DNA of 55,632 nt, from IMG/VR virus record IMGVR_UViG_3300045006_000223, positions 1 through 55,632 of that record. One strand, 5' to 3'. Positions 1-55,632 of the stretch are shown here, piece after piece. The stretch comes from a virus. The notes under the pieces were generated by a model that saw nothing but the letters and a program-made list of their open reading frames with translations, was not told the origin of the DNA and made no database searches. Within the stretch, counting starts at the first letter, position 1. The number at the start of each line of letters is the position of its first letter. The position numbers were made by a program, and so were the translations under genes.

Positions 1-684
1 TGTAGCAGTACGTGCTGCCGCGCCGGCAGGACCCTGCGCTCCGGTATCGCCCTTCAGTCCCTGCGGTCCCTGCGGTCCCTGCGCCCCAACATCGCCCTGC
101 GGTCCCTGCGGTCCCTGCGGTCCCTGCAGTCCAGTGGCTCCGGTATCGCCCTTCGGACCTTGGATTCCTTGCGCCCCAACATCGCCCTGCGGTCCCTGCG
201 GTCCCTGCGGTCCCTGCGGTCCCTGCAGTCCAGTGGCTCCGGTATCGCCCTTCAGTCCCTGCGGTCCCTGCGCCCCAACATCGCCCTGCGGCCCCTGTGG
301 CCCAGTGGCTCCGGTATCGCCCTTCGGACCTTGGATTCCTTGCAGTCCTTGCGGACCTTGGCTTCCCTGCGCCCCGGTGGCTCCGACATCGCCTTGCGGT
401 CCTTGCGCACCGGTATCGCCCTTCGGACCTTGGATGCCTTGCGGGCCCTGTGGTCCGGTGGCTCCGACATCGCCTTGCGGTCCTTGCGCACCGGTGTAAC
501 CAGCAGGGCCCATCCGACCTTCCGGACCTTGTGGCCCCTGTGGTCCAGTGTCGCCCTTCTCGCCCCTGTCTCCGGGTGATCCTTTTTCTGATACTTCGAC
601 GAGCACTTGCTCGATAAGGGTTTGTGCGTTGACGCTCACCTCATCAGGCTTGGATTGCACGACCACGTTGATTATGTCAGACAT
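1..684 (-). CDS. Collagen-like tail fibre protein (partial, runs off the window)
   Basis: The frame stays open from ATG at 684 to the window edge, so the C-terminus is missing. About 42 residues of non-repetitive N-terminus (beginning [10 protein letters not shown]) lead into an uninterrupted Gly-X-Y array rich in GPQ, GDV, GAQ and GDT triplets, the hallmark of collagen-like phage fibres that form trimeric stalks. The DNA is internally repetitive; blocks reading [10 protein letters not shown] recur at about 60-100 bp intervals. The start overlaps the stop of the upstream minus gene by 8 nt, implying coupled translation. The location inside a virion fibre is inferred from the repeat type. Plus-strand ORFs across the same bases are mirror artefacts of the repeat. 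Confidence 0.85.
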
Positions 685-1021
685 GATCGAACTCCGGTGT
701 TATGGTAGCCGTGCCGTCGATGTAGGTCTTGGACACACCGTTGGCAAAGGTGATCTTGATGGCGTATCCATACACATCCGCCGGCACATCAAACTTTTGC
801 GCGTCTATCCCGATCTGGCCCTTGAGCTGATCGCCAAACGACAGGCCGTGGCCAATGGCTAACGTGGCAACAGGCGGGCAGCCAGGCTTTTTGATCTGCA
901 TGATGGCGGATGCGCCGCGCAAATCGATGTACGCACCGTTCACGGTTATGGTGAACATGGCACCATTGTAGGTGTTGTTCCTTCTGGCAGTGAAGTCGCA
1001 ATGAACGCGTTGGTGGAGCAC
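677..1021 (-). CDS. Small fibre/baseplate-associated beta protein (BppU-like N-terminal pattern)
   Basis: 114 aa from a GTG start at 1021, preceded by AGGAAGG at good spacing. An internal ATG at 958 would remove the segment [20 protein letters not shown], which looks like part of the domain, so the longer form is preferred. The pattern of an R-x-x-T stretch, then [21 protein letters not shown] and later [10 protein letters not shown] resembles small phage proteins with a BppU-like or Ig-like beta-sandwich found next to tail fibres. This assignment is by sequence pattern only. The gene is first in the minus-strand fibre transcript behind the promoter at 1099-1127. Confidence 0.65.
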
Positions 1022-1046
1022 GGCTACCTTCCTCTTGCCGGAAACT

Positions 1047-1080
1047 TTATCCGGTTTCTGCGGTTCTGTTGCCTATTGGA
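1047..1080 (+). promoter_or_regulatory. Two-box repeated element, copy E1
   Basis: TTATCCGGTTT, then a variable spacer, then GTTGCCTATTGG. It matches the element found before small genes at 5442 and 53366-55620, but is the most diverged copy at its 3' end. It lies inside the leader of the divergent minus transcript and points toward the plus-strand genes. Confidence 0.6.
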
Positions 1081-1098
1081 CGTGAACACCGCACCTAC

Positions 1099-1127
1099 AT
1101 TATACGGGCAAGCGTGTAAAAGTTCAA
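1099..1127 (-). promoter_or_regulatory. Sigma70-like promoter for the minus fibre genes
   Basis: On the minus strand: TTGAAC, 17 nt spacer, TATAAT. This is a near-consensus promoter reading toward the GTG at 1021. Confidence 0.7.
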
Positions 1128-1172
1128 CATACAAGAACATAGAAAGTTCCTCATGAAAACTGCAAACAGCAG

Positions 1173-1201
1173 TTGCATATTTATAAGTATCGTGTTAAAT
1201 T
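1173..1201 (+). promoter_or_regulatory. Sigma70-like promoter for the plus-strand block
   Basis: TTGCAT, 17 nt spacer, TAAATT, 45 nt upstream of the ATG at 1246. An inverted repeat AACTGC/GCAGTT (1159-1175) overlaps the -35 box and could be an operator. Confidence 0.55.
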
Positions 1202-1245
1202 TAACCAACCGCGTAGCGGATGGAAAACAAATCAAGGAGCACATC

Positions 1246-1482
1246 ATGCCCAAGAACAAGATCGAAACCGGAACCGAGGCCGTCTACACCAACCACGGCC
1301 AGACCTTCGCCACCAAGAAGGACGCCGACAACTACGGCGTCATCGTCGCCAAGGTCCAGAGCTTCGCCGATGACAACGACCTCGACGAAGATTTCATCGA
1401 CAGCGCACTGGAAGCCTACCGGGCCGGCGTCTTCGCCCTGCCCAAGGCCACCCGCAAGCCCAAGGGCGACAGCGAGGACTGA
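1246..1482 (+). CDS. Small acidic hypothetical protein
   Basis: 78 aa, beginning MPKNKIETGTEAVYTNHGQT. ATG at 1246 is chosen over an upstream in-frame ATG at 1153 because AAGGAG lies 7 nt before it and the upstream part overlaps the promoter. The middle is acidic (DDNDLDEDFID) and the tail basic (KATRKPKGD). No family recognised. It is first in the plus block and is followed at once by a strong terminator, so it may be transcribed alone at a high level. Confidence 0.75.
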   Translation: MPKNKIETGTEAVYTNHGQTFATKKDADNYGVIVAKVQSFADDNDLDEDFIDSALEAYRAGVFALPKATRKPKGDSED

Positions 1483-1502
1483 GCCGCAACGAACCCGTGA
1501 AG

Positions 1503-1529
1503 CGCCCACCAATACCGGTGGGCGTTTTT
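1503..1529 (+). terminator. Rho-independent terminator
   Basis: Perfect 8-bp stem CGCCCACC/GGTGGGCG with a 6-nt loop, followed by TTTTT. It separates the 1246 gene from the genes after it. Confidence 0.85.
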
Positions 1530-1543
1530 ATCAGGAGACAAGC

Positions 1544-1945
1544 ATGGATAAACAATACAGGCCGGCACATCGGTTCATCGATCACGAGTACCTGCAAAAG
1601 CGCACAAGCCGAACCGTTCGCGCCGGCTACCAAGTTCCGAAGTGGATTTCTTTCTGCTCATGGGCGTTGTCACACGGTCTGCACGTGTTTATTCACGAAT
1701 CGCGCACGACCGTTTCCAAGTACGTTTATGTTTCCCAAGAACGAAACGGCCCGCAGTTCAAGGTTCGCTTTTCCAACCACAAACCGAGCTTTGCCAAAGA
1801 GTCTGCAGAAGACTGTGATTTTTTCGTCGGTGTGACAAACACCGGCGTGCGCACCACCGAGATGGCTGTCAATGCTGTGCTCGCATGGCTGTTTGCCGGG
1901 TCGACAGAAGAAAACTACACCGACCCGCGCCACGGAGGGCAGTGA
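1544..1945 (+). CDS. Hypothetical protein
   Basis: 133 aa with ATG at 1544 after CAGGAGACAAGC. Mixed composition with several aromatic residues (KWISFCSWALSHGLHVFIHE) and no recognised motif. The stop overlaps the next ATG (ATGA-type overlap at 1943-1947), so the two genes are probably translationally coupled. Confidence 0.75.
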   Translation: MDKQYRPAHRFIDHEYLQKRTSRTVRAGYQVPKWISFCSWALSHGLHVFIHESRTTVSKYVYVSQERNGPQFKVRFSNHKPSFAKESAEDCDFFVGVTNTGVRTTEMAVNAVLAWLFAGSTEENYTDPRHGGQ

Positions 1946-2193
1946 TGAAAAATCGCAGCTGTGGCAATTGCGCTTACCTGCTCGTGCCCTCAAGCCGTAA
2001 CCCGTGCCAGCTGTGCGACGACGAATCAGAATGGCTCCCTTGCGAACTGGAAAAGCTCAAAGCCCAGTGCGACGAGTTAATTGATGCCCTGGGCGATTGC
2101 GGGCATGGCGCATTGTACAGCGGCAAGCCAATCCACCCAGACTGCAAATCTTGCCAACTCGTCGCCAAAATACGCAATGAAGTTCCCAAGTAG
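1945..2193 (+). CDS. Small Cys-rich (zinc-ribbon-like) protein
   Basis: 82 aa. Two CxxC pairs near the N-terminus (CGNC and CQLC) and a later pattern C-GHG-----HPDC-SC suggest metal-binding knuckles, as in many small phage proteins of unknown role. It is coupled to the preceding gene by an ATGA overlap. It is the last native-looking gene before the cassette array; the first cassette junction is 25 nt after its stop. Confidence 0.7.
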   Translation: MKNRSCGNCAYLLVPSSRNPCQLCDDESEWLPCELEKLKAQCDELIDALGDCGHGALYSGKPIHPDCKSCQLVAKIRNEVPK

Positions 2194-2234
2194 ATTATGC
2201 GGATCGGGATATTCGATGTTCGGTGGACGCTCTG

Positions 2235-2255
2235 CGGCGTAACTGCGTTACACCG
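2235..2255 (+). promoter_or_regulatory. Cassette 1 leader hairpin
   Basis: CGGcGTAAC, loop TGC, GTTACaCCG: nine opposed positions with one mismatch. It lies between the cassette junction and the ATG at 2297. Confidence 0.6.
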
Positions 2256-2296
2256 ACAACGCGCCAAGTTTTTGGCACAGATTACAGGAGTAAAAG

Positions 2297-2533
2297 ATGT
2301 GGAACTCAATGCTGAATGAATTGAATGAACTGCACACGAGGCTTGAGCAAAAGCCAGATAGCGAAAAAATGGGCTATGCCTGTTGCCCAGGCGGCATATT
2401 GAATGCTTATCGAGAAGCTGACATTACTTTTGCTCAAGCAGTCAAAGCAATCGAAGATTGGGCATTGTCCCAAGGTGCCAAAAACACCGAACAACAGCTT
2501 CAAGCGGATAGCCCCGTTGGGCCTACCGCTTAA
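2297..2533 (+). CDS. Cassette 1 protein, hypothetical
   Basis: 78 aa, ATG at 2297 after ACAGGAGTAAAAG. Begins MWNSMLNELNELHTRLEQKP and is mostly helical in appearance; the C-terminal tail (QQLQADSPVGPTA) is encoded by the attC site, and the stop TAA lies in the attC L' box. This is typical of cassette ORFs. Function unknown. Confidence 0.7.
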   Translation: MWNSMLNELNELHTRLEQKPDSEKMGYACCPGGILNAYREADITFAQAVKAIEDWALSQGAKNTEQQLQADSPVGPTA

Positions 2534-2546
2534 CCAAATGTTCGGT
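2486..2546 (+). repeat. attC site 1
   Basis: R'' ACCGAAC (2486-2492) pairs perfectly with R' GTTCGGT (2540-2546). The inner arms GCTTCAAGCGG and CCGCTTAACC pair, with one extra C on the left arm, as expected for the extrahelical base of a folded attC. The junction is between G2540 and T2541. Confidence 0.85.
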
Positions 2547-2557
2547 GGACGCCTGCA

Positions 2558-2585
2558 CGGCGTAACCACTTCGTTTATTACGCCG
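2558..2585 (+). promoter_or_regulatory. Cassette 2 leader hairpin
   Basis: Perfect 8-bp stem CGGCGTAA/TTACGCCG with a 12-nt loop, upstream of the GGAGG and the ATG at 2616. Confidence 0.7.
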
Positions 2586-2615
2586 ACAGGCGCAGACCTT
2601 CGGCGGGGAGGATTT

Positions 2616-2813
2616 ATGGATGGGACTTGCGAATGGACAGAAGAAAAAGAATGGGGCGAATCCATGGGAACATGGGATACTGAATGTGGCAATGCTTTTA
2701 CCATAATTGACGGGACGCCCCAAGAAAATGGATTTAAGTTCTGTCTATATTGCGGAAAGAGCCTTATCGAATCCGCCGAAGGCACCGAACAAGCTAATCA
2801 ACCTGACTCGTAG
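2616..2813 (+). CDS. Cassette 2 protein: small zinc-ribbon-like protein
   Basis: 65 aa, ATG at 2616 after GGGGAGGATTT; an upstream in-frame ATG at 2403 would cross the junction. Pattern MDGTCEW, then ECGNAF, then GFKFCLYCGKSL: an aromatic-rich four-cysteine knuckle common in small phage and prophage proteins. It shares MDG-CEW and FKFC-YCG with cassette 6, so the array carries two related cassettes with different attC sites. The stop is inside attC 2. Function unknown. Confidence 0.75.
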   Translation: MDGTCEWTEEKEWGESMGTWDTECGNAFTIIDGTPQENGFKFCLYCGKSLIESAEGTEQANQPDS

Positions 2814-2841
2814 TAACTCGCAGGTTATCAGCACGTTAGAT
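2784..2841 (+). repeat. attC site 2
   Basis: R'' ACCGAAC (2784-2790) complements the start of its own cassette (GTTCGGT at 2540). R' at 2835-2841 is GTTAGAT. Inner arms CTAATCAACCTG and CAGGTTATCAG pair with the extra C on the left arm. Confidence 0.82.
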
Positions 2842-2850
2842 GGATTCTTG

Positions 2851-2877
2851 CCGCATATCGCTACGCTGGATATGCGG
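2851..2877 (+). promoter_or_regulatory. Cassette 3 leader hairpin
   Basis: Perfect 8-bp stem CCGCATAT/ATATGCGG with an 11-nt loop, 21 nt before the ATG at 2899. Confidence 0.7.
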
Positions 2878-2898
2878 ACGGCGAACAGGGGGTAGAGT

Positions 2899-3123
2899 AT
2901 GGATGGCATGATAAGAATAGAATCGGGTTATGGTGTTGAATTATATGTCCGCCTTGATCTTGCAAATAAAGTGAAAGCGTGTCCAAGGTGTCTTGGCAAT
3001 GGAAGGTTTTGGCATCAGACATTTTTAACCAATGGTCAGCTATATCCCTACGTGATATGGGGGAGTGTTTGCCCTGAATGTGGTGGTAATGGAATTAAGC
3101 ATCTAACAACTGCTTCAACCTGA
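2899..3123 (+). CDS. Cassette 3 protein with two CxxCxGxG knuckles
   Basis: 74 aa, ATG at 2899. Two DnaJ-type cysteine repeats, CPRCLGNG and CPECGGNG, about 35 residues apart, enough for one zinc site. The last residues (HLTTAST) and the stop are encoded by attC 3. Small proteins with this pair occur in many genomes without a known role; zinc binding is inferred. Confidence 0.72.
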   Translation: MDGMIRIESGYGVELYVRLDLANKVKACPRCLGNGRFWHQTFLTNGQLYPYVIWGSVCPECGGNGIKHLTTAST

Positions 3124-3155
3124 CACCTTCGGTGCAGGTTAAGCAAATGTTCGGC
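3101..3155 (+). repeat. attC site 3
   Basis: R'' ATCTAAC fits the RYYYAAC core and complements its own cassette start (GTTAGAT at 2835). Arms TGCTTCAACCTG and CAGGTTAAGCA pair with the extra C on the left. R' is GTTCGGC at 3149-3155. Confidence 0.87.
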
Positions 3156-3165
3156 GGACACTCCG

Positions 3166-3186
3166 CAACGTAACTGCGTCACGTTG
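3166..3186 (+). promoter_or_regulatory. Cassette 4 leader hairpin
   Basis: Perfect 6-bp stem CAACGT/ACGTTG around the loop AACTGCGTC, the same loop as in cassette 6 but with a different stem sequence. Confidence 0.65.
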
Positions 3187-3209
3187 ACTGCGTGCGAAAG
3201 GAAACAAGA

Positions 3210-3488
3210 ATGATTAACTTTTTAAAAGCAAATCCGTTTGAAGTTGATAGCATGGCCTATAAAATAGACGGATATTTTATACCAAATTACACGGGCAATA
3301 AAACCAAAGAAGAAGAGTTTGAACGCGCAAAAAAGGAGCTATTGGGCCACCTTCGACGGCAATTGGAAATAGCCGAGCAGATGCCGTTTGATATATTTAT
3401 TAAACAAAAATCTGTTTCTTTCTCAACAAAACAATATCGGAATGACGCCGAACAAGGCGTTCAAGTGGACGGCAAAGCCGCCACTTAA
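3210..3488 (+). CDS. Cassette 4 protein, hypothetical
   Basis: 92 aa, ATG at 3210 after GAAAGGAAACAAG; an in-frame ATG at 3192 lies before the ribosome site and is rejected. Charged helical middle (EEEFERAKKELLGHLRRQLE). The C-terminal part EQGVQVDGKAAT and the stop are encoded in attC 4. No family recognised. Confidence 0.7.
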   Translation: MINFLKANPFEVDSMAYKIDGYFIPNYTGNKTKEEEFERAKKELLGHLRRQLEIAEQMPFDIFIKQKSVSFSTKQYRNDAEQGVQVDGKAAT

Positions 3489-3501
3489 CTTAATGTTAGG
3501 T
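3447..3501 (+). repeat. attC site 4
   Basis: R'' GCCGAAC complements its own cassette start (GTTCGGC at 3149) exactly. Arms GTTCAAGTGG and CCACTTAAC pair with the extra C. R' is GTTAGGT at 3495-3501. Confidence 0.85.
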
Positions 3502-3511
3502 TGACAAACAA

Positions 3512-3538
3512 CCAGATAAGCCAAATGCGCTTATCTGG
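3512..3538 (+). promoter_or_regulatory. Cassette 5 leader hairpin
   Basis: Perfect 9-bp stem CCAGATAAG/CTTATCTGG with a 9-nt loop, unrelated in sequence to the other leaders but in the same place. Confidence 0.7.
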
Positions 3539-3560
3539 ATAATTTGCAAAGGAGGTTTTT

Positions 3561-3794
3561 ATGACAGTAGGTGATTTGATAAATAAACTCTCGGCGTTTG
3601 ATGCCAGAACTGAGATTACTATACTTGACGGGTTTAATGGTGGTGGCATACCACGAACCATAAATTTTGGCCCTATTTTGTTCGATCCTCAAGATAAAGA
3701 GCGTACTTTCAATGGAGATGAAATGCAGGACTACTCAGACTTAGACACTCCAAGTGGTCAAAAAATTATTGTAATGGGTTACGGCTCTTATTAA
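3561..3794 (+). CDS. Cassette 5 protein, hypothetical
   Basis: 77 aa, ATG at 3561 after AAAGGAGGTTTTT, a strong site. Begins MTVGDLINKLSAFDARTEIT followed by a glycine-rich turn (DGFNGGG), a layout seen in small bacterial and phage proteins where a helix is followed by a beta sheet. Unlike the other cassettes, its stop precedes the attC site. Function unknown. Confidence 0.72.
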   Translation: MTVGDLINKLSAFDARTEITILDGFNGGGIPRTINFGPILFDPQDKERTFNGDEMQDYSDLDTPSGQKIIVMGYGSY

Positions 3795-3798
3795 GGAA

Positions 3799-3862
3799 GC
3801 CTAACAACTGCTTCAACCTGACTCAACGCAGTAGCGTTTCGCAGGTTAAGCAAATGTTAGCC
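3799..3862 (+). repeat. attC site 5
   Basis: R'' GCCTAAC is the classical core. R' GTTAGCC is at 3856-3862. Arms TGCTTCAACCTG and CAGGTTAAGCA are the same as in attC 3, with the extra C. The central loop differs from attC 3. Confidence 0.87.
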
Positions 3863-3873
3863 AGATCGGCGCG

Positions 3874-3894
3874 CCGCATAACTGCGTCATGCGG
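3874..3894 (+). promoter_or_regulatory. Cassette 6 leader hairpin
   Basis: Perfect 6-bp stem CCGCAT/ATGCGG around the loop AACTGCGTC shared with cassette 4. Confidence 0.65.
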
Positions 3895-3926
3895 ACGGTC
3901 AACTAAACCGCCCGAAAGGAAGTTTT

Positions 3927-4133
3927 ATGGACGGAAAATGCGAATGGTTGCGCCAGTTTGACGGCCATTTTGCCATTGGTTGCGTTGGCGAAACTGGTGA
4001 ACGGGCAAATGGTAATTTCAAACGTACAAACGACGGTTTGGACGCAAAATGGGATTTTAAGTTTTGCCCCTACTGCGGTCGGGAAATAAAAGTCGTTTCA
4101 ACCGGGCGGCGTCGAACAAAGGTTTCAACCTGA
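3927..4133 (+). CDS. Cassette 6 protein: small zinc-ribbon-like protein
   Basis: 68 aa, ATG at 3927 after GAAAGGAAGTTTT. MDGKCEW, an internal Cys, then DFKFCPYCGREIKV: same family as the cassette 2 product. The C-terminal basic tail (TGRRRTKVST) is encoded by the attC. Function unknown; metal binding is inferred from the cysteine spacing. Confidence 0.75.
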   Translation: MDGKCEWLRQFDGHFAIGCVGETGERANGNFKRTNDGLDAKWDFKFCPYCGREIKVVSTGRRRTKVST

Positions 4134-4167
4134 TTCGCTACGCCCACAGGTTAAACCAATGTTCTAC
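4111..4167 (+). repeat. attC site 6 (array end)
   Basis: R'' GTCGAAC, R' GTTCTAC at 4161-4167. Arms GGTTTCAACCTG and CAGGTTAAACC pair with the extra C. R'' does not complement the start of this cassette (GTTAGCC), and the bases after the junction (TTCTAC) should be the original phage target. Confidence 0.8.
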
Positions 4168-4192
4168 AAGGATAAAATAAGAAGGAGGTAAT

Positions 4193-4819
4193 ATGGACCG
4201 CAAAACATGGACGTACCGGCCTGGTGTGTTCACAAGTAAGGACAAGACCGCTATTCGGGGCTTGGCCACCGTAGCGCCGAACGCTGCGCAGATATTCCTG
4301 ACCGGGGAAATAGCCACGGCAAGGCTGTCCGAAGATGACCGGTGGTCGTTGCTTTACGCGAACAACACCGTCGAGCACCCGCTGTTCGAGGAAACCGGGC
4401 AGGCGACGATCCGCATGATGCGCTTCGACGCTCGGCAGGTTTGGCCGGTGCTGTTGCAGGGCCAGCTCGTCAAGATGATGGTCCTGGAAGCCCGGCGGTT
4501 TGGTATCACCGACATGGCACTCACCAAGTTCTGCTTCTACGAAAGCCTGATCGACGTGGCCGGCCTGACGGACACATACGTCACCTATGACAGCCCGACC
4601 CCATCCACGGTCAAGGTGTACTTCAACGCCCTCACCATGTTCGGCAAGCCCATGCTGTGCGGCATCCCTGTATCATGCTTTTTTTCTGCCGACTTCGATC
4701 TGAAGGCTGACCGAGTGGCTGCCAGTCGTGATACACTGAAGGCGCGGGACATGGCCAGGGATAGTAGCCACTTTGCGCCGACCAGCTCCGAGGTGAATTT
4801 TCTGCTCCGGCTGAGTTAA
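4193..4819 (+). CDS. Hypothetical protein
   Basis: 208 aa, ATG at 4193 after GAAGGAGGTAAT. Alpha/beta-looking sequence without a recognised motif; the stretch CGIPVSCFFSADFDL carries the T7CTGC DNA motif (4679-4689). It is the first native gene after the cassette array and stands just before the RecB-like nuclease, so a role in recombination or early metabolism is possible but unsupported. Confidence 0.75.
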   Translation: MDRKTWTYRPGVFTSKDKTAIRGLATVAPNAAQIFLTGEIATARLSEDDRWSLLYANNTVEHPLFEETGQATIRMMRFDARQVWPVLLQGQLVKMMVLEARRFGITDMALTKFCFYESLIDVAGLTDTYVTYDSPTPSTVKVYFNALTMFGKPMLCGIPVSCFFSADFDLKADRVAASRDTLKARDMARDSSHFAPTSSEVNFLLRLS

Positions 4820-4862
4820 ATCACCACTTGACATTTATCATCCTTCATGCGAGGATACTGGA

Positions 4863-5441
4863 ATGGCAGAAAAAAGACTCGTCGGCAAGATCGACCTCGC
4901 CCCCGGTGTTGTTTTCAACGAAGCGCGGCACGAGTACCACCTGAAAGGTCGGCAGCTTTCTGGCGTGACCGGCGTGATCGGCAAGCGGCTTGGGACCAAG
5001 ATGCCTGAACAGTTCGTCGGCGAAGTGCGGAACGAGGGTCTGCATGTCCACCATGCAATCGAAGACTGGATCGGGTCCGGGCTTACTAAGTGCAATTCCA
5101 TCCATCCAGGCGTTATGTGGATGACTCAGACCCTGCTTGACCACTGTGTCGGCCCGAAACAGCTATTCGCAGAAGTGCTGGTCAGTGATCTGCAACAGTA
5201 CGCTTCGGCCGTCGACATCGTAGTACTTACCACCTATGGTAAGCTCGACTTGTTCGACATGAAGCGCAGCTTCAAGCGCACGTCGGTGACGTGGCAGCTG
5301 TCGATCTATAAGTATTTCATCGAGAAGTTTACTGACTACGAGGTCGGTAAGCTCTGGTGCGCTGCGTTCCGTGATAAAGAGTACTACCCGGTGTTCGCAA
5401 AGAGCGCTGAAGAGGTCGAAGGGCTTCTTTACGGAAAATAA
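4863..5441 (+). CDS. RecB/Cas4-like PD-(D/E)XK exonuclease
   Basis: 192 aa, ATG at 4863. Nuclease core in order: AEVLVSD (Glu strand), ASAVDIVV (Asp), LDLFDMKRS (the D-x-K catalytic pair), and QLSIYKYFIE, the Q-x3-Y motif typical of RecB-family nucleases. Length fits phage single-domain members. It should degrade DNA ends to expose single strands. Next to a DUF1351 gene and a putative SSB, it most likely works in phage recombination, replication or nucleotide salvage. A TTGACA box at 4830 hints at an internal promoter, but its -10 is poor. Confidence 0.8.
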   Translation: MAEKRLVGKIDLAPGVVFNEARHEYHLKGRQLSGVTGVIGKRLGTKMPEQFVGEVRNEGLHVHHAIEDWIGSGLTKCNSIHPGVMWMTQTLLDHCVGPKQLFAEVLVSDLQQYASAVDIVVLTTYGKLDLFDMKRSFKRTSVTWQLSIYKYFIEKFTDYEVGKLWCAAFRDKEYYPVFAKSAEEVEGLLYGK

Positions 5442-5476
5442 TTATCCGGTTTTCGCAGTTTCATTGCCTATAAGGC
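5442..5476 (+). promoter_or_regulatory. Two-box repeated element, copy E2
   Basis: TTATCCGGTTT, spacer, CATTGCCTATAAGGC, ending 12 nt before the ATG at 5489 and followed by GAGGAGG. It is the only copy inside the plus replication operon. Confidence 0.7.
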
Positions 5477-5488
5477 GAGGAGGTTAGT

Positions 5489-5680
5489 ATGCCCGAACCC
5501 AAAATCAAAGAGGTGCATTTCGAGCGCGTGTTCAATCTGGGAAACTACGAGAGCTTCCGCATCGGCTTTACTGCCACGGTAGGCCCGACGGACAACCTGG
5601 AAAACGTGCTGACTGCCCTGGATGAGCGCACCGTGCAGGCCCGTAACGAGTTCCTGCGCCCTGTGAAGGCTGGCAAGTGA
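5489..5680 (+). CDS. Small conserved-looking phage protein
   Basis: 63 aa, ATG at 5489 after GCGAGGAGGTTAGT. Core VFNLGNYESFRIGFTATVG looks like a short beta sheet, with an acidic helix after it. Similar NLGNYE proteins occur beside phage recombination nucleases, but their role is unknown to me. It is directly preceded by element E2 and coupled to the next gene by an ATGA overlap. Confidence 0.7.
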   Translation: MPEPKIKEVHFERVFNLGNYESFRIGFTATVGPTDNLENVLTALDERTVQARNEFLRPVKAGK

Positions 5681-5901
5681 TGAAACTTGAGCAGCAGCCG
5701 GCAACGATAGACGGTGTGCGCAGCATCGCGCAGATGTTGGCACGTATCGAGCGTGCCAACAGCGAGAACGTCACCTACGTTCGCAGTGTGCCGAAGGTGC
5801 ACATGAGCAAGAAGGCTCGCCGGAAGCTCCGCGAGCAGCAGAAGCAAGACACAGCTGCCTGGATCGGCAGCAAGCAAGGAGAGGCCAATGAAAGCCGCTG
5901 A
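5680..5901 (+). CDS. Small basic hypothetical protein
   Basis: 73 aa. ATG at 5680 overlaps the previous TGA and is preferred over a GTG one codon upstream. Highly charged, helical C-terminal half (HMSKKARRKLREQQKQD). It overlaps the next gene by 14 nt. No family recognised. Confidence 0.65.
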   Translation: MKLEQQPATIDGVRSIAQMLARIERANSENVTYVRSVPKVHMSKKARRKLREQQKQDTAAWIGSKQGEANESR

Positions 5902-6832
5902 TGCTACCATGCCGGAACTGGCGATTGTTCCGGTCAAGAACTACGAAGTCGAGGGCAACTTCGATGATGTCAAGAAGTTCCTCGAAGGTGTCCGTGCCAA
6001 GTACCGTGATCTGGTCTTCACCGAGGACAACATCGAAACCGCCAAGATCATCAAGGCTGAGCTGGTTTCGCTGCGTACCTCACTGACCAAGATTCAGACC
6101 GATGTGAAGAAGCAGCGCTTCAACGACCCGAAGAAAATCTTCGATGCCAAGATGGACGCACTGCTCGCCATCACCGGTGAGGTCGAGGCCGAGATTGACG
6201 CAGCACTGTCCCGCGAAGACCAGAAGCGCATCGACGAAATCAACGAGGCGCTGGAAGCCTACAAGGACCATTTCGTCACGGTGTATAGCCTGGAACCGCA
6301 GTACGCTGAGCGCGTCGAGTTCAAGAAGTCCTTCTACAATAAGACCGCCATCGAGAAGGAGTCCAAGGCCGACATCGAATCCCAGTGCAAGTCACTGGCC
6401 GCCGAGCAGAAGGCCCGCAACGGCTCTATCAAGCTCATCAAGAAGGCACTGGCTGGAACCCCGGAAATCAATGTTGACGAACAAATCAGGAAGCTCGACA
6501 ACGGCCACGACGTGGCTTCGATCCTCGAATGGATCGAGGGTGAGCAGGAGCGTCTGGCCAGTCTGGCCATGCCGAAGTCTGTGGGTGTTGCTGGTGTGCC
6601 GGCGGACAGCCGCGACTACGCCAACGATGGCGAGGAGCAGGAAGAAGACGTGCCCACGCTCACCGGCAAGGTGGTCGACGCGGCCAAGAAGATCGACTTC
6701 AGCACCGACTTTCCCGGCAAGACCAAGAGCCTGTCCGTCACCATCACATATCCGGTTGATGCTGGCGATGCGCTCACCGAACTGTTCAAGACGCTCCGTG
6801 AGTACGGCATTACCACGAAGGTCAACAAGTAG
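5888..6832 (+). CDS. DUF1351-family phage protein
   Basis: 314 aa, ATG at 5888 after AAGGAGAGGCC. N-terminal pattern IVPVKNYEVEGNFDDVKKFLEGVRAKYRDLVFTEDNI, then an AKIIKAELVSLRTSLTKI coiled-coil and a repeated Lys/Asp-rich helix, agree with DUF1351, found in phage and prophage recombination clusters. An acidic linker (DGEEQEEDVP, about residue 245) joins a C-terminal alpha/beta domain. Its position between a RecB-like nuclease and a putative SSB supports a role in homologous recombination, which is inferred. Confidence 0.7.
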   Translation: MKAADATMPELAIVPVKNYEVEGNFDDVKKFLEGVRAKYRDLVFTEDNIETAKIIKAELVSLRTSLTKIQTDVKKQRFNDPKKIFDAKMDALLAITGEVEAEIDAALSREDQKRIDEINEALEAYKDHFVTVYSLEPQYAERVEFKKSFYNKTAIEKESKADIESQCKSLAAEQKARNGSIKLIKKALAGTPEINVDEQIRKLDNGHDVASILEWIEGEQERLASLAMPKSVGVAGVPADSRDYANDGEEQEEDVPTLTGKVVDAAKKIDFSTDFPGKTKSLSVTITYPVDAGDALTELFKTLREYGITTKVNK

Positions 6833-6842
6833 GAGGCTGAGC

Positions 6843-7178
6843 ATGGCAACACTTGGTTCGCTAATCGGTGCCGTAGTAGTATCGCTTATCTTGGCGTACC
6901 CGGTGCTGCATTTCCCGCCTTTGTTCTGGGTCTTTTTTCTGGTCGGCGGGATACCGAGCATGATCATCGGGATGTGCCAAGACGCAAAGCACAGTGCTGC
7001 TGTGTACCATGAGGATCGCGCTGACCGCAGGCAGCGTAGTGCCAACGCCGCAACAATGGCCGCAGCGCTGGCCGCTTCGACGATTCAGGAGCACAATGAC
7101 AACCGCGTCGTCAATATCGATGCGCGTCAAGTGCATTACCACCAAGAAAATAAAGCACGAAACGGCTTTATTGAATAG
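6843..7178 (+). CDS. Small membrane protein
   Basis: 111 aa, ATG at 6843 after GGAGGCTGAGC. Two hydrophobic segments (about residues 5-21 and 27-46) with a short turn, then a hydrophilic Ala/Arg/Gln-rich cytoplasmic-type tail. The second part of the helical hairpin carries the T6CTG motif (6933-6941). Unknown role; possibly membrane anchoring of a replication component. Confidence 0.65.
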   Translation: MATLGSLIGAVVVSLILAYPVLHFPPLFWVFFLVGGIPSMIIGMCQDAKHSAAVYHEDRADRRQRSANAATMAAALAASTIQEHNDNRVVNIDARQVHYHQENKARNGFIE

Positions 7179-7195
7179 CCATCAGGAGGAAAACC

Positions 7196-8122
7196 ATGGC
7201 AAAAACTGTCAATGCGGGAGTACCCGCCAAGAAGTCCGAGGCTCTGGACGAGCTGAACCAGCTGGCGCTCGCTGGCAAGGCACACGAAGATGTCATCCGC
7301 GACCAGACCGGCGGCCAGAACAGCTTCATCAAGCTGATCGGCGATCCCCAGGCCAAGGAGCTGATCGAAGGCAAGCCCGAGTTCATCAAGGGTGCCAAGT
7401 ACGCCAGCTTCATCATCGGCAACAAGAAGCTGCACCTCGGGCAGAAGTTCGAGGCCACCGTCGTCGGCATGTTCAAGCTGTACGAGGAGTCCGAGGTCAA
7501 GAAGGAAGGCTCCAAAGAACTGCCGAAAATCTTCGGCTACTGGATGCCTGAGGACGCCGAGAACATCCCCGTCGAAGGTATCTTTGACCGCCCCTTCAAG
7601 GCCAAGGACGGCACCGACCACGTGCTGAAGCCTGTCCACTGGGTCGCCCTGTACATCCACAAGTTCCCGGACTTGGAAGACGCTGTGCTGTCGTTCCGCT
7701 CGGTCGGCAACGGTATCTACAACCAGCTGGCCAAGACCATCAAGAACCAGAGCGCCATGGCTCCGCAGCTGCGCTTCATGGTCAAGAGCCAGGCCATCGA
7801 AAATAAGAACTGGGAGAAGACCAACCTCTACCCGGCCTTCGAGGTCATCGGCAAAAACTTCGACTTCGCCGACGAGAAGATCAAGCTCATCGACGAGGAC
7901 GACGGTGGCATGAACGTGGACACCCTCAAGGAAGTTCTCGGTCGGTACGCCCGCCTCAACGACGAGTACGCTGCCAACAAGCTGGTCGCCAAGAAGGCCA
8001 ACATTTCGGCGCTGGTGGCGGGTACACAGGCCCCGGCCGGGGCGCTCACGGCGAATGCCGGGAAGGGCAAAGCCGGATACCGCGCTGCCGACGATGACGA
8101 CGAGGCACCGACCAAGTTCTGA
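7196..8122 (+). CDS. Putative single-stranded DNA-binding protein
   Basis: 308 aa, ATG at 7196 after CAGGAGGAAAACC. The C-terminus is a flexible Ala/Gly stretch ending in an acidic tail with a terminal aromatic residue (DDDDEAPTKF), the signature by which SSB-type proteins recruit partners. The middle is beta-rich. It sits between recombination genes and the primase and ends at a hairpin, consistent with separate high expression. The fold is not identified, so the assignment rests on tail and context. Confidence 0.55.
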   Translation: MAKTVNAGVPAKKSEALDELNQLALAGKAHEDVIRDQTGGQNSFIKLIGDPQAKELIEGKPEFIKGAKYASFIIGNKKLHLGQKFEATVVGMFKLYEESEVKKEGSKELPKIFGYWMPEDAENIPVEGIFDRPFKAKDGTDHVLKPVHWVALYIHKFPDLEDAVLSFRSVGNGIYNQLAKTIKNQSAMAPQLRFMVKSQAIENKNWEKTNLYPAFEVIGKNFDFADEKIKLIDEDDGGMNVDTLKEVLGRYARLNDEYAANKLVAKKANISALVAGTQAPAGALTANAGKGKAGYRAADDDDEAPTKF

Positions 8123-8130
8123 TCGCTGTG

Positions 8131-8159
8131 CGGCACCGGGTCTTCAAGGCTCGGTGCCG
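8131..8159 (+). terminator. Hairpin, possible weak terminator or attenuator
   Basis: Perfect 8-bp stem CGGCACCG/CGGTGCCG with a 13-nt loop, followed by a poor T tract (ACTACATTTTA). It lies just after the putative SSB gene, so it may reduce read-through or protect the mRNA 3' end. Confidence 0.5.
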
Positions 8160-8185
8160 ACTACATTTTACCGGAGGAGTCAAAC

Positions 8186-8662
8186 ATGGCGTACTACAAG
8201 GTGATTGTGGACGGAAAAGAATACGTGAGCCAGCACCTGTGCCGTGCGGCCAATCGCCTCGGCGACGCCGGCATCATCAGGGCTGTTGCCGAGAATGAGC
8301 TGTCGCAGCTGAAGCTGTTCGACAATGTGCTGTTCTCGGTCGAGGATCGGCATCGCAGGCACTACGACAACCTGGCACCGCAGACCGAACTGCAGCAGGT
8401 CGACGCTGACATCAAGATGTTGCAGAAGATCGACAAGCCGGTGCCGGAGAAGTCAGTTATAGCCGTCCAGAAGGAATCCGTTGTCGCGCTCTACGAGCGG
8501 AGTGGGTTCAGGTTTGTTCGGCTCAGCGACATTACCGATGTGCGCAAGTACCGACTGCAGGTCCGCATGGCCTGCCTGCAGATTTGTGGTAGTATCTACG
8601 TGGCACTTGACGCCGTTACCAAAGGAATCGTTGATCCGATAGTTGTCACAATCAAAGAATAA
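8186..8662 (+). CDS. Hypothetical protein
   Basis: 158 aa, ATG at 8186 after CCGGAGGAGTCAAAC. No recognised family; alternating charged helices in the first half and a hydrophobic C-terminal part. Immediately upstream of the primase gene. Confidence 0.7.
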   Translation: MAYYKVIVDGKEYVSQHLCRAANRLGDAGIIRAVAENELSQLKLFDNVLFSVEDRHRRHYDNLAPQTELQQVDADIKMLQKIDKPVPEKSVIAVQKESVVALYERSGFRFVRLSDITDVRKYRLQVRMACLQICGSIYVALDAVTKGIVDPIVVTIKE

Positions 8663-8676
8663 GGCCGGTAAACACC

Positions 8677-10428
8677 ATGAGTGGACCAACAATTGTAGAT
8701 AAGTTTCGGTCCTTGTTTACCGGCCACACTGAGAGCTTCGTCAAACACACTCCACCTTTTGCCACTGACGACGAAGGCAAAACAAAGGCGAGTTTTGTGG
8801 GGCTGGCCCAGTACAAGCTGAACAGCAAGTACCACCCGAAACCACCAAGCGGGTATTCCGAGGACGACTATGTTCCGCTGACGGTCGAGCAGTACCGCGA
8901 ACACCTGAACGGCGGCAACGGTCTTGCAGTGTCGCCGCTCACTGACGCACCAGACAAGCGAGACGTGTGCTTTTTTTCTGTCATCGACATTGACGTGTAC
9001 GACGTTAATTTTACTGCGCTGGTGCAGCGCCTATACAAGTATGGGTACAAGTTTGCCGCGTTCATATCAAAGTCTGGCGGGATTCATCTGTACTTCTTCT
9101 ACCTGAAGCCGGAGGAAGCAGGAAAAGTACGCCACGAGATGGACCGCATAATCGAGCGGTTTGGTTTGAACAAGATATACCAGAAGGGTGGGAAGTCACG
9201 TGTCGAAGTTTTTCCGATGCACAGCGCCAGGACGCCGGGGCAGCACGACAAGTGCATTTTCCTGCCGTTCTACAACTCGGCAAATCAGGATGGTGGGTCA
9301 AGTCAGAAGATGCTTGGTGCGGATGGTGCCCTCCACTCGATAAGCAAGGCGATACCGATCATTGAAACGATGTTCACATCGGTCGCAGATGTCGCCCGGA
9401 CCACTGATGCGCTGCCGTACAGCGACGCACCGTTCTGCATTCAGATGTTGATCCTGTCGGGCAGTATGGACGCCAACTCAGGGCGCAACGAGTTCTTGTT
9501 CACTGCGGCGACTTACCTGAAGACGAAGTACGGTGACGCGCTGACGATAGAACACATCGAGGAGGTAAACGCGGAGTTTCCTGACCCGCTGGAAGCCAAG
9601 GAAACGAATAGTGTGTTCAACTCCATCAAGGTGAAGGACTGGCAGACTGCGGGTCGCTGCAAGAAGGAGCCGGTGGCATCATTCTGCGACAAACAGCTGT
9701 GCCGCGACAGGAAGTACGGCGTTGGTCGACAGAAAGGCAACACGGTTTCCAACGTCGAGTTCGGCAAGATTTACAGGATGCTGGCGGAAACGCCATACTA
9801 CCTGTGGGAAGCCAGGCTTGCAGGTACTGACGAGTACAAGAAGCTTCGCATAGATGGCGCAGAAAATCTGTTGAACCAGAAGACGATCCAGAAGGCGTGC
9901 ATCGACACACTCGGCCAGCTGTCACTTACCGTCACACAGCCCACCTGGGAGAAGACAGTCAACGACTGCCTTGCCACGTTAGAAGAGCTTGAAGTGCCGA
10001 AGGCCACCGACACCACGGAAATGTCGGCGTTGCGCGAACTGTTCCTACGCTACCTCACCCACCGGCAAGCACAGAACAAGCAACCGTACACCGTGAATGT
10101 CAAACAGGTCTACAAGAACTGCAGCGCCTACTACTTCAAAACTGACGGCTTCGTCGACTACCTGCGCACCATGAAATTTGTGCTCGGCAGGACAAACCTG
10201 CGCGAGCAGCTTCTGTCCTACGGATGTGAGGAAGGTGAGCTTGAGTACACCACGGGGGCAGGGCAGAAGAAAAGCATCAAGTGCTGGAAGAAGCCAGATG
10301 ATGACGATCTGCGGGCGCTGGACACATTCTACGACGACATCATGGACGCCGATGCGGAAGTGCTGGCGCAGAATAAGCTCAACAAACAAGATCGCGGCAG
10401 CCCGGATGCCGATGACACGAGGTTCTAA
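8677..10428 (+). CDS. Archaeo-eukaryotic-type (AEP) DNA primase
   Basis: 583 aa, ATG at 8677. The palm has the metal-binding pair in FFSVIDIDVYD (D104, D106) and the nucleotide-binding SKSGGIHLYFF (S131-H137), both diagnostic of AEP primases. Further on, a Cys cluster around residues 325-347 (GRCKKEP, FCDKQLCRDRKYGVG) is the metal-binding or PriCT-like segment seen in phage AEP proteins. The C-terminal half has no recognised helicase motif. It should prime replication for the family A polymerase encoded downstream. The T7CTG motif lies exactly at the first catalytic strand (8971-8980). Confidence 0.8.
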   Translation: MSGPTIVDKFRSLFTGHTESFVKHTPPFATDDEGKTKASFVGLAQYKLNSKYHPKPPSGYSEDDYVPLTVEQYREHLNGGNGLAVSPLTDAPDKRDVCFFSVIDIDVYDVNFTALVQRLYKYGYKFAAFISKSGGIHLYFFYLKPEEAGKVRHEMDRIIERFGLNKIYQKGGKSRVEVFPMHSARTPGQHDKCIFLPFYNSANQDGGSSQKMLGADGALHSISKAIPIIETMFTSVADVARTTDALPYSDAPFCIQMLILSGSMDANSGRNEFLFTAATYLKTKYGDALTIEHIEEVNAEFPDPLEAKETNSVFNSIKVKDWQTAGRCKKEPVASFCDKQLCRDRKYGVGRQKGNTVSNVEFGKIYRMLAETPYYLWEARLAGTDEYKKLRIDGAENLLNQKTIQKACIDTLGQLSLTVTQPTWEKTVNDCLATLEELEVPKATDTTEMSALRELFLRYLTHRQAQNKQPYTVNVKQVYKNCSAYYFKTDGFVDYLRTMKFVLGRTNLREQLLSYGCEEGELEYTTGAGQKKSIKCWKKPDDDDLRALDTFYDDIMDADAEVLAQNKLNKQDRGSPDADDTRF

Positions 10429-10629
10429 ATGTTGATTGAAGATTTCGGCACTATCACGTGCCCCGTCCACGGCACGAGGATGGAGATTAGCTATGTGAAT
10501 CCGTCGCGCAAGGTTGCGGGCTACGGCATCAAACAGCTCGGTGTGTACACCGGATCGTGTGGATGCGTTCTGCAGTTTGGCACTGATCCGCAGCTTCTGC
10601 GGAGGGGGTGCGACAATGGAAGTTCTTGA
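10429..10629 (+). CDS. Small hypothetical protein
   Basis: 66 aa, ATG directly abutting the primase stop. Contains a possible zinc site (TCPVHG and SCGC). It overlaps the next gene by 14 nt. Function unknown. Confidence 0.6.
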   Translation: MLIEDFGTITCPVHGTRMEISYVNPSRKVAGYGIKQLGVYTGSCGCVLQFGTDPQLLRRGCDNGSS

Positions 10630-11029
10630 CTACATCGACATCGCCACTACCGACCCTGATCATGTCGCGCAGGCGGTAGTGAGGTACATCCAAGAGCATG
10701 GCGACATGATCAATTCCCTGGATGTGAAGGTGCGCGTGTCGATATGCAGGTCGCCCCAGACGATACGGGCGAGCAAGTCTGACAGGCAAAGCACACTGCA
10801 GCAGCTTATTTCTGCTTCCGGCATTTCCGTGTGGCACGCCGGCTTGTATAGGTTCGACTTCACCAAGGGTCAGTACCTTGCTGGCAGTCAGGAGCTGTAT
10901 GTGACAGCCGGCGAGGCTGTGGCAATGTATCAGAAGCTGGTGCGCAAGCAGCACAGTATCACCTGGGCTGCGTTCTTCTCAAACCTGAAACGTAAACACG
11001 GGAACGATTTTCTGAAGGATTTCGTGTAA
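10616..11029 (+). CDS. Hypothetical protein
   Basis: 137 aa, ATG at 10616 after GGAGGGGGTGCGACA; the longer upstream frame would run through the previous gene and lacks a ribosome site. Ends with a basic helical region (AAFFSNLKRKHGNDFLKDFV). No family recognised. Confidence 0.65.
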   Translation: MEVLDYIDIATTDPDHVAQAVVRYIQEHGDMINSLDVKVRVSICRSPQTIRASKSDRQSTLQQLISASGISVWHAGLYRFDFTKGQYLAGSQELYVTAGEAVAMYQKLVRKQHSITWAAFFSNLKRKHGNDFLKDFV

Positions 11030-11038
11030 GGAAACAAA

Positions 11039-12541
11039 ATGAAAGCCTACGACGTAGAGTTTGCCACGGACGACGTGCTGGTACATCTGGCAGCTGCCGG
11101 GGCAGGAAAAACACACGCCATGATGGAGGAGGTGGTCGAGCTTCTGAAGGTTTACCGGCCGGACGAGATTGCCTTCGTTACCTTCACCCGAAAAGGCGTC
11201 ATGAACGGCATCGACCGCGCCATCAAGGCAAACCCGCAGCTGTCACCCGACGACCTGCCGTACTTCCAGACATTGCACCGCCTGGCATTCCACGAATCCG
11301 GACTGAAGCACAAGAACATCATCGAGCGCTCGGACATCGCCCGTTTCAACAAGATGCTCGGATTTCATCTGAACCTGGCGTCCACCTTCGACAATCAGAC
11401 CGACGACGACAAGATGTTGCAGCGGTACGACGCGATCCGCTCTGGCGGTGACAAGGGTGTGTTCGTACACAGCATGTACGACGAGGAGCACTATGATCGG
11501 CTCATCTCGGCCTACGAGAACTTCAAGAAGCAGAATGACCTTGTGGACTTCTATGACTGCCTGCTCAGATTCAAGGAGCGCGGCAAGCCAATAGGCGTGA
11601 AGGTGTTCATGATCGATGAAGCGCAGGACTTGACACACACCCACTGGGAAGTTGTCGAGATTGCGTCACGCAACGCCGAGAAGGTTCGCATAGCTGGCGA
11701 TGATTTCCAGAGTCTTTTCTCGTACTCGGGTGCATCACCGGAGACACTGATCCACCTTGCGGAAAAATACCCGACAGTCAAACATGAGAAGTCGCACCGT
11801 CTTCCGATGGCAGTATACAAGTTTGCCCGTGGTGTGACGAAGCTCATCCAGCACAAGGTCGACAAAGACTACGCGCCGATCAAGGATGTGGAAGGCTTTG
11901 TGAAAACAATTTCCGACCGCAACATCCTCGCCCGCATAGTGCGCAAGGACTTTGAGGACAATGGTTACGCGCCGAGCCGGTGGTACTTCCTGTTCCGTGC
12001 CAACCACTTCATCGCCGATATGGCCACGACGCTTGAATCGTTCAGTGTTCCGTACCACACATCAAAAGGCTTCGTGATACCGGAACGCGACATTGCCAAG
12101 ATCAAGCGATTCTATATGTACCGCAAGGCAGGCTACGGCACACGTGACGCACGCGAGCACTTCATGAAGGAATACAATATCAAGAGCTTTGATGAAGATT
12201 TCGTCGAAAGCGACTTGATCCCATCGACCGCCAGATACGTGTACTTCGACTACGTGAATAAGTACGGTATCGAGGAAATCGAGCGCATGTCGAAGGCAGA
12301 ACCGTTTGTGCTGCTGGCGACAACATACAAAGTCAAGGGTGGTGAGTGTGACTACTGCGCAGTGTTCATGGACTCGACGAAGCTCGTCAGCGAGAATACC
12401 ATGCTCGACCTGGACAGCGAGCTGCGTGTTTTGTACGTCGCCTGTACCCGCCCAAAGATCGGGCTGTATCTGATACCAAGCGAGAGCCGCTACGGCATGG
12501 ACAATGTGGTAGAACTCGTGCGCGACATGATGGAGGAGTAG
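11039..12541 (+). CDS. UvrD/Dda-like superfamily 1 DNA helicase
   Basis: 500 aa, ATG at 11039. Walker A AAAGAGKTHAM (K24, T25), motif Ia VTFTRKG, Walker B VFMIDEAQDL (D193, E194), motif III GDDFQSLFSYSGA, motif V LATTYKVKGGECDYCAVF, and motif VI LYVACTRPKIGLYLIPS are all present in order. This is the full SF1A core without nuclease domains. It acts as an ATP-driven translocase in replication or recombination. The stop abuts the next ATG. Confidence 0.88.
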   Translation: MKAYDVEFATDDVLVHLAAAGAGKTHAMMEEVVELLKVYRPDEIAFVTFTRKGVMNGIDRAIKANPQLSPDDLPYFQTLHRLAFHESGLKHKNIIERSDIARFNKMLGFHLNLASTFDNQTDDDKMLQRYDAIRSGGDKGVFVHSMYDEEHYDRLISAYENFKKQNDLVDFYDCLLRFKERGKPIGVKVFMIDEAQDLTHTHWEVVEIASRNAEKVRIAGDDFQSLFSYSGASPETLIHLAEKYPTVKHEKSHRLPMAVYKFARGVTKLIQHKVDKDYAPIKDVEGFVKTISDRNILARIVRKDFEDNGYAPSRWYFLFRANHFIADMATTLESFSVPYHTSKGFVIPERDIAKIKRFYMYRKAGYGTRDAREHFMKEYNIKSFDEDFVESDLIPSTARYVYFDYVNKYGIEEIERMSKAEPFVLLATTYKVKGGECDYCAVFMDSTKLVSENTMLDLDSELRVLYVACTRPKIGLYLIPSESRYGMDNVVELVRDMMEE

Positions 12542-12865
12542 ATGAGCATATTGCAGGTGATAAGGCTACGTGCCAGGGCGGCCAAGCTACGGGCCGATGC
12601 TGACATGCTTGCCGAGAAGGCAGCCGACATCGAGTTCAACGACACACTTCGAGCGCTCGGCTGGAAAATCGGTGATGACCTGGAACGTGACAGTCCGATG
12701 TGGGTGTTCGGGAAGTTCAAGCCCGTGCACGAGCGCGTCCGGCTCGAAGGGCGTAAGGGCCACACCGGCAGCTTTCTTGCAAGACCATACAATTGCGACG
12801 GTAAGCTGGTGGCAACGGTAATACGGATATGGCCGAGCGACGGCTGGAAGAAGGTGAAGAAATGA
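12542..12865 (+). CDS. Hypothetical protein
   Basis: 107 aa. Arg/Ala-rich N-terminal helix (RLRARAAKLRADADMLAEKAADIE) that could form a coiled coil, then a basic beta-looking half. It sits between helicase and polymerase genes, overlapping the latter by ATGA, so it may be a polymerase accessory factor; this is inference from position only. Confidence 0.65.
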   Translation: MSILQVIRLRARAAKLRADADMLAEKAADIEFNDTLRALGWKIGDDLERDSPMWVFGKFKPVHERVRLEGRKGHTGSFLARPYNCDGKLVATVIRIWPSDGWKKVKK

Positions 12866-15087
12866 AGTACTTCGGCCTCGACTGTGAAACCGACGACCCG
12901 CTCCTGACTGACCAAGGCCCGTCCTGGGTGTTCAAGCAGGGCGAAGTACTCGTCACCGGCCTGTACGACGCGCAGAAACAGAAGAAAAAAGCTGTAGACG
13001 GGGCGGGCGCCCACCGCATTCGAGATATGTTTTTTTCTGCCAACACGACGCTCATCGGCGCGAACATCGGCTACGATGCCGGTTGGTTGTGTCACGCCCA
13101 CGGCATTAAGGCGCGGGAAATCAGGTGTGGGCTGATTGACGTGACCATCGCCGAAAGCCTGATCGACGAGTACCAGCCGTTCAGCCTGGACGCGCTGGCC
13201 CAGAAGTACCTGCGCGAGCGCAAGGGGCACGAGAAGCTTGCTGACATCGCGGCCGCCTACGGCTGGAAAGGCGATTTCCGCCAGCACTTGAAGAAGCTGT
13301 GGTACGGTGAAACGCCGACCGGACTCTCGTACCGTGCCGAGATACGTGAGTACGTCATTTCGGACGCGGACCAACCTGTCCGCATCTGGGAGAAGCAGAA
13401 GCTGATCCTTGAGGAGCAAGGCTTGATGCCGGCCTTCGAGATGAACATGAAGATGGTGCGTATCACCCTCGGCATGAAGCAACACGGCGTCCGCATCGAC
13501 TATGAGAAGTGGCTTGAAAACTGCGCCATCGCAAACAAAGCGTACACCAAGCTGCACGACGAGTTTGTGGCCAAGTACGGCGAGTGCAACATCAACTCAC
13601 CGAAGCAGGTGGCAGCACTGTTTGACACGCACGGCGTACCGTACAAGTGCAAGATCGTGTTCAAGGGTTGGGCACCGAACGGCCGCAAGTTCACCAAGGC
13701 AGACTGGTTCGTTGGCGACGATGTGTGGGACCAGCGCAAGCGCCTGAAGGAGAGCTTCCCCAATGTCCGTGTGGCCAAGGGAAAGATCGTGCTCATGGTT
13801 CCGAAGCAGTACGCCGAGCGAACAGCCGTGCAGGCCGCCAGCATGGGCTACCAGATCACATGCAACCCCTCCGTCGGCAAGTTCTGTTTTGCCGCTACCA
13901 AGGCGACCCATCAGGTTGTGGCAGACATCGTGGAATACAAACAGGTGCTGAACATCATCACCAAGTTCCTCGGGCCGAACCTGGAACGCTTCATGGCTAT
14001 CGATAAGAACGGCGACCGTAGAATACACGGCAACTTCGACCCTGTGGGTGCTCGCCAGACATCACGCCTCAGCGCGTCAAAACCGAACCTGCAGAACATA
14101 CCGTCGAAGACCGTGCTGTTCGCCGGAACGGATCACGCCATGGACCTTGCGCACATGTGCCGTGAAGTGTTCCTGCCGGATCGCGGTCAGATGTTTGTGA
14201 AGCTCGACTTCTCCGGCCAAGAGAACGTCCTGCAGGCGCATTTTGCCGTGGGCAAGGCTGGCGAGCGCATCCGCCAGATGTACCGCGACAACCCGCGCCT
14301 GGACGAGCACCAGTTCGTTGCTGACGCCTCTGGCCTGCAGGAGCAGCACGGCAAGAAGGTCGGCCGCAAGTACGCCAAGAACGTCCGCTTCGGTCTTTCC
14401 TATGGTATGCAGATCGTGACGATGTGTGAGCAGTTCGGATGGGATACCGAGTTCGCCGAGGCGCTGATCATTGCGGTCAAGGACGCTGCCCCGTGGGTGC
14501 CGGAAACCATGGAGGCGATCCAGGACATGCTACTCGGCAAGGGGAGGTTCCAAGGCAGGGCCAGGCGGTACATTAAAACCATTGCCGGCAGGCGCATCCA
14601 TTTGCGCGACGGCATGGACCGTGACGCCTACAAGTTCTACAACTACCTGATTCAAGGCTCGGCTGCTGACATGATGAAGCACGCCTTGATAAAATTCGAC
14701 GAGTCCCCGGCGGCCGAGGTCATTACCCTGTTGCTGACCGTGCATGACGAAGGCGGTTTCAGCGTCCCGATCACCCCTGAAGGCATCGCGCTCGTCTTGG
14801 CGCTGCAGTCTTTCTTCTGCTCTGCGGTCAAGCTTGACATCCCAATCAATGCCGACCCGGAGGCCGGCCCGAACTGGGCAGACGCCGACGGCCAGACCAA
14901 GGACACGGAAACAGGGCTGTTCAACGAAACTGTCGAGGCCATGCTTGAACGGATCAGCCAGAAACTTTTGTCGGGCAAGGTGGAAATAGTTGACAAGACC
15001 GATGTTCCATGCGAAGATGCTGAAGACGATGACATCGACTTCGACGCCTTGGGTGAAGAAGACGAGGAAGAATTGGAGGAAGAATGA
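12862..15087 (+). CDS. DNA polymerase, family A, with 3'-5' exonuclease
   Basis: 741 aa. ATG at 12862 (MKYFGLDCETD) overlaps the previous stop; an upstream in-frame ATG at 12829 is less likely. Exonuclease motifs: DCETD (D7, E9), NIGYDAGWL, YVISDADQ. Polymerase motif A KLDFSGQENVLQAH (D449), motif B RKYAKNVRFGLSYG (R502, K506, F510, Y514), motif C VHDE (D629). The position equal to Tyr762 of E. coli Pol I is Phe (F510), as in many polymerases that discriminate against dideoxynucleotides. A very acidic tail ends the protein (EEDEEELEEE). It replicates the phage genome. Confidence 0.93.
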   Translation: MKYFGLDCETDDPLLTDQGPSWVFKQGEVLVTGLYDAQKQKKKAVDGAGAHRIRDMFFSANTTLIGANIGYDAGWLCHAHGIKAREIRCGLIDVTIAESLIDEYQPFSLDALAQKYLRERKGHEKLADIAAAYGWKGDFRQHLKKLWYGETPTGLSYRAEIREYVISDADQPVRIWEKQKLILEEQGLMPAFEMNMKMVRITLGMKQHGVRIDYEKWLENCAIANKAYTKLHDEFVAKYGECNINSPKQVAALFDTHGVPYKCKIVFKGWAPNGRKFTKADWFVGDDVWDQRKRLKESFPNVRVAKGKIVLMVPKQYAERTAVQAASMGYQITCNPSVGKFCFAATKATHQVVADIVEYKQVLNIITKFLGPNLERFMAIDKNGDRRIHGNFDPVGARQTSRLSASKPNLQNIPSKTVLFAGTDHAMDLAHMCREVFLPDRGQMFVKLDFSGQENVLQAHFAVGKAGERIRQMYRDNPRLDEHQFVADASGLQEQHGKKVGRKYAKNVRFGLSYGMQIVTMCEQFGWDTEFAEALIIAVKDAAPWVPETMEAIQDMLLGKGRFQGRARRYIKTIAGRRIHLRDGMDRDAYKFYNYLIQGSAADMMKHALIKFDESPAAEVITLLLTVHDEGGFSVPITPEGIALVLALQSFFCSAVKLDIPINADPEAGPNWADADGQTKDTETGLFNETVEAMLERISQKLLSGKVEIVDKTDVPCEDAEDDDIDFDALGEEDEEELEEE

Positions 15088-15329
15088 GTGACCCAGTGAA
15101 CCATCCCCGGCATTACAGCGATGGTCCGTGCTGCGACCATTGCGGCAAGCCTGTCGAGTGCATCGTGGTGGTGCGGCGGATGAACTTCAACATTGGCAAC
15201 GCCATCAAGTACCTGTGGCGGGCAGGAAAAAAAGACCCGGACAGGCACATCGAAGACCTGCGGAAAGCCGGGTGGTACATCGAAGATGAAATCAAGCGGT
15301 TGCAGTCCGCGCAGGGAGGTCAGGCATGA
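15084..15329 (+). CDS. DUF3310 family protein
   Basis: 81 aa with an ATGA overlap to the polymerase gene. VNHPRHY at the N-terminus and the run MNFNIGNAIKYLWRAGKKD, then EDLRKAGWYIEDEI, match DUF3310, a small phage protein often labelled nucleotide-kinase-like. Family members commonly lie among nucleotide metabolism genes, as here before ThyX. Activity is not established from this sequence. Confidence 0.85.
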   Translation: MSDPVNHPRHYSDGPCCDHCGKPVECIVVVRRMNFNIGNAIKYLWRAGKKDPDRHIEDLRKAGWYIEDEIKRLQSAQGGQA

Positions 15330-15991
15330 AGGTCATCGAGCAGGTATACCAGATTGAGTGGTTCACACCAGACCCGTTGCGCACCATCGAGCGCGTCGGT
15401 CGGGTCTGCTACAAGTCCGAGGACAAGATCACCGAAGATTCAGCCGGCGAGTTTGTGCGAATGTTGGTCAGGCGCGGTCATACCGCCATGATCGAGCACG
15501 CCAGCTTGAGCGTCCGCTTCATCACGGACCGTGGTATTTCGCATGAGCTGGTGCGCCACCGCCTGGCCAGCTTCGCGCAGGAGAGTACCCGCTACGTGGG
15601 CTACGGTGACGCCAATGGTGGTGTCACCTACATCCGGCCGTACTGGGTGTCCCAGGAACAACTGGACGACCTGGAGAAGGCGATGCGATCCGACCGCGCC
15701 CTGCCGGCCTCCCCGGCTTACGCCTGGTGGATCGCCTGCTCCCAGGCGGAGACTTCCTACAAAAACCTGCTCCGCCTCGGCTCTACGCCCCAAGAGGCTC
15801 GCCAGGCGCTGAACAACAGCACCAAGACCGAGATCGTCATCACGGCCAATTTCCGCGAGTGGATGACCATCTTCCGTCTCCGTGATGACAAGTCTGCCCA
15901 CCCCCAAATGCAGGCCCTGATGAAGCCGCTTCATACCGAGTGCGCCACGATGTGGCCGGAAGTCTTTGGCCCCGTCGGGTACATGGAGTAA
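15326..15991 (+). CDS. thyX: Flavin-dependent thymidylate synthase ThyX
   Basis: 221 aa, overlapping the previous stop. The ThyX signature RHRLASFAQESTRY (R77-Y90) has RHR, S82, S87 and R89-Y90 in the right places. The enzyme makes dTMP from dUMP with methylene-tetrahydrofolate and FAD. Length is typical. It supplies thymidylate for phage DNA synthesis, independent of the host ThyA. Confidence 0.95.
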   Translation: MKVIEQVYQIEWFTPDPLRTIERVGRVCYKSEDKITEDSAGEFVRMLVRRGHTAMIEHASLSVRFITDRGISHELVRHRLASFAQESTRYVGYGDANGGVTYIRPYWVSQEQLDDLEKAMRSDRALPASPAYAWWIACSQAETSYKNLLRLGSTPQEARQALNNSTKTEIVITANFREWMTIFRLRDDKSAHPQMQALMKPLHTECATMWPEVFGPVGYME

Positions 15992-15994
15992 CCT

Positions 15995-18058
15995 ATGCCA
16001 ATAATGAAATACCGCGAAATCAAGATCAGGATGGCCGGCATGGCGCTGGTCAAGCAGATCAACTCCATCATCGATGAGTATGACAAGGCCGGGTACTCGT
16101 TGACACTGCGCCAGGTGTACTACCAGCTTGTCGCTCGCGGCGTGATCCCCAACAACGAGCGGAGCTACAAGAACATTGGCGAGCTGATTTCTAACGCTCG
16201 CTTGGCTGGCCTCATCGACTGGTACGCCATCGAAGACCGCACCCGGTACATCCGCCGCCGTAGCGTCTGGGAAACCCCCGGCGACATCATCGCAGCATCG
16301 GCCAGCCAGTACCACATTGACCTGTGGGCAGACCAGCCGAGCTACGTGGAGGTCTGGTGCTTCCTGCCGGGAACGCCAGTAACTACGGACAAAGGCATCA
16401 TTCCTATTGAAAATGTTGGAATTGACGACAACGTGCTGACCTCAAACGGAACGTTCAGCGCTGTGTCTGCACCGAAGGCACACAGGCATGAGGGCATGGT
16501 CTACACCATCAAGGGCGCTGGCCTTGAGCCGGTCACTGTGACTGGAAATCATCGGTTCATGGTGTATGTGGCCGGCCCCGGTAAAGGTGCAAAAAGAAAA
16601 TACTCTGAGGAGCCTGTATGGGTGCGGGCCGATGAAATCGGGAAGTTTGACCTGCTGATCGTACCCCGCGCAGTCAGCTCCGCAATTGACACGGTAATAC
16701 CGGCGATGCCGGAAACATCGAGGTCAAAACGGCCGGCTACCATCGATGTAGGTATAGACTTCTACCGCGTTATCGGCTTATTCCTCGCAGAAGGTTGTGT
16801 GCGTGGCGATGGTAGAACTGCGCAATTCACTATAGGAGACAAGTCGAGCGAGCTTGTTGAACTGATAACCGCATGGGCGCAGCGCAGCGGTATCAGCACC
16901 AGCACTGCCGCCGGCAGAGGATGTACACAGGTTTACCTATACAACGCCTCACTTGCTCGATGGTTGGCAAAATGGTTCGGCAACGGTGCTTTTAATAAAT
17001 ACTTACCGACCTGGATAATCCAGGGAAGACGAGAACACATAGCTGAAGTAGTTAAATACTACATTCTTGGCGATGGGTGCCTTAATGATGAAACAAGAAA
17101 TGCTATAACTGTATCATCAAGAAGCCGTAATCTGTTGCGTGTTGTGCATAAAATACTACTCGACTTGGGCTACGCAGCAGCTATCTACTCGGTCGAAGAT
17201 CATGGCAAGCCAACCTACCGTGTGTCGGTATCTGGTAAAAGTGCCATAGAGCTTGCTTACGACTTTGGTTTTTCTTCTGCTGCTGTAGCTGATGCAGGCG
17301 TAGCTTTTAACCATATGCGGGTCGAGAAAGACCGCATTCTTGTGCCAGTCAGAGAGGTCGTACCGTCCATCTATAAAGGCATGGTCTACAACTTCGAGGT
17401 AGAAGAAACACATGACTACTGCGTACCATTTGTCACACACAACTGCGAGAAGGACGCTTTGATTGGTGTCGTAGAGCAGGTAGCACGACGGCACGACGTG
17501 CCCTGCTTTTCCTGCCGTGGCTACACCAGCCAGACCGAGATGTGGAACGCTGCCCAACGGCTGATCGACAAGTCGAACGGCTGCAGCCGGCCAGTCACCG
17601 TCATCCATCTGGGCGACCACGACCCGTCCGGCATCGACATGACCCGTGACATCGAGGAACGGCTTGTCGAGTTCAGCCACGGGGAGCTTGGCCTCACCAT
17701 CGACCGGATCGCCTTGAACATGGATCAGATCGAGGAGTACAGCCCGCCGCCCAATCCGGCCAAGATCACCGACAGCCGAGCCGACGCATACATCAAGATG
17801 TTCGGCGGTGCGTCTTGGGAGCTGGACGCCCTGAACCCGAAAATCCTTGACAGCCTGATCGACGGCAAGATCGCTCAGATCGTTGACCAAGACCTGATGG
17901 GTAAGGCCATTGAACGGGAGGCAGAAGAAAAAGCCACTCTTCGGCACGCGGAGGAGTTCGTGCGCAAGCCGCACCTTTGGCAGCGCGTACCGGTTGTCGT
18001 CAACGACTACTCCAAGCAGCTCGGTCTGTTCGATGACACCCAGCGGGGCAAGGTATGA
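15995..18058 (+). CDS. Toprim/TopoVI-A (Spo11)-like protein interrupted by an intein
   Basis: 687-aa precursor; the mature extein would be 325 aa. The N-extein (1-121) has a winged-helix-like part, SLTLRQVYYQLVARGVIPNN. The C-extein (484-687) begins CEKDAL and contains VTVIHLGDHDPSGIDMTRDI, the Toprim acidic motifs. The intein (122-483) interrupts the junction VEVW/CEKDAL at the conserved Toprim glutamate. Homologous Toprim proteins bind and cleave DNA as topoisomerase VI A or Spo11 relatives; in phages the role is unclear. It is followed by a nuclease gene with an ATGA overlap. Confidence 0.8.
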   Translation: MPIMKYREIKIRMAGMALVKQINSIIDEYDKAGYSLTLRQVYYQLVARGVIPNNERSYKNIGELISNARLAGLIDWYAIEDRTRYIRRRSVWETPGDIIAASASQYHIDLWADQPSYVEVWCFLPGTPVTTDKGIIPIENVGIDDNVLTSNGTFSAVSAPKAHRHEGMVYTIKGAGLEPVTVTGNHRFMVYVAGPGKGAKRKYSEEPVWVRADEIGKFDLLIVPRAVSSAIDTVIPAMPETSRSKRPATIDVGIDFYRVIGLFLAEGCVRGDGRTAQFTIGDKSSELVELITAWAQRSGISTSTAAGRGCTQVYLYNASLARWLAKWFGNGAFNKYLPTWIIQGRREHIAEVVKYYILGDGCLNDETRNAITVSSRSRNLLRVVHKILLDLGYAAAIYSVEDHGKPTYRVSVSGKSAIELAYDFGFSSAAVADAGVAFNHMRVEKDRILVPVREVVPSIYKGMVYNFEVEETHDYCVPFVTHNCEKDALIGVVEQVARRHDVPCFSCRGYTSQTEMWNAAQRLIDKSNGCSRPVTVIHLGDHDPSGIDMTRDIEERLVEFSHGELGLTIDRIALNMDQIEEYSPPPNPAKITDSRADAYIKMFGGASWELDALNPKILDSLIDGKIAQIVDQDLMGKAIEREAEEKATLRHAEEFVRKPHLWQRVPVVVNDYSKQLGLFDDTQRGKV
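16358..17443 (+). other. Intein with LAGLIDADG-type homing endonuclease
   Basis: Residues 122-483 of the host ORF. Splicing block A starts with Cys122 (CFLPGTPVTT); block B is TVTGNHRF (H186); the C-terminal blocks are MVYNFEVEETHDYCVPFVTHN, ending His-Asn, with Cys484 as the +1 residue. Two DOD motifs are present: LFLAEGCV (E266) and ILGDGC (D360), so the homing endonuclease looks intact. The downstream part is clearly A+T richer than the exteins, a sign of separate origin. Confidence 0.9.
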
Positions 18059-18462
18059 TTGCCGTGGTCAGCGGCTTAGTTGACGGGCCTTTTATCGGGG
18101 AAACTCCATACAAGGCCGCAGTCATCAAACAGCTCTCTTTTCTGCAACATTCCTACGACTGGTTTTGCATTGAAACTGACCAGACAGAACCTGGCTTCCC
18201 GGATACCATCCGCGTATCGCAGGTAGCGCCGGTACTGTTCGTGGAGTTCAAGTGTTCTGATGCTGACGGCAGGATTGATTTCAAGAAGTCACAGCCGCTG
18301 TTCTATCGCAAGCATCTGCGTTACCAGATACTGATATTGGCATGGGACAAGCGGTTCAATAGAACCGTGCTGTACACCGCAGACGAAATCGTGTCTATGA
18401 AGACAAGATCAATCGTGCTACCGACAAAGTTCGAGCATTCGGTGGAGGCATCGTGCATATGA
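18055..18462 (+). CDS. PD-(D/E)XK (VRR-NUC-like) nuclease
   Basis: 135 aa. Core: ETDQTEPGFPDTIRV, giving the conserved Pro-Asp; VLFVEFKCSDADGRI, giving Glu-x-Lys; and KKSQPLFYRKH, the Gln that follows in VRR-NUC and resolvase-like enzymes. Probably a structure-specific DNA endonuclease acting in recombination or branch resolution. Overlaps its neighbours on both sides. Confidence 0.72.
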   Translation: MIAVVSGLVDGPFIGETPYKAAVIKQLSFLQHSYDWFCIETDQTEPGFPDTIRVSQVAPVLFVEFKCSDADGRIDFKKSQPLFYRKHLRYQILILAWDKRFNRTVLYTADEIVSMKTRSIVLPTKFEHSVEASCI

Positions 18463-18746
18463 GTAAGCGTTACCACGAGCTGTGGCCAGACCAGGCAGCA
18501 GCCAAGAAGGCTGTTCGTTATGCTGTGCGTCACGGCCGCATCACGAAGCCGGAATGGTGTCACTGTTGCGACACTGCGCATGATAGGCAACACATGGAAG
18601 CGCACCATTGGTCGTATAAGCCGGAGAACTGGCTGGATGTCATCTGGCTGTGCCGAAAATGCCACAAGGCCGTACACAAACAGCTTGGTAAGGACTGGCA
18701 GGAACCGTGCGAAAAACCGGTGTATATGAACAAGGATATGAAATGA
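18459..18746 (+). CDS. HNH-type zinc-finger protein, possible homing endonuclease
   Basis: 95 aa. ATG at 18459 overlaps the previous stop; a GTG at 18453 is an alternative nearer to GGAGG. Two zinc pairs, CHCC and CRKCH, flank MEAHHWSYKPENWLDVIWL, a compact HNH-like treble-clef layout. It lies directly before the displaced C-terminal half of the helicase, so it may be a free-standing homing endonuclease tied to that rearrangement. Catalytic function is inferred from the motif. Confidence 0.65.
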   Translation: MSKRYHELWPDQAAAKKAVRYAVRHGRITKPEWCHCCDTAHDRQHMEAHHWSYKPENWLDVIWLCRKCHKAVHKQLGKDWQEPCEKPVYMNKDMK

Positions 18747-20080
18747 AGTATCTGATAGTGCCGACACAACATTTTTCCGGGTCGCTGAAGGGCAAGAAGT
18801 TTGCGGAGTTCGATGATCTTCCTTCAACCGTGAAGTGGTTCATTTCCTTCTTCAAGAAGCGCGTATTTGCCGTGCTTGACGAGTCCAGCTGGATCAAGAG
18901 CACCCAGGCAATGGCCGAGGACAAGAAGAGTCAGCGCACCCGGCTGGTGAAGCTGTTGACAGGCTACACTGCGTCACGTGCCATCCTCACCGGTACGCTG
19001 AAGTCAAAGTCGCCGATGAACGTTATCGACCAATATCAGTTCTTGTCGAAGTCATTCTTCCAGGAAAGCATGTACGAGTTCGCCGAGAATTACTGCATCA
19101 TGATGAGCCTGCGAACTGCACGCGGCAGACGTGTCATAGTCAGTCAACAGGAGTACGCGAAAATTCGTAAGCGTATGGTGAACGCCTACAAGTTCGGTGG
19201 TGAGTTACAACTTGGCGCGGCCATGTGCCGCATAACCAACGAGTACGGCATAAACTACGAGAAGTTGGAGCACATTATGGCCCACCGCAAGTACTCGCCG
19301 TTCCTGCACCAGGCCGAGTTGATGCACAGGGTCGAGGACTGCACCATGACCGTCGAGCGTAAGGATGTGTTCGACATTAGCTACGACAAGTACATATACG
19401 AACCAATCAAGCGTCCGGTGACAATATCAAAGAGTGCGAAGAAGATAGCCAACGAACTGATCGATCTTGGATTTACGGATCAACTCGTACTCGGCAAGGC
19501 CCCAGCGCTCGAACTTGTGATACGGCTACAGGACATCTGCAACGGATTCGAGCCTACAAAGGAAGACGAGGACAGTAAGGTAGTATACAGGCCGCTTGCC
19601 GACAACCCGAAACTCGATGAGCTTGAGGAGCTTCTTGATGAAATCGATACTGAGAACAACCAAGTTGTTGTTTGGTGTTCACGCACGAACGCGTTTGACT
19701 CCATCAGCGCCAGGCTTGATTCCATGGGAATTGCGCATGTTCGATATTCGGGATCAGAAAGCAAGGAACAGAAGAAGGAAGCAGAAGAAAAGTTCCAAAG
19801 CGGTGAAGCCCGAGTATTCCTGGCAAATCAAGCATCAGCTGCCTTTGGTCTGAACTGTTTGAAGAACTGTAGCTACGTGATCGAGTACTGCAACGACGCG
19901 TCTGTGGAGCGGCACCACCAGGCGCAGCACCGCGTACTGCGTGGCCAGAGCAAAACGCCGAAGTTTGCGTACCAGATTTACGTGAAGGGATCGGTCGAGG
20001 AGCGCGTCATCGGGGCGTTGAACGTTGGACAGGAACTTCTATCATCGACCAATCGCAAAAACCTGTTCGTATTCTCGTGA
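18743..20080 (+). CDS. SNF2-type helicase, motif II-VI part (C-terminal piece)
   Basis: 445 aa from ATG at 18743, which overlaps the HNH stop. It carries motif II VLDESSWIKS (near residue 45), motif III AILTGTLKS, a linker, then the second RecA-like domain with VVVWCSRTNAF, VFLANQASAAFGLN and motif VI QAQHRVLRGQS. No Walker A is present. The missing motif I segment is encoded by the next gene downstream (20088-20381), so the two ORFs together make one SNF2 ATPase in swapped order. Confidence 0.8.
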   Translation: MKYLIVPTQHFSGSLKGKKFAEFDDLPSTVKWFISFFKKRVFAVLDESSWIKSTQAMAEDKKSQRTRLVKLLTGYTASRAILTGTLKSKSPMNVIDQYQFLSKSFFQESMYEFAENYCIMMSLRTARGRRVIVSQQEYAKIRKRMVNAYKFGGELQLGAAMCRITNEYGINYEKLEHIMAHRKYSPFLHQAELMHRVEDCTMTVERKDVFDISYDKYIYEPIKRPVTISKSAKKIANELIDLGFTDQLVLGKAPALELVIRLQDICNGFEPTKEDEDSKVVYRPLADNPKLDELEELLDEIDTENNQVVVWCSRTNAFDSISARLDSMGIAHVRYSGSESKEQKKEAEEKFQSGEARVFLANQASAAFGLNCLKNCSYVIEYCNDASVERHHQAQHRVLRGQSKTPKFAYQIYVKGSVEERVIGALNVGQELLSSTNRKNLFVFS

Positions 20081-20087
20081 GGTATTT

Positions 20088-20381
20088 ATGAAGCATCTCC
20101 GCTCGTACCAGATGGAGGCGTTTAACCGCTTCAAGGACAAGGCTTTTTTCTGCGTCAATTTCGCCTGCGGCCTTGGCAAGACTCTTGTTGCCAGCGTAAT
20201 ATCCCGACACAAGCAGATGCCGACTATAATCATCGCACCGAACGCGCTCTGCGAGCAGTGGCGCGATGAACTGATCGAGCTTGGCGTCGATCCTACGGAC
20301 ATCTTCATCGCGTCGACGCCGGAGGAGAATCGCGACAAGGACGCCTACGCCGCAAAATTCGCGCAGTGGATCAAGGGGTGA
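20088..20381 (+). CDS. SNF2-type helicase, motif I part (N-terminal piece)
   Basis: 97 aa, ATG at 20088 after GTGAGGTATTT. RSYQMEAFNRFKDKAFFCVNFACGLGKTLVASVI is the Q-motif and Walker A of an SNF2 helicase (GLGKT), and TIIIAPNALCEQWRDEL is motif Ia (the usual AP.sL..QW). It ends AAKFAQWIKG, just where motif II should follow in an intact enzyme. Motif II and the rest lie in the gene upstream. No intein-like ends are visible. Confidence 0.8.
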   Translation: MKHLRSYQMEAFNRFKDKAFFCVNFACGLGKTLVASVISRHKQMPTIIIAPNALCEQWRDELIELGVDPTDIFIASTPEENRDKDAYAAKFAQWIKG

Positions 20382-20385
20382 GTCG

Positions 20386-21714
20386 ATGGCAGTAGAGGTA
20401 AAGCGCTACAAGAATACCGGTCTGGACTACATCCAAGGCAAAGAGCGCGTGCTCTTCCGGCGCGGTGGGGTCATCGCCCTGGTGTCCGACTTCATGGACT
20501 GGGACTCCCGCAACACAGTCATGGCGAACGTCCTCGGCCTGGCAAACCGGCCGGAGTGCTCGGGCTACGACTTTGACCACGCGGCCAACACCGGGCAACT
20601 CCGACGGAAGCCGCACAACGAGCCGACTACCGCAGCCGCCGTTGAACCCGATCCTGTGCCGATCATGGAGGAAGCGCCCCAGGACGAGCCCACCCCCGAG
20701 CCTGCCCAAGAAGCCGCGCCCGAACCGGAAGCCGCGCCCGAGCACTTTCCGCTCCTGGTGATCCCGCAGCCTGCCAAGCCGCAGGACGAGGCCCAGCCTG
20801 AGCCTGAAGTCGTGGGCGCTGCCCACGGACAGTCGAGGCCGAGGCAGCCGAAGCCGACCAAGCAGAAGAAAGACCACATTGCCCACCGGGTCCACAGCTC
20901 CCCGCTCCTGTTGCTCGGCGTCATCGTCATAGTTGGCCTTGGCTCGCTGGTCATGTCGGCCTACCACATCATCACCTACATGCACGACGGTGGGCGTGCA
21001 CAGGAAATCGCCATCACGACCGGCGTAGTCATGACACTTTTTTCTGCCATCGCCTTCACAGCGGCCAGGTACTTCTTCAACACAAGGAAGATTTCCGGTG
21101 CCTTCATCGGCGCGGCGTTCGTCGCCTTTGGCGTTATCGTCATCTTCTTCGCCATGTTCTCGACCATCAAGGTCAACTACGACCAGTTCAAGGCCGGCGA
21201 TGAGAAGAAGATCGAGGCCGCCGTCGCCAAGTCTTCCAAGGTGCAGGATGCAAGCGACCGCGCATCATTTGTGACCGGTGAACTGAAGCGGCTTGACAGC
21301 GCGATAGTCAGGGCGCAGAATGATGTTGACGGTTGGACGCGGAAGTGGAATGCTGAAAATGCCAAGGGTGATATGTCCGACGGCGATTTGAAGTGGCAGT
21401 ACTGGGCGAAAGTACAAGCGTCGACCAAGGCGTTGGCCGCACTGCAACAGGAGCGTGCACCGTATGCCGCCGAGAAGCTGAACAAGAGGAACGACGTGTC
21501 TACGGTCGAGGAGGCGGTGAAGCAAGAGGCTGTGGACGCCACCGTGTTTGGCATGTTCGCAAAGCTGTTCGGCATAGATGAAAGCACGTTGAAGTTCATC
21601 GTATATATCATACCTGCTGTGTTCTACGACCTGATGTGCCCGTTCGCCCTTACTGTGAGTTTCATGCTGCTTGAACGACGCGAGGACGAGATAGACCAGG
21701 AGGAGGCGGAATGA
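20386..21714 (+). CDS. Multi-pass membrane protein with Pro/Glu-rich region
   Basis: 442 aa, ATG at 20386. The N-terminal soluble part (about 80 residues) is followed by a low-complexity Pro/Glu/Ala stretch (about 85-150), a basic patch, three transmembrane segments (about 172-195, 205-228, 236-258), a long coiled-coil-like segment and a fourth hydrophobic segment (about 402-432). Unknown family. It may organise replication or host-membrane functions. The stop overlaps the next ATG. Confidence 0.7.
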   Translation: MAVEVKRYKNTGLDYIQGKERVLFRRGGVIALVSDFMDWDSRNTVMANVLGLANRPECSGYDFDHAANTGQLRRKPHNEPTTAAAVEPDPVPIMEEAPQDEPTPEPAQEAAPEPEAAPEHFPLLVIPQPAKPQDEAQPEPEVVGAAHGQSRPRQPKPTKQKKDHIAHRVHSSPLLLLGVIVIVGLGSLVMSAYHIITYMHDGGRAQEIAITTGVVMTLFSAIAFTAARYFFNTRKISGAFIGAAFVAFGVIVIFFAMFSTIKVNYDQFKAGDEKKIEAAVAKSSKVQDASDRASFVTGELKRLDSAIVRAQNDVDGWTRKWNAENAKGDMSDGDLKWQYWAKVQASTKALAALQQERAPYAAEKLNKRNDVSTVEEAVKQEAVDATVFGMFAKLFGIDESTLKFIVYIIPAVFYDLMCPFALTVSFMLLERREDEIDQEEAE

Positions 21715-21920
21715 GATTGATGATGGCAATAGTGCTGCCAATGCTGCTCGTACTCACCATCGCCGGATTCCAGATGATCGCCGATCAGGGGGACAGGCTG
21801 CTACGCGAGCACGCGCACCCGAGCTTTGTACAGTGGGGTGACGGCGACGTGTGGGTGCTATCAGATATGGTGAAGAATGCAAAAGTCACTATATATAAAA
21901 AGGAGAATGTAGATGAGTAA
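21711..21920 (+). CDS. Small protein with N-terminal membrane/signal segment
   Basis: 69 aa. The first 20 residues are hydrophobic (MMAIVLPMLLVLTIAGF) and could be a signal anchor; the rest is polar (DGDVWVLSDMVKNAK). It overlaps both neighbours. Unknown function. Confidence 0.6.
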   Translation: MRLMMAIVLPMLLVLTIAGFQMIADQGDRLLREHAHPSFVQWGDGDVWVLSDMVKNAKVTIYKKENVDE

Positions 21921-22290
21921 AATCAGAGCAGTACTTGCGGTCGCGGTGATGTGGGCCGGATTCGGATTGCTGGCAGTCCTCGTGGTGTCAGCCATGGCAT
22001 TCCTGGCCACGCTCATCGTCATGATGAGCATCGTTACCGTATCGGTCGTGTTTGACCTGGCCCCGACGTTCTATAAAGAAATAGCGGCCATGACCGGTAT
22101 TGTCGCCTTGGCGTTTTCAGTCTTGGCCGCTATTTCAGTTGGCCGAAGCCAGGCACAGCGGATCAGATGGCAGCGAACGTCGCAACAAACTGAACCGTCT
22201 GACCAGCAATCGCCGGAGCCTCAACCGGCAGCTTCACGGTCAGTTCGGAAGAAAGCTTCACGCCACCGAGATACCAGCCAACAAAGTTGA
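21913..22290 (+). CDS. Small membrane protein, last gene of the plus block
   Basis: 125 aa. Three hydrophobic segments (about residues 5-28, 29-47, 58-78) and a polar tail rich in Ser, Gln and Arg. The last 42 codons lie antisense to the convergent minus gene 22163-22594, and the tail has the composition of a read-through of that gene's mirror strand. The membrane part looks genuine, the tail less certain. Confidence 0.55.
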   Translation: MSKIRAVLAVAVMWAGFGLLAVLVVSAMAFLATLIVMMSIVTVSVVFDLAPTFYKEIAAMTGIVALAFSVLAAISVGRSQAQRIRWQRTSQQTEPSDQQSPEPQPAASRSVRKKASRHRDTSQQS

Positions 22291-22594
22291 AGCCGGCAGC
22301 GGGGATGGCCTGGAAGATCACTTCCTCGCCATCGTTGACGGTGAAGTCGTTCGGGGTGCCCGAACAACCGGCCAGAGCAGCAGGGCTGGGCGTCACGGCC
22401 ACCGTGAAGTGAACGGGCAGGGCAGGATCGGCGGACACGCTTTCCACGTTGGGGCGCACCCGAGTGATCTGGCCGATGGGGGTTGCCGGCGTTTCATAGG
22501 TCTTGCAGACCAGCGCCATGTCGGCCGCCACAACGGTCCTGACGGACTCGTCCACGAACAGGACGCGGTACTCGTTCTTCATGACTACAGACAT
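22163..22594 (-). CDS. Protein with InlB B-repeat-like domain
   Basis: 143 aa, ATG at 22594 after GGAGGATTACA. The C-terminal half GEEVIFQAIPAAGFNFVGWYLGGVKLSSE has the repeat signature of divergent InlB/Flg_new domains (small beta grasp-like units of secreted and surface proteins). A virion decoration or host-surface contact is plausible. It is the last gene of the long minus operon, and its 3' end is antisense to the plus gene ending at 22290. Confidence 0.65.
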   Translation of the reverse strand: MSVVMKNEYRVLFVDESVRTVVAADMALVCKTYETPATPIGQITRVRPNVESVSADPALPVHFTVAVTPSPAALAGCSGTPNDFTVNDGEEVIFQAIPAAGFNFVGWYLGGVKLSSELTVKLPVEAPAIAGQTVQFVATFAAI

Positions 22595-22606
22595 TGTAAT
22601 CCTCCA

Positions 22607-23137
22607 TTACACAGGTATTATTTTCAACTTGCGCAGTAACTGCACAATCTTGAACACCATGAAAACTATGATAGCACCTACTGCGGCAATTGCCAACATC
22701 CGCCAGAATGAAGCAGCTTTTTCCGCCTCAAGGACTTTTTCCCGCTGCCTTACCACCTCGGATGATAGCGAGCTGATCTGGGCTGACTTCTCTGCCTCGT
22801 ACATGTTGAAGTACGCCCTCAATTCCTGAGTCGTCGCCCGTTCCGCTGCCAAGGCTTTGTTCAAGTTGGTCGACTCTGCTTGCAGCGCTGTCGACTTGGC
22901 CTTTGACGTTTCCAGCTGTTTCACCAGCGTCTGAGATGTCGCCTGCAAGTTCTGTAGCTCCACTTTCAACACGCTGACCTGAGATAGCCACGTCTGTTTG
23001 CTGGTTTCCCAGCTTTGCTTCTCCTTCTCGATAGTCTGTAGCTCGCTTTCCGTTATCAGGAAGTACCGTTGGTCCTGTGCTTGCACAAGACCACAGCAGA
23101 GCAACAACGAGAGCAGAAAAAAAGGTTTCACGCACAT
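22607..23137 (-). CDS. Coiled-coil membrane protein, spanin-like
   Basis: 176 aa. ATG at 23137 after CAGGAGTAGTG; upstream codons of the open frame are ignored. The N-terminus is a signal sequence (FFLLSLLLCCGLVQA, with a V-Q-A cleavage site), then about 110 residues of Glu/Lys/Gln/Ala-rich coiled coil, then a C-terminal transmembrane helix (MLAIAAVGAIIVFMVF) with basic residues after it. This layout would span the periplasm. A second frame, 22728-23135, is nested inside and encodes a lipoprotein. Together they look like a two-component spanin with unusual topology. Confidence 0.6.
   Translation of the reverse strand: MCVKPFFLLSLLLCCGLVQAQDQRYFLITESELQTIEKEKQSWETSKQTWLSQVSVLKVELQNLQATSQTLVKQLETSKAKSTALQAESTNLNKALAAERATTQELRAYFNMYEAEKSAQISSLSSEVVRQREKVLEAEKAASFWRMLAIAAVGAIIVFMVFKIVQLLRKLKIIPV
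22728..23135 (-). CDS. Nested lipoprotein in alternative frame, putative o-spanin
   Basis: 135 aa from a GTG at 23135, embedded in the 22607-23137 gene in another frame. The start MRETFFSALVVALLWSCAS has a hydrophobic core followed by a plausible lipobox (LLWSC) and a polar, Gly/Glu/Asp-rich, periplasm-type body (TELAGDISDAGETAGNVKG). Rz1-type outer-membrane spanins are often nested in this way inside Rz. The long open frame supports coding, but the lipobox has a Trp at -2, which is unusual. Confidence 0.5.
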   Translation of the reverse strand: MRETFFSALVVALLWSCASTGPTVLPDNGKRATDYREGEAKLGNQQTDVAISGQRVESGATELAGDISDAGETAGNVKGQVDSAASRVDQLEQSLGSGTGDDSGIEGVLQHVRGREVSPDQLAIIRGGKAAGKSP

Positions 23138-23139
23138 CA

Positions 23140-23391
23140 CTACTCCTGAAGCACGATTGTCCAGTCGACGGCGAGGATGTCTTCCTGACTGGCCAGCCAT
23201 GGTATCAGCTGGCCACTGGCGTTTTTCATGACCATGAACGGCGCGGTGCGCAGATTCCCGACGCCCTCAATGCTCAGGGTCCATCCGGTGGCCGGCACGT
23301 ACTGTAGCCACATGCCCTTGCCGTTCCAGCCGAAACGTGCAACCCGCCGGCCGTCCATGGCGTGCATTACCGCCTGTCCGAAGTTCATCAT
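23140..23391 (-). CDS. DUF2829 / Tad2-like anti-Thoeris protein
   Basis: 83 aa. ATG at 23391 after AAGGAGTAAT; a longer open frame to 23475 has no ribosome site. Matches DUF2829 from end to end: MNFGQAVMHAMDGRRVARFGWNGKGMWLQ (GWNGK at 21-25), then TAPFMVMKNASGQLIPWLASQEDILAVDW. The family includes Tad2, which sequesters the cyclic ADP-ribose signal of Thoeris defence. Ligand binding here is inferred. It lies between a holin-like gene and the spanin-like genes. Confidence 0.85.
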   Translation of the reverse strand: MMNFGQAVMHAMDGRRVARFGWNGKGMWLQYVPATGWTLSIEGVGNLRTAPFMVMKNASGQLIPWLASQEDILAVDWTIVLQE

Positions 23392-23392
23392 A

Positions 23393-23764
23393 TTACTCCT
23401 TAACCTGCGGTGCTGATTTCCGCTTGATCCAGTCGCCCAAGTATTTGATGGGCCGCAGGGTGAAGTAATAGGCAAACGTCACCCAGCCGCAGTAGACAAT
23501 CGCCGACTCGGTGGCCTTGGCAAACAGCTGCAGCGTGCCGGAATACTTCGGGCTGTCCGATATGAAGCTGACCACGCCGGCCAGTGTGCCGATAAGCAAC
23601 GGGATGAGCCACACACCTTTCTTATTGCTGCCGGTACGCTTGATGTTCTTGGTGATGCCTTCAACTACACCGACGCCGGACAGAATGAGCACCCACTTCA
23701 GCGATGCTATCTGCGTCATGATGGTGTTGGCCTGCGCTACTGCGCTATTGTACAAATCGTCCAT
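23393..23764 (-). CDS. Putative holin-like membrane protein
   Basis: 123 aa, ATG at 23764. Hydrophobic segments at about residues 22-38 (WVLILSGVGVVEGI), 50-68 (VWLIPLLIGTLAGVVSF) and 85-102, then a basic tail (DWIKRKSAPQVKE). Size, segment number and position beside spanin-like genes fit a holin, but no family was recognised. Confidence 0.5.
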   Translation of the reverse strand: MDDLYNSAVAQANTIMTQIASLKWVLILSGVGVVEGITKNIKRTGSNKKGVWLIPLLIGTLAGVVSFISDSPKYSGTLQLFAKATESAIVYCGWVTFAYYFTLRPIKYLGDWIKRKSAPQVKE

Positions 23765-23773
23765 TATTGTCTC

Positions 23774-24172
23774 CTATGCTGAGTTCGTGAGTTTTACCGC
23801 GTACTGGAAGTACTGCTTGCCTGACGGTGACACCACCGTATCGTAGGTAACGGTAACGCCAGGCCCCTCCTGCTGTATCTCGCCCTGAATCTGTAGCTGC
23901 ACAACCGGGATACTGACCTCCCCAAGCACAGCCTCTGCCCACTGGACACCGGAGTAGATGTCGAGCGGGTCAGCCCCGCGTTGTTTGACTGTTCCGAACA
24001 TTGCACGGTCCAGCAGTTCCTCGCGGTCGTCATCAAGCATTTCCACGTCCATGATCAGGTTCGGGTCGGTGGGGCTGTAGACCGGGTACAGGTCGAATAC
24101 GTTGCTGGTAAGAACTTCGACCGCGCCGCTTGGTTGCAGCCTGGTTTCTTTTCTGCTCACCCTCAAATCCAC
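23774..24172 (-). CDS. Putative baseplate wedge-type protein
   Basis: 132 aa. GTG start at 24172, chosen because AAGGAGG lies 8 nt before it. The central segment ADPLDIYSGVQWAEAVLGEVSIPVVQLQIQGEI resembles the wedge/gp46-type proteins of contractile tails, which carry a short DP-D-G-W-AE-LG core. It is separated from the other baseplate genes by fibre genes, so the assignment is tentative. Confidence 0.45.
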   Translation of the reverse strand: MDLRVSRKETRLQPSGAVEVLTSNVFDLYPVYSPTDPNLIMDVEMLDDDREELLDRAMFGTVKQRGADPLDIYSGVQWAEAVLGEVSIPVVQLQIQGEIQQEGPGVTVTYDTVVSPSGKQYFQYAVKLTNSA

Positions 24173-24261
24173 TTGCGAACCCTCCTTGCGAACGACTCAA
24201 GAAGCTCGCGCACCGAGATGGCCACCACGTGCATTTTACCGAACGGCTTGAATATACTCAT
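24163..24261 (-). CDS. Very small ORF, coupled between two genes
   Basis: 32 codons beginning MSIFKPFGKMHVVAI and ending basic (FARRVRKWI). The ATG overlaps the stop of the upstream gene (TGATG), and its 3' end contains the AAGGAGG ribosome site and the GTG start of the next gene. Possibly a real micro-protein, or simply a coupling leader that keeps ribosomes on the mRNA. Confidence 0.35.
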   Translation of the reverse strand: MSIFKPFGKMHVVAISVRELLESFARRVRKWI

Positions 24262-25184
24262 CAGAAATCCTTCATCGGTATCTCGCCGTGATCCTCGATG
24301 TGGTCTACAGCACTGACAACCTGCTCCTGGGTGCGTAGCTTAATGGCTTTTCGCTCGTCTGACAAGTCGCGGTACTTGTCCATCAGCCACATAAACCCGT
24401 CGATACCCCTGTCGTCATTGTGCTCAAGGCCCTTCATGAAGTCCTCGAAGGTATAATCCGGGTGTCGCCAATCCTTGGCAAGCAACGTGAACACCTGGCG
24501 TTTCACGTAGTCGTAGTTCGCCAACATGGTTTTGCGGTAGACATCCGCAGACATTTCGCGCATATGATTACGGTCGAAAATACCGAGCAGCAGTCTTGGC
24601 AACACGACCTGCACTTTGCCGTCGCAGATGGTGTTGAAGTGCCAGTCGCCGCCCATGGGAATAGGGTGCCCGGTCTTGACCTGGTAGATGCGGTGATTCA
24701 TTTCCGTGATCTGCGCGATGAAGTCGGCGACGTGCTGGCGGGTATACTCGCGTGCGTCTTCTTTCACGCGGTCAAGCTCGGCCTGTTCGTTCTCCATGAG
24801 GTCATGCACGTAGACAAACGCTTCCTTCATCATACGCTTCAACATATCACGCAACTCGGCTTTTTCAGCCTCGTGCTTGACTTTCTCAGCTGCGAGCCGA
24901 GCTTCGATCTCATCCTCGCACACCGCTGGTGCCGCTGTAGGCGCTGCACCAGAGAACTCTACCTCGACTGGACCGGCACGCACACGTCGCCAAGGCAGCT
25001 TGATACCGGCAACACGCATGAGGAACGCCCCAAGGACGAGGATGATGAACATAGCCGCCACCCAGATGCCGACAGCGGCAATGGGATGTGCGTCAAGGTA
25101 CTGGATGATACTCATGTCAGGCTGCTGTTTCTGCGCAAGGAACAGTGGTGATGTCAGTGCTGTCGTGAGCGCCGGCTGGGCCAT
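24261..25184 (-). CDS. Membrane-anchored coiled-coil protein
   Basis: 307 aa, ATG at 25184 after GAGGAGACTTTC. A hydrophobic N-terminal part, a strong transmembrane helix (about residues 35-60, AAVGIWVAAMFIILVLGAFLMRV), a basic patch, and a long charged coiled coil (about 90-165) precede a soluble C-terminal domain. No recognised family. Its place between the lipase and lysis genes suggests a late function at the membrane. Confidence 0.65.
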   Translation of the reverse strand: MAQPALTTALTSPLFLAQKQQPDMSIIQYLDAHPIAAVGIWVAAMFIILVLGAFLMRVAGIKLPWRRVRAGPVEVEFSGAAPTAAPAVCEDEIEARLAAEKVKHEAEKAELRDMLKRMMKEAFVYVHDLMENEQAELDRVKEDAREYTRQHVADFIAQITEMNHRIYQVKTGHPIPMGGDWHFNTICDGKVQVVLPRLLLGIFDRNHMREMSADVYRKTMLANYDYVKRQVFTLLAKDWRHPDYTFEDFMKGLEHNDDRGIDGFMWLMDKYRDLSDERKAIKLRTQEQVVSAVDHIEDHGEIPMKDF

Positions 25185-25194
25185 GAAAGTCTCC

Positions 25195-25833
25195 TCAGAG
25201 TTGAAATGCGACGAAGGGTCGATACGCGGCTGCCTGATGCCGGTCGTACAAGCTCTTAATGCTTTTTTCTCCTGCCCACGGATGAGCTATTGCCTTTCCG
25301 ACGTGGAACCAAGGCAGAAAAGAAAACCGGTGGAGGTCAAACCAGATCACCGGCCTGAGCCACTGGCCTTTGGCAAGTTTGAACGGCAGGGCGAGGAAGG
25401 CCGGTATGGCCGGCGGAACCTGTGTTACCACATCGCCGATTATTTCATGCCGGACCACGGGCAGCTTCCTGGCGGCCATCCACCACCGGAGGCCGCCCAC
25501 CCGTGGGCACCCGCAGACCTCAACGGCGGTCGCCCTGCCGAGCGCATGGCAGGCAGCGCCGACCAGTAGCGCGATTGCCCCGCCCAAGCTGTGGCCGGTG
25601 ATGAGCAGGGGCGATGACCCACGAATGACTGGTAGCAGGAACTCCATGGCTGAATCGGCCTGTTCAGCGAAACCGGCGTGTACCCCGTGAAAATGACACC
25701 ACGCGGTCCTGCGGATGTTCAGGTCCGAGTCCACATCGTACTCATCAGCCGTGCCGTAGAAGTGGATGTGGAGGCCACTACCTGGCAACGGCTCGTAGTA
25801 TCCCTGGCACCTACCAGTCGAGAAGTGCGTCAT
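25195..25833 (-). CDS. Class 3 lipase-like alpha/beta hydrolase
   Basis: 212 aa from ATG at 25833. The nucleophile elbow GHSLGG gives S82; IIGDVVTQVPP gives the acid D134 in the usual G-D-x-V-x-x-x-P setting; H199 in YDRHQAAAY completes the triad. No signal peptide. The enzyme should hydrolyse an ester, perhaps host lipid or an acylated surface polymer. It follows the tail fibre and DUF4376 genes directly, pointing to use at adsorption or lysis. Confidence 0.82.
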   Translation of the reverse strand: MTHFSTGRCQGYYEPLPGSGLHIHFYGTADEYDVDSDLNIRRTAWCHFHGVHAGFAEQADSAMEFLLPVIRGSSPLLITGHSLGGAIALLVGAACHALGRATAVEVCGCPRVGGLRWWMAARKLPVVRHEIIGDVVTQVPPAIPAFLALPFKLAKGQWLRPVIWFDLHRFSFLPWFHVGKAIAHPWAGEKSIKSLYDRHQAAAYRPFVAFQL

Positions 25834-25834
25834 G

Positions 25835-26464
25835 TCACACCCCCAGCAGTGCGAGCGCGTCGACCGCACCATTGTAGGCGTCGGTGATCTGCGCAAGAGT
25901 CCTGGCCGACTCGCCGATGTACGCGCCCTCGCGGCGCATGAAATCCTTAGCATCCCAAATCGGTGGATAACAGGATTCGACAAAGGCTCCGAAAGCAACA
26001 GCAAAGTCCTGGAAATCAGCCACCGGCAGGTTGATGTACAAGTTCTCTCTGGTTTTCCATTTGATGGAAGTCGTTCGGCCCATCAGTATTTGCAGCGCAA
26101 ATCCCTTCACATTGTCTTGCCCCATCTGGCAGGCTTGGATGACATAGTTCTTGTTCTTGTATTTGTACCGGAAACCGGCTTCAAGTCGCGGGAACAGAAG
26201 CGCGTCCACCTTATCACACATACGTTCGATGTACGCTGCTGGGTCGCGGTCGAAGTCTGCCTGTTCGCGTTCCTCGTCGGTGGTCGGCTCCGGTGACGGA
26301 GCGCATCGGTCAGGATGGGCTGCCACGTAATCTTCGACGGCGGCAAACTGTTCGGGGTCATGACCGGCTGTTGCATGGTAAACCTTTTCGCCATGCTCGG
26401 GATGATCGATGAGATAAGTCCCATCCTTGCGCTTGTAAACGGTGCCTTGAACATTGAACATCAT
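25835..26464 (-). CDS. DUF4376-like tail fibre assembly protein
   Basis: 209 aa. ATG at 26464 (MMFNVQGTVYKRKDGTYLID) after AAGAGGGTAGC, overlapping the fibre gene stop; the longer frame to 26626 runs into the fibre gene. The C-terminal part AYIERMCDKVDALLFPRLEAGFRYKYKNKNYVI, then MGRTTSIKWKTRENLYINLP, fits DUF4376, often attached to or next to tail fibres and thought to act in fibre assembly. Confidence 0.65.
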   Translation of the reverse strand: MMFNVQGTVYKRKDGTYLIDHPEHGEKVYHATAGHDPEQFAAVEDYVAAHPDRCAPSPEPTTDEEREQADFDRDPAAYIERMCDKVDALLFPRLEAGFRYKYKNKNYVIQACQMGQDNVKGFALQILMGRTTSIKWKTRENLYINLPVADFQDFAVAFGAFVESCYPPIWDAKDFMRREGAYIGESARTLAQITDAYNGAVDALALLGV

Positions 26465-28035
26465 GCTACCCTCTTGTAAATCACTATCGCAGTGGTTGTT
26501 CCGCTCAAGTTGATTTGCGTTCCACCGCCAGCATAAACACTGCAATATGGTACGCCATTCAATGCGAGAACAGTGACTGCAAACGCCCCACCAGCCGGCA
26601 GGTTGATATACATCGTGGCCTGACAAACCTGAACCGCTGTGACATTGAGATAAATGTCGGCAAGCGTCACCGTCGTACCCGATCCGTAAAGACCGGGCGA
26701 ACTGAGGGTGGCGATATTATATGCCAAGTTGTTCGTCATTATCCGTTGCCATGACCCAAGCACGCCATTGATATACGAGCGGAAATACAGGTTGGTGTCT
26801 GAGCCGGGTAAGTCAGTACAGAAGCAGATGCCTGTGCCCGACGATGTATTCCCGCCCATGCGGAAAAACGCGATGTGCCACAGTCTTGTTGACCGGGCAG
26901 CGCCTTCTGGCGTATACAGGGTTCCGGTGGCAAAATAGGCCGCACCGCTTGCTCCGCTGTTCATAAGTACGGCGAGTGCGTTGTTGCCGTCCACGTCCAC
27001 CCCACCAAGCACACTTTCACCATCGTAGATTTGCAGGCGGTGCCTGCCATCGAGGGTGTCAGCGTTCGCTGCGTTGGTTGCGTTGGTTGCGTTGGTTGCA
27101 CTTCCGGCACTGGTAGCGTACCCTGCTTGGAGACTTGCGTTCATCGCCCCATTACTGATGGGTATTTGACCAGCGCCGTTCCCGGCATCGTACCCGTCAA
27201 GCTGATCAGCACTTTTCCCGGTAAGCGTTGCCGGAATCTGGGCCAATGGAACGGTGCCTGCGTTCAGGTTTCCGGCATTCAGGTAATACGCCCCATGCTG
27301 CCCGTCAAGCAGGTCGGCGTCCAGGCCGGAACCGGCACCGTCAACGGTCAGAATCTTGGCGAGCAGGGCAGCAGCCGTCACCAGCGCGTCGGTGTATGCC
27401 TTGGTGGTAAGATCATCAGTAGCGGCAGGAGTCGCAGCCTTCAAAGTGCCGTCGGCACCGCGAGCTGCCACGGTGTTGGCGGTGGCAGCAGCCGTCGAAC
27501 CAAGTCCGTTCAGCAGCCCGGCGTTCGATGGAACCATCGTCCAGTCGGTCTGGCCGGGCGTCTTCGGCGACACGCCAACAAGGTCGAGTGGGCTGGCAGA
27601 GGTGCGACGGTAGAACTCGAACACGGACACGGTACTGACGGTGCTGATGACGAAGCACACATCAAACTGCTTGTACGCCTGTGCAGCGTCGTACTCGAAA
27701 GCGTTGTGCGCAGCTGCTATTTTCTCTGCCTGGGCATATGCCAGGAACTGCTGTGCAAGCTTTGCCACATTGTAACTGAACCGGCCGAGGAAGTGGTCCC
27801 ACGCCATGCGCGGAATAGACGCGGCCTGCGAACGCGCACCCCGATCAAGTATCACCGGATCGTAGTCGGTCTTGCTGGCATTCGGGATATTCTGATCGTT
27901 GGCGATGTTGAAGTCATCGACACCCTCGATCAAGTTGTTGTCGTAGGCAGCCTGCGTAAACGAAAAACGCGCCGGTTTGGCTGCGTCTATACGTTGAAGA
28001 AGCGCTATTATCGCATTAATTTCGGTAGCAGACAT
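26461..28035 (-). CDS. Tail fibre protein
   Basis: 524 aa. ATG at 28035 after AAGGAGTTCGAG; the longer frame to 28071 is rejected. A helical N-terminal part attaches to the baseplate; the middle is Ala/Thr/Asn-rich with short repeats (LDADLLDGQHGAYYLN, then GKSADQLDGYDAGN and NADTLDGRH), the L-DG-H fibre repeat common in phage adhesins. The C-terminal 200 residues are beta-rich and should bind the receptor. Followed by its probable assembly factor. Confidence 0.85.
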   Translation of the reverse strand: MSATEINAIIALLQRIDAAKPARFSFTQAAYDNNLIEGVDDFNIANDQNIPNASKTDYDPVILDRGARSQAASIPRMAWDHFLGRFSYNVAKLAQQFLAYAQAEKIAAAHNAFEYDAAQAYKQFDVCFVISTVSTVSVFEFYRRTSASPLDLVGVSPKTPGQTDWTMVPSNAGLLNGLGSTAAATANTVAARGADGTLKAATPAATDDLTTKAYTDALVTAAALLAKILTVDGAGSGLDADLLDGQHGAYYLNAGNLNAGTVPLAQIPATLTGKSADQLDGYDAGNGAGQIPISNGAMNASLQAGYATSAGSATNATNATNAANADTLDGRHRLQIYDGESVLGGVDVDGNNALAVLMNSGASGAAYFATGTLYTPEGAARSTRLWHIAFFRMGGNTSSGTGICFCTDLPGSDTNLYFRSYINGVLGSWQRIMTNNLAYNIATLSSPGLYGSGTTVTLADIYLNVTAVQVCQATMYINLPAGGAFAVTVLALNGVPYCSVYAGGGTQINLSGTTTAIVIYKRVA

Positions 28036-28045
28036 CTCGAACTCC

Positions 28046-28906
28046 TTACACGTAAACCTGGGAAGTTTCAAATAGCTTGAACTTGGTCTTCACTATATAC
28101 ATCCACATCGTGTGGCGCGCAAGCCGGTTTGAAAGTTCTGCACTTTCGTCGAGTTTATACTCAACAAGGTAGTGCATATTTCCAAACGTAATGTTGATGT
28201 CCTTTACATACGTACCGCACAACAATTCAGTAAGCTCAAAAAACACTTTTATGCTCGGCCCATTGTACCGAACGTACTGCATTATTTCGATGACCGATTT
28301 TACAATGTCTATGGAAATCGCAGATATGACATTCGCATCATTGCTCATGGTGAGAAAGCTCTCGCCGTAGAATGGATCGTAGGCAACACCGATGGGCGGT
28401 GAAGCCAGGATGTTCGCCCATATCACGTTGCCATTGATGTCATACACCGGTTGGTCGGCTCGTGCATACCCAAGTACGGTCTTCCCATGCGGCACGAGTG
28501 ACGCCCGCCTGGTAGCGCTCGCTTCGGTTGTTATGTCATCCGGGTAGTCATCATTTGCAGTTCTGACGTAATCAAAGCCCTCGGTGATGCCATTGTACAG
28601 GCCGCGCTCACTCCGCTCCTTGCCGTCTACAACATGGCTCTCCGTGAAGTACTCCATGCCACGCCACGCGCCGCCGGCAAGGTAGGTGGGAAACACGCCG
28701 GCAATCTTGCCGATGTTCAGGATGTCCGCGCTCCGCATGGCAAGTTCTTCGGTCGACGACACCTCCATCTGCAGCTTGAACTGCACCTTGATCCAGTACA
28801 CAAGCTCGTCAAGAATGTCGTCGATTGCGAAGTTCAAGAACACCACGAGCCGAAGCAGAAAAAAACCGTTGAACTCACCACGATGAAAGCGGAACGGCAG
28901 TTTCAT
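28046..28906 (-). CDS. Baseplate/tail protein, unknown family
   Basis: 286 aa, ATG at 28906. No clear motif; contains the T7CTGC DNA motif near the start (GEFNGFFLLRLV). Located between baseplate J and the tail fibre, where gpI-like or fibre-connector proteins normally lie. The role is inferred from position. Confidence 0.6.
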   Translation of the reverse strand: MKLPFRFHRGEFNGFFLLRLVVFLNFAIDDILDELVYWIKVQFKLQMEVSSTEELAMRSADILNIGKIAGVFPTYLAGGAWRGMEYFTESHVVDGKERSERGLYNGITEGFDYVRTANDDYPDDITTEASATRRASLVPHGKTVLGYARADQPVYDINGNVIWANILASPPIGVAYDPFYGESFLTMSNDANVISAISIDIVKSVIEIMQYVRYNGPSIKVFFELTELLCGTYVKDINITFGNMHYLVEYKLDESAELSNRLARHTMWMYIVKTKFKLFETSQVYV

Positions 28907-28917
28907 CTTTTCTGCTC

Positions 28918-30105
28918 CTATGCCTGGTCAGTGCCGACGAACGTGGCAGCGGTGAGGTTCAATGTCCTGGTTTTGGGAACGTCCAGGAACGGAACTTGTG
29001 ACCCGCCAACCAGAATATCAATGTTGGTAATGCGGACGCTGGTGAGGCCGAGGTTGGTGAGCTTGGTGTACACGTCGGCCTCGGTCAAGGTGTCGACGTG
29101 CGTGGCCGAGTTCTTGTAGGAATCAAGCGCAGCGTTCATCGCTGCTTCGGCGTTGATCTGTAGAATCTTCGAGCTGTCAAACCGGTAGCTGATGTTCAGT
29201 GTGAAGCTCGCCTGCTGGTGGTTGGTATAGTACACCGGGTACTTGCCACCGATGTAGTGGCTATCCACGTAGTACACGACCTTCGCGGCATCAACCATTT
29301 TCGTGGCGTAGATCGTGCTACTTGCCACAAGCTCAGCAAGCTCTACACCAGGCGAGCCAGTTATGATGATGAGCAGCTGGTACGGAGCGACAACAATTCC
29401 GTCATATGTGGCGTTCGAGTTTGACTGGTTGAACACCACATTGCACTCAAGGATGTTCGGCAGATTGCGGATGTTGAGTTCGAGTTCTTTTATGGCGTCC
29501 TGACGATCCGTGTCGGTGAGAATGCGCTGTCGAAAATCGAACGCAGTCTCGTCGCCGTATCCGAGCAGCCCCGAGTTGTCAGCGCAGTCGAATGACACCG
29601 CAGCAGGCATGGTTGCACCATCCTGCCTGACAATGGTTATTCCGGCGACGCTGGACACCGGGAATGCCCCGACCTCAGCGGACCTGGCGGTTATCTGTGA
29701 GGACGCGCTCGCGGCAAGCACAAGATCGAGCGTGAGCGTGAACGAAAAGATGTCGCCGTTGACCGACGTGTAGTTGTACACACCGGCGAGCAGCGTTGCC
29801 GCGCTGGCGGAATCGTTATTCGTGGCGGTGATCTGAAGCAACGACCCGGACCCAGCCTTGAACTTGGTGCCTACCAGCTTCGCGGTGGAGTAGAGGTCTT
29901 CGTCGGCACAAGTCTCGGGATCGAACTTGTTCCTGAGCGCCAGGGCAGCGTCCTGGATCAGCGTGTAGCCGGCCGCGATGGCCCGGAACGCGAGCCACAG
30001 CTTGTTGTTGTTATTCCGAAAAATTCTCTTCGGTGCGACCAGGCCGTCATACTTGTCGGCCATCAGCTTGAGAATTTCGTCAATCGACCTACTTACTAAT
30101 GCCAT
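28918..30105 (-). CDS. Baseplate J-like protein
   Basis: 395 aa, ATG at 30105. The pattern GSGSLLQITATNNDSASAATLLAGVYNYTSVNGDIF, then ITARSAEVGAFPVSSVAGI, is typical of the Baseplate_J (gpJ/gp47) family, which forms the wedge of contractile tails. There is no Shine-Dalgarno site; a promoter with its -10 box 6 nt before the ATG suggests a leaderless transcript. Confidence 0.85.
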   Translation of the reverse strand: MALVSRSIDEILKLMADKYDGLVAPKRIFRNNNNKLWLAFRAIAAGYTLIQDAALALRNKFDPETCADEDLYSTAKLVGTKFKAGSGSLLQITATNNDSASAATLLAGVYNYTSVNGDIFSFTLTLDLVLAASASSQITARSAEVGAFPVSSVAGITIVRQDGATMPAAVSFDCADNSGLLGYGDETAFDFRQRILTDTDRQDAIKELELNIRNLPNILECNVVFNQSNSNATYDGIVVAPYQLLIIITGSPGVELAELVASSTIYATKMVDAAKVVYYVDSHYIGGKYPVYYTNHQQASFTLNISYRFDSSKILQINAEAAMNAALDSYKNSATHVDTLTEADVYTKLTNLGLTSVRITNIDILVGGSQVPFLDVPKTRTLNLTAATFVGTDQA

Positions 30106-30111
30106 AAGTAG

Positions 30112-30140
30112 ATACTACACCACAAATCGGTGTAATACAA
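30112..30140 (-). promoter_or_regulatory. Promoter immediately upstream of baseplate J (leaderless type)
   Basis: Minus strand: TTGTAT, 17 nt, TAGTAT, then 6 nt (CTACTT) and ATG. An inverted repeat TACACC/GGTGTA sits in the spacer. The spacing predicts that transcription starts at or within a base or two of the A of the ATG. Confidence 0.65.
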
Positions 30141-30194
30141 GCCTCGTGTTTCAGCTTTAGTTAGGGCAAGGCGGGTATTTTGGGCAAGACCGAC

Positions 30195-31256
30195 TTAGCC
30201 GCCTGTCTTGATTGTCGTGGTCTTCGCAGCCGTGATACTGCAGGTCAGGCCGGCCAGCCCTGGCGAGGTGGCACCGTTCGATGGATGCGTGTGAGCCGCC
30301 AACGTCGCGCACAGTGTCGTCAAGGCATCCTGCAGTTCTTGCCAGGTGACGAGTCGTTTCGAGCTACCATTTAGGCGCATTTCATTGAACGAGACATCCA
30401 GGTCGGACTCGCTAACTATGTTCACATCCGCCTTGGACCCGATGGTGACGGTGATGTCAGCATCCACATCAACCACCGCGCCAGCAGGATCGCCTGCCGG
30501 TGAGTGCGCCTTCCCTACCGTTATGTCTTGGGCGGCCTGGAAATTCTTCACCACCGGGGCGTTTGGTGAATACTCCTCGGTCACGGTGGCGTCCACATTT
30601 TCCAGAGTCTTGTCGTTCTTGACCGCGAAGCCGTGCCGGCGCGTCACTGTCGACTGGTAGTCGTACTCAGCAGGGCTGTGGACGCCGAAGGTGAATGCAA
30701 CCACGCGGTCCACAAACCCACCACTTCCCGGTATGGCGTCGAACAGCACGTTCATCTCTCGTTTGAATATCGCCGTACAGGCAGCACGACTCTGCATACT
30801 GACAGTTGGTACATCCGCGATGACGGTGTTCTTGATGACAGTTTCCGCAAACCCCCTGGCCGGAGCAAGCAGTATGCCAACCATCGAGTAGGTGTTGTAC
30901 CCTGTAGCGTCGGAGTCCTTAATGCTCCAATCCTTCTTGCCGGATGCCTCATATCGTCCCTGTGGCAAATCGAACATTGCCCTGTTGTATAAGTTCATGC
31001 TGAGCAACAGCACCAGATCACCGACAGCTGGCCGCGATGCCTGCTCGAAATGCGACGAGCTAATCGACAGCACAGGCACGCACGACACGGTATGCGCTGC
31101 GCCGCGCCGAATGATGTGCTCCACCTGCGCGATGTTGTCGGTGACTACCTCAATGACAACACCGTAAGAAATGATTGTGGTTTCCTTCAACCAGTTCTCA
31201 TTGTTGCTTCTACTACTGTTTTTCAGCAGGTCGAACGGCTCTCTACGGGACGACAT
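30195..31256 (-). CDS. Baseplate spike/assembly protein (gpV-like)
   Basis: 353 aa, ATG at 31256. The N-terminal SYGVVIEVVTDNIAQVEHIIRRGAAHTVSCVPVLSIS looks like an OB-fold, and RPAVGDLVLLLSM fits the next strands. The C-terminus has WQELQDALTTLCATLAAHTHPSNGATSPG, the His-rich tip pattern often seen in baseplate assembly proteins. Overlaps the hub-like gene by 14 nt. Confidence 0.65.
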   Translation of the reverse strand: MSSRREPFDLLKNSSRSNNENWLKETTIISYGVVIEVVTDNIAQVEHIIRRGAAHTVSCVPVLSISSSHFEQASRPAVGDLVLLLSMNLYNRAMFDLPQGRYEASGKKDWSIKDSDATGYNTYSMVGILLAPARGFAETVIKNTVIADVPTVSMQSRAACTAIFKREMNVLFDAIPGSGGFVDRVVAFTFGVHSPAEYDYQSTVTRRHGFAVKNDKTLENVDATVTEEYSPNAPVVKNFQAAQDITVGKAHSPAGDPAGAVVDVDADITVTIGSKADVNIVSESDLDVSFNEMRLNGSSKRLVTWQELQDALTTLCATLAAHTHPSNGATSPGLAGLTCSITAAKTTTIKTGG

Positions 31257-33192
31257 GGCTTACTATCTCCTCACTCTCCGGGTAGTCGTGCAAGAACGGC
31301 AGCTGCAGATTGATTTTATCGCCGACGCCGGGTGTTATTGGGTTGTTCTCACGCCCGTAAATCGATGGCATTGTCCTGCCGAACAACTTGCTCTCCGCAT
31401 TTGAGAAGTAGTTCATGCGGTATGCGCTCTCGAACAATTGGGGATTCCAACCAACCAATGCACTGATGGCATCCTCCACAGTCGGAGGGTGCGGCCACCG
31501 CTTGATGTATGGAAACCTTGCCGACGCCATCAGCAGGTCTACAAGCCCTTGCCATGTAGACGGGCACGTGCCGAAACTACCATTGAACGCATACACCGCT
31601 TCAAGCGCGACCTTCCGCCACACCTTCGTCCGCTCTTTCGGTGTGATGACAGCCGGCGGCTTTACCGGTGTGATACGCCCGGTCATGGCGTCGGTCTTCG
31701 GCTCGTACTCGCCTTCGATGTCGGTGCACATCATCGTCATCATATTCGAATCGCCGTCCGTACTGAACTCCACGTCGACGATCAGTACCAAGTACAAGTT
31801 GTTCAGCTTTCCTGGCTGGTAGTAGTGCCCTACCAGATCATTCAATACATAGCTGGACTGGAACGCCACGGTGCACATAGAGCCGATAGCAGAAAAAAAT
31901 GGTGCGCGGATTTGCCGTGTCCCGGACCAGGTGATGTCGTAGACCGCTGGCAGCTTAAAGATTTTTTTCTCCTGCTGTGCGTACACGAAGTTGTCCTGAA
32001 AAATCTGCTTCTCTTTTTCCTTTTCGTGGTAGGCGAAGTAATTGCCATCACTCAGCATGTAGTACCTGATGAATGGATACTGCTTGCTGATGCTGTTGAG
32101 CTGTGCGGAAACCGAGTCGTACATCTCGACGAATGGCGGGTGCATGATAGGTGCTGTCTGCAACACCTGGTCTTCTGTGAGGTCAAACAGCGGCAGTTCT
32201 TCGAGCGGCGTTTGCCATAACACATCTGACATAAATACGGTGATGCCGTAGTAATCAGCTGCTGACTTGCCGTCTTTGCCGGTGCCTGGCTCGTTGGAGA
32301 GTCTGCCGTCTTTTAGCGGCACCCGTGTCACAGAGCGCATGTCCGCCGAGTACACATACACGTCATCACGTGTCGTTACTACCTGCAACTTTCCGTCAGC
32401 CGCGGACACAACTGTCTGGCGTTCGTCCACCGTGTGGTGGAAGCGCGGATTAATGAATCGCATCGTGATGAGCGCGAAGAAGGTGAGCGGCAGGTTATTG
32501 AACGGCTTTTTCGCGCCCCAGCTACTACTTGTGTGGTAGCCGTAATTCATCTTGCGTATGGTATCTGCGTCAGCTTTCCACACCAAGCCCTGGCTGATGT
32601 TGCCGACAACGCATTGGAAGCGCGTTACCATGTCTGGAGGGCCACTTATTCGCTGGGTAGTCAGTACGTCAGCCACAATGCGTTCAGCCGGAACTTTCCA
32701 GCTGCTGCTTGTTTCAAGGGAGTTGTCGAGCAATGCAAGAAAGTCTGATGCGGGCCTTTCGCTGTACCATGGATCACGTGCCCAGTCGGACATCTGACTC
32801 TTATAGCCCATTTGTATCTCGACGCGCCGAATCATGCCGGCATTTCGCTCCATTGATGTCATGTCCTTGATAAACAGATTCGCTACGTCGATATTGAGTT
32901 CTATGGCGGTGCTATTTGCCACCTGTTTGTATGTTACTTTGATGGACGGTTTTTGCCGGCAGTCGATGTATTGGTATGTACCACCCGAGTATAGTATTTC
33001 GTAGTCAGACCTGATGGTGAAAGTTTTCGGAGGGTCGCCAGGCTTTATTGGGTCATGGATAAAGCGTAGGTTGATGATCCTGTCGTTGAAGTCTTCCGAT
33101 GTCAACGACACGGTATCGACATCGCGCTTTATACCTGCCGCCGGCACCTCTGGTTGGGCATTGGCCTGGAACATCCTACCTTTTGCTGTCAT
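31243..33192 (-). CDS. Putative baseplate hub protein
   Basis: 649 aa. ATG at 33192 overlaps the previous stop; 10 upstream codons of the open frame are rejected. The N-terminal third has AIELNIDVANLFIKDMTSMERNAGMIRRVEIQMGYKSQ, the expected strand-turn-strand of hub (gpD/gp27-like) proteins. The large C-terminal part is unlike known short hubs. A T7CTGC motif lies inside (31889-31899). Position between the spike and tape-measure side supports the hub role. Confidence 0.6.
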   Translation of the reverse strand: MTAKGRMFQANAQPEVPAAGIKRDVDTVSLTSEDFNDRIINLRFIHDPIKPGDPPKTFTIRSDYEILYSGGTYQYIDCRQKPSIKVTYKQVANSTAIELNIDVANLFIKDMTSMERNAGMIRRVEIQMGYKSQMSDWARDPWYSERPASDFLALLDNSLETSSSWKVPAERIVADVLTTQRISGPPDMVTRFQCVVGNISQGLVWKADADTIRKMNYGYHTSSSWGAKKPFNNLPLTFFALITMRFINPRFHHTVDERQTVVSAADGKLQVVTTRDDVYVYSADMRSVTRVPLKDGRLSNEPGTGKDGKSAADYYGITVFMSDVLWQTPLEELPLFDLTEDQVLQTAPIMHPPFVEMYDSVSAQLNSISKQYPFIRYYMLSDGNYFAYHEKEKEKQIFQDNFVYAQQEKKIFKLPAVYDITWSGTRQIRAPFFSAIGSMCTVAFQSSYVLNDLVGHYYQPGKLNNLYLVLIVDVEFSTDGDSNMMTMMCTDIEGEYEPKTDAMTGRITPVKPPAVITPKERTKVWRKVALEAVYAFNGSFGTCPSTWQGLVDLLMASARFPYIKRWPHPPTVEDAISALVGWNPQLFESAYRMNYFSNAESKLFGRTMPSIYGRENNPITPGVGDKINLQLPFLHDYPESEEIVSHVVP

Positions 33193-33512
33193 TGGGTATC
33201 CTCGTACAGCGTGACGACGCACTGTTCCATATTGTCGTGCGTCAGCAGCTTGCCTCGCAGAGAAGCGTCGGCTGACGTAATACCTACTTGACCATCACCA
33301 ATGCCTATGACCATGGCAGCCATCGACGCACGCAAAATGCCTCCATTCGCATCGAGCTTGCGCACCATGCAGGTAACACGATTAATGTTGCCGAGCGTAT
33401 TCAGCCCAGCAAACGTTTCGTCAATGATTGTGAACATTGCTTCTTGCCGAACACCGTAGGTGACGTACAATTTACTGTTCACGAAGTCAGAGTTTTTCAG
33501 TACGATGTCCAT
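33189..33512 (-). CDS. Small tail/baseplate protein
   Basis: 107 aa. ATG at 33512, chosen over a GTG one codon upstream. Beta-rich sequence (MFTIIDETFAGLNTLGNINRVTCMVRKL). No family recognised. Overlaps the hub gene by ATGA, as is common for baseplate operons. Confidence 0.6.
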   Translation of the reverse strand: MDIVLKNSDFVNSKLYVTYGVRQEAMFTIIDETFAGLNTLGNINRVTCMVRKLDANGGILRASMAAMVIGIGDGQVGITSADASLRGKLLTHDNMEQCVVTLYEDTQ

Positions 33513-33524
33513 CACACACCCCTA

Positions 33525-34454
33525 TTAGCTGCGGCGCAAAAATGGCACGCTGGTTTCGTCGCTACCGGCTATTTTAGCATTAGAAGCCTCTTCAACACCA
33601 GTCAAATTGGCCATCAAGGCGGTGAAAGTCTTCATGTACCCCATCACTGCCGCAGACGCCCAACCGAGCTTGACTGCGCTCGGGCTACCGATGTTCTCGG
33701 CCACGGTCATGGTCAGCACCGGCCGCTCACGCACCTGTAGAGTTGCACGGAACACATCATCCTCTTTGCCTTCCTTCTTGATGTCAAGCCCTACGATCTG
33801 GACGTAGCGATAATCGTGCCCGCTCCACATTTTCATGGTCAGCACCTTCTGACTTTCCAGCATGGCTTCCAGCGAGTTTTTATTGATATGCTTTGCACCA
33901 GGATTGTCTGCGAACATTGTGGCTATATCGACGATCTTACCCACAGGCTGGTACGCGAGGTTCATGGCGTCTATTTCACCACGATTCTCAGCTTTTCCGG
34001 CAAATATGTCGATGAGTGCACTCGTCAGTTGTGAGAACTCACCAACAGAGCGGCCAAACTGCTTGCTGTACGGCTGAAACGGCAGTATGATTTCGAGGTT
34101 ATACGACTTCGGCTTTATGACAGAATTGTCCACAACAACTTCCTGTACGCCACGGCGTATCTGGTCGCCAAGCTGTGCCATAGACACCTTGGCCTGCGGC
34201 TCGTACAGAAGAATGCGCTTGTCAGAAACATCCACCTGCTGTGTTTCACTTATGCTTTTCACGTAGAACATACAGATTGGCAACGTCATCTTGTCGTTGC
34301 GTGGATACCAGAACTTATTGTATAGGCACGTAAGGTTATCGAAGCTGCTTACCATGTCGATGCTGGTCTGCACCATTGTAGGAACGATTATCGCACCAAC
34401 AGGATCGACGCCTTTACCATACGCGCCGCTACCGTTTATAGGGCCACCCGCCAT
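33525..34454 (-). CDS. Tail protein downstream of the tape measure
   Basis: 309 aa, ATG at 34454 after GAGGAGCAACAAC. No clear motif. It has a Gly-rich start (MAGGPINGSGAYGKG) and the sequence SYNLEIILPFQPYSKQFGRS, reminiscent of proteins between tape measure and hub that carry a peptidoglycan- or tube-terminating role. Unknown function. Confidence 0.6.
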   Translation of the reverse strand: MAGGPINGSGAYGKGVDPVGAIIVPTMVQTSIDMVSSFDNLTCLYNKFWYPRNDKMTLPICMFYVKSISETQQVDVSDKRILLYEPQAKVSMAQLGDQIRRGVQEVVVDNSVIKPKSYNLEIILPFQPYSKQFGRSVGEFSQLTSALIDIFAGKAENRGEIDAMNLAYQPVGKIVDIATMFADNPGAKHINKNSLEAMLESQKVLTMKMWSGHDYRYVQIVGLDIKKEGKEDDVFRATLQVRERPVLTMTVAENIGSPSAVKLGWASAAVMGYMKTFTALMANLTGVEEASNAKIAGSDETSVPFLRRS

Positions 34455-34466
34455 GTTGTTGCTCCT

Positions 34467-37337
34467 CTATTTACTGGGCGCACTGAGCGCGGATGCGCCT
34501 GTTACCTCAGGTTTATATACTATATTCTGTATGCTTCCGCCATCGCCAGTCGCACTTTCTATCGATAAATTATTGCCTGCAGAATCAAACTTACCACCTG
34601 CCCGCACAAGATCGCGCAACTTATCGTCTTTCACAACCACCTCAAATCCGAGCCAACCACCTTTGTCACGGGATATTTTTATGTTGGCGCTGTCTCTGTA
34701 CTCCTGCATTGTGAGATCGCCGCCAAGTTTTACTGCCGCGTCAGCTGCCGCTCTGTACATCTGCTGGTCCAGTATTTGACCATACGCAATTGACGAGTCT
34801 CTGGTGTGCCTTGCCGCAAGTCTTTTTAGTCCGCTTGCAGAAAAGTCCGGTTGTTGTATGCTTCGCGCCAGCGCATCCAACTGTGTTTTTATTGGGAGTG
34901 CGTCTTCTGTACGGTACGGCTGGTCGTACGCGTCGGTCATGCCAGTTATACTTCTATCAACAAGAGCGTAAATATCGGTTATATCCTTGACACCGAATCG
35001 GCCAGCGTCGACGTGTTCTCGCATTTGCGCCGTAGTTTCAAGTATTGTGGGCAACACACCAGCATCACCAAGCGATAACGCCCTGACAAGTGCTTGTAGC
35101 GCAGCGTTTTTTGGATACTTCTTAGCCAGAAGCAGTAGCACCCTGTTCTGTGCGGCTATTGCATCATTCGGCCGTGCTTTGGGCACGGTAGTGTTGGATG
35201 TAGTAATAAGCGCTTCCGCATTGTCCATCGCCTGCAGCGCAGCCTGTGTCGACTCTGCAAGTTGTCCAATACCCATACCAGACATTTCCGGCGTTGCGCC
35301 TTCAAGCTTTCCACCAAAACCCTCCACGCCGCTACCAAGTGACGTCTTCAGCTTGCTGAGCGCGATAATGCTTGTTATATACGGGCGGTGTGTGTAAAGA
35401 AAATCCTTAGCATTGATACCTGTGCCAAGCCTCTTTTGCACCTCGGCGTAGTATTCCGCGAGCCTACCGCCCGCAACCATGCCAGATTCATTCTCGCTGA
35501 TGTACTTTACCGTGTCGCTAAGCCTGCGTTCGAATGTACTGTTGTCTACACCTCGCGGAGTGTTCGGCCTGTATAAACCGACAGTAGCGGTAAGCTCTGC
35601 TTGCCGCTTTAGATTTTCCTGCACGTATCGATTGTTGTTAAGTACTTCCTGCATGGGGTCTATCTTAGCCATTATCGGACGAAGAAAGTTCTTCAGCATC
35701 ACTACTATCTGCTCGACAAGACCAAGCAGCTTGTTAAATGCCAAGTCTTTAACGCTCTCAAAAAATGCCCCGCCTTCCGTTATTTTTTTACCAGCCTCAT
35801 TGCTGCTTTGCTGGCCAACATCGCCCTGCTTCACAACCTTCGTAGAGAAGGTGTTTACAAGCCATTTGTATAACTCCGCGCCTGTCCAGTTTTGGTTTGC
35901 AGATATGCCACCATTATCGCGCATATGCGCAAATATAGCATTGAGCAACATCTCTGTCCCAGTTCCGCCGATGCGTCTGGCGACTAACAGGTTATCAGCC
36001 GCCGCCTCCTCTATCGACTGGCGCGTCATAATACCACCGCGTCCGCGTGAGGTTACGTTGATCGCGCCAGCAAGTGTCTCCATGAGCAAATCCTTAGCAT
36101 TGCCCGCACCACCTGCGGCCATGTTGACAAACTTACGAACATCGTCACCTGATTGGTAAAATTTGCCGACCTCTTTTAGAGCCGATTCGAAACCAGCCGA
36201 ATCCACGTGTGCGAAGCTATCAAGCAGTGTACCCATCGCTTGTGAAAACGGATCGTATCCTACTTTATCAAGCCTCATACCGCGTGCTATAGCAGTCATT
36301 GTTGCGAACTCGGGCGTTGTTAGGTTGTATTTCGCGCTATCCATCGCCATTTTTGTGGTGCCCTTGGCAGTCTCCAACACACCACTCAGTATCTTGCCAG
36401 AAACTACCAGCCCTGCGCCGAGTAGCGATATGACAGTTTTCAGCGTACTGAGCGCGACACTGGCTGCCAGCTTGGCAGCGCCGCCACCAGCGCCGTCCCC
36501 GCCACCAGGCAGTAGTGACTCTTTACTAGCTGCATCTTCAGCAGCCAGTTTCTTTGCTATAGCGCTATTAGGATACTTTTTCGCGTATGCTATTTCAGCC
36601 TTTTCACGCATACGTGTATTAAGTTCGTGCTGGCTAATCTTCAAATACTCCTGCTCGAACGGAGTTCTGAACGGCTTCATTTTCAAATCAGTAACTGCCT
36701 CTGGGTGCGCAAGCTCGTATGATTCTTTAAGCTTTGCAACCTCTACTGCCTTGCGCCGTCTTCTTGCGAACTCAGACGCAGCCTTTTCCGACATATTAGC
36801 ACCGGACGCGTAACCCATGGCTGCGGCGCTTTCGCCGGCGAGCACCTGCCTATCGCCAGCGTTCATTACACTATACAGCCCTTTCGAAGCGCTTGACGGC
36901 ACCATGTACTGCACTATGCCAGTGGACTTGTCGACATGCGACGTGCCTCCTGCGCTGCGCACATACTCGCGCATCGCCGCAGTTGACCTGGCATTTAGTG
37001 GACGTTCAGTTACCTGTGAATACGCAGTACTCCGCACGTTACCTATGTTTATCGACTCGTCTTTTTTCATGCCGAGTGCACTATGAATTTCAGCGAGCTG
37101 TGCCTTCAGATTATTTATAACGCTTTGCGGACCTGTAAACGCAAATGTAGTGTTGCGCATTTTTCCATTGTCGCTGTACACAGTGCGCCTTAAAATCCCG
37201 AGTTCGTCAGCAAGCGGTTTTAACAACTTCATGACCTCTTTCTCGAACTTATCCGAAAAAGCCATGCCCTGGCTTGTTGACAGGTCAGAACTAACAGTAA
37301 ACTCGCGCATCATCCTACGCTTTATTTCTCTATCCAC
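34467..37337 (-). CDS. Tape measure protein
   Basis: 956 aa. GTG start at 37337 after GAAGGTAGACC, overlapping the stop of the chaperone extension ORF. Long, helical, low in aromatic residues, with a hydrophobic central stretch (VALSTLKTVISLLGAGLVVSGKILSGVL, about residues 290-320) as in tape measures that cross the inner membrane on injection. It follows the frameshift chaperones, the canonical order. At about 1.5 angstroms per residue it would set a tail near 140 nm, an inference. Confidence 0.85.
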   Translation of the reverse strand: MDREIKRRMMREFTVSSDLSTSQGMAFSDKFEKEVMKLLKPLADELGILRRTVYSDNGKMRNTTFAFTGPQSVINNLKAQLAEIHSALGMKKDESINIGNVRSTAYSQVTERPLNARSTAAMREYVRSAGGTSHVDKSTGIVQYMVPSSASKGLYSVMNAGDRQVLAGESAAAMGYASGANMSEKAASEFARRRRKAVEVAKLKESYELAHPEAVTDLKMKPFRTPFEQEYLKISQHELNTRMREKAEIAYAKKYPNSAIAKKLAAEDAASKESLLPGGGDGAGGGAAKLAASVALSTLKTVISLLGAGLVVSGKILSGVLETAKGTTKMAMDSAKYNLTTPEFATMTAIARGMRLDKVGYDPFSQAMGTLLDSFAHVDSAGFESALKEVGKFYQSGDDVRKFVNMAAGGAGNAKDLLMETLAGAINVTSRGRGGIMTRQSIEEAAADNLLVARRIGGTGTEMLLNAIFAHMRDNGGISANQNWTGAELYKWLVNTFSTKVVKQGDVGQQSSNEAGKKITEGGAFFESVKDLAFNKLLGLVEQIVVMLKNFLRPIMAKIDPMQEVLNNNRYVQENLKRQAELTATVGLYRPNTPRGVDNSTFERRLSDTVKYISENESGMVAGGRLAEYYAEVQKRLGTGINAKDFLYTHRPYITSIIALSKLKTSLGSGVEGFGGKLEGATPEMSGMGIGQLAESTQAALQAMDNAEALITTSNTTVPKARPNDAIAAQNRVLLLLAKKYPKNAALQALVRALSLGDAGVLPTILETTAQMREHVDAGRFGVKDITDIYALVDRSITGMTDAYDQPYRTEDALPIKTQLDALARSIQQPDFSASGLKRLAARHTRDSSIAYGQILDQQMYRAAADAAVKLGGDLTMQEYRDSANIKISRDKGGWLGFEVVVKDDKLRDLVRAGGKFDSAGNNLSIESATGDGGSIQNIVYKPEVTGASALSAPSK

Positions 37338-37617
37338 GGTCTACCTTCGCTTCCAGCGCCTCAAGCGCCAATGACTTCATTTTACCTTTCGTTGCGCAGT
37401 AGTGCATAAACTCAAACAGTTCTACAAATGATTTTGGTCTATCATGCAGTTCTGCCATGAACTCATAGCAGAAAAAAAGAAGTTCACGGTCGGTTCCGAA
37501 ATACCTACGCATCACTGATGCGGCGTCTACCCCTGATAGATCAGCTTCCTCTTGGCCGCTCCCTTTTTCTGTGGTGTCTGGGATTGAGCGCTTTGAGCGG
37601 GTCCAGGCACCGGAAAC
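37330..37617 (-). CDS. Tail assembly chaperone extension (gpT-like, reached by -1 frameshift)
   Basis: The coding part after the slip site: 95 residues from Val (37617) to the stop at 37330, beginning VSGAWTRSKRSIPDTTEKG. Its open frame extends upstream to 37656 but has no good start codon or ribosome site of its own; it is fused to the preceding 139 codons of the chaperone gene. The fusion would be 234 aa. It contains a T7CTGC motif (37468-37478) and overlaps the tape measure start. Confidence 0.7.
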   Translation of the reverse strand, partial: VSGAWTRSKRSIPDTTEKGSGQEEADLSGVDAASVMRRYFGTDRELLFFCYEFMAELHDRPKSFVELFEFMHYCATKGKMKSLALEALEAKVDRG

Positions 37618-38033
37618 TTTTTTAGTAGGGACGCCCCCATAAAGTCGATGAGCCACGTCACGACGACAGGGTACTCGTCGATGAAGTCGCAGCCACGCAG
37701 ATTTTGGTAGCGATCAGTAACGTGGATACTGGCCATCTCGACGAGCACTCCAGCCTCGTTACGGATGGAGATCACGAGGTCTTTGTCGACCAACATCTGC
37801 ATGGTAATGTCGAACATCATGTCGAAATCGTCAAGTGCGGTCAGGGCGCGGCACTCCTCTAACAGGTCCAGCTTGTTCACACCGGAAGGGAAGCTGAACA
37901 CAACGCGGTTCTGCTTTACGTCCTCCCGGATGATCTGGTACTCCTCTTGGTAGTCGAGCACGGAAGCGTCCATGACGAAGCTTCTCGGCGGCGCAACCCC
38001 AGTGATCTGCTCGGCAAAGTTGTCCTGTCTCAT
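37527..38033 (-). CDS. Tail assembly chaperone (gpG-like)
   Basis: 168 aa, ATG at 38033 after GGAGAGCTGCA. Acidic, helical protein lying between tube and tape measure, exactly the lambda G position. Near its end the sequence CTA AAA AAG (slip at 37617-37623) allows a -1 shift into the 37330 frame. Normal termination gives the 168-aa product (ends KRKLIYQG). Confidence 0.8.
   Translation of the reverse strand: MRQDNFAEQITGVAPPRSFVMDASVLDYQEEYQIIREDVKQNRVVFSFPSGVNKLDLLEECRALTALDDFDMMFDITMQMLVDKDLVISIRNEAGVLVEMASIHVTDRYQNLRGCDFIDEYPVVVTWLIDFMGASLLKKFPVPGPAQSAQSQTPQKKGAAKRKLIYQG
37617..37623 (-). promoter_or_regulatory. Programmed -1 frameshift site A-AAA-AAG
   Basis: In the gpG-like frame the codons are CTA AAA AAG, giving the canonical X-XXY-YYZ heptamer A-AAA-AAG. 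The downstream frame (first bases congruent to 0 mod 3) is exactly the -1 frame of the chaperone gene, and the tape measure gene follows. Confidence 0.8.
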
Positions 38034-38054
38034 TGCAGCTCTCCTGATAAAATA

Positions 38055-38087
38055 CGGGCGAAGGCAGTTTTAACCCACCTCCGCCCG
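38055..38087 (-). terminator. Hairpin between tail tube and chaperone genes
   Basis: Minus strand stem CGGGCGGAGG/CCTTCGCCCG (10 bp with one G-U pair), 13-nt loop, followed by TATTTTAT. Probably an attenuator that keeps tube expression higher than chaperone expression. Confidence 0.55.
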
Positions 38088-38112
38088 AAGTTTTTCTGCC
38101 TGACCAGACAGC

Positions 38113-38901
38113 TTATACCGGCCAGGTCGGATTGGGGTTCGTCGAGTCCGGGTCCACGCTCGGGTAGCCGCCAGCCGGTGCTGTGGTCGGAACCTGCGTG
38201 GCAATGTCACCGGTCTGGCTGTCCGCATCGCCAGCGTTGACGCCACCGACGATGCCGAGCGGGTTGCCGCCGAAGAAGCTGGCCTGGTTTTCAGATTCTT
38301 GGATGGCATAGGGCTTGTACACACCCTTGAGGCCGTACTTGTTGCCGACTGCCCAGATAGTCTTCTCGTTGAGCGCCGCAGCGCCGGAAACGCCTTGGAC
38401 CCAGCCGGCGTACAGCATCACGACCGAGTATGGTACGACACTGTTACCGGCTTTCTTCAGATGCGGCACGTTCTTGAACGACACACCGTAGAAGACGGTG
38501 ACGAGGCGCTTGCCATTGATCGATTCAATGTGGGTGAACGTGCCGCCGATGTCGTCCTTCGACGCGATTATCAAGTGTGCTGCCGCGATGAGGTCGCCAG
38601 TGCCTACCAGACCGGTGGTGCGGATGACCGGCAGGGTAAGCTGCCCGGCCATCAGGTGGTTGGTGATGGTGATCACCGATCCGTCAACCAGCACCTCCTG
38701 GAAGGAGCTGTCCTGGGATGGGGTTGCATCGATGAACAGCTCGTTCAGCCGGACAGCGCGGGAAACGTCGATTTCGTCGACGGGCGATGCCTGGCTAATC
38801 TGGCCGGACAGGAATGGATGGCGGAACTTCATGATGGTGCCGCCGGCAGTCTGGAACGAACTTCTCGGGTGCGCCGCAGCGCGGTTGTTTGCGTAGGCCA
38901 T
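38113..38901 (-). CDS. Tail tube protein
   Basis: 262 aa, ATG at 38901 after AGGAGACAACGAT. Beta-rich with a hydrophobic core and a disordered Pro/Asp/Ser C-terminus (GGYPSVDPDSTNPNPTWPV). It lies directly after the sheath and before the chaperone pair, and is separated from the chaperones by a terminator-like hairpin. Assignment rests on this order and size. Confidence 0.7.
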   Translation of the reverse strand: MAYANNRAAAHPRSSFQTAGGTIMKFRHPFLSGQISQASPVDEIDVSRAVRLNELFIDATPSQDSSFQEVLVDGSVITITNHLMAGQLTLPVIRTTGLVGTGDLIAAAHLIIASKDDIGGTFTHIESINGKRLVTVFYGVSFKNVPHLKKAGNSVVPYSVVMLYAGWVQGVSGAAALNEKTIWAVGNKYGLKGVYKPYAIQESENQASFFGGNPLGIVGGVNAGDADSQTGDIATQVPTTAPAGGYPSVDPDSTNPNPTWPV

Positions 38902-38913
38902 ATCGTTGTCTCC

Positions 38914-40605
38914 TTATTCCGCGGTGATCCCGCCAGTCACGACGATCTCATCCAGATCGTCGACATACTTGGCGGACCAGGCACTGGCAGCTTCCAGCTT
39001 GGTCATGCCGGTCTTCGCCACAGCGAAGGGCGGGAACGACAGGGTAATCATGCGCAGTCGGCCGGTGGTCGAGAAACCGAGCAGGTTGTTCTTGACGATT
39101 TCCTGAATCTGGCTGTACGCAGCCTCGTCGGTGAGTACCGGATCGGTGAGTGTGCCCTTGTCGGTGACAAGTTTGGCGCACTCCTGGGAAGACGTGTAAT
39201 CGACAAACTTGCTGATCATCAGTGCGTTCACCGGGATACCAGTCACGCCGCGAGCAGAAGAAAGGGCGCTGTCCTGCGGGGTGTTGTCCGCGATGGTGGA
39301 CAGGAAGCCGACGTTCATCTCGTCCAGCTGGTCGAACACCTTGGAGAAGTTTTCGTTCACTTCGGAGTTCAGCCAGGACGGGTAGCCGAGCGGCTTGATC
39401 TTCGCGCCAGACAGGCGCAGCAGCGAAAGCTTGTTGCCGATGTACTGGCCGGAGGCGTTCCGGCTGACAAACCAGGATGACAGGATTTCGGTGAAGACGT
39501 TCACCGGCTCAGAGTGGGTGATGACCCACGTGTTCAGGGCCTCGATCAGCCACAAGGCACCCCAGTAGTACTGGGAGCGCGGGATCGGCACCTCGGCAGT
39601 CGCGCCCTTGGTGAGCGAGGTCATCCACGCTTTCTGCGCTGCGGCGTTCTGGCTGGTGATGAGGCAGGTGTTGGTGTCCACATTGCTCGTCACCGGGTAG
39701 CCGCTCTGCGAGAGCGTGACCTTGGCCAGCGACCAGAAGAAGGACAGCTTCTGGTTCAGCTTGCACTGGTATGCCAGCGCCAGCGACAGGTCGAAGTACT
39801 TGGACGGCACAGCAGCCGGCGTCGGGTTGGCAGCGGTCCCCTGCACGATGTCAGTACAGGTGAATGTCAGCAGTTCGGCACCGCCGGCCAGCGCCGGGGA
39901 GAACTTGTTGACGGCCATGGCACCGGTCGCCAGCGAGGCGTCTATGCCAACCGTGTCGGCCACGATTTCGATGCCTACCAAGTCGTCGCCGGCAGCCAGC
40001 ACCACGTCAGCCAGCACTTCCAGGGTGAAGTGCTTGACGGTATCGTCGTAGATGTAGGTGCCGGCCGGCAGTGTGTGACTGACCAGCGTGCCGTTGCTGA
40101 TGGTGACGGTCATGCGGGCTTTGGTGCCGGGGTAGGGGATCACGACCGGCTTGCCGTCGAAGTTCTCGTCGAACATCATCTTCACGTAGGAGATGAAGTA
40201 CAGCTTCTCGAAGGCAGCGGTCAGCGGAGCGTAGGTGATGCTCTTGGTGCCGATGACCCAATCGCCGGCCTGTGCGTCATCGAACACGATGACGTAAACG
40301 ATGAGTGCTGCGTTGCTGTCTTGATTGAACGCGCTGGCCCACTGGTCGAGCATCGCGCCCTTCATGACCTTGGCGTAATTAGTGACATCGACGGTGAGCA
40401 CGACGGGCTTGGTGGCCGTCAGCTCGTCAGAAAAGTCCTCCCAACCAACGATGTTGTTGGCGGCGTATGCCTTGGGGACATACAGCGACACGGCGTTGAA
40501 CAGTTCGTTCTTCTCGTTGACGACGACCTGCACAGAGGACGAAAACCGCATCTTGCGCTGGGCAATACTGCCCTCATAGTTTACGTTGATGATCCTACCC
40601 CCCAT
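38914..40605 (-). CDS. Tail sheath protein
   Basis: 563 aa, ATG at 40605. The C-terminal half shows the sheath-type segment NKLSLLRLSGAKIKPLGYPSWLN and the final domain with LRMITLSFPPFAVAKTGMTKLEAASAWSAKYVDDLDEI; the N-terminal half has inserted beta-rich sequence. Large size and position before the tube fit a contractile sheath. The motif match is partial, so some doubt remains. Confidence 0.75.
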   Translation of the reverse strand: MGGRIINVNYEGSIAQRKMRFSSSVQVVVNEKNELFNAVSLYVPKAYAANNIVGWEDFSDELTATKPVVLTVDVTNYAKVMKGAMLDQWASAFNQDSNAALIVYVIVFDDAQAGDWVIGTKSITYAPLTAAFEKLYFISYVKMMFDENFDGKPVVIPYPGTKARMTVTISNGTLVSHTLPAGTYIYDDTVKHFTLEVLADVVLAAGDDLVGIEIVADTVGIDASLATGAMAVNKFSPALAGGAELLTFTCTDIVQGTAANPTPAAVPSKYFDLSLALAYQCKLNQKLSFFWSLAKVTLSQSGYPVTSNVDTNTCLITSQNAAAQKAWMTSLTKGATAEVPIPRSQYYWGALWLIEALNTWVITHSEPVNVFTEILSSWFVSRNASGQYIGNKLSLLRLSGAKIKPLGYPSWLNSEVNENFSKVFDQLDEMNVGFLSTIADNTPQDSALSSARGVTGIPVNALMISKFVDYTSSQECAKLVTDKGTLTDPVLTDEAAYSQIQEIVKNNLLGFSTTGRLRMITLSFPPFAVAKTGMTKLEAASAWSAKYVDDLDEIVVTGGITAE

Positions 40606-40620
40606 TGTCTCCCGGACTGC

Positions 40621-41205
40621 TTATTGCTCTGCTGTCCCGCCTGAAATGGTGTCTCCGGGAGCCAGCGACACGTATTCGAGCGGCTGCCACTTCAAATCAA
40701 TACTCTCTTTATACTCTATCTTTACGGAGAGGTCAAACGCTATAGACGAGTTTCCGACGCCGTAATAGTCTATGTTGACAGGAACTATGTCCCCGACGAA
40801 CTCAAGAATCTTGCCCTGGCAGATTTCCCAGAAAATCTCGGCCACATGCTCCCGCTGGTTGATGTGGTGGAACGCCTTCGCCCACAGCTCGGCCTCGATG
40901 CCGACGAACCGAATATCGACCGTGGCTAGCTTGTAGGCCGCGTTTTCGCCGCCGTCCACCGTCGCCTGGCTAAAGTCCTGGGCAATCCGGTCATCCCTGG
41001 CAATCCAGTACTCGATGAAGGTGTCCTTTGCCGTGTCACCCTGCAACGGATTGTCGAAGTTGTGTTGCATCGGCACGATGTACTTCATGGCCTCGTGGAT
41101 GTCATCCTCGGGCATTTCGTCATAGTAGAAGTACATGTTGAAGAGTGCCACCCGAAGGCTCTCGAAGGTCACTCCCTTGTAAATGATACGCCGTGGCGTG
41201 TGCAT
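40621..41205 (-). CDS. Tail terminator/neck protein
   Basis: 194 aa, ATG at 41205. Acidic, beta-rich protein; no clear motif. Immediately before the sheath gene, the usual place of a tail completion or neck protein in contractile phages. Confidence 0.6.
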   Translation of the reverse strand: MHTPRRIIYKGVTFESLRVALFNMYFYYDEMPEDDIHEAMKYIVPMQHNFDNPLQGDTAKDTFIEYWIARDDRIAQDFSQATVDGGENAAYKLATVDIRFVGIEAELWAKAFHHINQREHVAEIFWEICQGKILEFVGDIVPVNIDYYGVGNSSIAFDLSVKIEYKESIDLKWQPLEYVSLAPGDTISGGTAEQ

Positions 41206-42011
41206 TATCGTACACCCTCTTTTGCCGCAGTTTGTTGATCAAGCAGTATCACCGATACCACTATACTACTGATCAGCCGGCCTGTCGCGTAAAATATCGC
41301 CGTTGATGGTATCCCGAGCTTTTTCCTGGCCTGCAGTGTTCTGTCGCTTAGTCCGCCTTTGTGCAGCGGTATCAGCCCTGATGCCAAGCTGTTCACAATG
41401 TCGGTCTTCGTTTCACGCGCAAGGTCTTCAAACACCGATTTCGTCATCGGCGCTGCCCACACATCGTAGTTCGACAGATACGCCTTGTGTGCCTTCCGTC
41501 TTCGCTGTGCTTCGTCCGCGATATTCTGCTTCAGGCTGCGCACAGCCTTGTCGTATTTCGGCTTCATATGCGACTCGAAAACAGAAAGAAAATAGTCTTC
41601 CATGAACCTGCGCCCGCCGTTGTACGCAATGCACAGCGCCTCGTACAGCACACGGAAGGTCATGTTGCCTGCGCCGTACCTACCTGCTCCGTAATGGTTC
41701 GGGCGCACGTCGGAAGGGAAGTAGTAGCTCACCTGGTACGGCAGATCGGTCAGCTCGGTGATCCACGCGGCGTCCGCTTCGTACCGGCTGCGCATTGGGT
41801 ACAGCGTGTTTTGGCTGCCTTCCTCGTCGTCAGTGTCAACATCATCGTCGGCCTTGTCCTCAAACACCGAGTCCATGGCGATGATAGCGTCCTCGTTCTG
41901 CGCAGTCACCCTGGCTTTGCCGATCTTGATCGGCTTCGCCCGCGTGGCCGTCAGCAACGAGCGATCCATGAGCATGATTGGCAGGTTGTCAGGTGCCCAC
42001 TCGTCTGTCAC
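41205..42011 (-). CDS. Head-tail joining protein (HK97 gp10-like tail)
   Basis: 268 aa, GTG start at 42011, overlapping the preceding stop. An acidic insert (EDKADDDVDTDDEEG) lies near residue 55. The C-terminal part GLIPLHKGGLSDRTLQARKKLGIPSTAIFYATGRLISSI resembles the gp10-type neck proteins that act at tail assembly. Inferred mainly from place. Confidence 0.6.
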   Translation of the reverse strand: MTDEWAPDNLPIMLMDRSLLTATRAKPIKIGKARVTAQNEDAIIAMDSVFEDKADDDVDTDDEEGSQNTLYPMRSRYEADAAWITELTDLPYQVSYYFPSDVRPNHYGAGRYGAGNMTFRVLYEALCIAYNGGRRFMEDYFLSVFESHMKPKYDKAVRSLKQNIADEAQRRRKAHKAYLSNYDVWAAPMTKSVFEDLARETKTDIVNSLASGLIPLHKGGLSDRTLQARKKLGIPSTAIFYATGRLISSIVVSVILLDQQTAAKEGVR

Positions 42012-42418
42012 TTGAACTCATCCAGCCCGAGGTTTACGCGCATGTGCGGCGTCTGTTTTTCATTGTTGCCGGTGACAAGCTGCAGCCCATGCTGAACAAA
42101 CCCGCCTTCACGAACATACGAGTTGTCGACGACGAACTGGTACAATTCTCCGCTGTCCTCAACGTAAAGGCCCTGTTTGATAGCCGCCTGCGGCAATTCA
42201 TCATCGCAGTAGAAGCTCGCCTGCTGATTTTCGGTTCTCAGCTCTGTTACCACAGATTCTTTGCCGCCCTTGTTGCGTGATAGATACGCGCTCACCTGGC
42301 GAAACACAACGCGCTGGTGGCTGTACCCGGCACCTACGTTCGGCCGCATAGAAAATACGTCATAGTCTTGAAACAGCTCAGGAAAATACGCGAGCTGAGC
42401 GCCGTACACCCCGCCCAC
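42008..42418 (-). CDS. Head closure-like protein
   Basis: 136 aa, GTG start at 42418. Beta-rich sequence (SHQRVVFRQVSAYLSRNKGGKES). It lies in the connector cluster between the DUF4054 adaptor and gp10-like genes, where the head closure protein is expected. No family match by eye. Confidence 0.55.
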   Translation of the reverse strand: MGGVYGAQLAYFPELFQDYDVFSMRPNVGAGYSHQRVVFRQVSAYLSRNKGGKESVVTELRTENQQASFYCDDELPQAAIKQGLYVEDSGELYQFVVDNSYVREGGFVQHGLQLVTGNNEKQTPHMRVNLGLDEFK

Positions 42419-42424
42419 TGCGGC

Positions 42425-42625
42425 CTACTTTGACACCGGACGCGCTACGCCGGACACGAAGCGCACTTCTGCAGGGTAGCTTTTCGCAAGACCGGCAGCC
42501 ACCATCTCCTCGACGGTATCAGCCAAGCTGTCGGGTATCTTGTAACAGATCGACGGGCGGAACTGCCCGCCGCCAATCGTGCACGAAAACTTCACACTGA
42601 AGTAGGAATTTTTTACTACGGGCAC
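42425..42625 (-). CDS. Small connector-region protein
   Basis: 66 aa, GTG start at 42625 after GGAGAACA. Short, mixed alpha/beta sequence (FSCTIGGGQFRPSICYKIPD). Unknown role in the head-tail joining cluster. Confidence 0.55.
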   Translation of the reverse strand: MPVVKNSYFSVKFSCTIGGGQFRPSICYKIPDSLADTVEEMVAAGLAKSYPAEVRFVSGVARPVSK

Positions 42626-42639
42626 ACTGTTCTCCTTGG

Positions 42640-43113
42640 TCAGATTTGCGACTTTCCGCGCACAAGTACGCGCTTACCAGATGCACGTATCATGAGATAC
42701 GCCTTGTGCCCAAACGGATTGCTTTTCAGCGAGGACAACAGGTCTTGGTAGTGACCGCTCTCGCTGATGTTGTCAGCATACGCAATGTCGATGTCACCGA
42801 TCTTTTTTCGCTTCAACGGCACGCCACCCATGGCCGGCACACCGGCAAGCAGCTTAGGATTCGTATCGGCGATGTACCAGGCAACAAGAAGCCGGTAGCA
42901 GAGCACGGTTTTTTCATACCACACATCACGAGGATGAATATCCCATAGGGTGCCTATGCCGTAGAACATGGCATACACCGAGGATATTGCCTCTTCCAGC
43001 ACGGGTGAATTGTTCTCTGCTGCCAGCTTCGGGAACTGCGCCAGGTGACAGCGAATGAAGTCCTGCGCAGTAATCCGCGCAGGTACTCCATCCACAAAGA
43101 TCGGTGCGCCCAT
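42640..43113 (-). CDS. DUF4054-like head-tail adaptor
   Basis: 157 aa. ITAQDFIRCHLAQFPKL at the N-terminus, then VLEEAISSVYAMFYGI, YRLLVAWYIADTNP and HYQDLLSSLKSNPFGHKAYLMIRASG, fit the pattern of DUF4054 adaptors (helical bundle, then a C-terminal extension). It should attach to the portal ring. Confidence 0.65.
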   Translation of the reverse strand: MGAPIFVDGVPARITAQDFIRCHLAQFPKLAAENNSPVLEEAISSVYAMFYGIGTLWDIHPRDVWYEKTVLCYRLLVAWYIADTNPKLLAGVPAMGGVPLKRKKIGDIDIAYADNISESGHYQDLLSSLKSNPFGHKAYLMIRASGKRVLVRGKSQI

Positions 43114-43517
43114 CAGAGCTTGGACCCGTCCCCGGCTTTCTGCTTGCCCTTGTCGCCCTTTTCGGCAAGGGCAGCTTCCAGCTCGGCGATCCTGGCATTG
43201 GCAGCGGCCAGCTCGCGGCGGGTGGCCACCAACATGTCGTGCGGGGTCTGGGCCTCGGCTGGCAGGTCGTCGTGGACGAACAGCAGCTTCTGCTCGACGG
43301 CATGGGCGAACAGCTTGCTCTGCTTCACCAGCGCCTCGTAGTCGGAGTCCTCGACAGCCGTGAAACCGCTTTCCAGTTGCCGGCCGCTATTGCGGTCATT
43401 ACTGGCGGGGCGGAACAAAAAGTCCCTGGACGCGACCCTCCCCGCAATGCGGGGGGAGTCGGGGTCTTCAATGCGGCATTTGATCAGTGCGATGTGCACG
43501 TTCTGAACGTACTTCAT
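43113..43517 (-). CDS. Hypothetical head protein
   Basis: 134 aa, ATG at 43517 after AAGGAGAACATCAC. The C-terminal third is an Ala/Glu coiled coil (RRELAAANARIAELEAALAEKGDKG). Lies between capsid and connector genes; function unknown. Confidence 0.6.
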   Translation of the reverse strand: MKYVQNVHIALIKCRIEDPDSPRIAGRVASRDFLFRPASNDRNSGRQLESGFTAVEDSDYEALVKQSKLFAHAVEQKLLFVHDDLPAEAQTPHDMLVATRRELAAANARIAELEAALAEKGDKGKQKAGDGSKL

Positions 43518-43543
43518 GTGATGTTCTCCTTCATGCCCTCAGA

Positions 43544-45082
43544 TCAGGGGGTGTACCGAGCGTTGGTGCCCATGCCGCTGATGACATGCACAGTCTTGGC
43601 GACCGGGCACAGCAGACTACCGACGCGTTTCAGGGCGGTACGGGCAACGCCGTCGCGGTAGCCGGGAGCGCTGGGCAGCACCATCTTGTCGATGGGGGTA
43701 GGAGCCATGATCAGGTCGACCAGGTTGCCTTCTTCCAGCTCGCTCTGCAGGGTCGGGAAGGTGATGAACATCAGGTCTTCCGCGGTCGCGTTGAACGGGG
43801 TGTTGGGCATCAACATGGGATCGGGCACCAGCTCGAAGGTCCGGTACAGATTGTCGCCGGAGTTGGTGACAAGCGTGCCCTGAATCTTGTTGCCGGACTC
43901 GAACGCCTTATCGATGATCGACAGCGGGTTGTTCTGGTTGAAAGTCTTGGACAGCATGGAGAACTTCAGCACCTTGTACAGAATCGGCGAGCACGTGACC
44001 TTGATGTTGACTGGCAGGAAGAAGAGGTCTTCCATCTTCTCAGCCAGCATCCGGTTGAACATCATCAGCAGGTCCGCACCGACGGTGGTGTTGGTGTTGT
44101 CGTTCCACATGTACTCGGCAGGCGGGCTGGCGGTCGGATAGAACTCGTAGGTGCCGTCGCGGTTGGCGATCTGGGTCAGGCCCTCGAAACCGGATTCAGC
44201 ATGGCCGAAGTAGTACAGCAGGCAGGACAACTGTTCCAGCATCAGGTTGGCGTAGGCATCGCGGTCGCCGATGACGGAGTTGGTCAGCCAATTCCCTTCC
44301 ATGCCACCGTAAATGCCTTCCATCGGGGTCGGCGATTCGTAGTCGATGACCAGGTTGATGACTTCGGACAGCATGGTGCCGGTGCGGTTCTTGACGCCGG
44401 TGGAGGTGTTGAACTCACCGGTTCCCTTGGCGACATTGGATACACGGGCCATGCCTTCAAAGGTTTCGGTGTATATCTGCACCAAGTCGGCCCAGATGTT
44501 GGGAATGCCGACCTTGTTGACCAGCGTTTCCGAGTAGCCGCGCAGGAAGGGCTGCTTGAAGACCTTCTGGATGCGGGCGATGTCCCAGTACGGGGTGGTC
44601 AGGCCGGACAGGATGGAGTCGTTGACGCGGCTGGCAACGCGCTCGGCCACGAACTGGCCGGACTTCTTGTCGTAGAAGCCGAAGGCCGAGATGCTGTCAG
44701 CAACGCGGTTGCGGGCGTCACTGATGCTGACACCCTTGGCGACCAGCTCGTTGACCTTCTCGACGGCCATGGCCTGCACGGCGTCGGAGGCACGGGTGAT
44801 GATCGACTTCTTCTTGGCATCCGGGCTGGCAATGATCGATTCGCCGATCATGCGCTTGGGAACGTCCAGGAACAGGGCACTGGACATGACGGCCTGGTTT
44901 CCGCGCACGCGGTACCCGCCACGGTCGCCGACGCCGCCGTCGGTGTTACGGCCCACGGAAATACCGTGATAGTGGCCGCTGTCGATCATCTCGGGGAACT
45001 GACGGCAGAGGTACTCTTCGGCCTTGCCCTTCCAGTTGTCGTAGGGTTTGGCAACGTTCAGCAAACTTCCTTTGTTCATCAT
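43544..45082 (-). CDS. Major capsid protein (DUF2184-like)
   Basis: 512 aa, ATG at 45082 after GGAAAGC. Lies after the prohead protease and a small head gene, in the canonical MCP position. NIKVTCSPILYKVLKFSML and ELEEGNLVDLIMAPTPIDKMVLPSAPG fit an HK97-fold subunit of the DUF2184 type. No cleavage site is evident. Longest and most strongly Shine-Dalgarno-driven head gene besides the portal. Confidence 0.75.
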   Translation of the reverse strand: MMNKGSLLNVAKPYDNWKGKAEEYLCRQFPEMIDSGHYHGISVGRNTDGGVGDRGGYRVRGNQAVMSSALFLDVPKRMIGESIIASPDAKKKSIITRASDAVQAMAVEKVNELVAKGVSISDARNRVADSISAFGFYDKKSGQFVAERVASRVNDSILSGLTTPYWDIARIQKVFKQPFLRGYSETLVNKVGIPNIWADLVQIYTETFEGMARVSNVAKGTGEFNTSTGVKNRTGTMLSEVINLVIDYESPTPMEGIYGGMEGNWLTNSVIGDRDAYANLMLEQLSCLLYYFGHAESGFEGLTQIANRDGTYEFYPTASPPAEYMWNDNTNTTVGADLLMMFNRMLAEKMEDLFFLPVNIKVTCSPILYKVLKFSMLSKTFNQNNPLSIIDKAFESGNKIQGTLVTNSGDNLYRTFELVPDPMLMPNTPFNATAEDLMFITFPTLQSELEEGNLVDLIMAPTPIDKMVLPSAPGYRDGVARTALKRVGSLLCPVAKTVHVISGMGTNARYTP

Positions 45083-45111
45083 GCTTTCCTTTTCTCGGTT
45101 TGGACTGTGGG

Positions 45112-45804
45112 TCAGGCCACAGTGGCGCGGAGGTCGACGTAGACCGCCTGGTTTTCGGGTTCGAGCACTTCAACCCAGCCGCCAAAGGTGGCGTTGGCCA
45201 GTGTGGGAGCGCCGATATTGGCTGCCAGCACCAGGGAAATGATGGGGAAGCCGCTTGCGTTGGCAAAGAAGATCGCCAAGCGGTCGCCGTCAGCACCGGC
45301 CTTCAGGGTGGCGATCCAGTCGGCGTAGACCTTGCGGACGGTGCCGGTGTCCTTGGTTTTGTCGCCCTTCAGGAGCGCGAGGAAGTTGGCTTCCTGACCA
45401 ACAGCGGTCATGGACTGCTTGTAGCCGACCAAGCCCTTGCGCACCAGTGTACCTTTGGCGTAGCCGGAGGGAATGCCGTGGCCGGCAACGGGATGGCCGG
45501 TCTGCATACCCTGCTCGAACTTCAGGACGCCGGCGAACCAAGCCTTGGTGGGCTTGTCGGCGTAGACGGCACCAGGAGCCGAATCGACGGTGGCAGTGTC
45601 GCGCCACAGGCCGCAGCCGAAAGGCACGATGCCGTCGACGTACAGGGCGCTGCCAGCACCGATGTTCATGCGGGAGAAGCCTTCCTGCAGGGCCGGGATG
45701 CGGCCGTCGATGTTCTTCATCAGGAAGCCGTTGCTGCGGTCCTGACCACGGAATACGTTGTTCTGGTCAATGCTCAGAGGAGCGCCAGGTCCGTAAGTGC
45801 TCAT
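45112..45804 (-). CDS. Head decoration or minor capsid protein
   Basis: 230 aa, ATG at 45804 after GGAGGTAGAGAACA. Gly/Ala-rich with a compact beta pattern. Located between prohead protease/scaffold and MCP, the normal place of a decoration protein. Function inferred from order. Confidence 0.6.
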   Translation of the reverse strand: MSTYGPGAPLSIDQNNVFRGQDRSNGFLMKNIDGRIPALQEGFSRMNIGAGSALYVDGIVPFGCGLWRDTATVDSAPGAVYADKPTKAWFAGVLKFEQGMQTGHPVAGHGIPSGYAKGTLVRKGLVGYKQSMTAVGQEANFLALLKGDKTKDTGTVRKVYADWIATLKAGADGDRLAIFFANASGFPIISLVLAANIGAPTLANATFGGWVEVLEPENQAVYVDLRATVA

Positions 45805-45841
45805 TGTTCTCTACCTCCAGGTATTTGTTGACGGCCAACCG

Positions 45842-47113
45842 TCACTTGCTGCCGAACACACCGTCGAGCAGGAACGCGGCGTCTTCAGCGATGTTGCCGC
45901 TGGCACCGTCCACGGTCCGGCTGTCACCACCCTTGGCGTCGTCCTTGCCCTTGCCGCCAGAAACGCCGAGGGCCTTGGCAACGGCAGCGTCCACGGTGGC
46001 ACTGATGCTGTCGTTGACGCGCTTCAGCTCGTCCTGTAGGGGCTTGACGCTCTTGGCGATGGCCTCCTCGACAATGGTGGCGGTATCCTTGGTCTTGGCT
46101 TCATCGGCCTTCTTTTTCTTGGCCTCCTCGACAATGGTGGCGGTATCCTTGGTCTTGGCTTCATCGGCCTTCTTTTTCTTGGACTCGTCGTCCTCGTCAT
46201 CGTCACCGTCTTCGCCCTTGTCGAGAAGACCGTCCATGGTCTTCTTCAGCTCGGCGTCGTCCGCGTCGCGGCAACGGGCGTAGAGCTTGTCGATGATGTC
46301 CGACACTTCCTTTTCCTTGGCCACAGCCTCGACAGGGTGGCTGAAGCTGTCGCGAACGGCACCAATGAGAATTTCACGGGTGTCGCTTTCCGACAGGCAG
46401 GTGATGTGCGACATCACGTCCTCAACCGACTTGCTGACCCCGGCAGCGTCAAGAGTGTGTACCTGTTTGACAGCACTCATCACCACCTGGGAAAGCCTGA
46501 AATTGGCCTCGTCTTTGGCACGGCCGATGCCGAGAAAGCCCAACACGCCTTTCTTCATTTTCAAACCTCCGATGTTATTTTGCGGACGCGCACTGTCGGT
46601 GACACGCACGCTTGGCCCGCCTCTACCACGCTCGGTGAGGACGACGCCATTCACCGACATGATTTCCACTAATTCAAGATCATACTCTGGATTCTTGCTG
46701 AGCACAACCTTTGACCGGTAATCCGCGCTGGTTTCCTTGTGGCCGGCGTTGTAGTAGTCAGCTGCATCCTGCGTGTAAAACGCAATGTTGCCACTCAGCG
46801 CAACTTCACCATTGTCCAATGTGGTGACTTCGATATTTTCACCAATAATGCCACTTGCCTGCGAGCGAAAATTCTTGGGGTTGGTTTCCTCCGCGGTATG
46901 CTCAACTGTCATTGTGGTGAACGCGAACTTGTCCTTAGCACGAATAAGGACGTGCGCCGGCCGGTACTCGCGGTAGAAATCCTTTTTCACAGGCGGCTTG
47001 AAGCCGCGCTGCAGCATCTCGTCATACGAATACAGGTACACACCAGACCTAGCAAGAATGCCGTGTTTAACCATGATTGCCGGATGACTGTCACGTGTCT
47101 TTACAGCGCCCAT
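45842..47113 (-). CDS. DUF2213 prohead protease with C-terminal scaffold
   Basis: 423 aa, ATG at 47113 after TTGGAGTCAAT. N-terminal DUF2213 pattern: GVYLYSYDEMLQRGFKPPVKKDFYREYRPAHVL, GEVALSGNIAFYTQDAADYYNAGHKETSADYRSKVV, LVEIMSVNGVVLTERGRGG. The C-terminal 200 residues are Lys/Glu/Asp-rich and helical, as expected of a scaffold that is removed on maturation. An exact 60-bp in-frame duplication adds 20 residues twice in this part. A T6CTGC motif lies just upstream (47156-47165). Confidence 0.75.
   Translation of the reverse strand: MGAVKTRDSHPAIMVKHGILARSGVYLYSYDEMLQRGFKPPVKKDFYREYRPAHVLIRAKDKFAFTTMTVEHTAEETNPKNFRSQASGIIGENIEVTTLDNGEVALSGNIAFYTQDAADYYNAGHKETSADYRSKVVLSKNPEYDLELVEIMSVNGVVLTERGRGGPSVRVTDSARPQNNIGGLKMKKGVLGFLGIGRAKDEANFRLSQVVMSAVKQVHTLDAAGVSKSVEDVMSHITCLSESDTREILIGAVRDSFSHPVEAVAKEKEVSDIIDKLYARCRDADDAELKKTMDGLLDKGEDGDDDEDDESKKKKADEAKTKDTATIVEEAKKKKADEAKTKDTATIVEEAIAKSVKPLQDELKRVNDSISATVDAAVAKALGVSGGKGKDDAKGGDSRTVDGASGNIAEDAAFLLDGVFGSK
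46061..46180 (-). repeat. Exact 60-bp tandem duplication in the scaffold segment
   Basis: 46061-46120 and 46121-46180 are identical, encoding KKKKADEAKTKDTATIVEEA twice without disturbing the frame. Confidence 0.95.
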
Positions 47114-47168
47114 ATTGACTCCAATTCTATCTTCGTATCAGCAATTAAGCAAGAGGCAGAAAAAAGAA

Positions 47169-47831
47169 TCACGCGGAGTATTTCGGTACAATGATCACGT
47201 CCTTTCCGCCGACGCCGAAAGGCTTGATCATGGAGTTGACCTGGGGTATCGTGAGGACGATGTTGTCACCGAACTGGGATTTGTACTTGGTGGTCGGGTC
47301 GCCGAAGGGATCGTCAACCAGCCATGTCAGCACGACCCCGCTACCACCAGTTGAAAACCCGGCCAGCGACTCGAAGTGCCCGCTCATCACCTCCGATCCG
47401 TCCGCCCTGGTGAACACGAAGTCGCCATGGATCACCAGCCCGTCGCCGGCGATCAGGTGGTTGTGGATGCACACCTTCTCCTCGGCGTACACGCACCTGA
47501 TGCCTTTGCACCCGAAGTACTCACGCAGACCGACGGCCAGGATTTCCATGTACTCGTTCATCGGGTACTTTTTCTTCGGGTCAAGCGAGGCGTAGATTTG
47601 CTGGCACGCCACGTTCTGCCGCATGAAGAACAGCAGGTCCATCGGTGGTCTGGGGTGCAGCCCCTTGTTGAATTTCTCGACTGGCCAGCCGGCCGTAACC
47701 GCAGCTGTAATGCCGGCGGTCACATTGCAGGTTTCCATGGTTTCGTTCCACGGTGTGCTTGGATCGTCCGGGTTCAGCCGCTGGGAATAGTTCGGTTTTC
47801 CTTCGGAGTTGTTCACTGATAAGCCGCCCAT
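47169..47831 (-). CDS. C39-like cysteine peptidase
   Basis: 220 aa, ATG at 47831 after GTAGGAGGACAGT. NYSQRLNPDDPSTPWNETMETCNVTAG gives the oxyanion Gln and the catalytic Cys; SGHFESLAGF and LTWLVDDPFGDP give His and Asp in the family's order. The family includes peptidases and peptidoglycan-acting proteins. Between portal and prohead genes it could be a maturation protease or virion lysin; which is not decided by the sequence. Confidence 0.6.
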   Translation of the reverse strand: MGGLSVNNSEGKPNYSQRLNPDDPSTPWNETMETCNVTAGITAAVTAGWPVEKFNKGLHPRPPMDLLFFMRQNVACQQIYASLDPKKKYPMNEYMEILAVGLREYFGCKGIRCVYAEEKVCIHNHLIAGDGLVIHGDFVFTRADGSEVMSGHFESLAGFSTGGSGVVLTWLVDDPFGDPTTKYKSQFGDNIVLTIPQVNSMIKPFGVGGKDVIIVPKYSA

Positions 47832-47840
47832 ACTGTCCTC

Positions 47841-49718
47841 CTACTGCACCTTTGCACGGGCTTTTTGCACGCCCTGCTTCTTGCCGGCTCCGACCTTCTC
47901 GTGCTTCTTCTGTTCAAGCGGGTCGTCGTAGCTGTGCCCCTTCTTTTCCTTGTCGCCTGACTTCGTGGCCGGTTTGGGTGTTGCCCCTCCTGCCGCCGGT
48001 GCCTGGCCAGCAGTTTCTATCTGCTTGTCCATCAGCTCCATTTCCCTCTCATGCTTCTCGGTTTCGCGGGCGTCCTTCACCGCCTGGCGGGCACGGATGT
48101 TTTCCATCAGTTCCGGGCTGATGGTGAACTCGTCGTCCGAGAACTGCCGGCTGATGTCGAGCGCTGCGTCTTCCGGCAGCCCGCCTGCCACGAGGTCGAA
48201 GAAGCCCTTCGTGATCTTGCCGGCAATCTCGGCCTTGTCCTTGGCGTTGGTGATGCGCGGATTGTCGAACTCGATGGTGACGTAGGGCAGGGCTGCCAGC
48301 ACGTCGCGGCCAATACCGAGGGCATTGATGACCGCCAGCTGTGCAATAGGCTTCAACTGGTGCGCCACGTCGATGTGAATGTACCGCGTGCCTTCGGACT
48401 GTTTCTCGTAGGCGCTGTCGGTGGAGTCACCGGACGAGAACGCCCCGCGCTCGCTGGACCACAGCAGTTCTTCAGGGATGTTCGCCCTGGCCGCAGCGTC
48501 CTGTCGGATCAGGCGGATCAGCTCTGGCACCTGCTTGAAGTCGCGCTGGATGGCCTTCAAATCGCCGATCACGTCCAAGTTTATGGGGTTGTTGATTGAT
48601 GCCTGTCGCACACGGAAGGTTTCGTCGAAGTCAATATGGTCCATGATGTCTGCACCTTCAGTCGCCATCAGCCCATCGACGTTGAATGTTCTGGCCAGTA
48701 TCGACATCTGGTTGATCATGTTCGGCACGGCTGACATCACATTGTAGTAATTGAAAACCGCTTCAATCCAGCCTGGAATGTCCGAGATGCCCCAGCCGAG
48801 CGTCATCAGGTTGCCCCAGTAACCGGACTGTGGTGCTGTAACGATCCTGGCGCATCGTTCGCCGCGCACATCCGCGCCGAGGAACGGGATGTAGTAGTGT
48901 TCAGGGCTGAGAAAATCCTTGGCTGTGGGGTTCCAGTTCGGAATGTGCACTGTGTTCCACCTGTCAAGCGCCGTGTAATAGTCGACACAACCCTTGCCTA
49001 CGACCCCAAGCCGCGCAAGTGTGGAAATTGGCATATCCATCGTGCCGGGTGTGTCCTGCTTGAAGACGGGGTATAACAGTGCTCCACCGTGCGTAAGGCT
49101 TGCATTGATGGCCTCCGCAATCTTGTGTGCCAGCCCGGTGCTGACCATGCTCGCCGCGATCTTGTCGTGCTGATCAGGGGACAGCATCTTGCACCTGATC
49201 CTGACGCCGTTCAGCAGAATCGACTGGCTCTTCTTGCGGATGATGGTTTCCGGCAAGCCCTTCTGGCTGTAGATGGCTGCTGCCTCTGCTGGGCTGATCC
49301 ACACGTTCGGCACAACGCGGTTGTTGAGCGCCGGGTCTTGCCCATAGACGCCAGACTGGGTGGTGGTATTTGATATGCCGCCGGCATACCCGCCGCCAGG
49401 CACGATGTCCCGTGTGATGGCGTCCATCACACGCTCGGTTAGTGGCTGTTTTGTCCTGAAGTTGGTCATCACCGCCGGAATTAGCCTGGAACTCCGTTCT
49501 TTGATGTCCTGCAGGCTGTCCGGCCTGCCAAGTATTCTTGTAACATGATTCTTCTGCTCGTTTTCGATTATGTCATTCACCAGCTGCTGCTTCGACAGCG
49601 GCAGCGGCTTGAAGCCATGCACATCGTTTATGATGCGCTGCCCGTCGCGTGTCCGGCCGGTACTCGTCTTCTGCGAGTTGATGATTTGCCATACCTCACG
49701 CCACCACATTGAAGCCAT
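47841..49718 (-). CDS. Portal protein (DUF1073-like)
   Basis: 625 aa, ATG at 49718 after AAGGGAGGCAATC. Follows the large terminase. DIPGWIEAVFNYYNVMSAVPNMINQMSILARTFNVDGL, then NIPEELLWSSERGAFSSGDSTDSAYEKQ, is the typical DUF1073 portal core; the C-terminus is a Lys-rich disordered tail. It forms the dodecameric DNA entry ring. Confidence 0.82.
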   Translation of the reverse strand: MASMWWREVWQIINSQKTSTGRTRDGQRIINDVHGFKPLPLSKQQLVNDIIENEQKNHVTRILGRPDSLQDIKERSSRLIPAVMTNFRTKQPLTERVMDAITRDIVPGGGYAGGISNTTTQSGVYGQDPALNNRVVPNVWISPAEAAAIYSQKGLPETIIRKKSQSILLNGVRIRCKMLSPDQHDKIAASMVSTGLAHKIAEAINASLTHGGALLYPVFKQDTPGTMDMPISTLARLGVVGKGCVDYYTALDRWNTVHIPNWNPTAKDFLSPEHYYIPFLGADVRGERCARIVTAPQSGYWGNLMTLGWGISDIPGWIEAVFNYYNVMSAVPNMINQMSILARTFNVDGLMATEGADIMDHIDFDETFRVRQASINNPINLDVIGDLKAIQRDFKQVPELIRLIRQDAAARANIPEELLWSSERGAFSSGDSTDSAYEKQSEGTRYIHIDVAHQLKPIAQLAVINALGIGRDVLAALPYVTIEFDNPRITNAKDKAEIAGKITKGFFDLVAGGLPEDAALDISRQFSDDEFTISPELMENIRARQAVKDARETEKHEREMELMDKQIETAGQAPAAGGATPKPATKSGDKEKKGHSYDDPLEQKKHEKVGAGKKQGVQKARAKVQ

Positions 49719-49777
49719 GATTGCCTCCCTTTCTGTTCCATATTACCCGATTTCCAAGGCAGAAAAAAGAGGGCCGG

Positions 49778-51148
49778 CTACAGTGCCGACGGGTTCAGTT
49801 CGGTGTACCCGCCTTCCAACTCCGTCACTGCCGGCTCTTCCTCATACATTTCCAGGTGCCGTGCTATCGTAACACGTTTTATGTCCCTGAGCGAGCGTTT
49901 GTTGCTGGCGAGGAAATAGCACATCATGCGTACTGTGTCGACATAGTGAATTGGCGAGTTCGGCCCGATACCTTTCGGTATCTTGCCGTTTTTGTCGCGC
50001 TGCGCCAGTGCACACGCCTCCGCGACTTCCTTCGCCATGGTCGTCAAGAATAGGCGTTTGGTGAAAAACAGCTTGTTGACCAAGAACGCACTGTCCTCAA
50101 CGAGCGGGTTCTTCCCGCGCTGAATCCAGTGAATCCTGAACTTTCGCAGTTCCTTTATGAAGTGGCTGATCTGGTCCTTGGCCGTCGTATCAGGTATCCA
50201 CACGATCTTGTTGTGGGGAAAGTCGTGCCGGACAACAGCCGGTGCTTCGCGGATGTCCGGGAAGTCATAGCTTTTTACGATGTATATGCGCCCGTTCCGC
50301 TCGACCCCAACACAGCCTCTAAAATAGCCGGTGTTGAAGTCCTGCGCCCAGTAGACCGTTTCGTCTTGGTCTATCTGCTGGTCCAGATCGGTATGTATGA
50401 AATTCCTATCCCAGTCGAAGTCGCCAATGACCCGCCCCGTCGAGATAGGCAGAAAAAAGCCTTCCAAGAATACCTTGCGCTCGGTTTCATTGTACATCCT
50501 GTACAGCGAATCGACGTATTCCGGGTCAAGATGCGGGTTGTCGCGTGTGCTGCCGCGAATGAGGACGAATGCAGCACCGGTCTTTATGAATTGGGTGTAC
50601 ACACGGTACAAACCTTTCTGCCCCTGGCTTGTTGAGCCGAAGCATAAAAATGGTTTTCTGATGTCTTTGATGATCTGGCGCGTGCGCTCGTTCATCGCCT
50701 TTATTGCTTCAAATGTGAGGTCGTCGCTCGCTGATGTGCCGAGGTCGTCTACCTCATCTCCGAAGAAACACCAACAGTTGAAACCTACGATCTTTGACGG
50801 CTCCGAAAGTGATACGAGAATTATCTTTACATTACCGATGACGATGGTGTTCAGCTTGGTGTCATGCTTGTATACTGTCTTTGATGCGTCGAGGTCTTCT
50901 TTTATCATCGCTACCGTCGTCTTTTCCAAGTGTGCCAGTGTTACACCGCCAAGCCCGATGGCAGGGCTGTGCCCTTCCGTGTCGTACTTGCCTTGCAGCA
51001 ACCGCACACAATGGAGAACTGCAGACGAGATGGAGGAAGTCTTTCCCGCGCCGTACCCTGCCACGAGAATGTGAAAACGTTTTTTCGGGAAAAGAAACGG
51101 TGATTGGATGAACTGTCCTTGGTGCTTTAGCAGCATTTTCTTTTTCAT
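49778..51148 (-). CDS. terL: Terminase large subunit
   Basis: 456 aa, ATG at 51148. ATPase: Walker A VAGYGAGKTSS (K36), Walker B CWCFFGDEVDDLG, and the coupling-like segment FLCFGSTSQG. Nuclease: WAQDFNTG, IPDTTAKDQ and HYVDTVRM give the acidic residues. Packages phage DNA into proheads. A T6CTGC motif lies within the gene (50449-50458). Confidence 0.92.
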   Translation of the reverse strand: MKKKMLLKHQGQFIQSPFLFPKKRFHILVAGYGAGKTSSISSAVLHCVRLLQGKYDTEGHSPAIGLGGVTLAHLEKTTVAMIKEDLDASKTVYKHDTKLNTIVIGNVKIILVSLSEPSKIVGFNCWCFFGDEVDDLGTSASDDLTFEAIKAMNERTRQIIKDIRKPFLCFGSTSQGQKGLYRVYTQFIKTGAAFVLIRGSTRDNPHLDPEYVDSLYRMYNETERKVFLEGFFLPISTGRVIGDFDWDRNFIHTDLDQQIDQDETVYWAQDFNTGYFRGCVGVERNGRIYIVKSYDFPDIREAPAVVRHDFPHNKIVWIPDTTAKDQISHFIKELRKFRIHWIQRGKNPLVEDSAFLVNKLFFTKRLFLTTMAKEVAEACALAQRDKNGKIPKGIGPNSPIHYVDTVRMMCYFLASNKRSLRDIKRVTIARHLEMYEEEPAVTELEGGYTELNPSAL

Positions 51149-51159
51149 CTATTCACCTG

Positions 51160-51801
51160 TTATTGTGCGGTAGCTATTTCTTCGAGCGACCCATCGGAAC
51201 TCATAATAAATGGGTCAGGCTCCTCGTCAAAATCCGGCCCGAAGCGTTTTCTTGCTGTTGGTGATACTGACTTTTCGCTTGACGATATTGACGAGTCATC
51301 CGATCCGTCGTGAATCTCCACGTTGCTCATCGCCTTAAATTCTTCCGCAGTCAATGCGATGTAGAAAATGTTCAGCGCGTCGTTTTCTTCTGCTTCTTTT
51401 GTCTTGGTTATGCTAAGGACATCGCGCCGCATATCCGCTACTTTCAGCCGCAGGTTCAGTGTGTCTTTTATGTCCTTAACATAGGCATCTGCATCTTTCG
51501 GATTGCGAATATCGTAGCTGCCTTCATCCGGCGTGCTATTCTTCAGTTCCTTGGAAATCTCCTCTATCTCCTCGATTTCCTCAAGAAATTTTTCTGCCAT
51601 GATCTGCCTGGTGGCGGTACGGTATTTTTCATTTTCAAGTACTATTGGGCGTAGCTTGCCGTCAACACCCATGTAGTTCAGCGACATGCTGTCATCGCCG
51701 AACTTTTCAAATGCGCAGATACAGGCGTCAATGAGTGCTGGTACGTAGGCTGGGTCGTTTTTGTCGGGTAACGTGGGGCGTGTCAATTTTTCGCTTGCCA
51801 T
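51160..51801 (-). CDS. Putative terminase small subunit
   Basis: 213 aa, ATG at 51801. Acidic helical protein with a Glu-rich middle (KFLEEIEEIEEISKELKN) and Ser-rich tail (DSSISSSEKSVSP). It precedes TerL, and no DNA-binding helix is clear. No Shine-Dalgarno site precedes the ATG; instead a strong promoter has its -10 box 6 nt upstream, indicating a leaderless message or a start further in. Confidence 0.6.
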   Translation of the reverse strand: MASEKLTRPTLPDKNDPAYVPALIDACICAFEKFGDDSMSLNYMGVDGKLRPIVLENEKYRTATRQIMAEKFLEEIEEIEEISKELKNSTPDEGSYDIRNPKDADAYVKDIKDTLNLRLKVADMRRDVLSITKTKEAEENDALNIFYIALTAEEFKAMSNVEIHDGSDDSSISSSEKSVSPTARKRFGPDFDEEPDPFIMSSDGSLEEIATAQ

Positions 51802-51807
51802 GTGTCT

Positions 51808-51836
51808 ATATTACAATGCGTGTACAATACTGTCAA
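51808..51836 (-). promoter_or_regulatory. Strong sigma70-like promoter of the structural operon (leaderless type)
   Basis: Minus strand TTGACA, 17 nt, TAATAT, then 6 nt (AGACAC) and the ATG at 51801. A near-perfect promoter whose predicted start falls on the ATG. Confidence 0.8.
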
Positions 51837-52114
51837 ACACCAACGAAACGTTTACATTTTCGTGCAAAGTATTGTATAAAATGCGCAAAGCAATGCCCTC
51901 GGTCAACGACACGAGGGCACTATTGATTCCATCATGCACAGTCGGTTTCCGCTTCTCTTTCATCTCCTCCTATAAGTTGATGTTCACCCACAAGGGCTAC
52001 AAGGTGTGGCAGTTTCGGTGACTGACTGCCGGCAGCGAGCAATGGCTGGGGAATTTGCGCTGCCCGGCCACTCACCTACAGATTGTCTTTTACCCACCAC
52101 ATACGCGGCCAGGG
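51837..52114. other. Intergenic stretch without a convincing gene
   Basis: Contains a perfect 8-bp hairpin TGCCCTCG/CGAGGGCA (about 51894-51919), a plus-strand TTTACA/TATAAA pair (18-nt spacing, ending at 51880), and on the minus strand a GC-rich imperfect stem (GCCGGgCAGCG/CGCTGCCGGC, about 52026-52066) after the 52115 gene. A plus ORF of 46 codons (51881-52021) lacks a ribosome site. Confidence 0.5.
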
Positions 52115-52285
52115 TTACTTCTTGCCAAGCCAGCCAAACACAGCGGCAATGGTGCCGGCCAACACGAATACACCGGCGACAATGGCCGTGACCATGTTTT
52201 CGCCGATGCCGGAAAGATACAGGCAAACGCATCCGGTAACAAGCCCGATGACACCGGTGATTTTCAGGATAGTCGATTTGTTCAT
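52115..52285 (-). CDS. Small two-helix membrane protein
   Basis: 56 aa. ATG at 52285 after AGGAGTATCAA; a longer open frame is rejected. Two hydrophobic helices (ILKITGVIGLVTGCVCLYL and MVTAIVAGVFVLAGTIAAVFGWL) and a Lys-Lys end. Own promoter at 52305-52333. Could be a holin-like or host-membrane-acting early protein; family unknown. Confidence 0.7.
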   Translation of the reverse strand: MNKSTILKITGVIGLVTGCVCLYLSGIGENMVTAIVAGVFVLAGTIAAVFGWLGKK

Positions 52286-52304
52286 TTGATACTCCTCGCT
52301 TCCT

Positions 52305-52333
52305 ATTTTAGCATACCTGGCTGATCGGTGCAA
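52305..52333 (-). promoter_or_regulatory. Sigma70-like promoter for the small membrane protein gene
   Basis: Minus strand TTGCAC, 17 nt, TAAAAT, ahead of the ribosome site AGGAG and the ATG at 52285. Confidence 0.65.
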
Positions 52334-52400
52334 ACTATTTTATTTGTAGATGGCAATCACTATTTATCCGCTGTGAAAATTGCATATGGGCCGCTGTAAT

Positions 52401-52518
52401 AATGTAAAATGATAATTATTATTTACCCACTATGAAAAACTTGAAAATTGCGCGGGAAGAATGTAAAATGATAATTATTATTTACCCACTATGAAAAACT
52501 TGAAAATTGCGCGGGAAT
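52401..52518. repeat. 59-bp A+T-rich tandem repeat (two near-identical copies)
   Basis: 52401-52459 and 52460-52518 differ only at the last base. Core AATGATAATTATTATTT, then CCCACTATGAAAAACTTG and a GCGCGGG end. A decayed third copy is visible at about 52355-52400. On the plus strand one copy creates TTGAAA-17-TAAAAT (52441-52469). Lies between two minus genes with no ORF. Confidence 0.85.
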
Positions 52519-52552
52519 AACGGTTGCGACCACCTGGCCACCAGGCCAAGGT

Positions 52553-52582
52553 AAAAATCAGGGCAGGGGAAATTCCCCTGCC
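52553..52582 (-). terminator. Terminator of the 52594 gene
   Basis: Minus strand stem GGCAGGGG/CCCCTGCC with a 5-nt loop, then CTGATTTTTAC. Lies 12 nt after the stop of the gene. Confidence 0.7.
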
Positions 52583-52593
52583 TGCCGATTGCG

Positions 52594-53292
52594 CTACATT
52601 GCGTAGCGTACAATCAGTTCTAGAAAATCATTTACCGGTACACCTTTGGGCGCGTAGTTTTTTCGGATTGTTTCGTAATCCGGTGTATCGGCCGGAAGAT
52701 TGCCGGCCATGTATTGCTTGACTATTGCTGTCAGCCTTTTGCGTTTGGTAGTGCTCAGAGTCTGCCAATACTCGACAATCCACTCGCGCGCGACACCAGC
52801 ATTTTCGGTACTGTTTGCGTATTTGGTACTGTCGGCCTCGACAATTGACATCAGCATAGCCATAGCCATAGCATGGCGATCCTTTCGGGCTTGCCTTGCC
52901 TCGGCCTCTGGGTCGATCTCTTGCACAACGTCATACCTGATACGCGTATAGCTATCGCTTGTCCGGCTTGCAATGTCGGCGCATTCGCGTGCCAGCTTAG
53001 ACGGCATGGCTAGCTTGTAGTGCCTGCCTTCAGTTTGTTCGATTTCCAGCATCTCAACCGCCTCGGCATATGTGCGCAAACCGCCAAAGCCGGTACGTCT
53101 GATACGTTTAAGACAGCCGATAGTGTACCTTATCGCCGATATAGTGTCGTCCAGCTTGTCCGTGTCGCTTTTGGCTATCATGGCGCAAGCATAGACCCGC
53201 ATGCCCAAGTCTCGGCCAAAGTAGGCAATAAGTTTGCCAATATCCTGCCCATACTTTGCTACGCAAGCCGCAATCTTTTTTTCGTCCACCAT
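52594..53292 (-). CDS. Hypothetical helical protein
   Basis: 232 aa. ATG at 53292 after GGAGGACACC; a TTG at 53304 is inside the ribosome site and is rejected. All-helical, charged, with several Arg/Lys-rich segments (TTKRKRLTAIVKQYMAG). No family recognised. Preceded by element E3 and a perfect inverted repeat, and ended by its own terminator, so it is an independent early-type unit pointing opposite to the other early genes. Confidence 0.72.
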   Translation of the reverse strand: MVDEKKIAACVAKYGQDIGKLIAYFGRDLGMRVYACAMIAKSDTDKLDDTISAIRYTIGCLKRIRRTGFGGLRTYAEAVEMLEIEQTEGRHYKLAMPSKLARECADIASRTSDSYTRIRYDVVQEIDPEAEARQARKDRHAMAMAMLMSIVEADSTKYANSTENAGVAREWIVEYWQTLSTTKRKRLTAIVKQYMAGNLPADTPDYETIRKNYAPKGVPVNDFLELIVRYAM

Positions 53293-53329
53293 GGTGTCCT
53301 CCAATACAAGTACCCTATCACGTGCGGCC

Positions 53330-53353
53330 GCAAATTGTCAAGCGACAATTTGC
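53330..53353 (-). promoter_or_regulatory. Perfect inverted repeat (possible operator)
   Basis: GCAAATTGTC-4 nt-GACAATTTGC, between element E3 and the ATG at 53292. On the minus strand it includes TTGACA, so a bound repressor could compete with polymerase. Confidence 0.6.
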
Positions 53354-53365
53354 ATTTATCGCTTT

Positions 53366-53399
53366 GCCTATAGGCAATCAATCGGTAAAAACCGGATAA
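53366..53399 (-). promoter_or_regulatory. Two-box repeated element, copy E3
   Basis: Minus strand TTATCCGGTTT, spacer, GATTGCCTATAGGC, followed by the operator-like repeat and the gene at 53292. The only copy in minus orientation, and it precedes the only minus gene of this region with its own terminator. Confidence 0.7.
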
Positions 53400-53612
53400 A
53401 ATTTTAATTCGTTACCTGTAAAAGAATTACGCCATTTCCTACGAAAATGTAGTTTACGCAATCGGTATCGTGAAATGAATAACGATTCTATATTTATACG
53501 GAAAAACCGGTTTCCACTGCATAATCATTGTATATTTTTGACTTGGCATGCTTATTGCGTGGCCGGAAAAACAGAAAAAAAGCCTGCGGACGGCCGCATC
53601 CGATATTTTTTT

Positions 53613-54062
53613 ATCGTTCTATTTCCTTTCCTGGTAATGATTTACGTTATTACTACTGATTATGTATTATATACAGACCTGTTTTTACATTTTGTCGATG
53701 TAAAAAAGAGCGATTTTTAGGATACTTATACTTTTATAAGTAAAAAATTTTTGTTCACGGAATGAACATTCCGAACATTCCGAACATTCAGGTAGCAGTA
53801 GAATCGTATTCTGTCGTTATATATATGGCGAGCCCATCAAGCATGTCTTGACCGCATAGCCAGCATATGATAGACTGAGCTTGTCTATCGAGTCATGCAA
53901 TGTGACGACAAAGCGATTAGATAATTCCAACAAAAAAATCCAAAATCTCAAATTTGAAAAACAGTAGGGAAAATGGCTGGCTACTTGTAAAAACACGTCT
54001 ATAAATAATACCAATTTAGTAGTAATAACGTAAATCATTACACGGAAAAGAATTAAATCGAT
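53613..54062. repeat. Large inverted repeat, two 77-bp arms
   Basis: Arms 53613-53689 (plus) and 53986-54062 (minus) agree at 64 of 77 bases by my count; the central 23 bp (TAATGATTTACG, then TTATTACTACT) are identical. The 296-bp loop is A+T rich and carries no gene. Confidence 0.85.
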
Positions 54063-54224
54063 ACAATTTTATAGATTATACCGCCTGGTATACGATATAC
54101 GATACTTTTGCATATTTATAATAAAAAACCGTCCGATTGCATCTGACGATGAATAAATACTCAATTAGGAATGAATGCGAATTATAACTCATTACACTAT
54201 AAGCAATTAAAATTTTGAAAATTT

Positions 54225-54259
54225 TTATCCGGTTTTGGCCGCCCCATTGCCTGTATGGT
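54225..54259 (+). promoter_or_regulatory. Two-box repeated element, copy E4
   Basis: TTATCCGGTTT, spacer, CATTGCCTGTATGG, 45 nt before the ATG at 54305. Followed by TGTCAAGCGA (shared with E5) and four tandem GCGAGA units (54265-54288). Confidence 0.65.
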
Positions 54260-54304
54260 GTCAAGCGAGAGCGAGAGCGAGAGCGAGACGAAAGCGAGGC
54301 CAAA

Positions 54305-54481
54305 ATGGTACGACAGACAGCGGGCGGCTATATGGCGACAGTCTACGGCATAAGCCGGACCGGTTTTGTCTCGGAGCTTGCCGCTTGGCAATGGATTGCC
54401 CAAGTAACGGGGCATAGCCTGTCATATGTGCGCGCTAACGCCAGTGGTAACTTGAGCAATTGCAAGCGCAAAAAATCGTAA
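54305..54481 (+). CDS. Small early-type protein
   Basis: 58 aa, ATG at 54305 after GCGAGGCCAAA (a leader shared with the 54556 gene). Begins MVRQTAGGYMATVYGISRTG, ends basic (NLSNCKRKKS). No family recognised. Single-gene unit behind element E4. Confidence 0.55.
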   Translation: MVRQTAGGYMATVYGISRTGFVSELAAWQWIAQVTGHSLSYVRANASGNLSNCKRKKS

Positions 54482-54486
54482 AAATT

Positions 54487-54520
54487 TTATCCGGTTTTGA
54501 TCGATTGATTGCCTATAGGC
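54487..54520 (+). promoter_or_regulatory. Two-box repeated element, copy E5
   Basis: TTATCCGGTTT, spacer, GATTGCCTATAGGC, then TGTCAAGCGA as in E4, 35 nt before the ATG at 54556. Confidence 0.7.
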
Positions 54521-54555
54521 TGTCAAGCGATAAACAAGATGAGAGCGAGGCTAAG

Positions 54556-54786
54556 ATGAAACAAGTAAGTCACAATCCCTTCGCACGAGAGTCTATGATA
54601 CGCGAAAACGTCTATGTCACCGTGGAAACCTGTGCATGGTGCGGCAATGTCCGCAAAACCAAAACCGGCAAGGCGTACCTGTACCGGTACGGTATTGAGC
54701 CAGACGACAAGCCCGGCCGCATATCGTACCTTCGCGGGCTGTACTGTGACGCACACTGTATGCGCGCCCACCACGATATACGGTAA
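54556..54786 (+). CDS. Small early-type zinc-finger-like protein
   Basis: 76 aa, ATG at 54556 after GCGAGGCTAAG. CAWCG near residue 26 and CDAHCMRAHH near the end form a possible four-ligand zinc site. Unknown role; single gene behind element E5, as expected for a host-takeover factor. Confidence 0.65.
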   Translation: MKQVSHNPFARESMIRENVYVTVETCAWCGNVRKTKTGKAYLYRYGIEPDDKPGRISYLRGLYCDAHCMRAHHDIR

Positions 54787-54795
54787 AACTGTCAT

Positions 54796-54828
54796 GTAAG
54801 CAAAGCTTACCCGGCAGGTAGCTTTTTC
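54796..54828 (+). terminator. Weak terminator-like hairpin before E6
   Basis: GTAAGC/GCTTAC 6-bp stem with a 3-nt loop, followed after 11 nt by CTTTTTCTT. Confidence 0.35.
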
Positions 54829-54836
54829 TTCTGTTT

Positions 54837-54871
54837 TTATCCGGTTTCTGGTATTTCATCGCCTATTAGGC
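54837..54871 (+). promoter_or_regulatory. Two-box repeated element, copy E6
   Basis: TTATCCGGTTT, spacer, CATCGCCTATTAGGC, then AAAGGA and the ATG at 54884 only 12 nt later. Confidence 0.7.
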
Positions 54872-54883
54872 AAAGGAAAAATT

Positions 54884-55225
54884 ATGCAAATAACGATTGC
54901 CCCTGAGTATCTTCGGGAAACCATTGGTTTCGTCGCCAATACCATTGTCACACGCAAAGAGGAAATTCTGGCCGCCTACTGCGAAAAACAGGCAACGGAT
55001 GACAAGACAAGCGCCAATTTCCTGGCCGAGTGTTATAAGGAACTGGATGGTCTGAATCCTGCTGCTGTTGTATGGGCTGCTGTTGGCTATATCGTCACCT
55101 ATCAAGGTGATGACAACGTTACCATCGTCGTCTGTAATGACGGCGAACTGTGCACCACTGGCAAAAATGGTGAGATTCACGCTATCTTCCATCGCGACAA
55201 TTGTAAGTACACCTTCCACACGTAA
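54884..55225 (+). CDS. Small early-type protein
   Basis: 113 aa, ATG at 54884 after CAAAGGAAAAATT. Helical N-terminal half (LRETIGFVANTIVTRKEEIL) and a beta-rich C-terminal half (NVTIVVCNDGELCTTGKNGEIHAIF). No family recognised. Single gene behind element E6. Confidence 0.7.
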   Translation: MQITIAPEYLRETIGFVANTIVTRKEEILAAYCEKQATDDKTSANFLAECYKELDGLNPAAVVWAAVGYIVTYQGDDNVTIVVCNDGELCTTGKNGEIHAIFHRDNCKYTFHT

Positions 55226-55232
55226 AAGGATT

Positions 55233-55266
55233 TTATCCGGTTTCCGCAATTTCATTGCCTATAAGG
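55233..55266 (+). promoter_or_regulatory. Two-box repeated element, copy E7
   Basis: TTATCCGGTTT, spacer, CATTGCCTATAAGGC, then AAAGGAG; the ATG at 55284 is 17 nt downstream. Confidence 0.72.
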
Positions 55267-55283
55267 CAAAGGAGAAAACGCAA

Positions 55284-55502
55284 ATGACAATCGAACAAGC
55301 AAAGACCCTCAAGGTCGGTTCCTACGTCCACCATGTCAGCAAGAAAAACGCTGACGGCACTCCCATGCGTGCCAAGGTTCTTTCCGTCAAGACGTGGAAA
55401 ACCCGGCCACATGATGTCGTCGTGTCTGTCAAACACGGAATGTACGACTACGCGAAGTTTAGTCAGGATGAGCTGTCCCAGATCGAACTTGGCTACGAGT
55501 AA
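55284..55502 (+). CDS. Small early-type protein
   Basis: 72 aa, ATG at 55284 after CAAAGGAGAAAACGCAA; the upstream open frame crosses the previous gene. Beta-barrel-like pattern (LKVGSYVHHV, AKVLSVKTW, DVVVSVKHG) resembling small SH3-type folds. Function unknown. Behind E7 and ahead of a terminator. Confidence 0.7.
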   Translation: MTIEQAKTLKVGSYVHHVSKKNADGTPMRAKVLSVKTWKTRPHDVVVSVKHGMYDYAKFSQDELSQIELGYE

Positions 55503-55508
55503 TAGCTG

Positions 55509-55587
55509 CCGCCTGCCGGCGCACTGCCAGTATGCACCATAATACCCGCAGTGTGGCAACGGTTCGCCTGCTGGCAGGCGGCTTTTT
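55509..55587 (+). terminator. Long-stem terminator at the window end
   Basis: GCCGCCTGCC/GGCAGGCGGC 10-bp stem with a long loop, then TTTTT. The T tract overlaps the first box of element E8, so the end of one unit abuts the start of the next. Confidence 0.75.
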
Positions 55588-55620
55588 ATCCGGTTTCCGC
55601 AATTTCATTGCCTATTAGGC
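55586..55620 (+). promoter_or_regulatory. Two-box repeated element, copy E8
   Basis: TTATCCGGTTT, spacer, CATTGCCTATTAGGC, then AAAGGAAAAATT to the window end, identical in its last bases to E6. The next small early gene must start just outside the window. Confidence 0.72.
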
Positions 55621-55632
55621 AAAGGAAAAATT

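Follow-up and report, generated by a model that had tools for sequence, protein, structure and literature searches.

An integrase-less array of integron-type cassettes with an attI-like site and hairpin leaders in a phage genome

The phage record analysed here in full (the window, 55,632 nucleotides) carries an integron-type array, in which an attI-like site (2194-2224) is followed by six one-gene cassettes (2219-4161), all on the plus strand and each opening with a hairpin leader; no integrase gene has been found. Judged by its sequence, the array is a member of a family with representatives in dozens of phage genomes, of which several are mutually unrelated; the contigs were retrieved via attC or attI patterns, hence counts do not measure prevalence, and arrays of this type may be over-represented. 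We favor the view, to which we assign a probability of about 0.7, that the array is an integron platform lacking an integrase, kept by the phage and served by IntI in trans. Clusters of attC sites in virulent phages, regarded as a novelty in the first-pass annotation, had already been reported, Tetrasphaera phage TJE1 included (Qi et al. 2023, PMC9892861). Neither the leader nor a shared cassette family is described in that work, and the attI-like site heading the array and the covarying hairpin leader on each cassette look new.

Genes encoding primase, helicase, PolA, topoisomerase, terminase, portal and head protease have been identified in the record, which is that of a phage; the earlier notion of an integrase-less array of integron-type cassettes in a virulent-looking phage is supported. 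The array has a G+C content of 45.5%, compared with 54.7% and 56.8% in the flanks, and its units had rightly been described as A+T richer than the surroundings. The six attC-like sites originally spotted were all found, on the plus strand, by a covariance model (R2) derived from attC sites of other phages only, with the window sequence excluded: attC1 (2486-2546; 55.3 bits, E 4.1e-10), attC2 (2784-2841; 44.2 bits, E 1.3e-7), attC3 (3101-3155; 63.8 bits, E 4.7e-12), attC4 (3447-3501; 48.8 bits, E 1.2e-8), attC5 (3799-3862; 63.2 bits, E 6.4e-12) and attC6, the last site (4111-4167; 53.9 bits, E 8.3e-10). No other site was found in the 55.6-kb window at E<=10. Five of the six sites, and no false one in 55.6 kb, were retrieved by an arm-matching script independent of R2 (mean of 0.25 in shuffled sequence), used in place of a first, cruder detector which was dropped, as it gave 5.7 matches per shuffled window. 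The sites exhibit the R''-L''-L'-R' arms and the extrahelical base of attC sites folding on the bottom strand, and the extra C noticed in the left arm pairs, by complementarity, with the G that should be extrahelical once the bottom strand folds. The attC arms tolerate A-C over G-T mismatches when read on the coding strand (10 vs 2). A 60-base stretch of attC5 is identical in another viral contig (60/60 by blastn), and the R' of attC6, GTTCTAC, forms the junction between the array and phage DNA. By analogy with TJE1, where IntI1 recombines attC sites of this type with attI1 (PMC9892861), the sites of the window are probably recombination sites for an IntI.

The left boundary of the structure, earlier placed at 2219, has to be moved to 2194, since the attI-like site is part of the array. 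This plus-strand site, ATTATGCGGATCGGGATATTCGAT-GTTCGGT, includes a direct box (TTATGC), a 6-nt spacer (GGATCG), an inverted box (GGATAT) and a crossover box (GTTCGGT). A matrix derived from the sites of other phages scores it at 31.4-31.6 bits, compared with 5.2 bits for the next best place in the window and 13.6 bits for the best of 20 shuffles. It is among the less regular sites, with four of six stem pairs and GTTCGGT in place of GTTAGGY at the crossover. In class 1 integrons, attI1 is laid out similarly, with a direct box, an inverted L box and an R box ending in G|TTAGGC, but it differs from the window site in sequence and spacing and in having two direct-repeat boxes. Some 24 further viral contigs have arrays that start with the same 31-bp site; the upstream flanks are mostly unrelated and the neighboring phage genes differ in kind. 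A degenerate version of the pattern picked out 13 stretches in IMG/VR, each directly 5' of a cassette of this type, five of them previously unseen. The motif is also found just downstream of intI in spirochaetes, a match based on three genomes. The reading as attI-like is based on the recurrence of the site at the start of many arrays, and on a sequence and layout in common with sites adjoining bacterial intI. In TJE1 the corresponding site, GTTAGACCGATCGGTCCAAC, had been interpreted as a transcription terminator (PMC9892861).

Cassette 1 (2219-2540, with GTT crossover points at its ends; ORF 2297-2533, 78 aa), cassette 4 (3150-3495; ORF 3210-3488, 92 aa) and cassette 5 (3496-3856; ORF 3561-3794, 77 aa) encode products assigned to no family. 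The Cys-rich product of cassette 2 (2541-2835; ORF 2616-2813, 65 aa) matches PHROG 10312 (E 4e-11), a family without assigned function in PHROG, and this is the only confident family match obtained for the six ORFs. By weak matches, cassette 3 (2836-3149; ORF 2899-3123, 74 aa) encodes a CxxC zinc-binding, Lar/DnaJ-like protein, and cassette 6 (3857-4161; ORF 3927-4133, 68 aa) a zinc-ribbon-like protein. As first proposed, cassettes 1-4 start with bases complementary to their own R'' (4/4 in each), the signature expected of once-circular cassettes; complementarity to the next R'' is 2/4, 1/4 and 2/4 for cassettes 2, 3 and 4, respectively. The signature is imperfect in cassette 5 (3/4) and in cassette 6 (2/4), the weakest unit. 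In the phage arrays as a set, 30 of 43 cassettes start with a perfect complement of their own R'' (mean 4.3, maximum 12 in 2000 permutations), and among the informative ones the start is complementary to the own R'' in 27 of 38, to that of the neighbor in none (0/38). The signature was found in 25 of 27 cassettes of bacterial arrays. Sigma-70-like matches in region 1100-4400 are six (expected 3.3 +- 2.3), and the search for a cassette promoter Pc returned none at the array head.

The leaders consist of two stems, P1 and P2, which covary across the family (290 double-change cells vs 97 +- 8 in shuffled data; 90.5% paired vs 24-42% when slid). A model (R1) derived from 12 other phages, window excluded, detected on the plus strand the leaders of cassettes 1 (2224-2265, E 7.5e-8), 2 (2546-2594, E 3.8e-4), 3 (2841-2887, E 2.6e-3) and 5 (3501-3548, E 8.4e-11). 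Those of cassettes 4 (3155-3196, not reported by R1) and 6 (3862-3910, where the R1 signal, at 3892-3912, is weak and shifted, with E 0.036) were recognized by eye from the same layout. Leaders occur in 35 other viral contigs (R1, E<=0.01). They were found in none of 27 bacterial genomes carrying the same attC type, 10 of 10 phages scoring as positive controls, nor, under stricter filters, among the candidates scored in 198 spirochaete genomes; no leader-bearing array was found on plasmids. The leader of cassette 5 is 98% identical to one preceding an unrelated ORF in another contig, and the core of the cassette 6 leader matches, by eye, leaders from two more. No Rfam family reaches the gathering score in the window; a match to M23 RNA over the cassette 6 leader, seen at relaxed threshold, was judged to be due to chance (20.7 bits vs a cut-off of 41.2, E 0.69).

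In our preferred scenario, the leader would be a conserved module travelling with the cassettes. Nearly as likely as not, it plays no part in recombination and is an mRNA element, such as a translation enhancer, a stability determinant or a protein-binding hairpin. This is in line with its position, as it immediately precedes the ribosome-binding site in almost all cassettes, and with stem P1, which on the coding strand tolerates G-T (10) over A-C (3). Stem P2 speaks against it, A-C being tolerated over G-T on the coding strand (21 vs 4), as would be expected if it is the bottom strand that folds; the attC arms have the same bias.

Neither IntI (TIGR02249) nor tyrosine recombinase (PF00589) signatures were found in the record, which agrees with the absence of an integrase noted at the outset. 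Compared with a complete integron, the window thus has cassettes with attC sites and the circle signature, but no intI gene. In the whole set of 39 phage records (window plus 38 others) no phage-encoded integrase was found above the family cut-off; the two matches obtained to generic tyrosine recombinases were weak and partial. The platform would either have lost its integrase gene or never have had one. We infer that cassettes may be gained and lost in circular form, through IntI-type recombination of the folded bottom strand of an attC with attI, or with another attC, and that the enzyme, not being encoded by the phage, would act in trans, most likely from the integron of a host or former host. 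Against this view stand the actinobacterial host of TJE1, at variance with attI and attC of spirochaete-like types, the imperfect signatures of cassettes 5 and 6 and the irregularity of the attI-like site in the window. The phage would keep the platform because cassettes supply small accessory genes. Sampled cassette genes across the family mostly encode methyltransferases and Mom-like, Lar-like, RtcB and HNH proteins, and anti-restriction or other counter-defence functions are often represented. As such arrays often carry anti-restriction genes, phages may trade counter-defence genes by means of an enzyme coming from elsewhere.

The array was first labelled a CALIN, i.e. at least two close attC sites with no integrase nearby. 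The array has six such sites and no integrase was found, but CALINs are not defined by attI, and the label leaves out both the attI-like site at the head and the phage-specific leader. For arrays in phages, Qi et al. (PMC9892861) considered an alternative, in which part of a bacterial array was captured once by illegitimate recombination and is now carried as inert cargo, a passive CALIN. The lack of integrases in the 39 records and the decayed signatures of cassettes 5 and 6 are what one would expect of it. We regard it as unlikely, given that phages otherwise unrelated have arrays starting with one and the same attI-like site, that attC length and leader set phage cassettes apart from bacterial ones, and that cassettes and leaders are common to several phages in differing order.

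Shuffling between phages with no integrase at all, the repeated attC and leader sequences serving as points of homologous recombination or annealing, could account for leaders at least 90% identical followed, at different loci, by non-homologous ORFs (58 of 64 pairs), and for the 60-base identity of attC5; proteins for annealing are encoded by many phages, TJE1 with its ERF protein among them. Such shuffling leaves unexplained both the complementarity of cassette starts to their own R'' and the attI-like site, and we hold it to be improbable. That the units are native colinear genes separated by attC-like regulatory or RNA-processing hairpins, as their common orientation with the operon and their ribosome-binding sites might suggest, can practically be discarded in view of the full attC layout with its extrahelical base (E down to 5e-12), the circle signature, the activity of TJE1 sites of this type as IntI1 substrates (PMC9892861), and ten syntenic relatives devoid of leader matches, in which the locus, where covered, yields only one stretch, negative with the attC model. 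These relatives, ten contigs at about 40% identity, were reached via the primase; none was found via the gene 3' of the array, and the array DNA had no match among phages and plasmids. The empty site predicted in relatives was not found, as the ten contigs also lack recognizable homologues of the genes flanking the array.

Treponema-type chromosomal integrons (Wu et al. 2013, PMC3607928) resemble the phage arrays in the attC core, in cassettes pointing away from attI, and in the attI motif, which closely follows intI in three genomes and is matched by the window site at 31 bits. They differ because intI is present, whereas phage sites adjoin none, in the central part of attC (55-90 nt vs mostly about 10-21 nt in phages), and in the cassette start, a short hairpin in bacteria and a two-stem leader in phages. 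The closest known systems are phage-borne CALINs, integrase-less attC arrays of virulent phages, and TJE1 in particular (PMC9892861), an isolated, virulent phage which has in common with the window the attI-like site, the two-stem leaders and the attC type.

A broader reading can be advanced only tentatively, and we lean against it: many, often unrelated, phages would maintain an integrase-less integron with its own attI-like site and a dedicated pool of counter-defence cassettes, tagged by the phage-specific leader and exchanged between phages by the integrases of the bacteria they infect, the leader being a further recombination element folding on the bottom strand. If so, phages would own a modular platform for gene exchange which borrows the integron machinery of the host, and anti-restriction genes would form a shared pool, swappable cassette by cassette between unrelated phages. 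CALINs in phages would then be maintained platforms instead of chance captures, the site interpreted as a terminator in TJE1 would gain a suggested function, and the leader would add to the cassettes a conserved structure with a possible role in recombination or expression.

The array at 2219-4161 of the window appears, from its sequence, to be a phage-borne integron platform, made up of an attI-like site and cassettes with a phage-specific leader, and lacking an integrase. The 55.6 kb record is viral, and carries genes for primase, helicases, DNA polymerase A, topoisomerase, terminase, portal and head protease. The array consists of six units of one gene each, all on the plus strand, which are richer in A+T than the flanks (G+C 45.5% vs 54.7% and 56.8%), as the first-pass annotation had stated. 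The absence of an integrase, also noted there, is borne out: no IntI above the family cut-off was found in the window or in 38 further phage records that carry arrays of this kind, and no tyrosine recombinase was found in the window. The description of an integron-type array without integrase is thus confirmed, and extended by the attI-like site and the leader. In contrast, a CALIN in a virulent-looking phage, implied there to be new, is not. Clusters of attC in virulent phages are already known, since 17 CALINs have been reported in phage genomes, virulent phages included, and IntI1 recombines 5 of 6 tested attC with attI1 (Qi et al. 2023, PMC9892861). The platform family includes one of those experimentally studied phages, Tetrasphaera jenkinsii phage TJE1, which is the same record as our locus L090, and has attC type and leader in common with the window phage.

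All six attC of the window feature R'', L'', L' and R' and one extrahelical base, and their bottom strand folds as expected. A covariance model built on 17 sites from other phages, without window sequence, matched exactly the six sites that the first-pass annotation had called attC-like, and nothing more; a separate arm-matching script recovered five of them, 0.25 matches being expected per shuffled window. The starts of cassettes 1-4 had also been read as complements of the R'' of their own cassette, and the match is exact in all four. The same holds for 30 of 43 cassettes in phage arrays overall (4.3 by permutation), and for 25/27 in bacterial arrays with the same attC type. In cassettes whose own and next starts differ, R'' complements the own start in 27/38 and the next in 0/38. 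Such complementarity is a memory of the circular cassette, and speaks for past integrase-type recombination in these arrays.

The attC core is of the type found in spirochaete (Treponema) and other environmental integrons, and when GTDB genomes were scanned for exact matches to the L'-R' half, the array loci retrieved were mostly in Treponema, Spirochaetes and Bacteroidota MAGs. The central part of attC is mostly short in phages (about 10-21 nt) and mostly 55-90 nt long in bacteria. Since a few phage sites (L003, L115) are of the long type, exchange with the bacterial cassette pool seems to occur. At L115:50-162, in a phage contig, a long bacterial-type attC precedes a phage-type leader, a sign that bacterial cassettes also enter phage arrays.

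The attI-like site is the first new element of this analysis. Alignment of the sequences directly 5' of the first cassettes of different phages yielded [N]TTA(T/G)(A/G)C-NGA(A/T/C)NN-GY(A/C)TAA-N4-T-GTT(A/G)G, whose parts are a direct box, a spacer of six bases, an inverted box and a crossover box. With a matrix from other phages, the window site at 2194-2224 scores 31 bits, the next-best place in the window 5.2, and the best of 20 shuffles 13.6. A degenerate pattern found 13 stretches in 2.9 million viral contigs, all 13 directly followed 3' by a cassette of this cassette family, five of them in previously unseen sequences. The 1.5 kb 5' of the sites are mostly unrelated from phage to phage. 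In TJE1 the corresponding sequence is GTTAGACCGATCGGTCCAACCAT-GTTGGAT, labelled a terminator in the record and in Qi et al. 2023 (PMC9892861); that annotated terminator (L118, HQ225832, 49197-49217) adjoins the cassette array. Two near-identical sites, about 1.4 kb apart and with 51-104 bp of flank in common, lie in one array region of locus L098 (minus strand, oriented positions 827 and 2223). The 40 kb contig IMGVR_UViG_3300033997_000192 (L005 and L002) hosts two separate arrays near opposite ends, each with an attI-like site.

In the Treponema MAG G043 the motif GTTATACGGATACGGGGAAGAGATGTTAGGT resides about 130 bases downstream of intI (TIGR02249, 424 bits), ahead of the first cassette. A wider search in 393 genomes of the spirochaete phylum gave four matching genomes, and three of them (G043, G210 and G357) have the motif after the end of an IntI gene. 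G043 has a second attI copy adjoining intI gene remnants (C45:21726-21754, L141). The simplest inference is that the integrase would be supplied in trans. As the host of TJE1 is an actinobacterium, whereas the attI and attC types are spirochaete-like, the enzyme may derive from a different host; alternatively, the platform may be old.

The second new element is a two-stem cassette leader, located directly 3' of R' in phage cassettes and followed by a ribosome-binding site. In order, it comprises a short stem whose bulged A is constant (NG-A-CNN), an internal loop, a hairpin of 7-8 bp, GA(C/T)A and the opposite arm, and it shows strong pairing and covariation. A model of 12 leaders from other phages matched the starts of window cassettes 5, 1, 2 and 3 (E 8e-11 to 3e-3), the layout being recognized by eye only in cassettes 4 and 6, and 35 further viral contigs at E<=0.01, near-duplicates among them. 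It gave no match in 50 bacterial loci sharing this attC, nor in the 27 genomes, searched whole, from which they come (positive control, 10/10 phages), and a search with stricter filters found no leader in 198 spirochaete-phylum genomes. Bacterial cassettes start with a simple NGAC-GCC-TTCG-GGC hairpin, similar by eye to the outer stem in the phage leader. In 58 of 64 pairs of leaders that are at least 90% identical and come from different loci, the ORFs that follow are non-homologous, and one cluster of nine leaders lies ahead of seven unrelated ORF groups; the leader is therefore a cassette module, as attC is, rather than part of one gene.

Non-Watson-Crick pairs on the coding strand of the attC arms are A-C rather than G-T (10 vs 2), as bottom-strand folding predicts. 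The same bias in leader stem P2 (21 vs 4) hints that the leader may be a folded bottom-strand DNA element. Stem P1 has the opposite bias (A-C 3, G-T 10), and an RNA role for the leader is possible. The cassette-6 leader (3867-3919) gives a weak full-length match to Rfam M23 RNA (20.7 bits, cut-off 41.2, E 0.69), probably by chance, as is probably also a weak leader-like match outside the array (54310-54347, 15.5 bits, E 0.11).

All six window ORFs are short, most have no assigned family, and three are cysteine-rich. Ten cassette proteins of the wider family, chosen by eye and thus indicative of the presence of such genes, not of their share, include five DNA methyltransferases, a Mom-like DNA modification protein, a Lar-like restriction alleviation protein, RtcB, an HNH endonuclease and one unassigned protein. 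Outside the array, the helicase of the window phage is uninterrupted, unlike its homologue in five relatives (L142, L143, L145, L148 and L149), where an apparent intein or intron of about 0.8 kb interrupts it near residue 225. Collagen-like Gly-Pro-Gln repeats, probably of a tail-fibre tip, are encoded at 1-617 on the minus strand.
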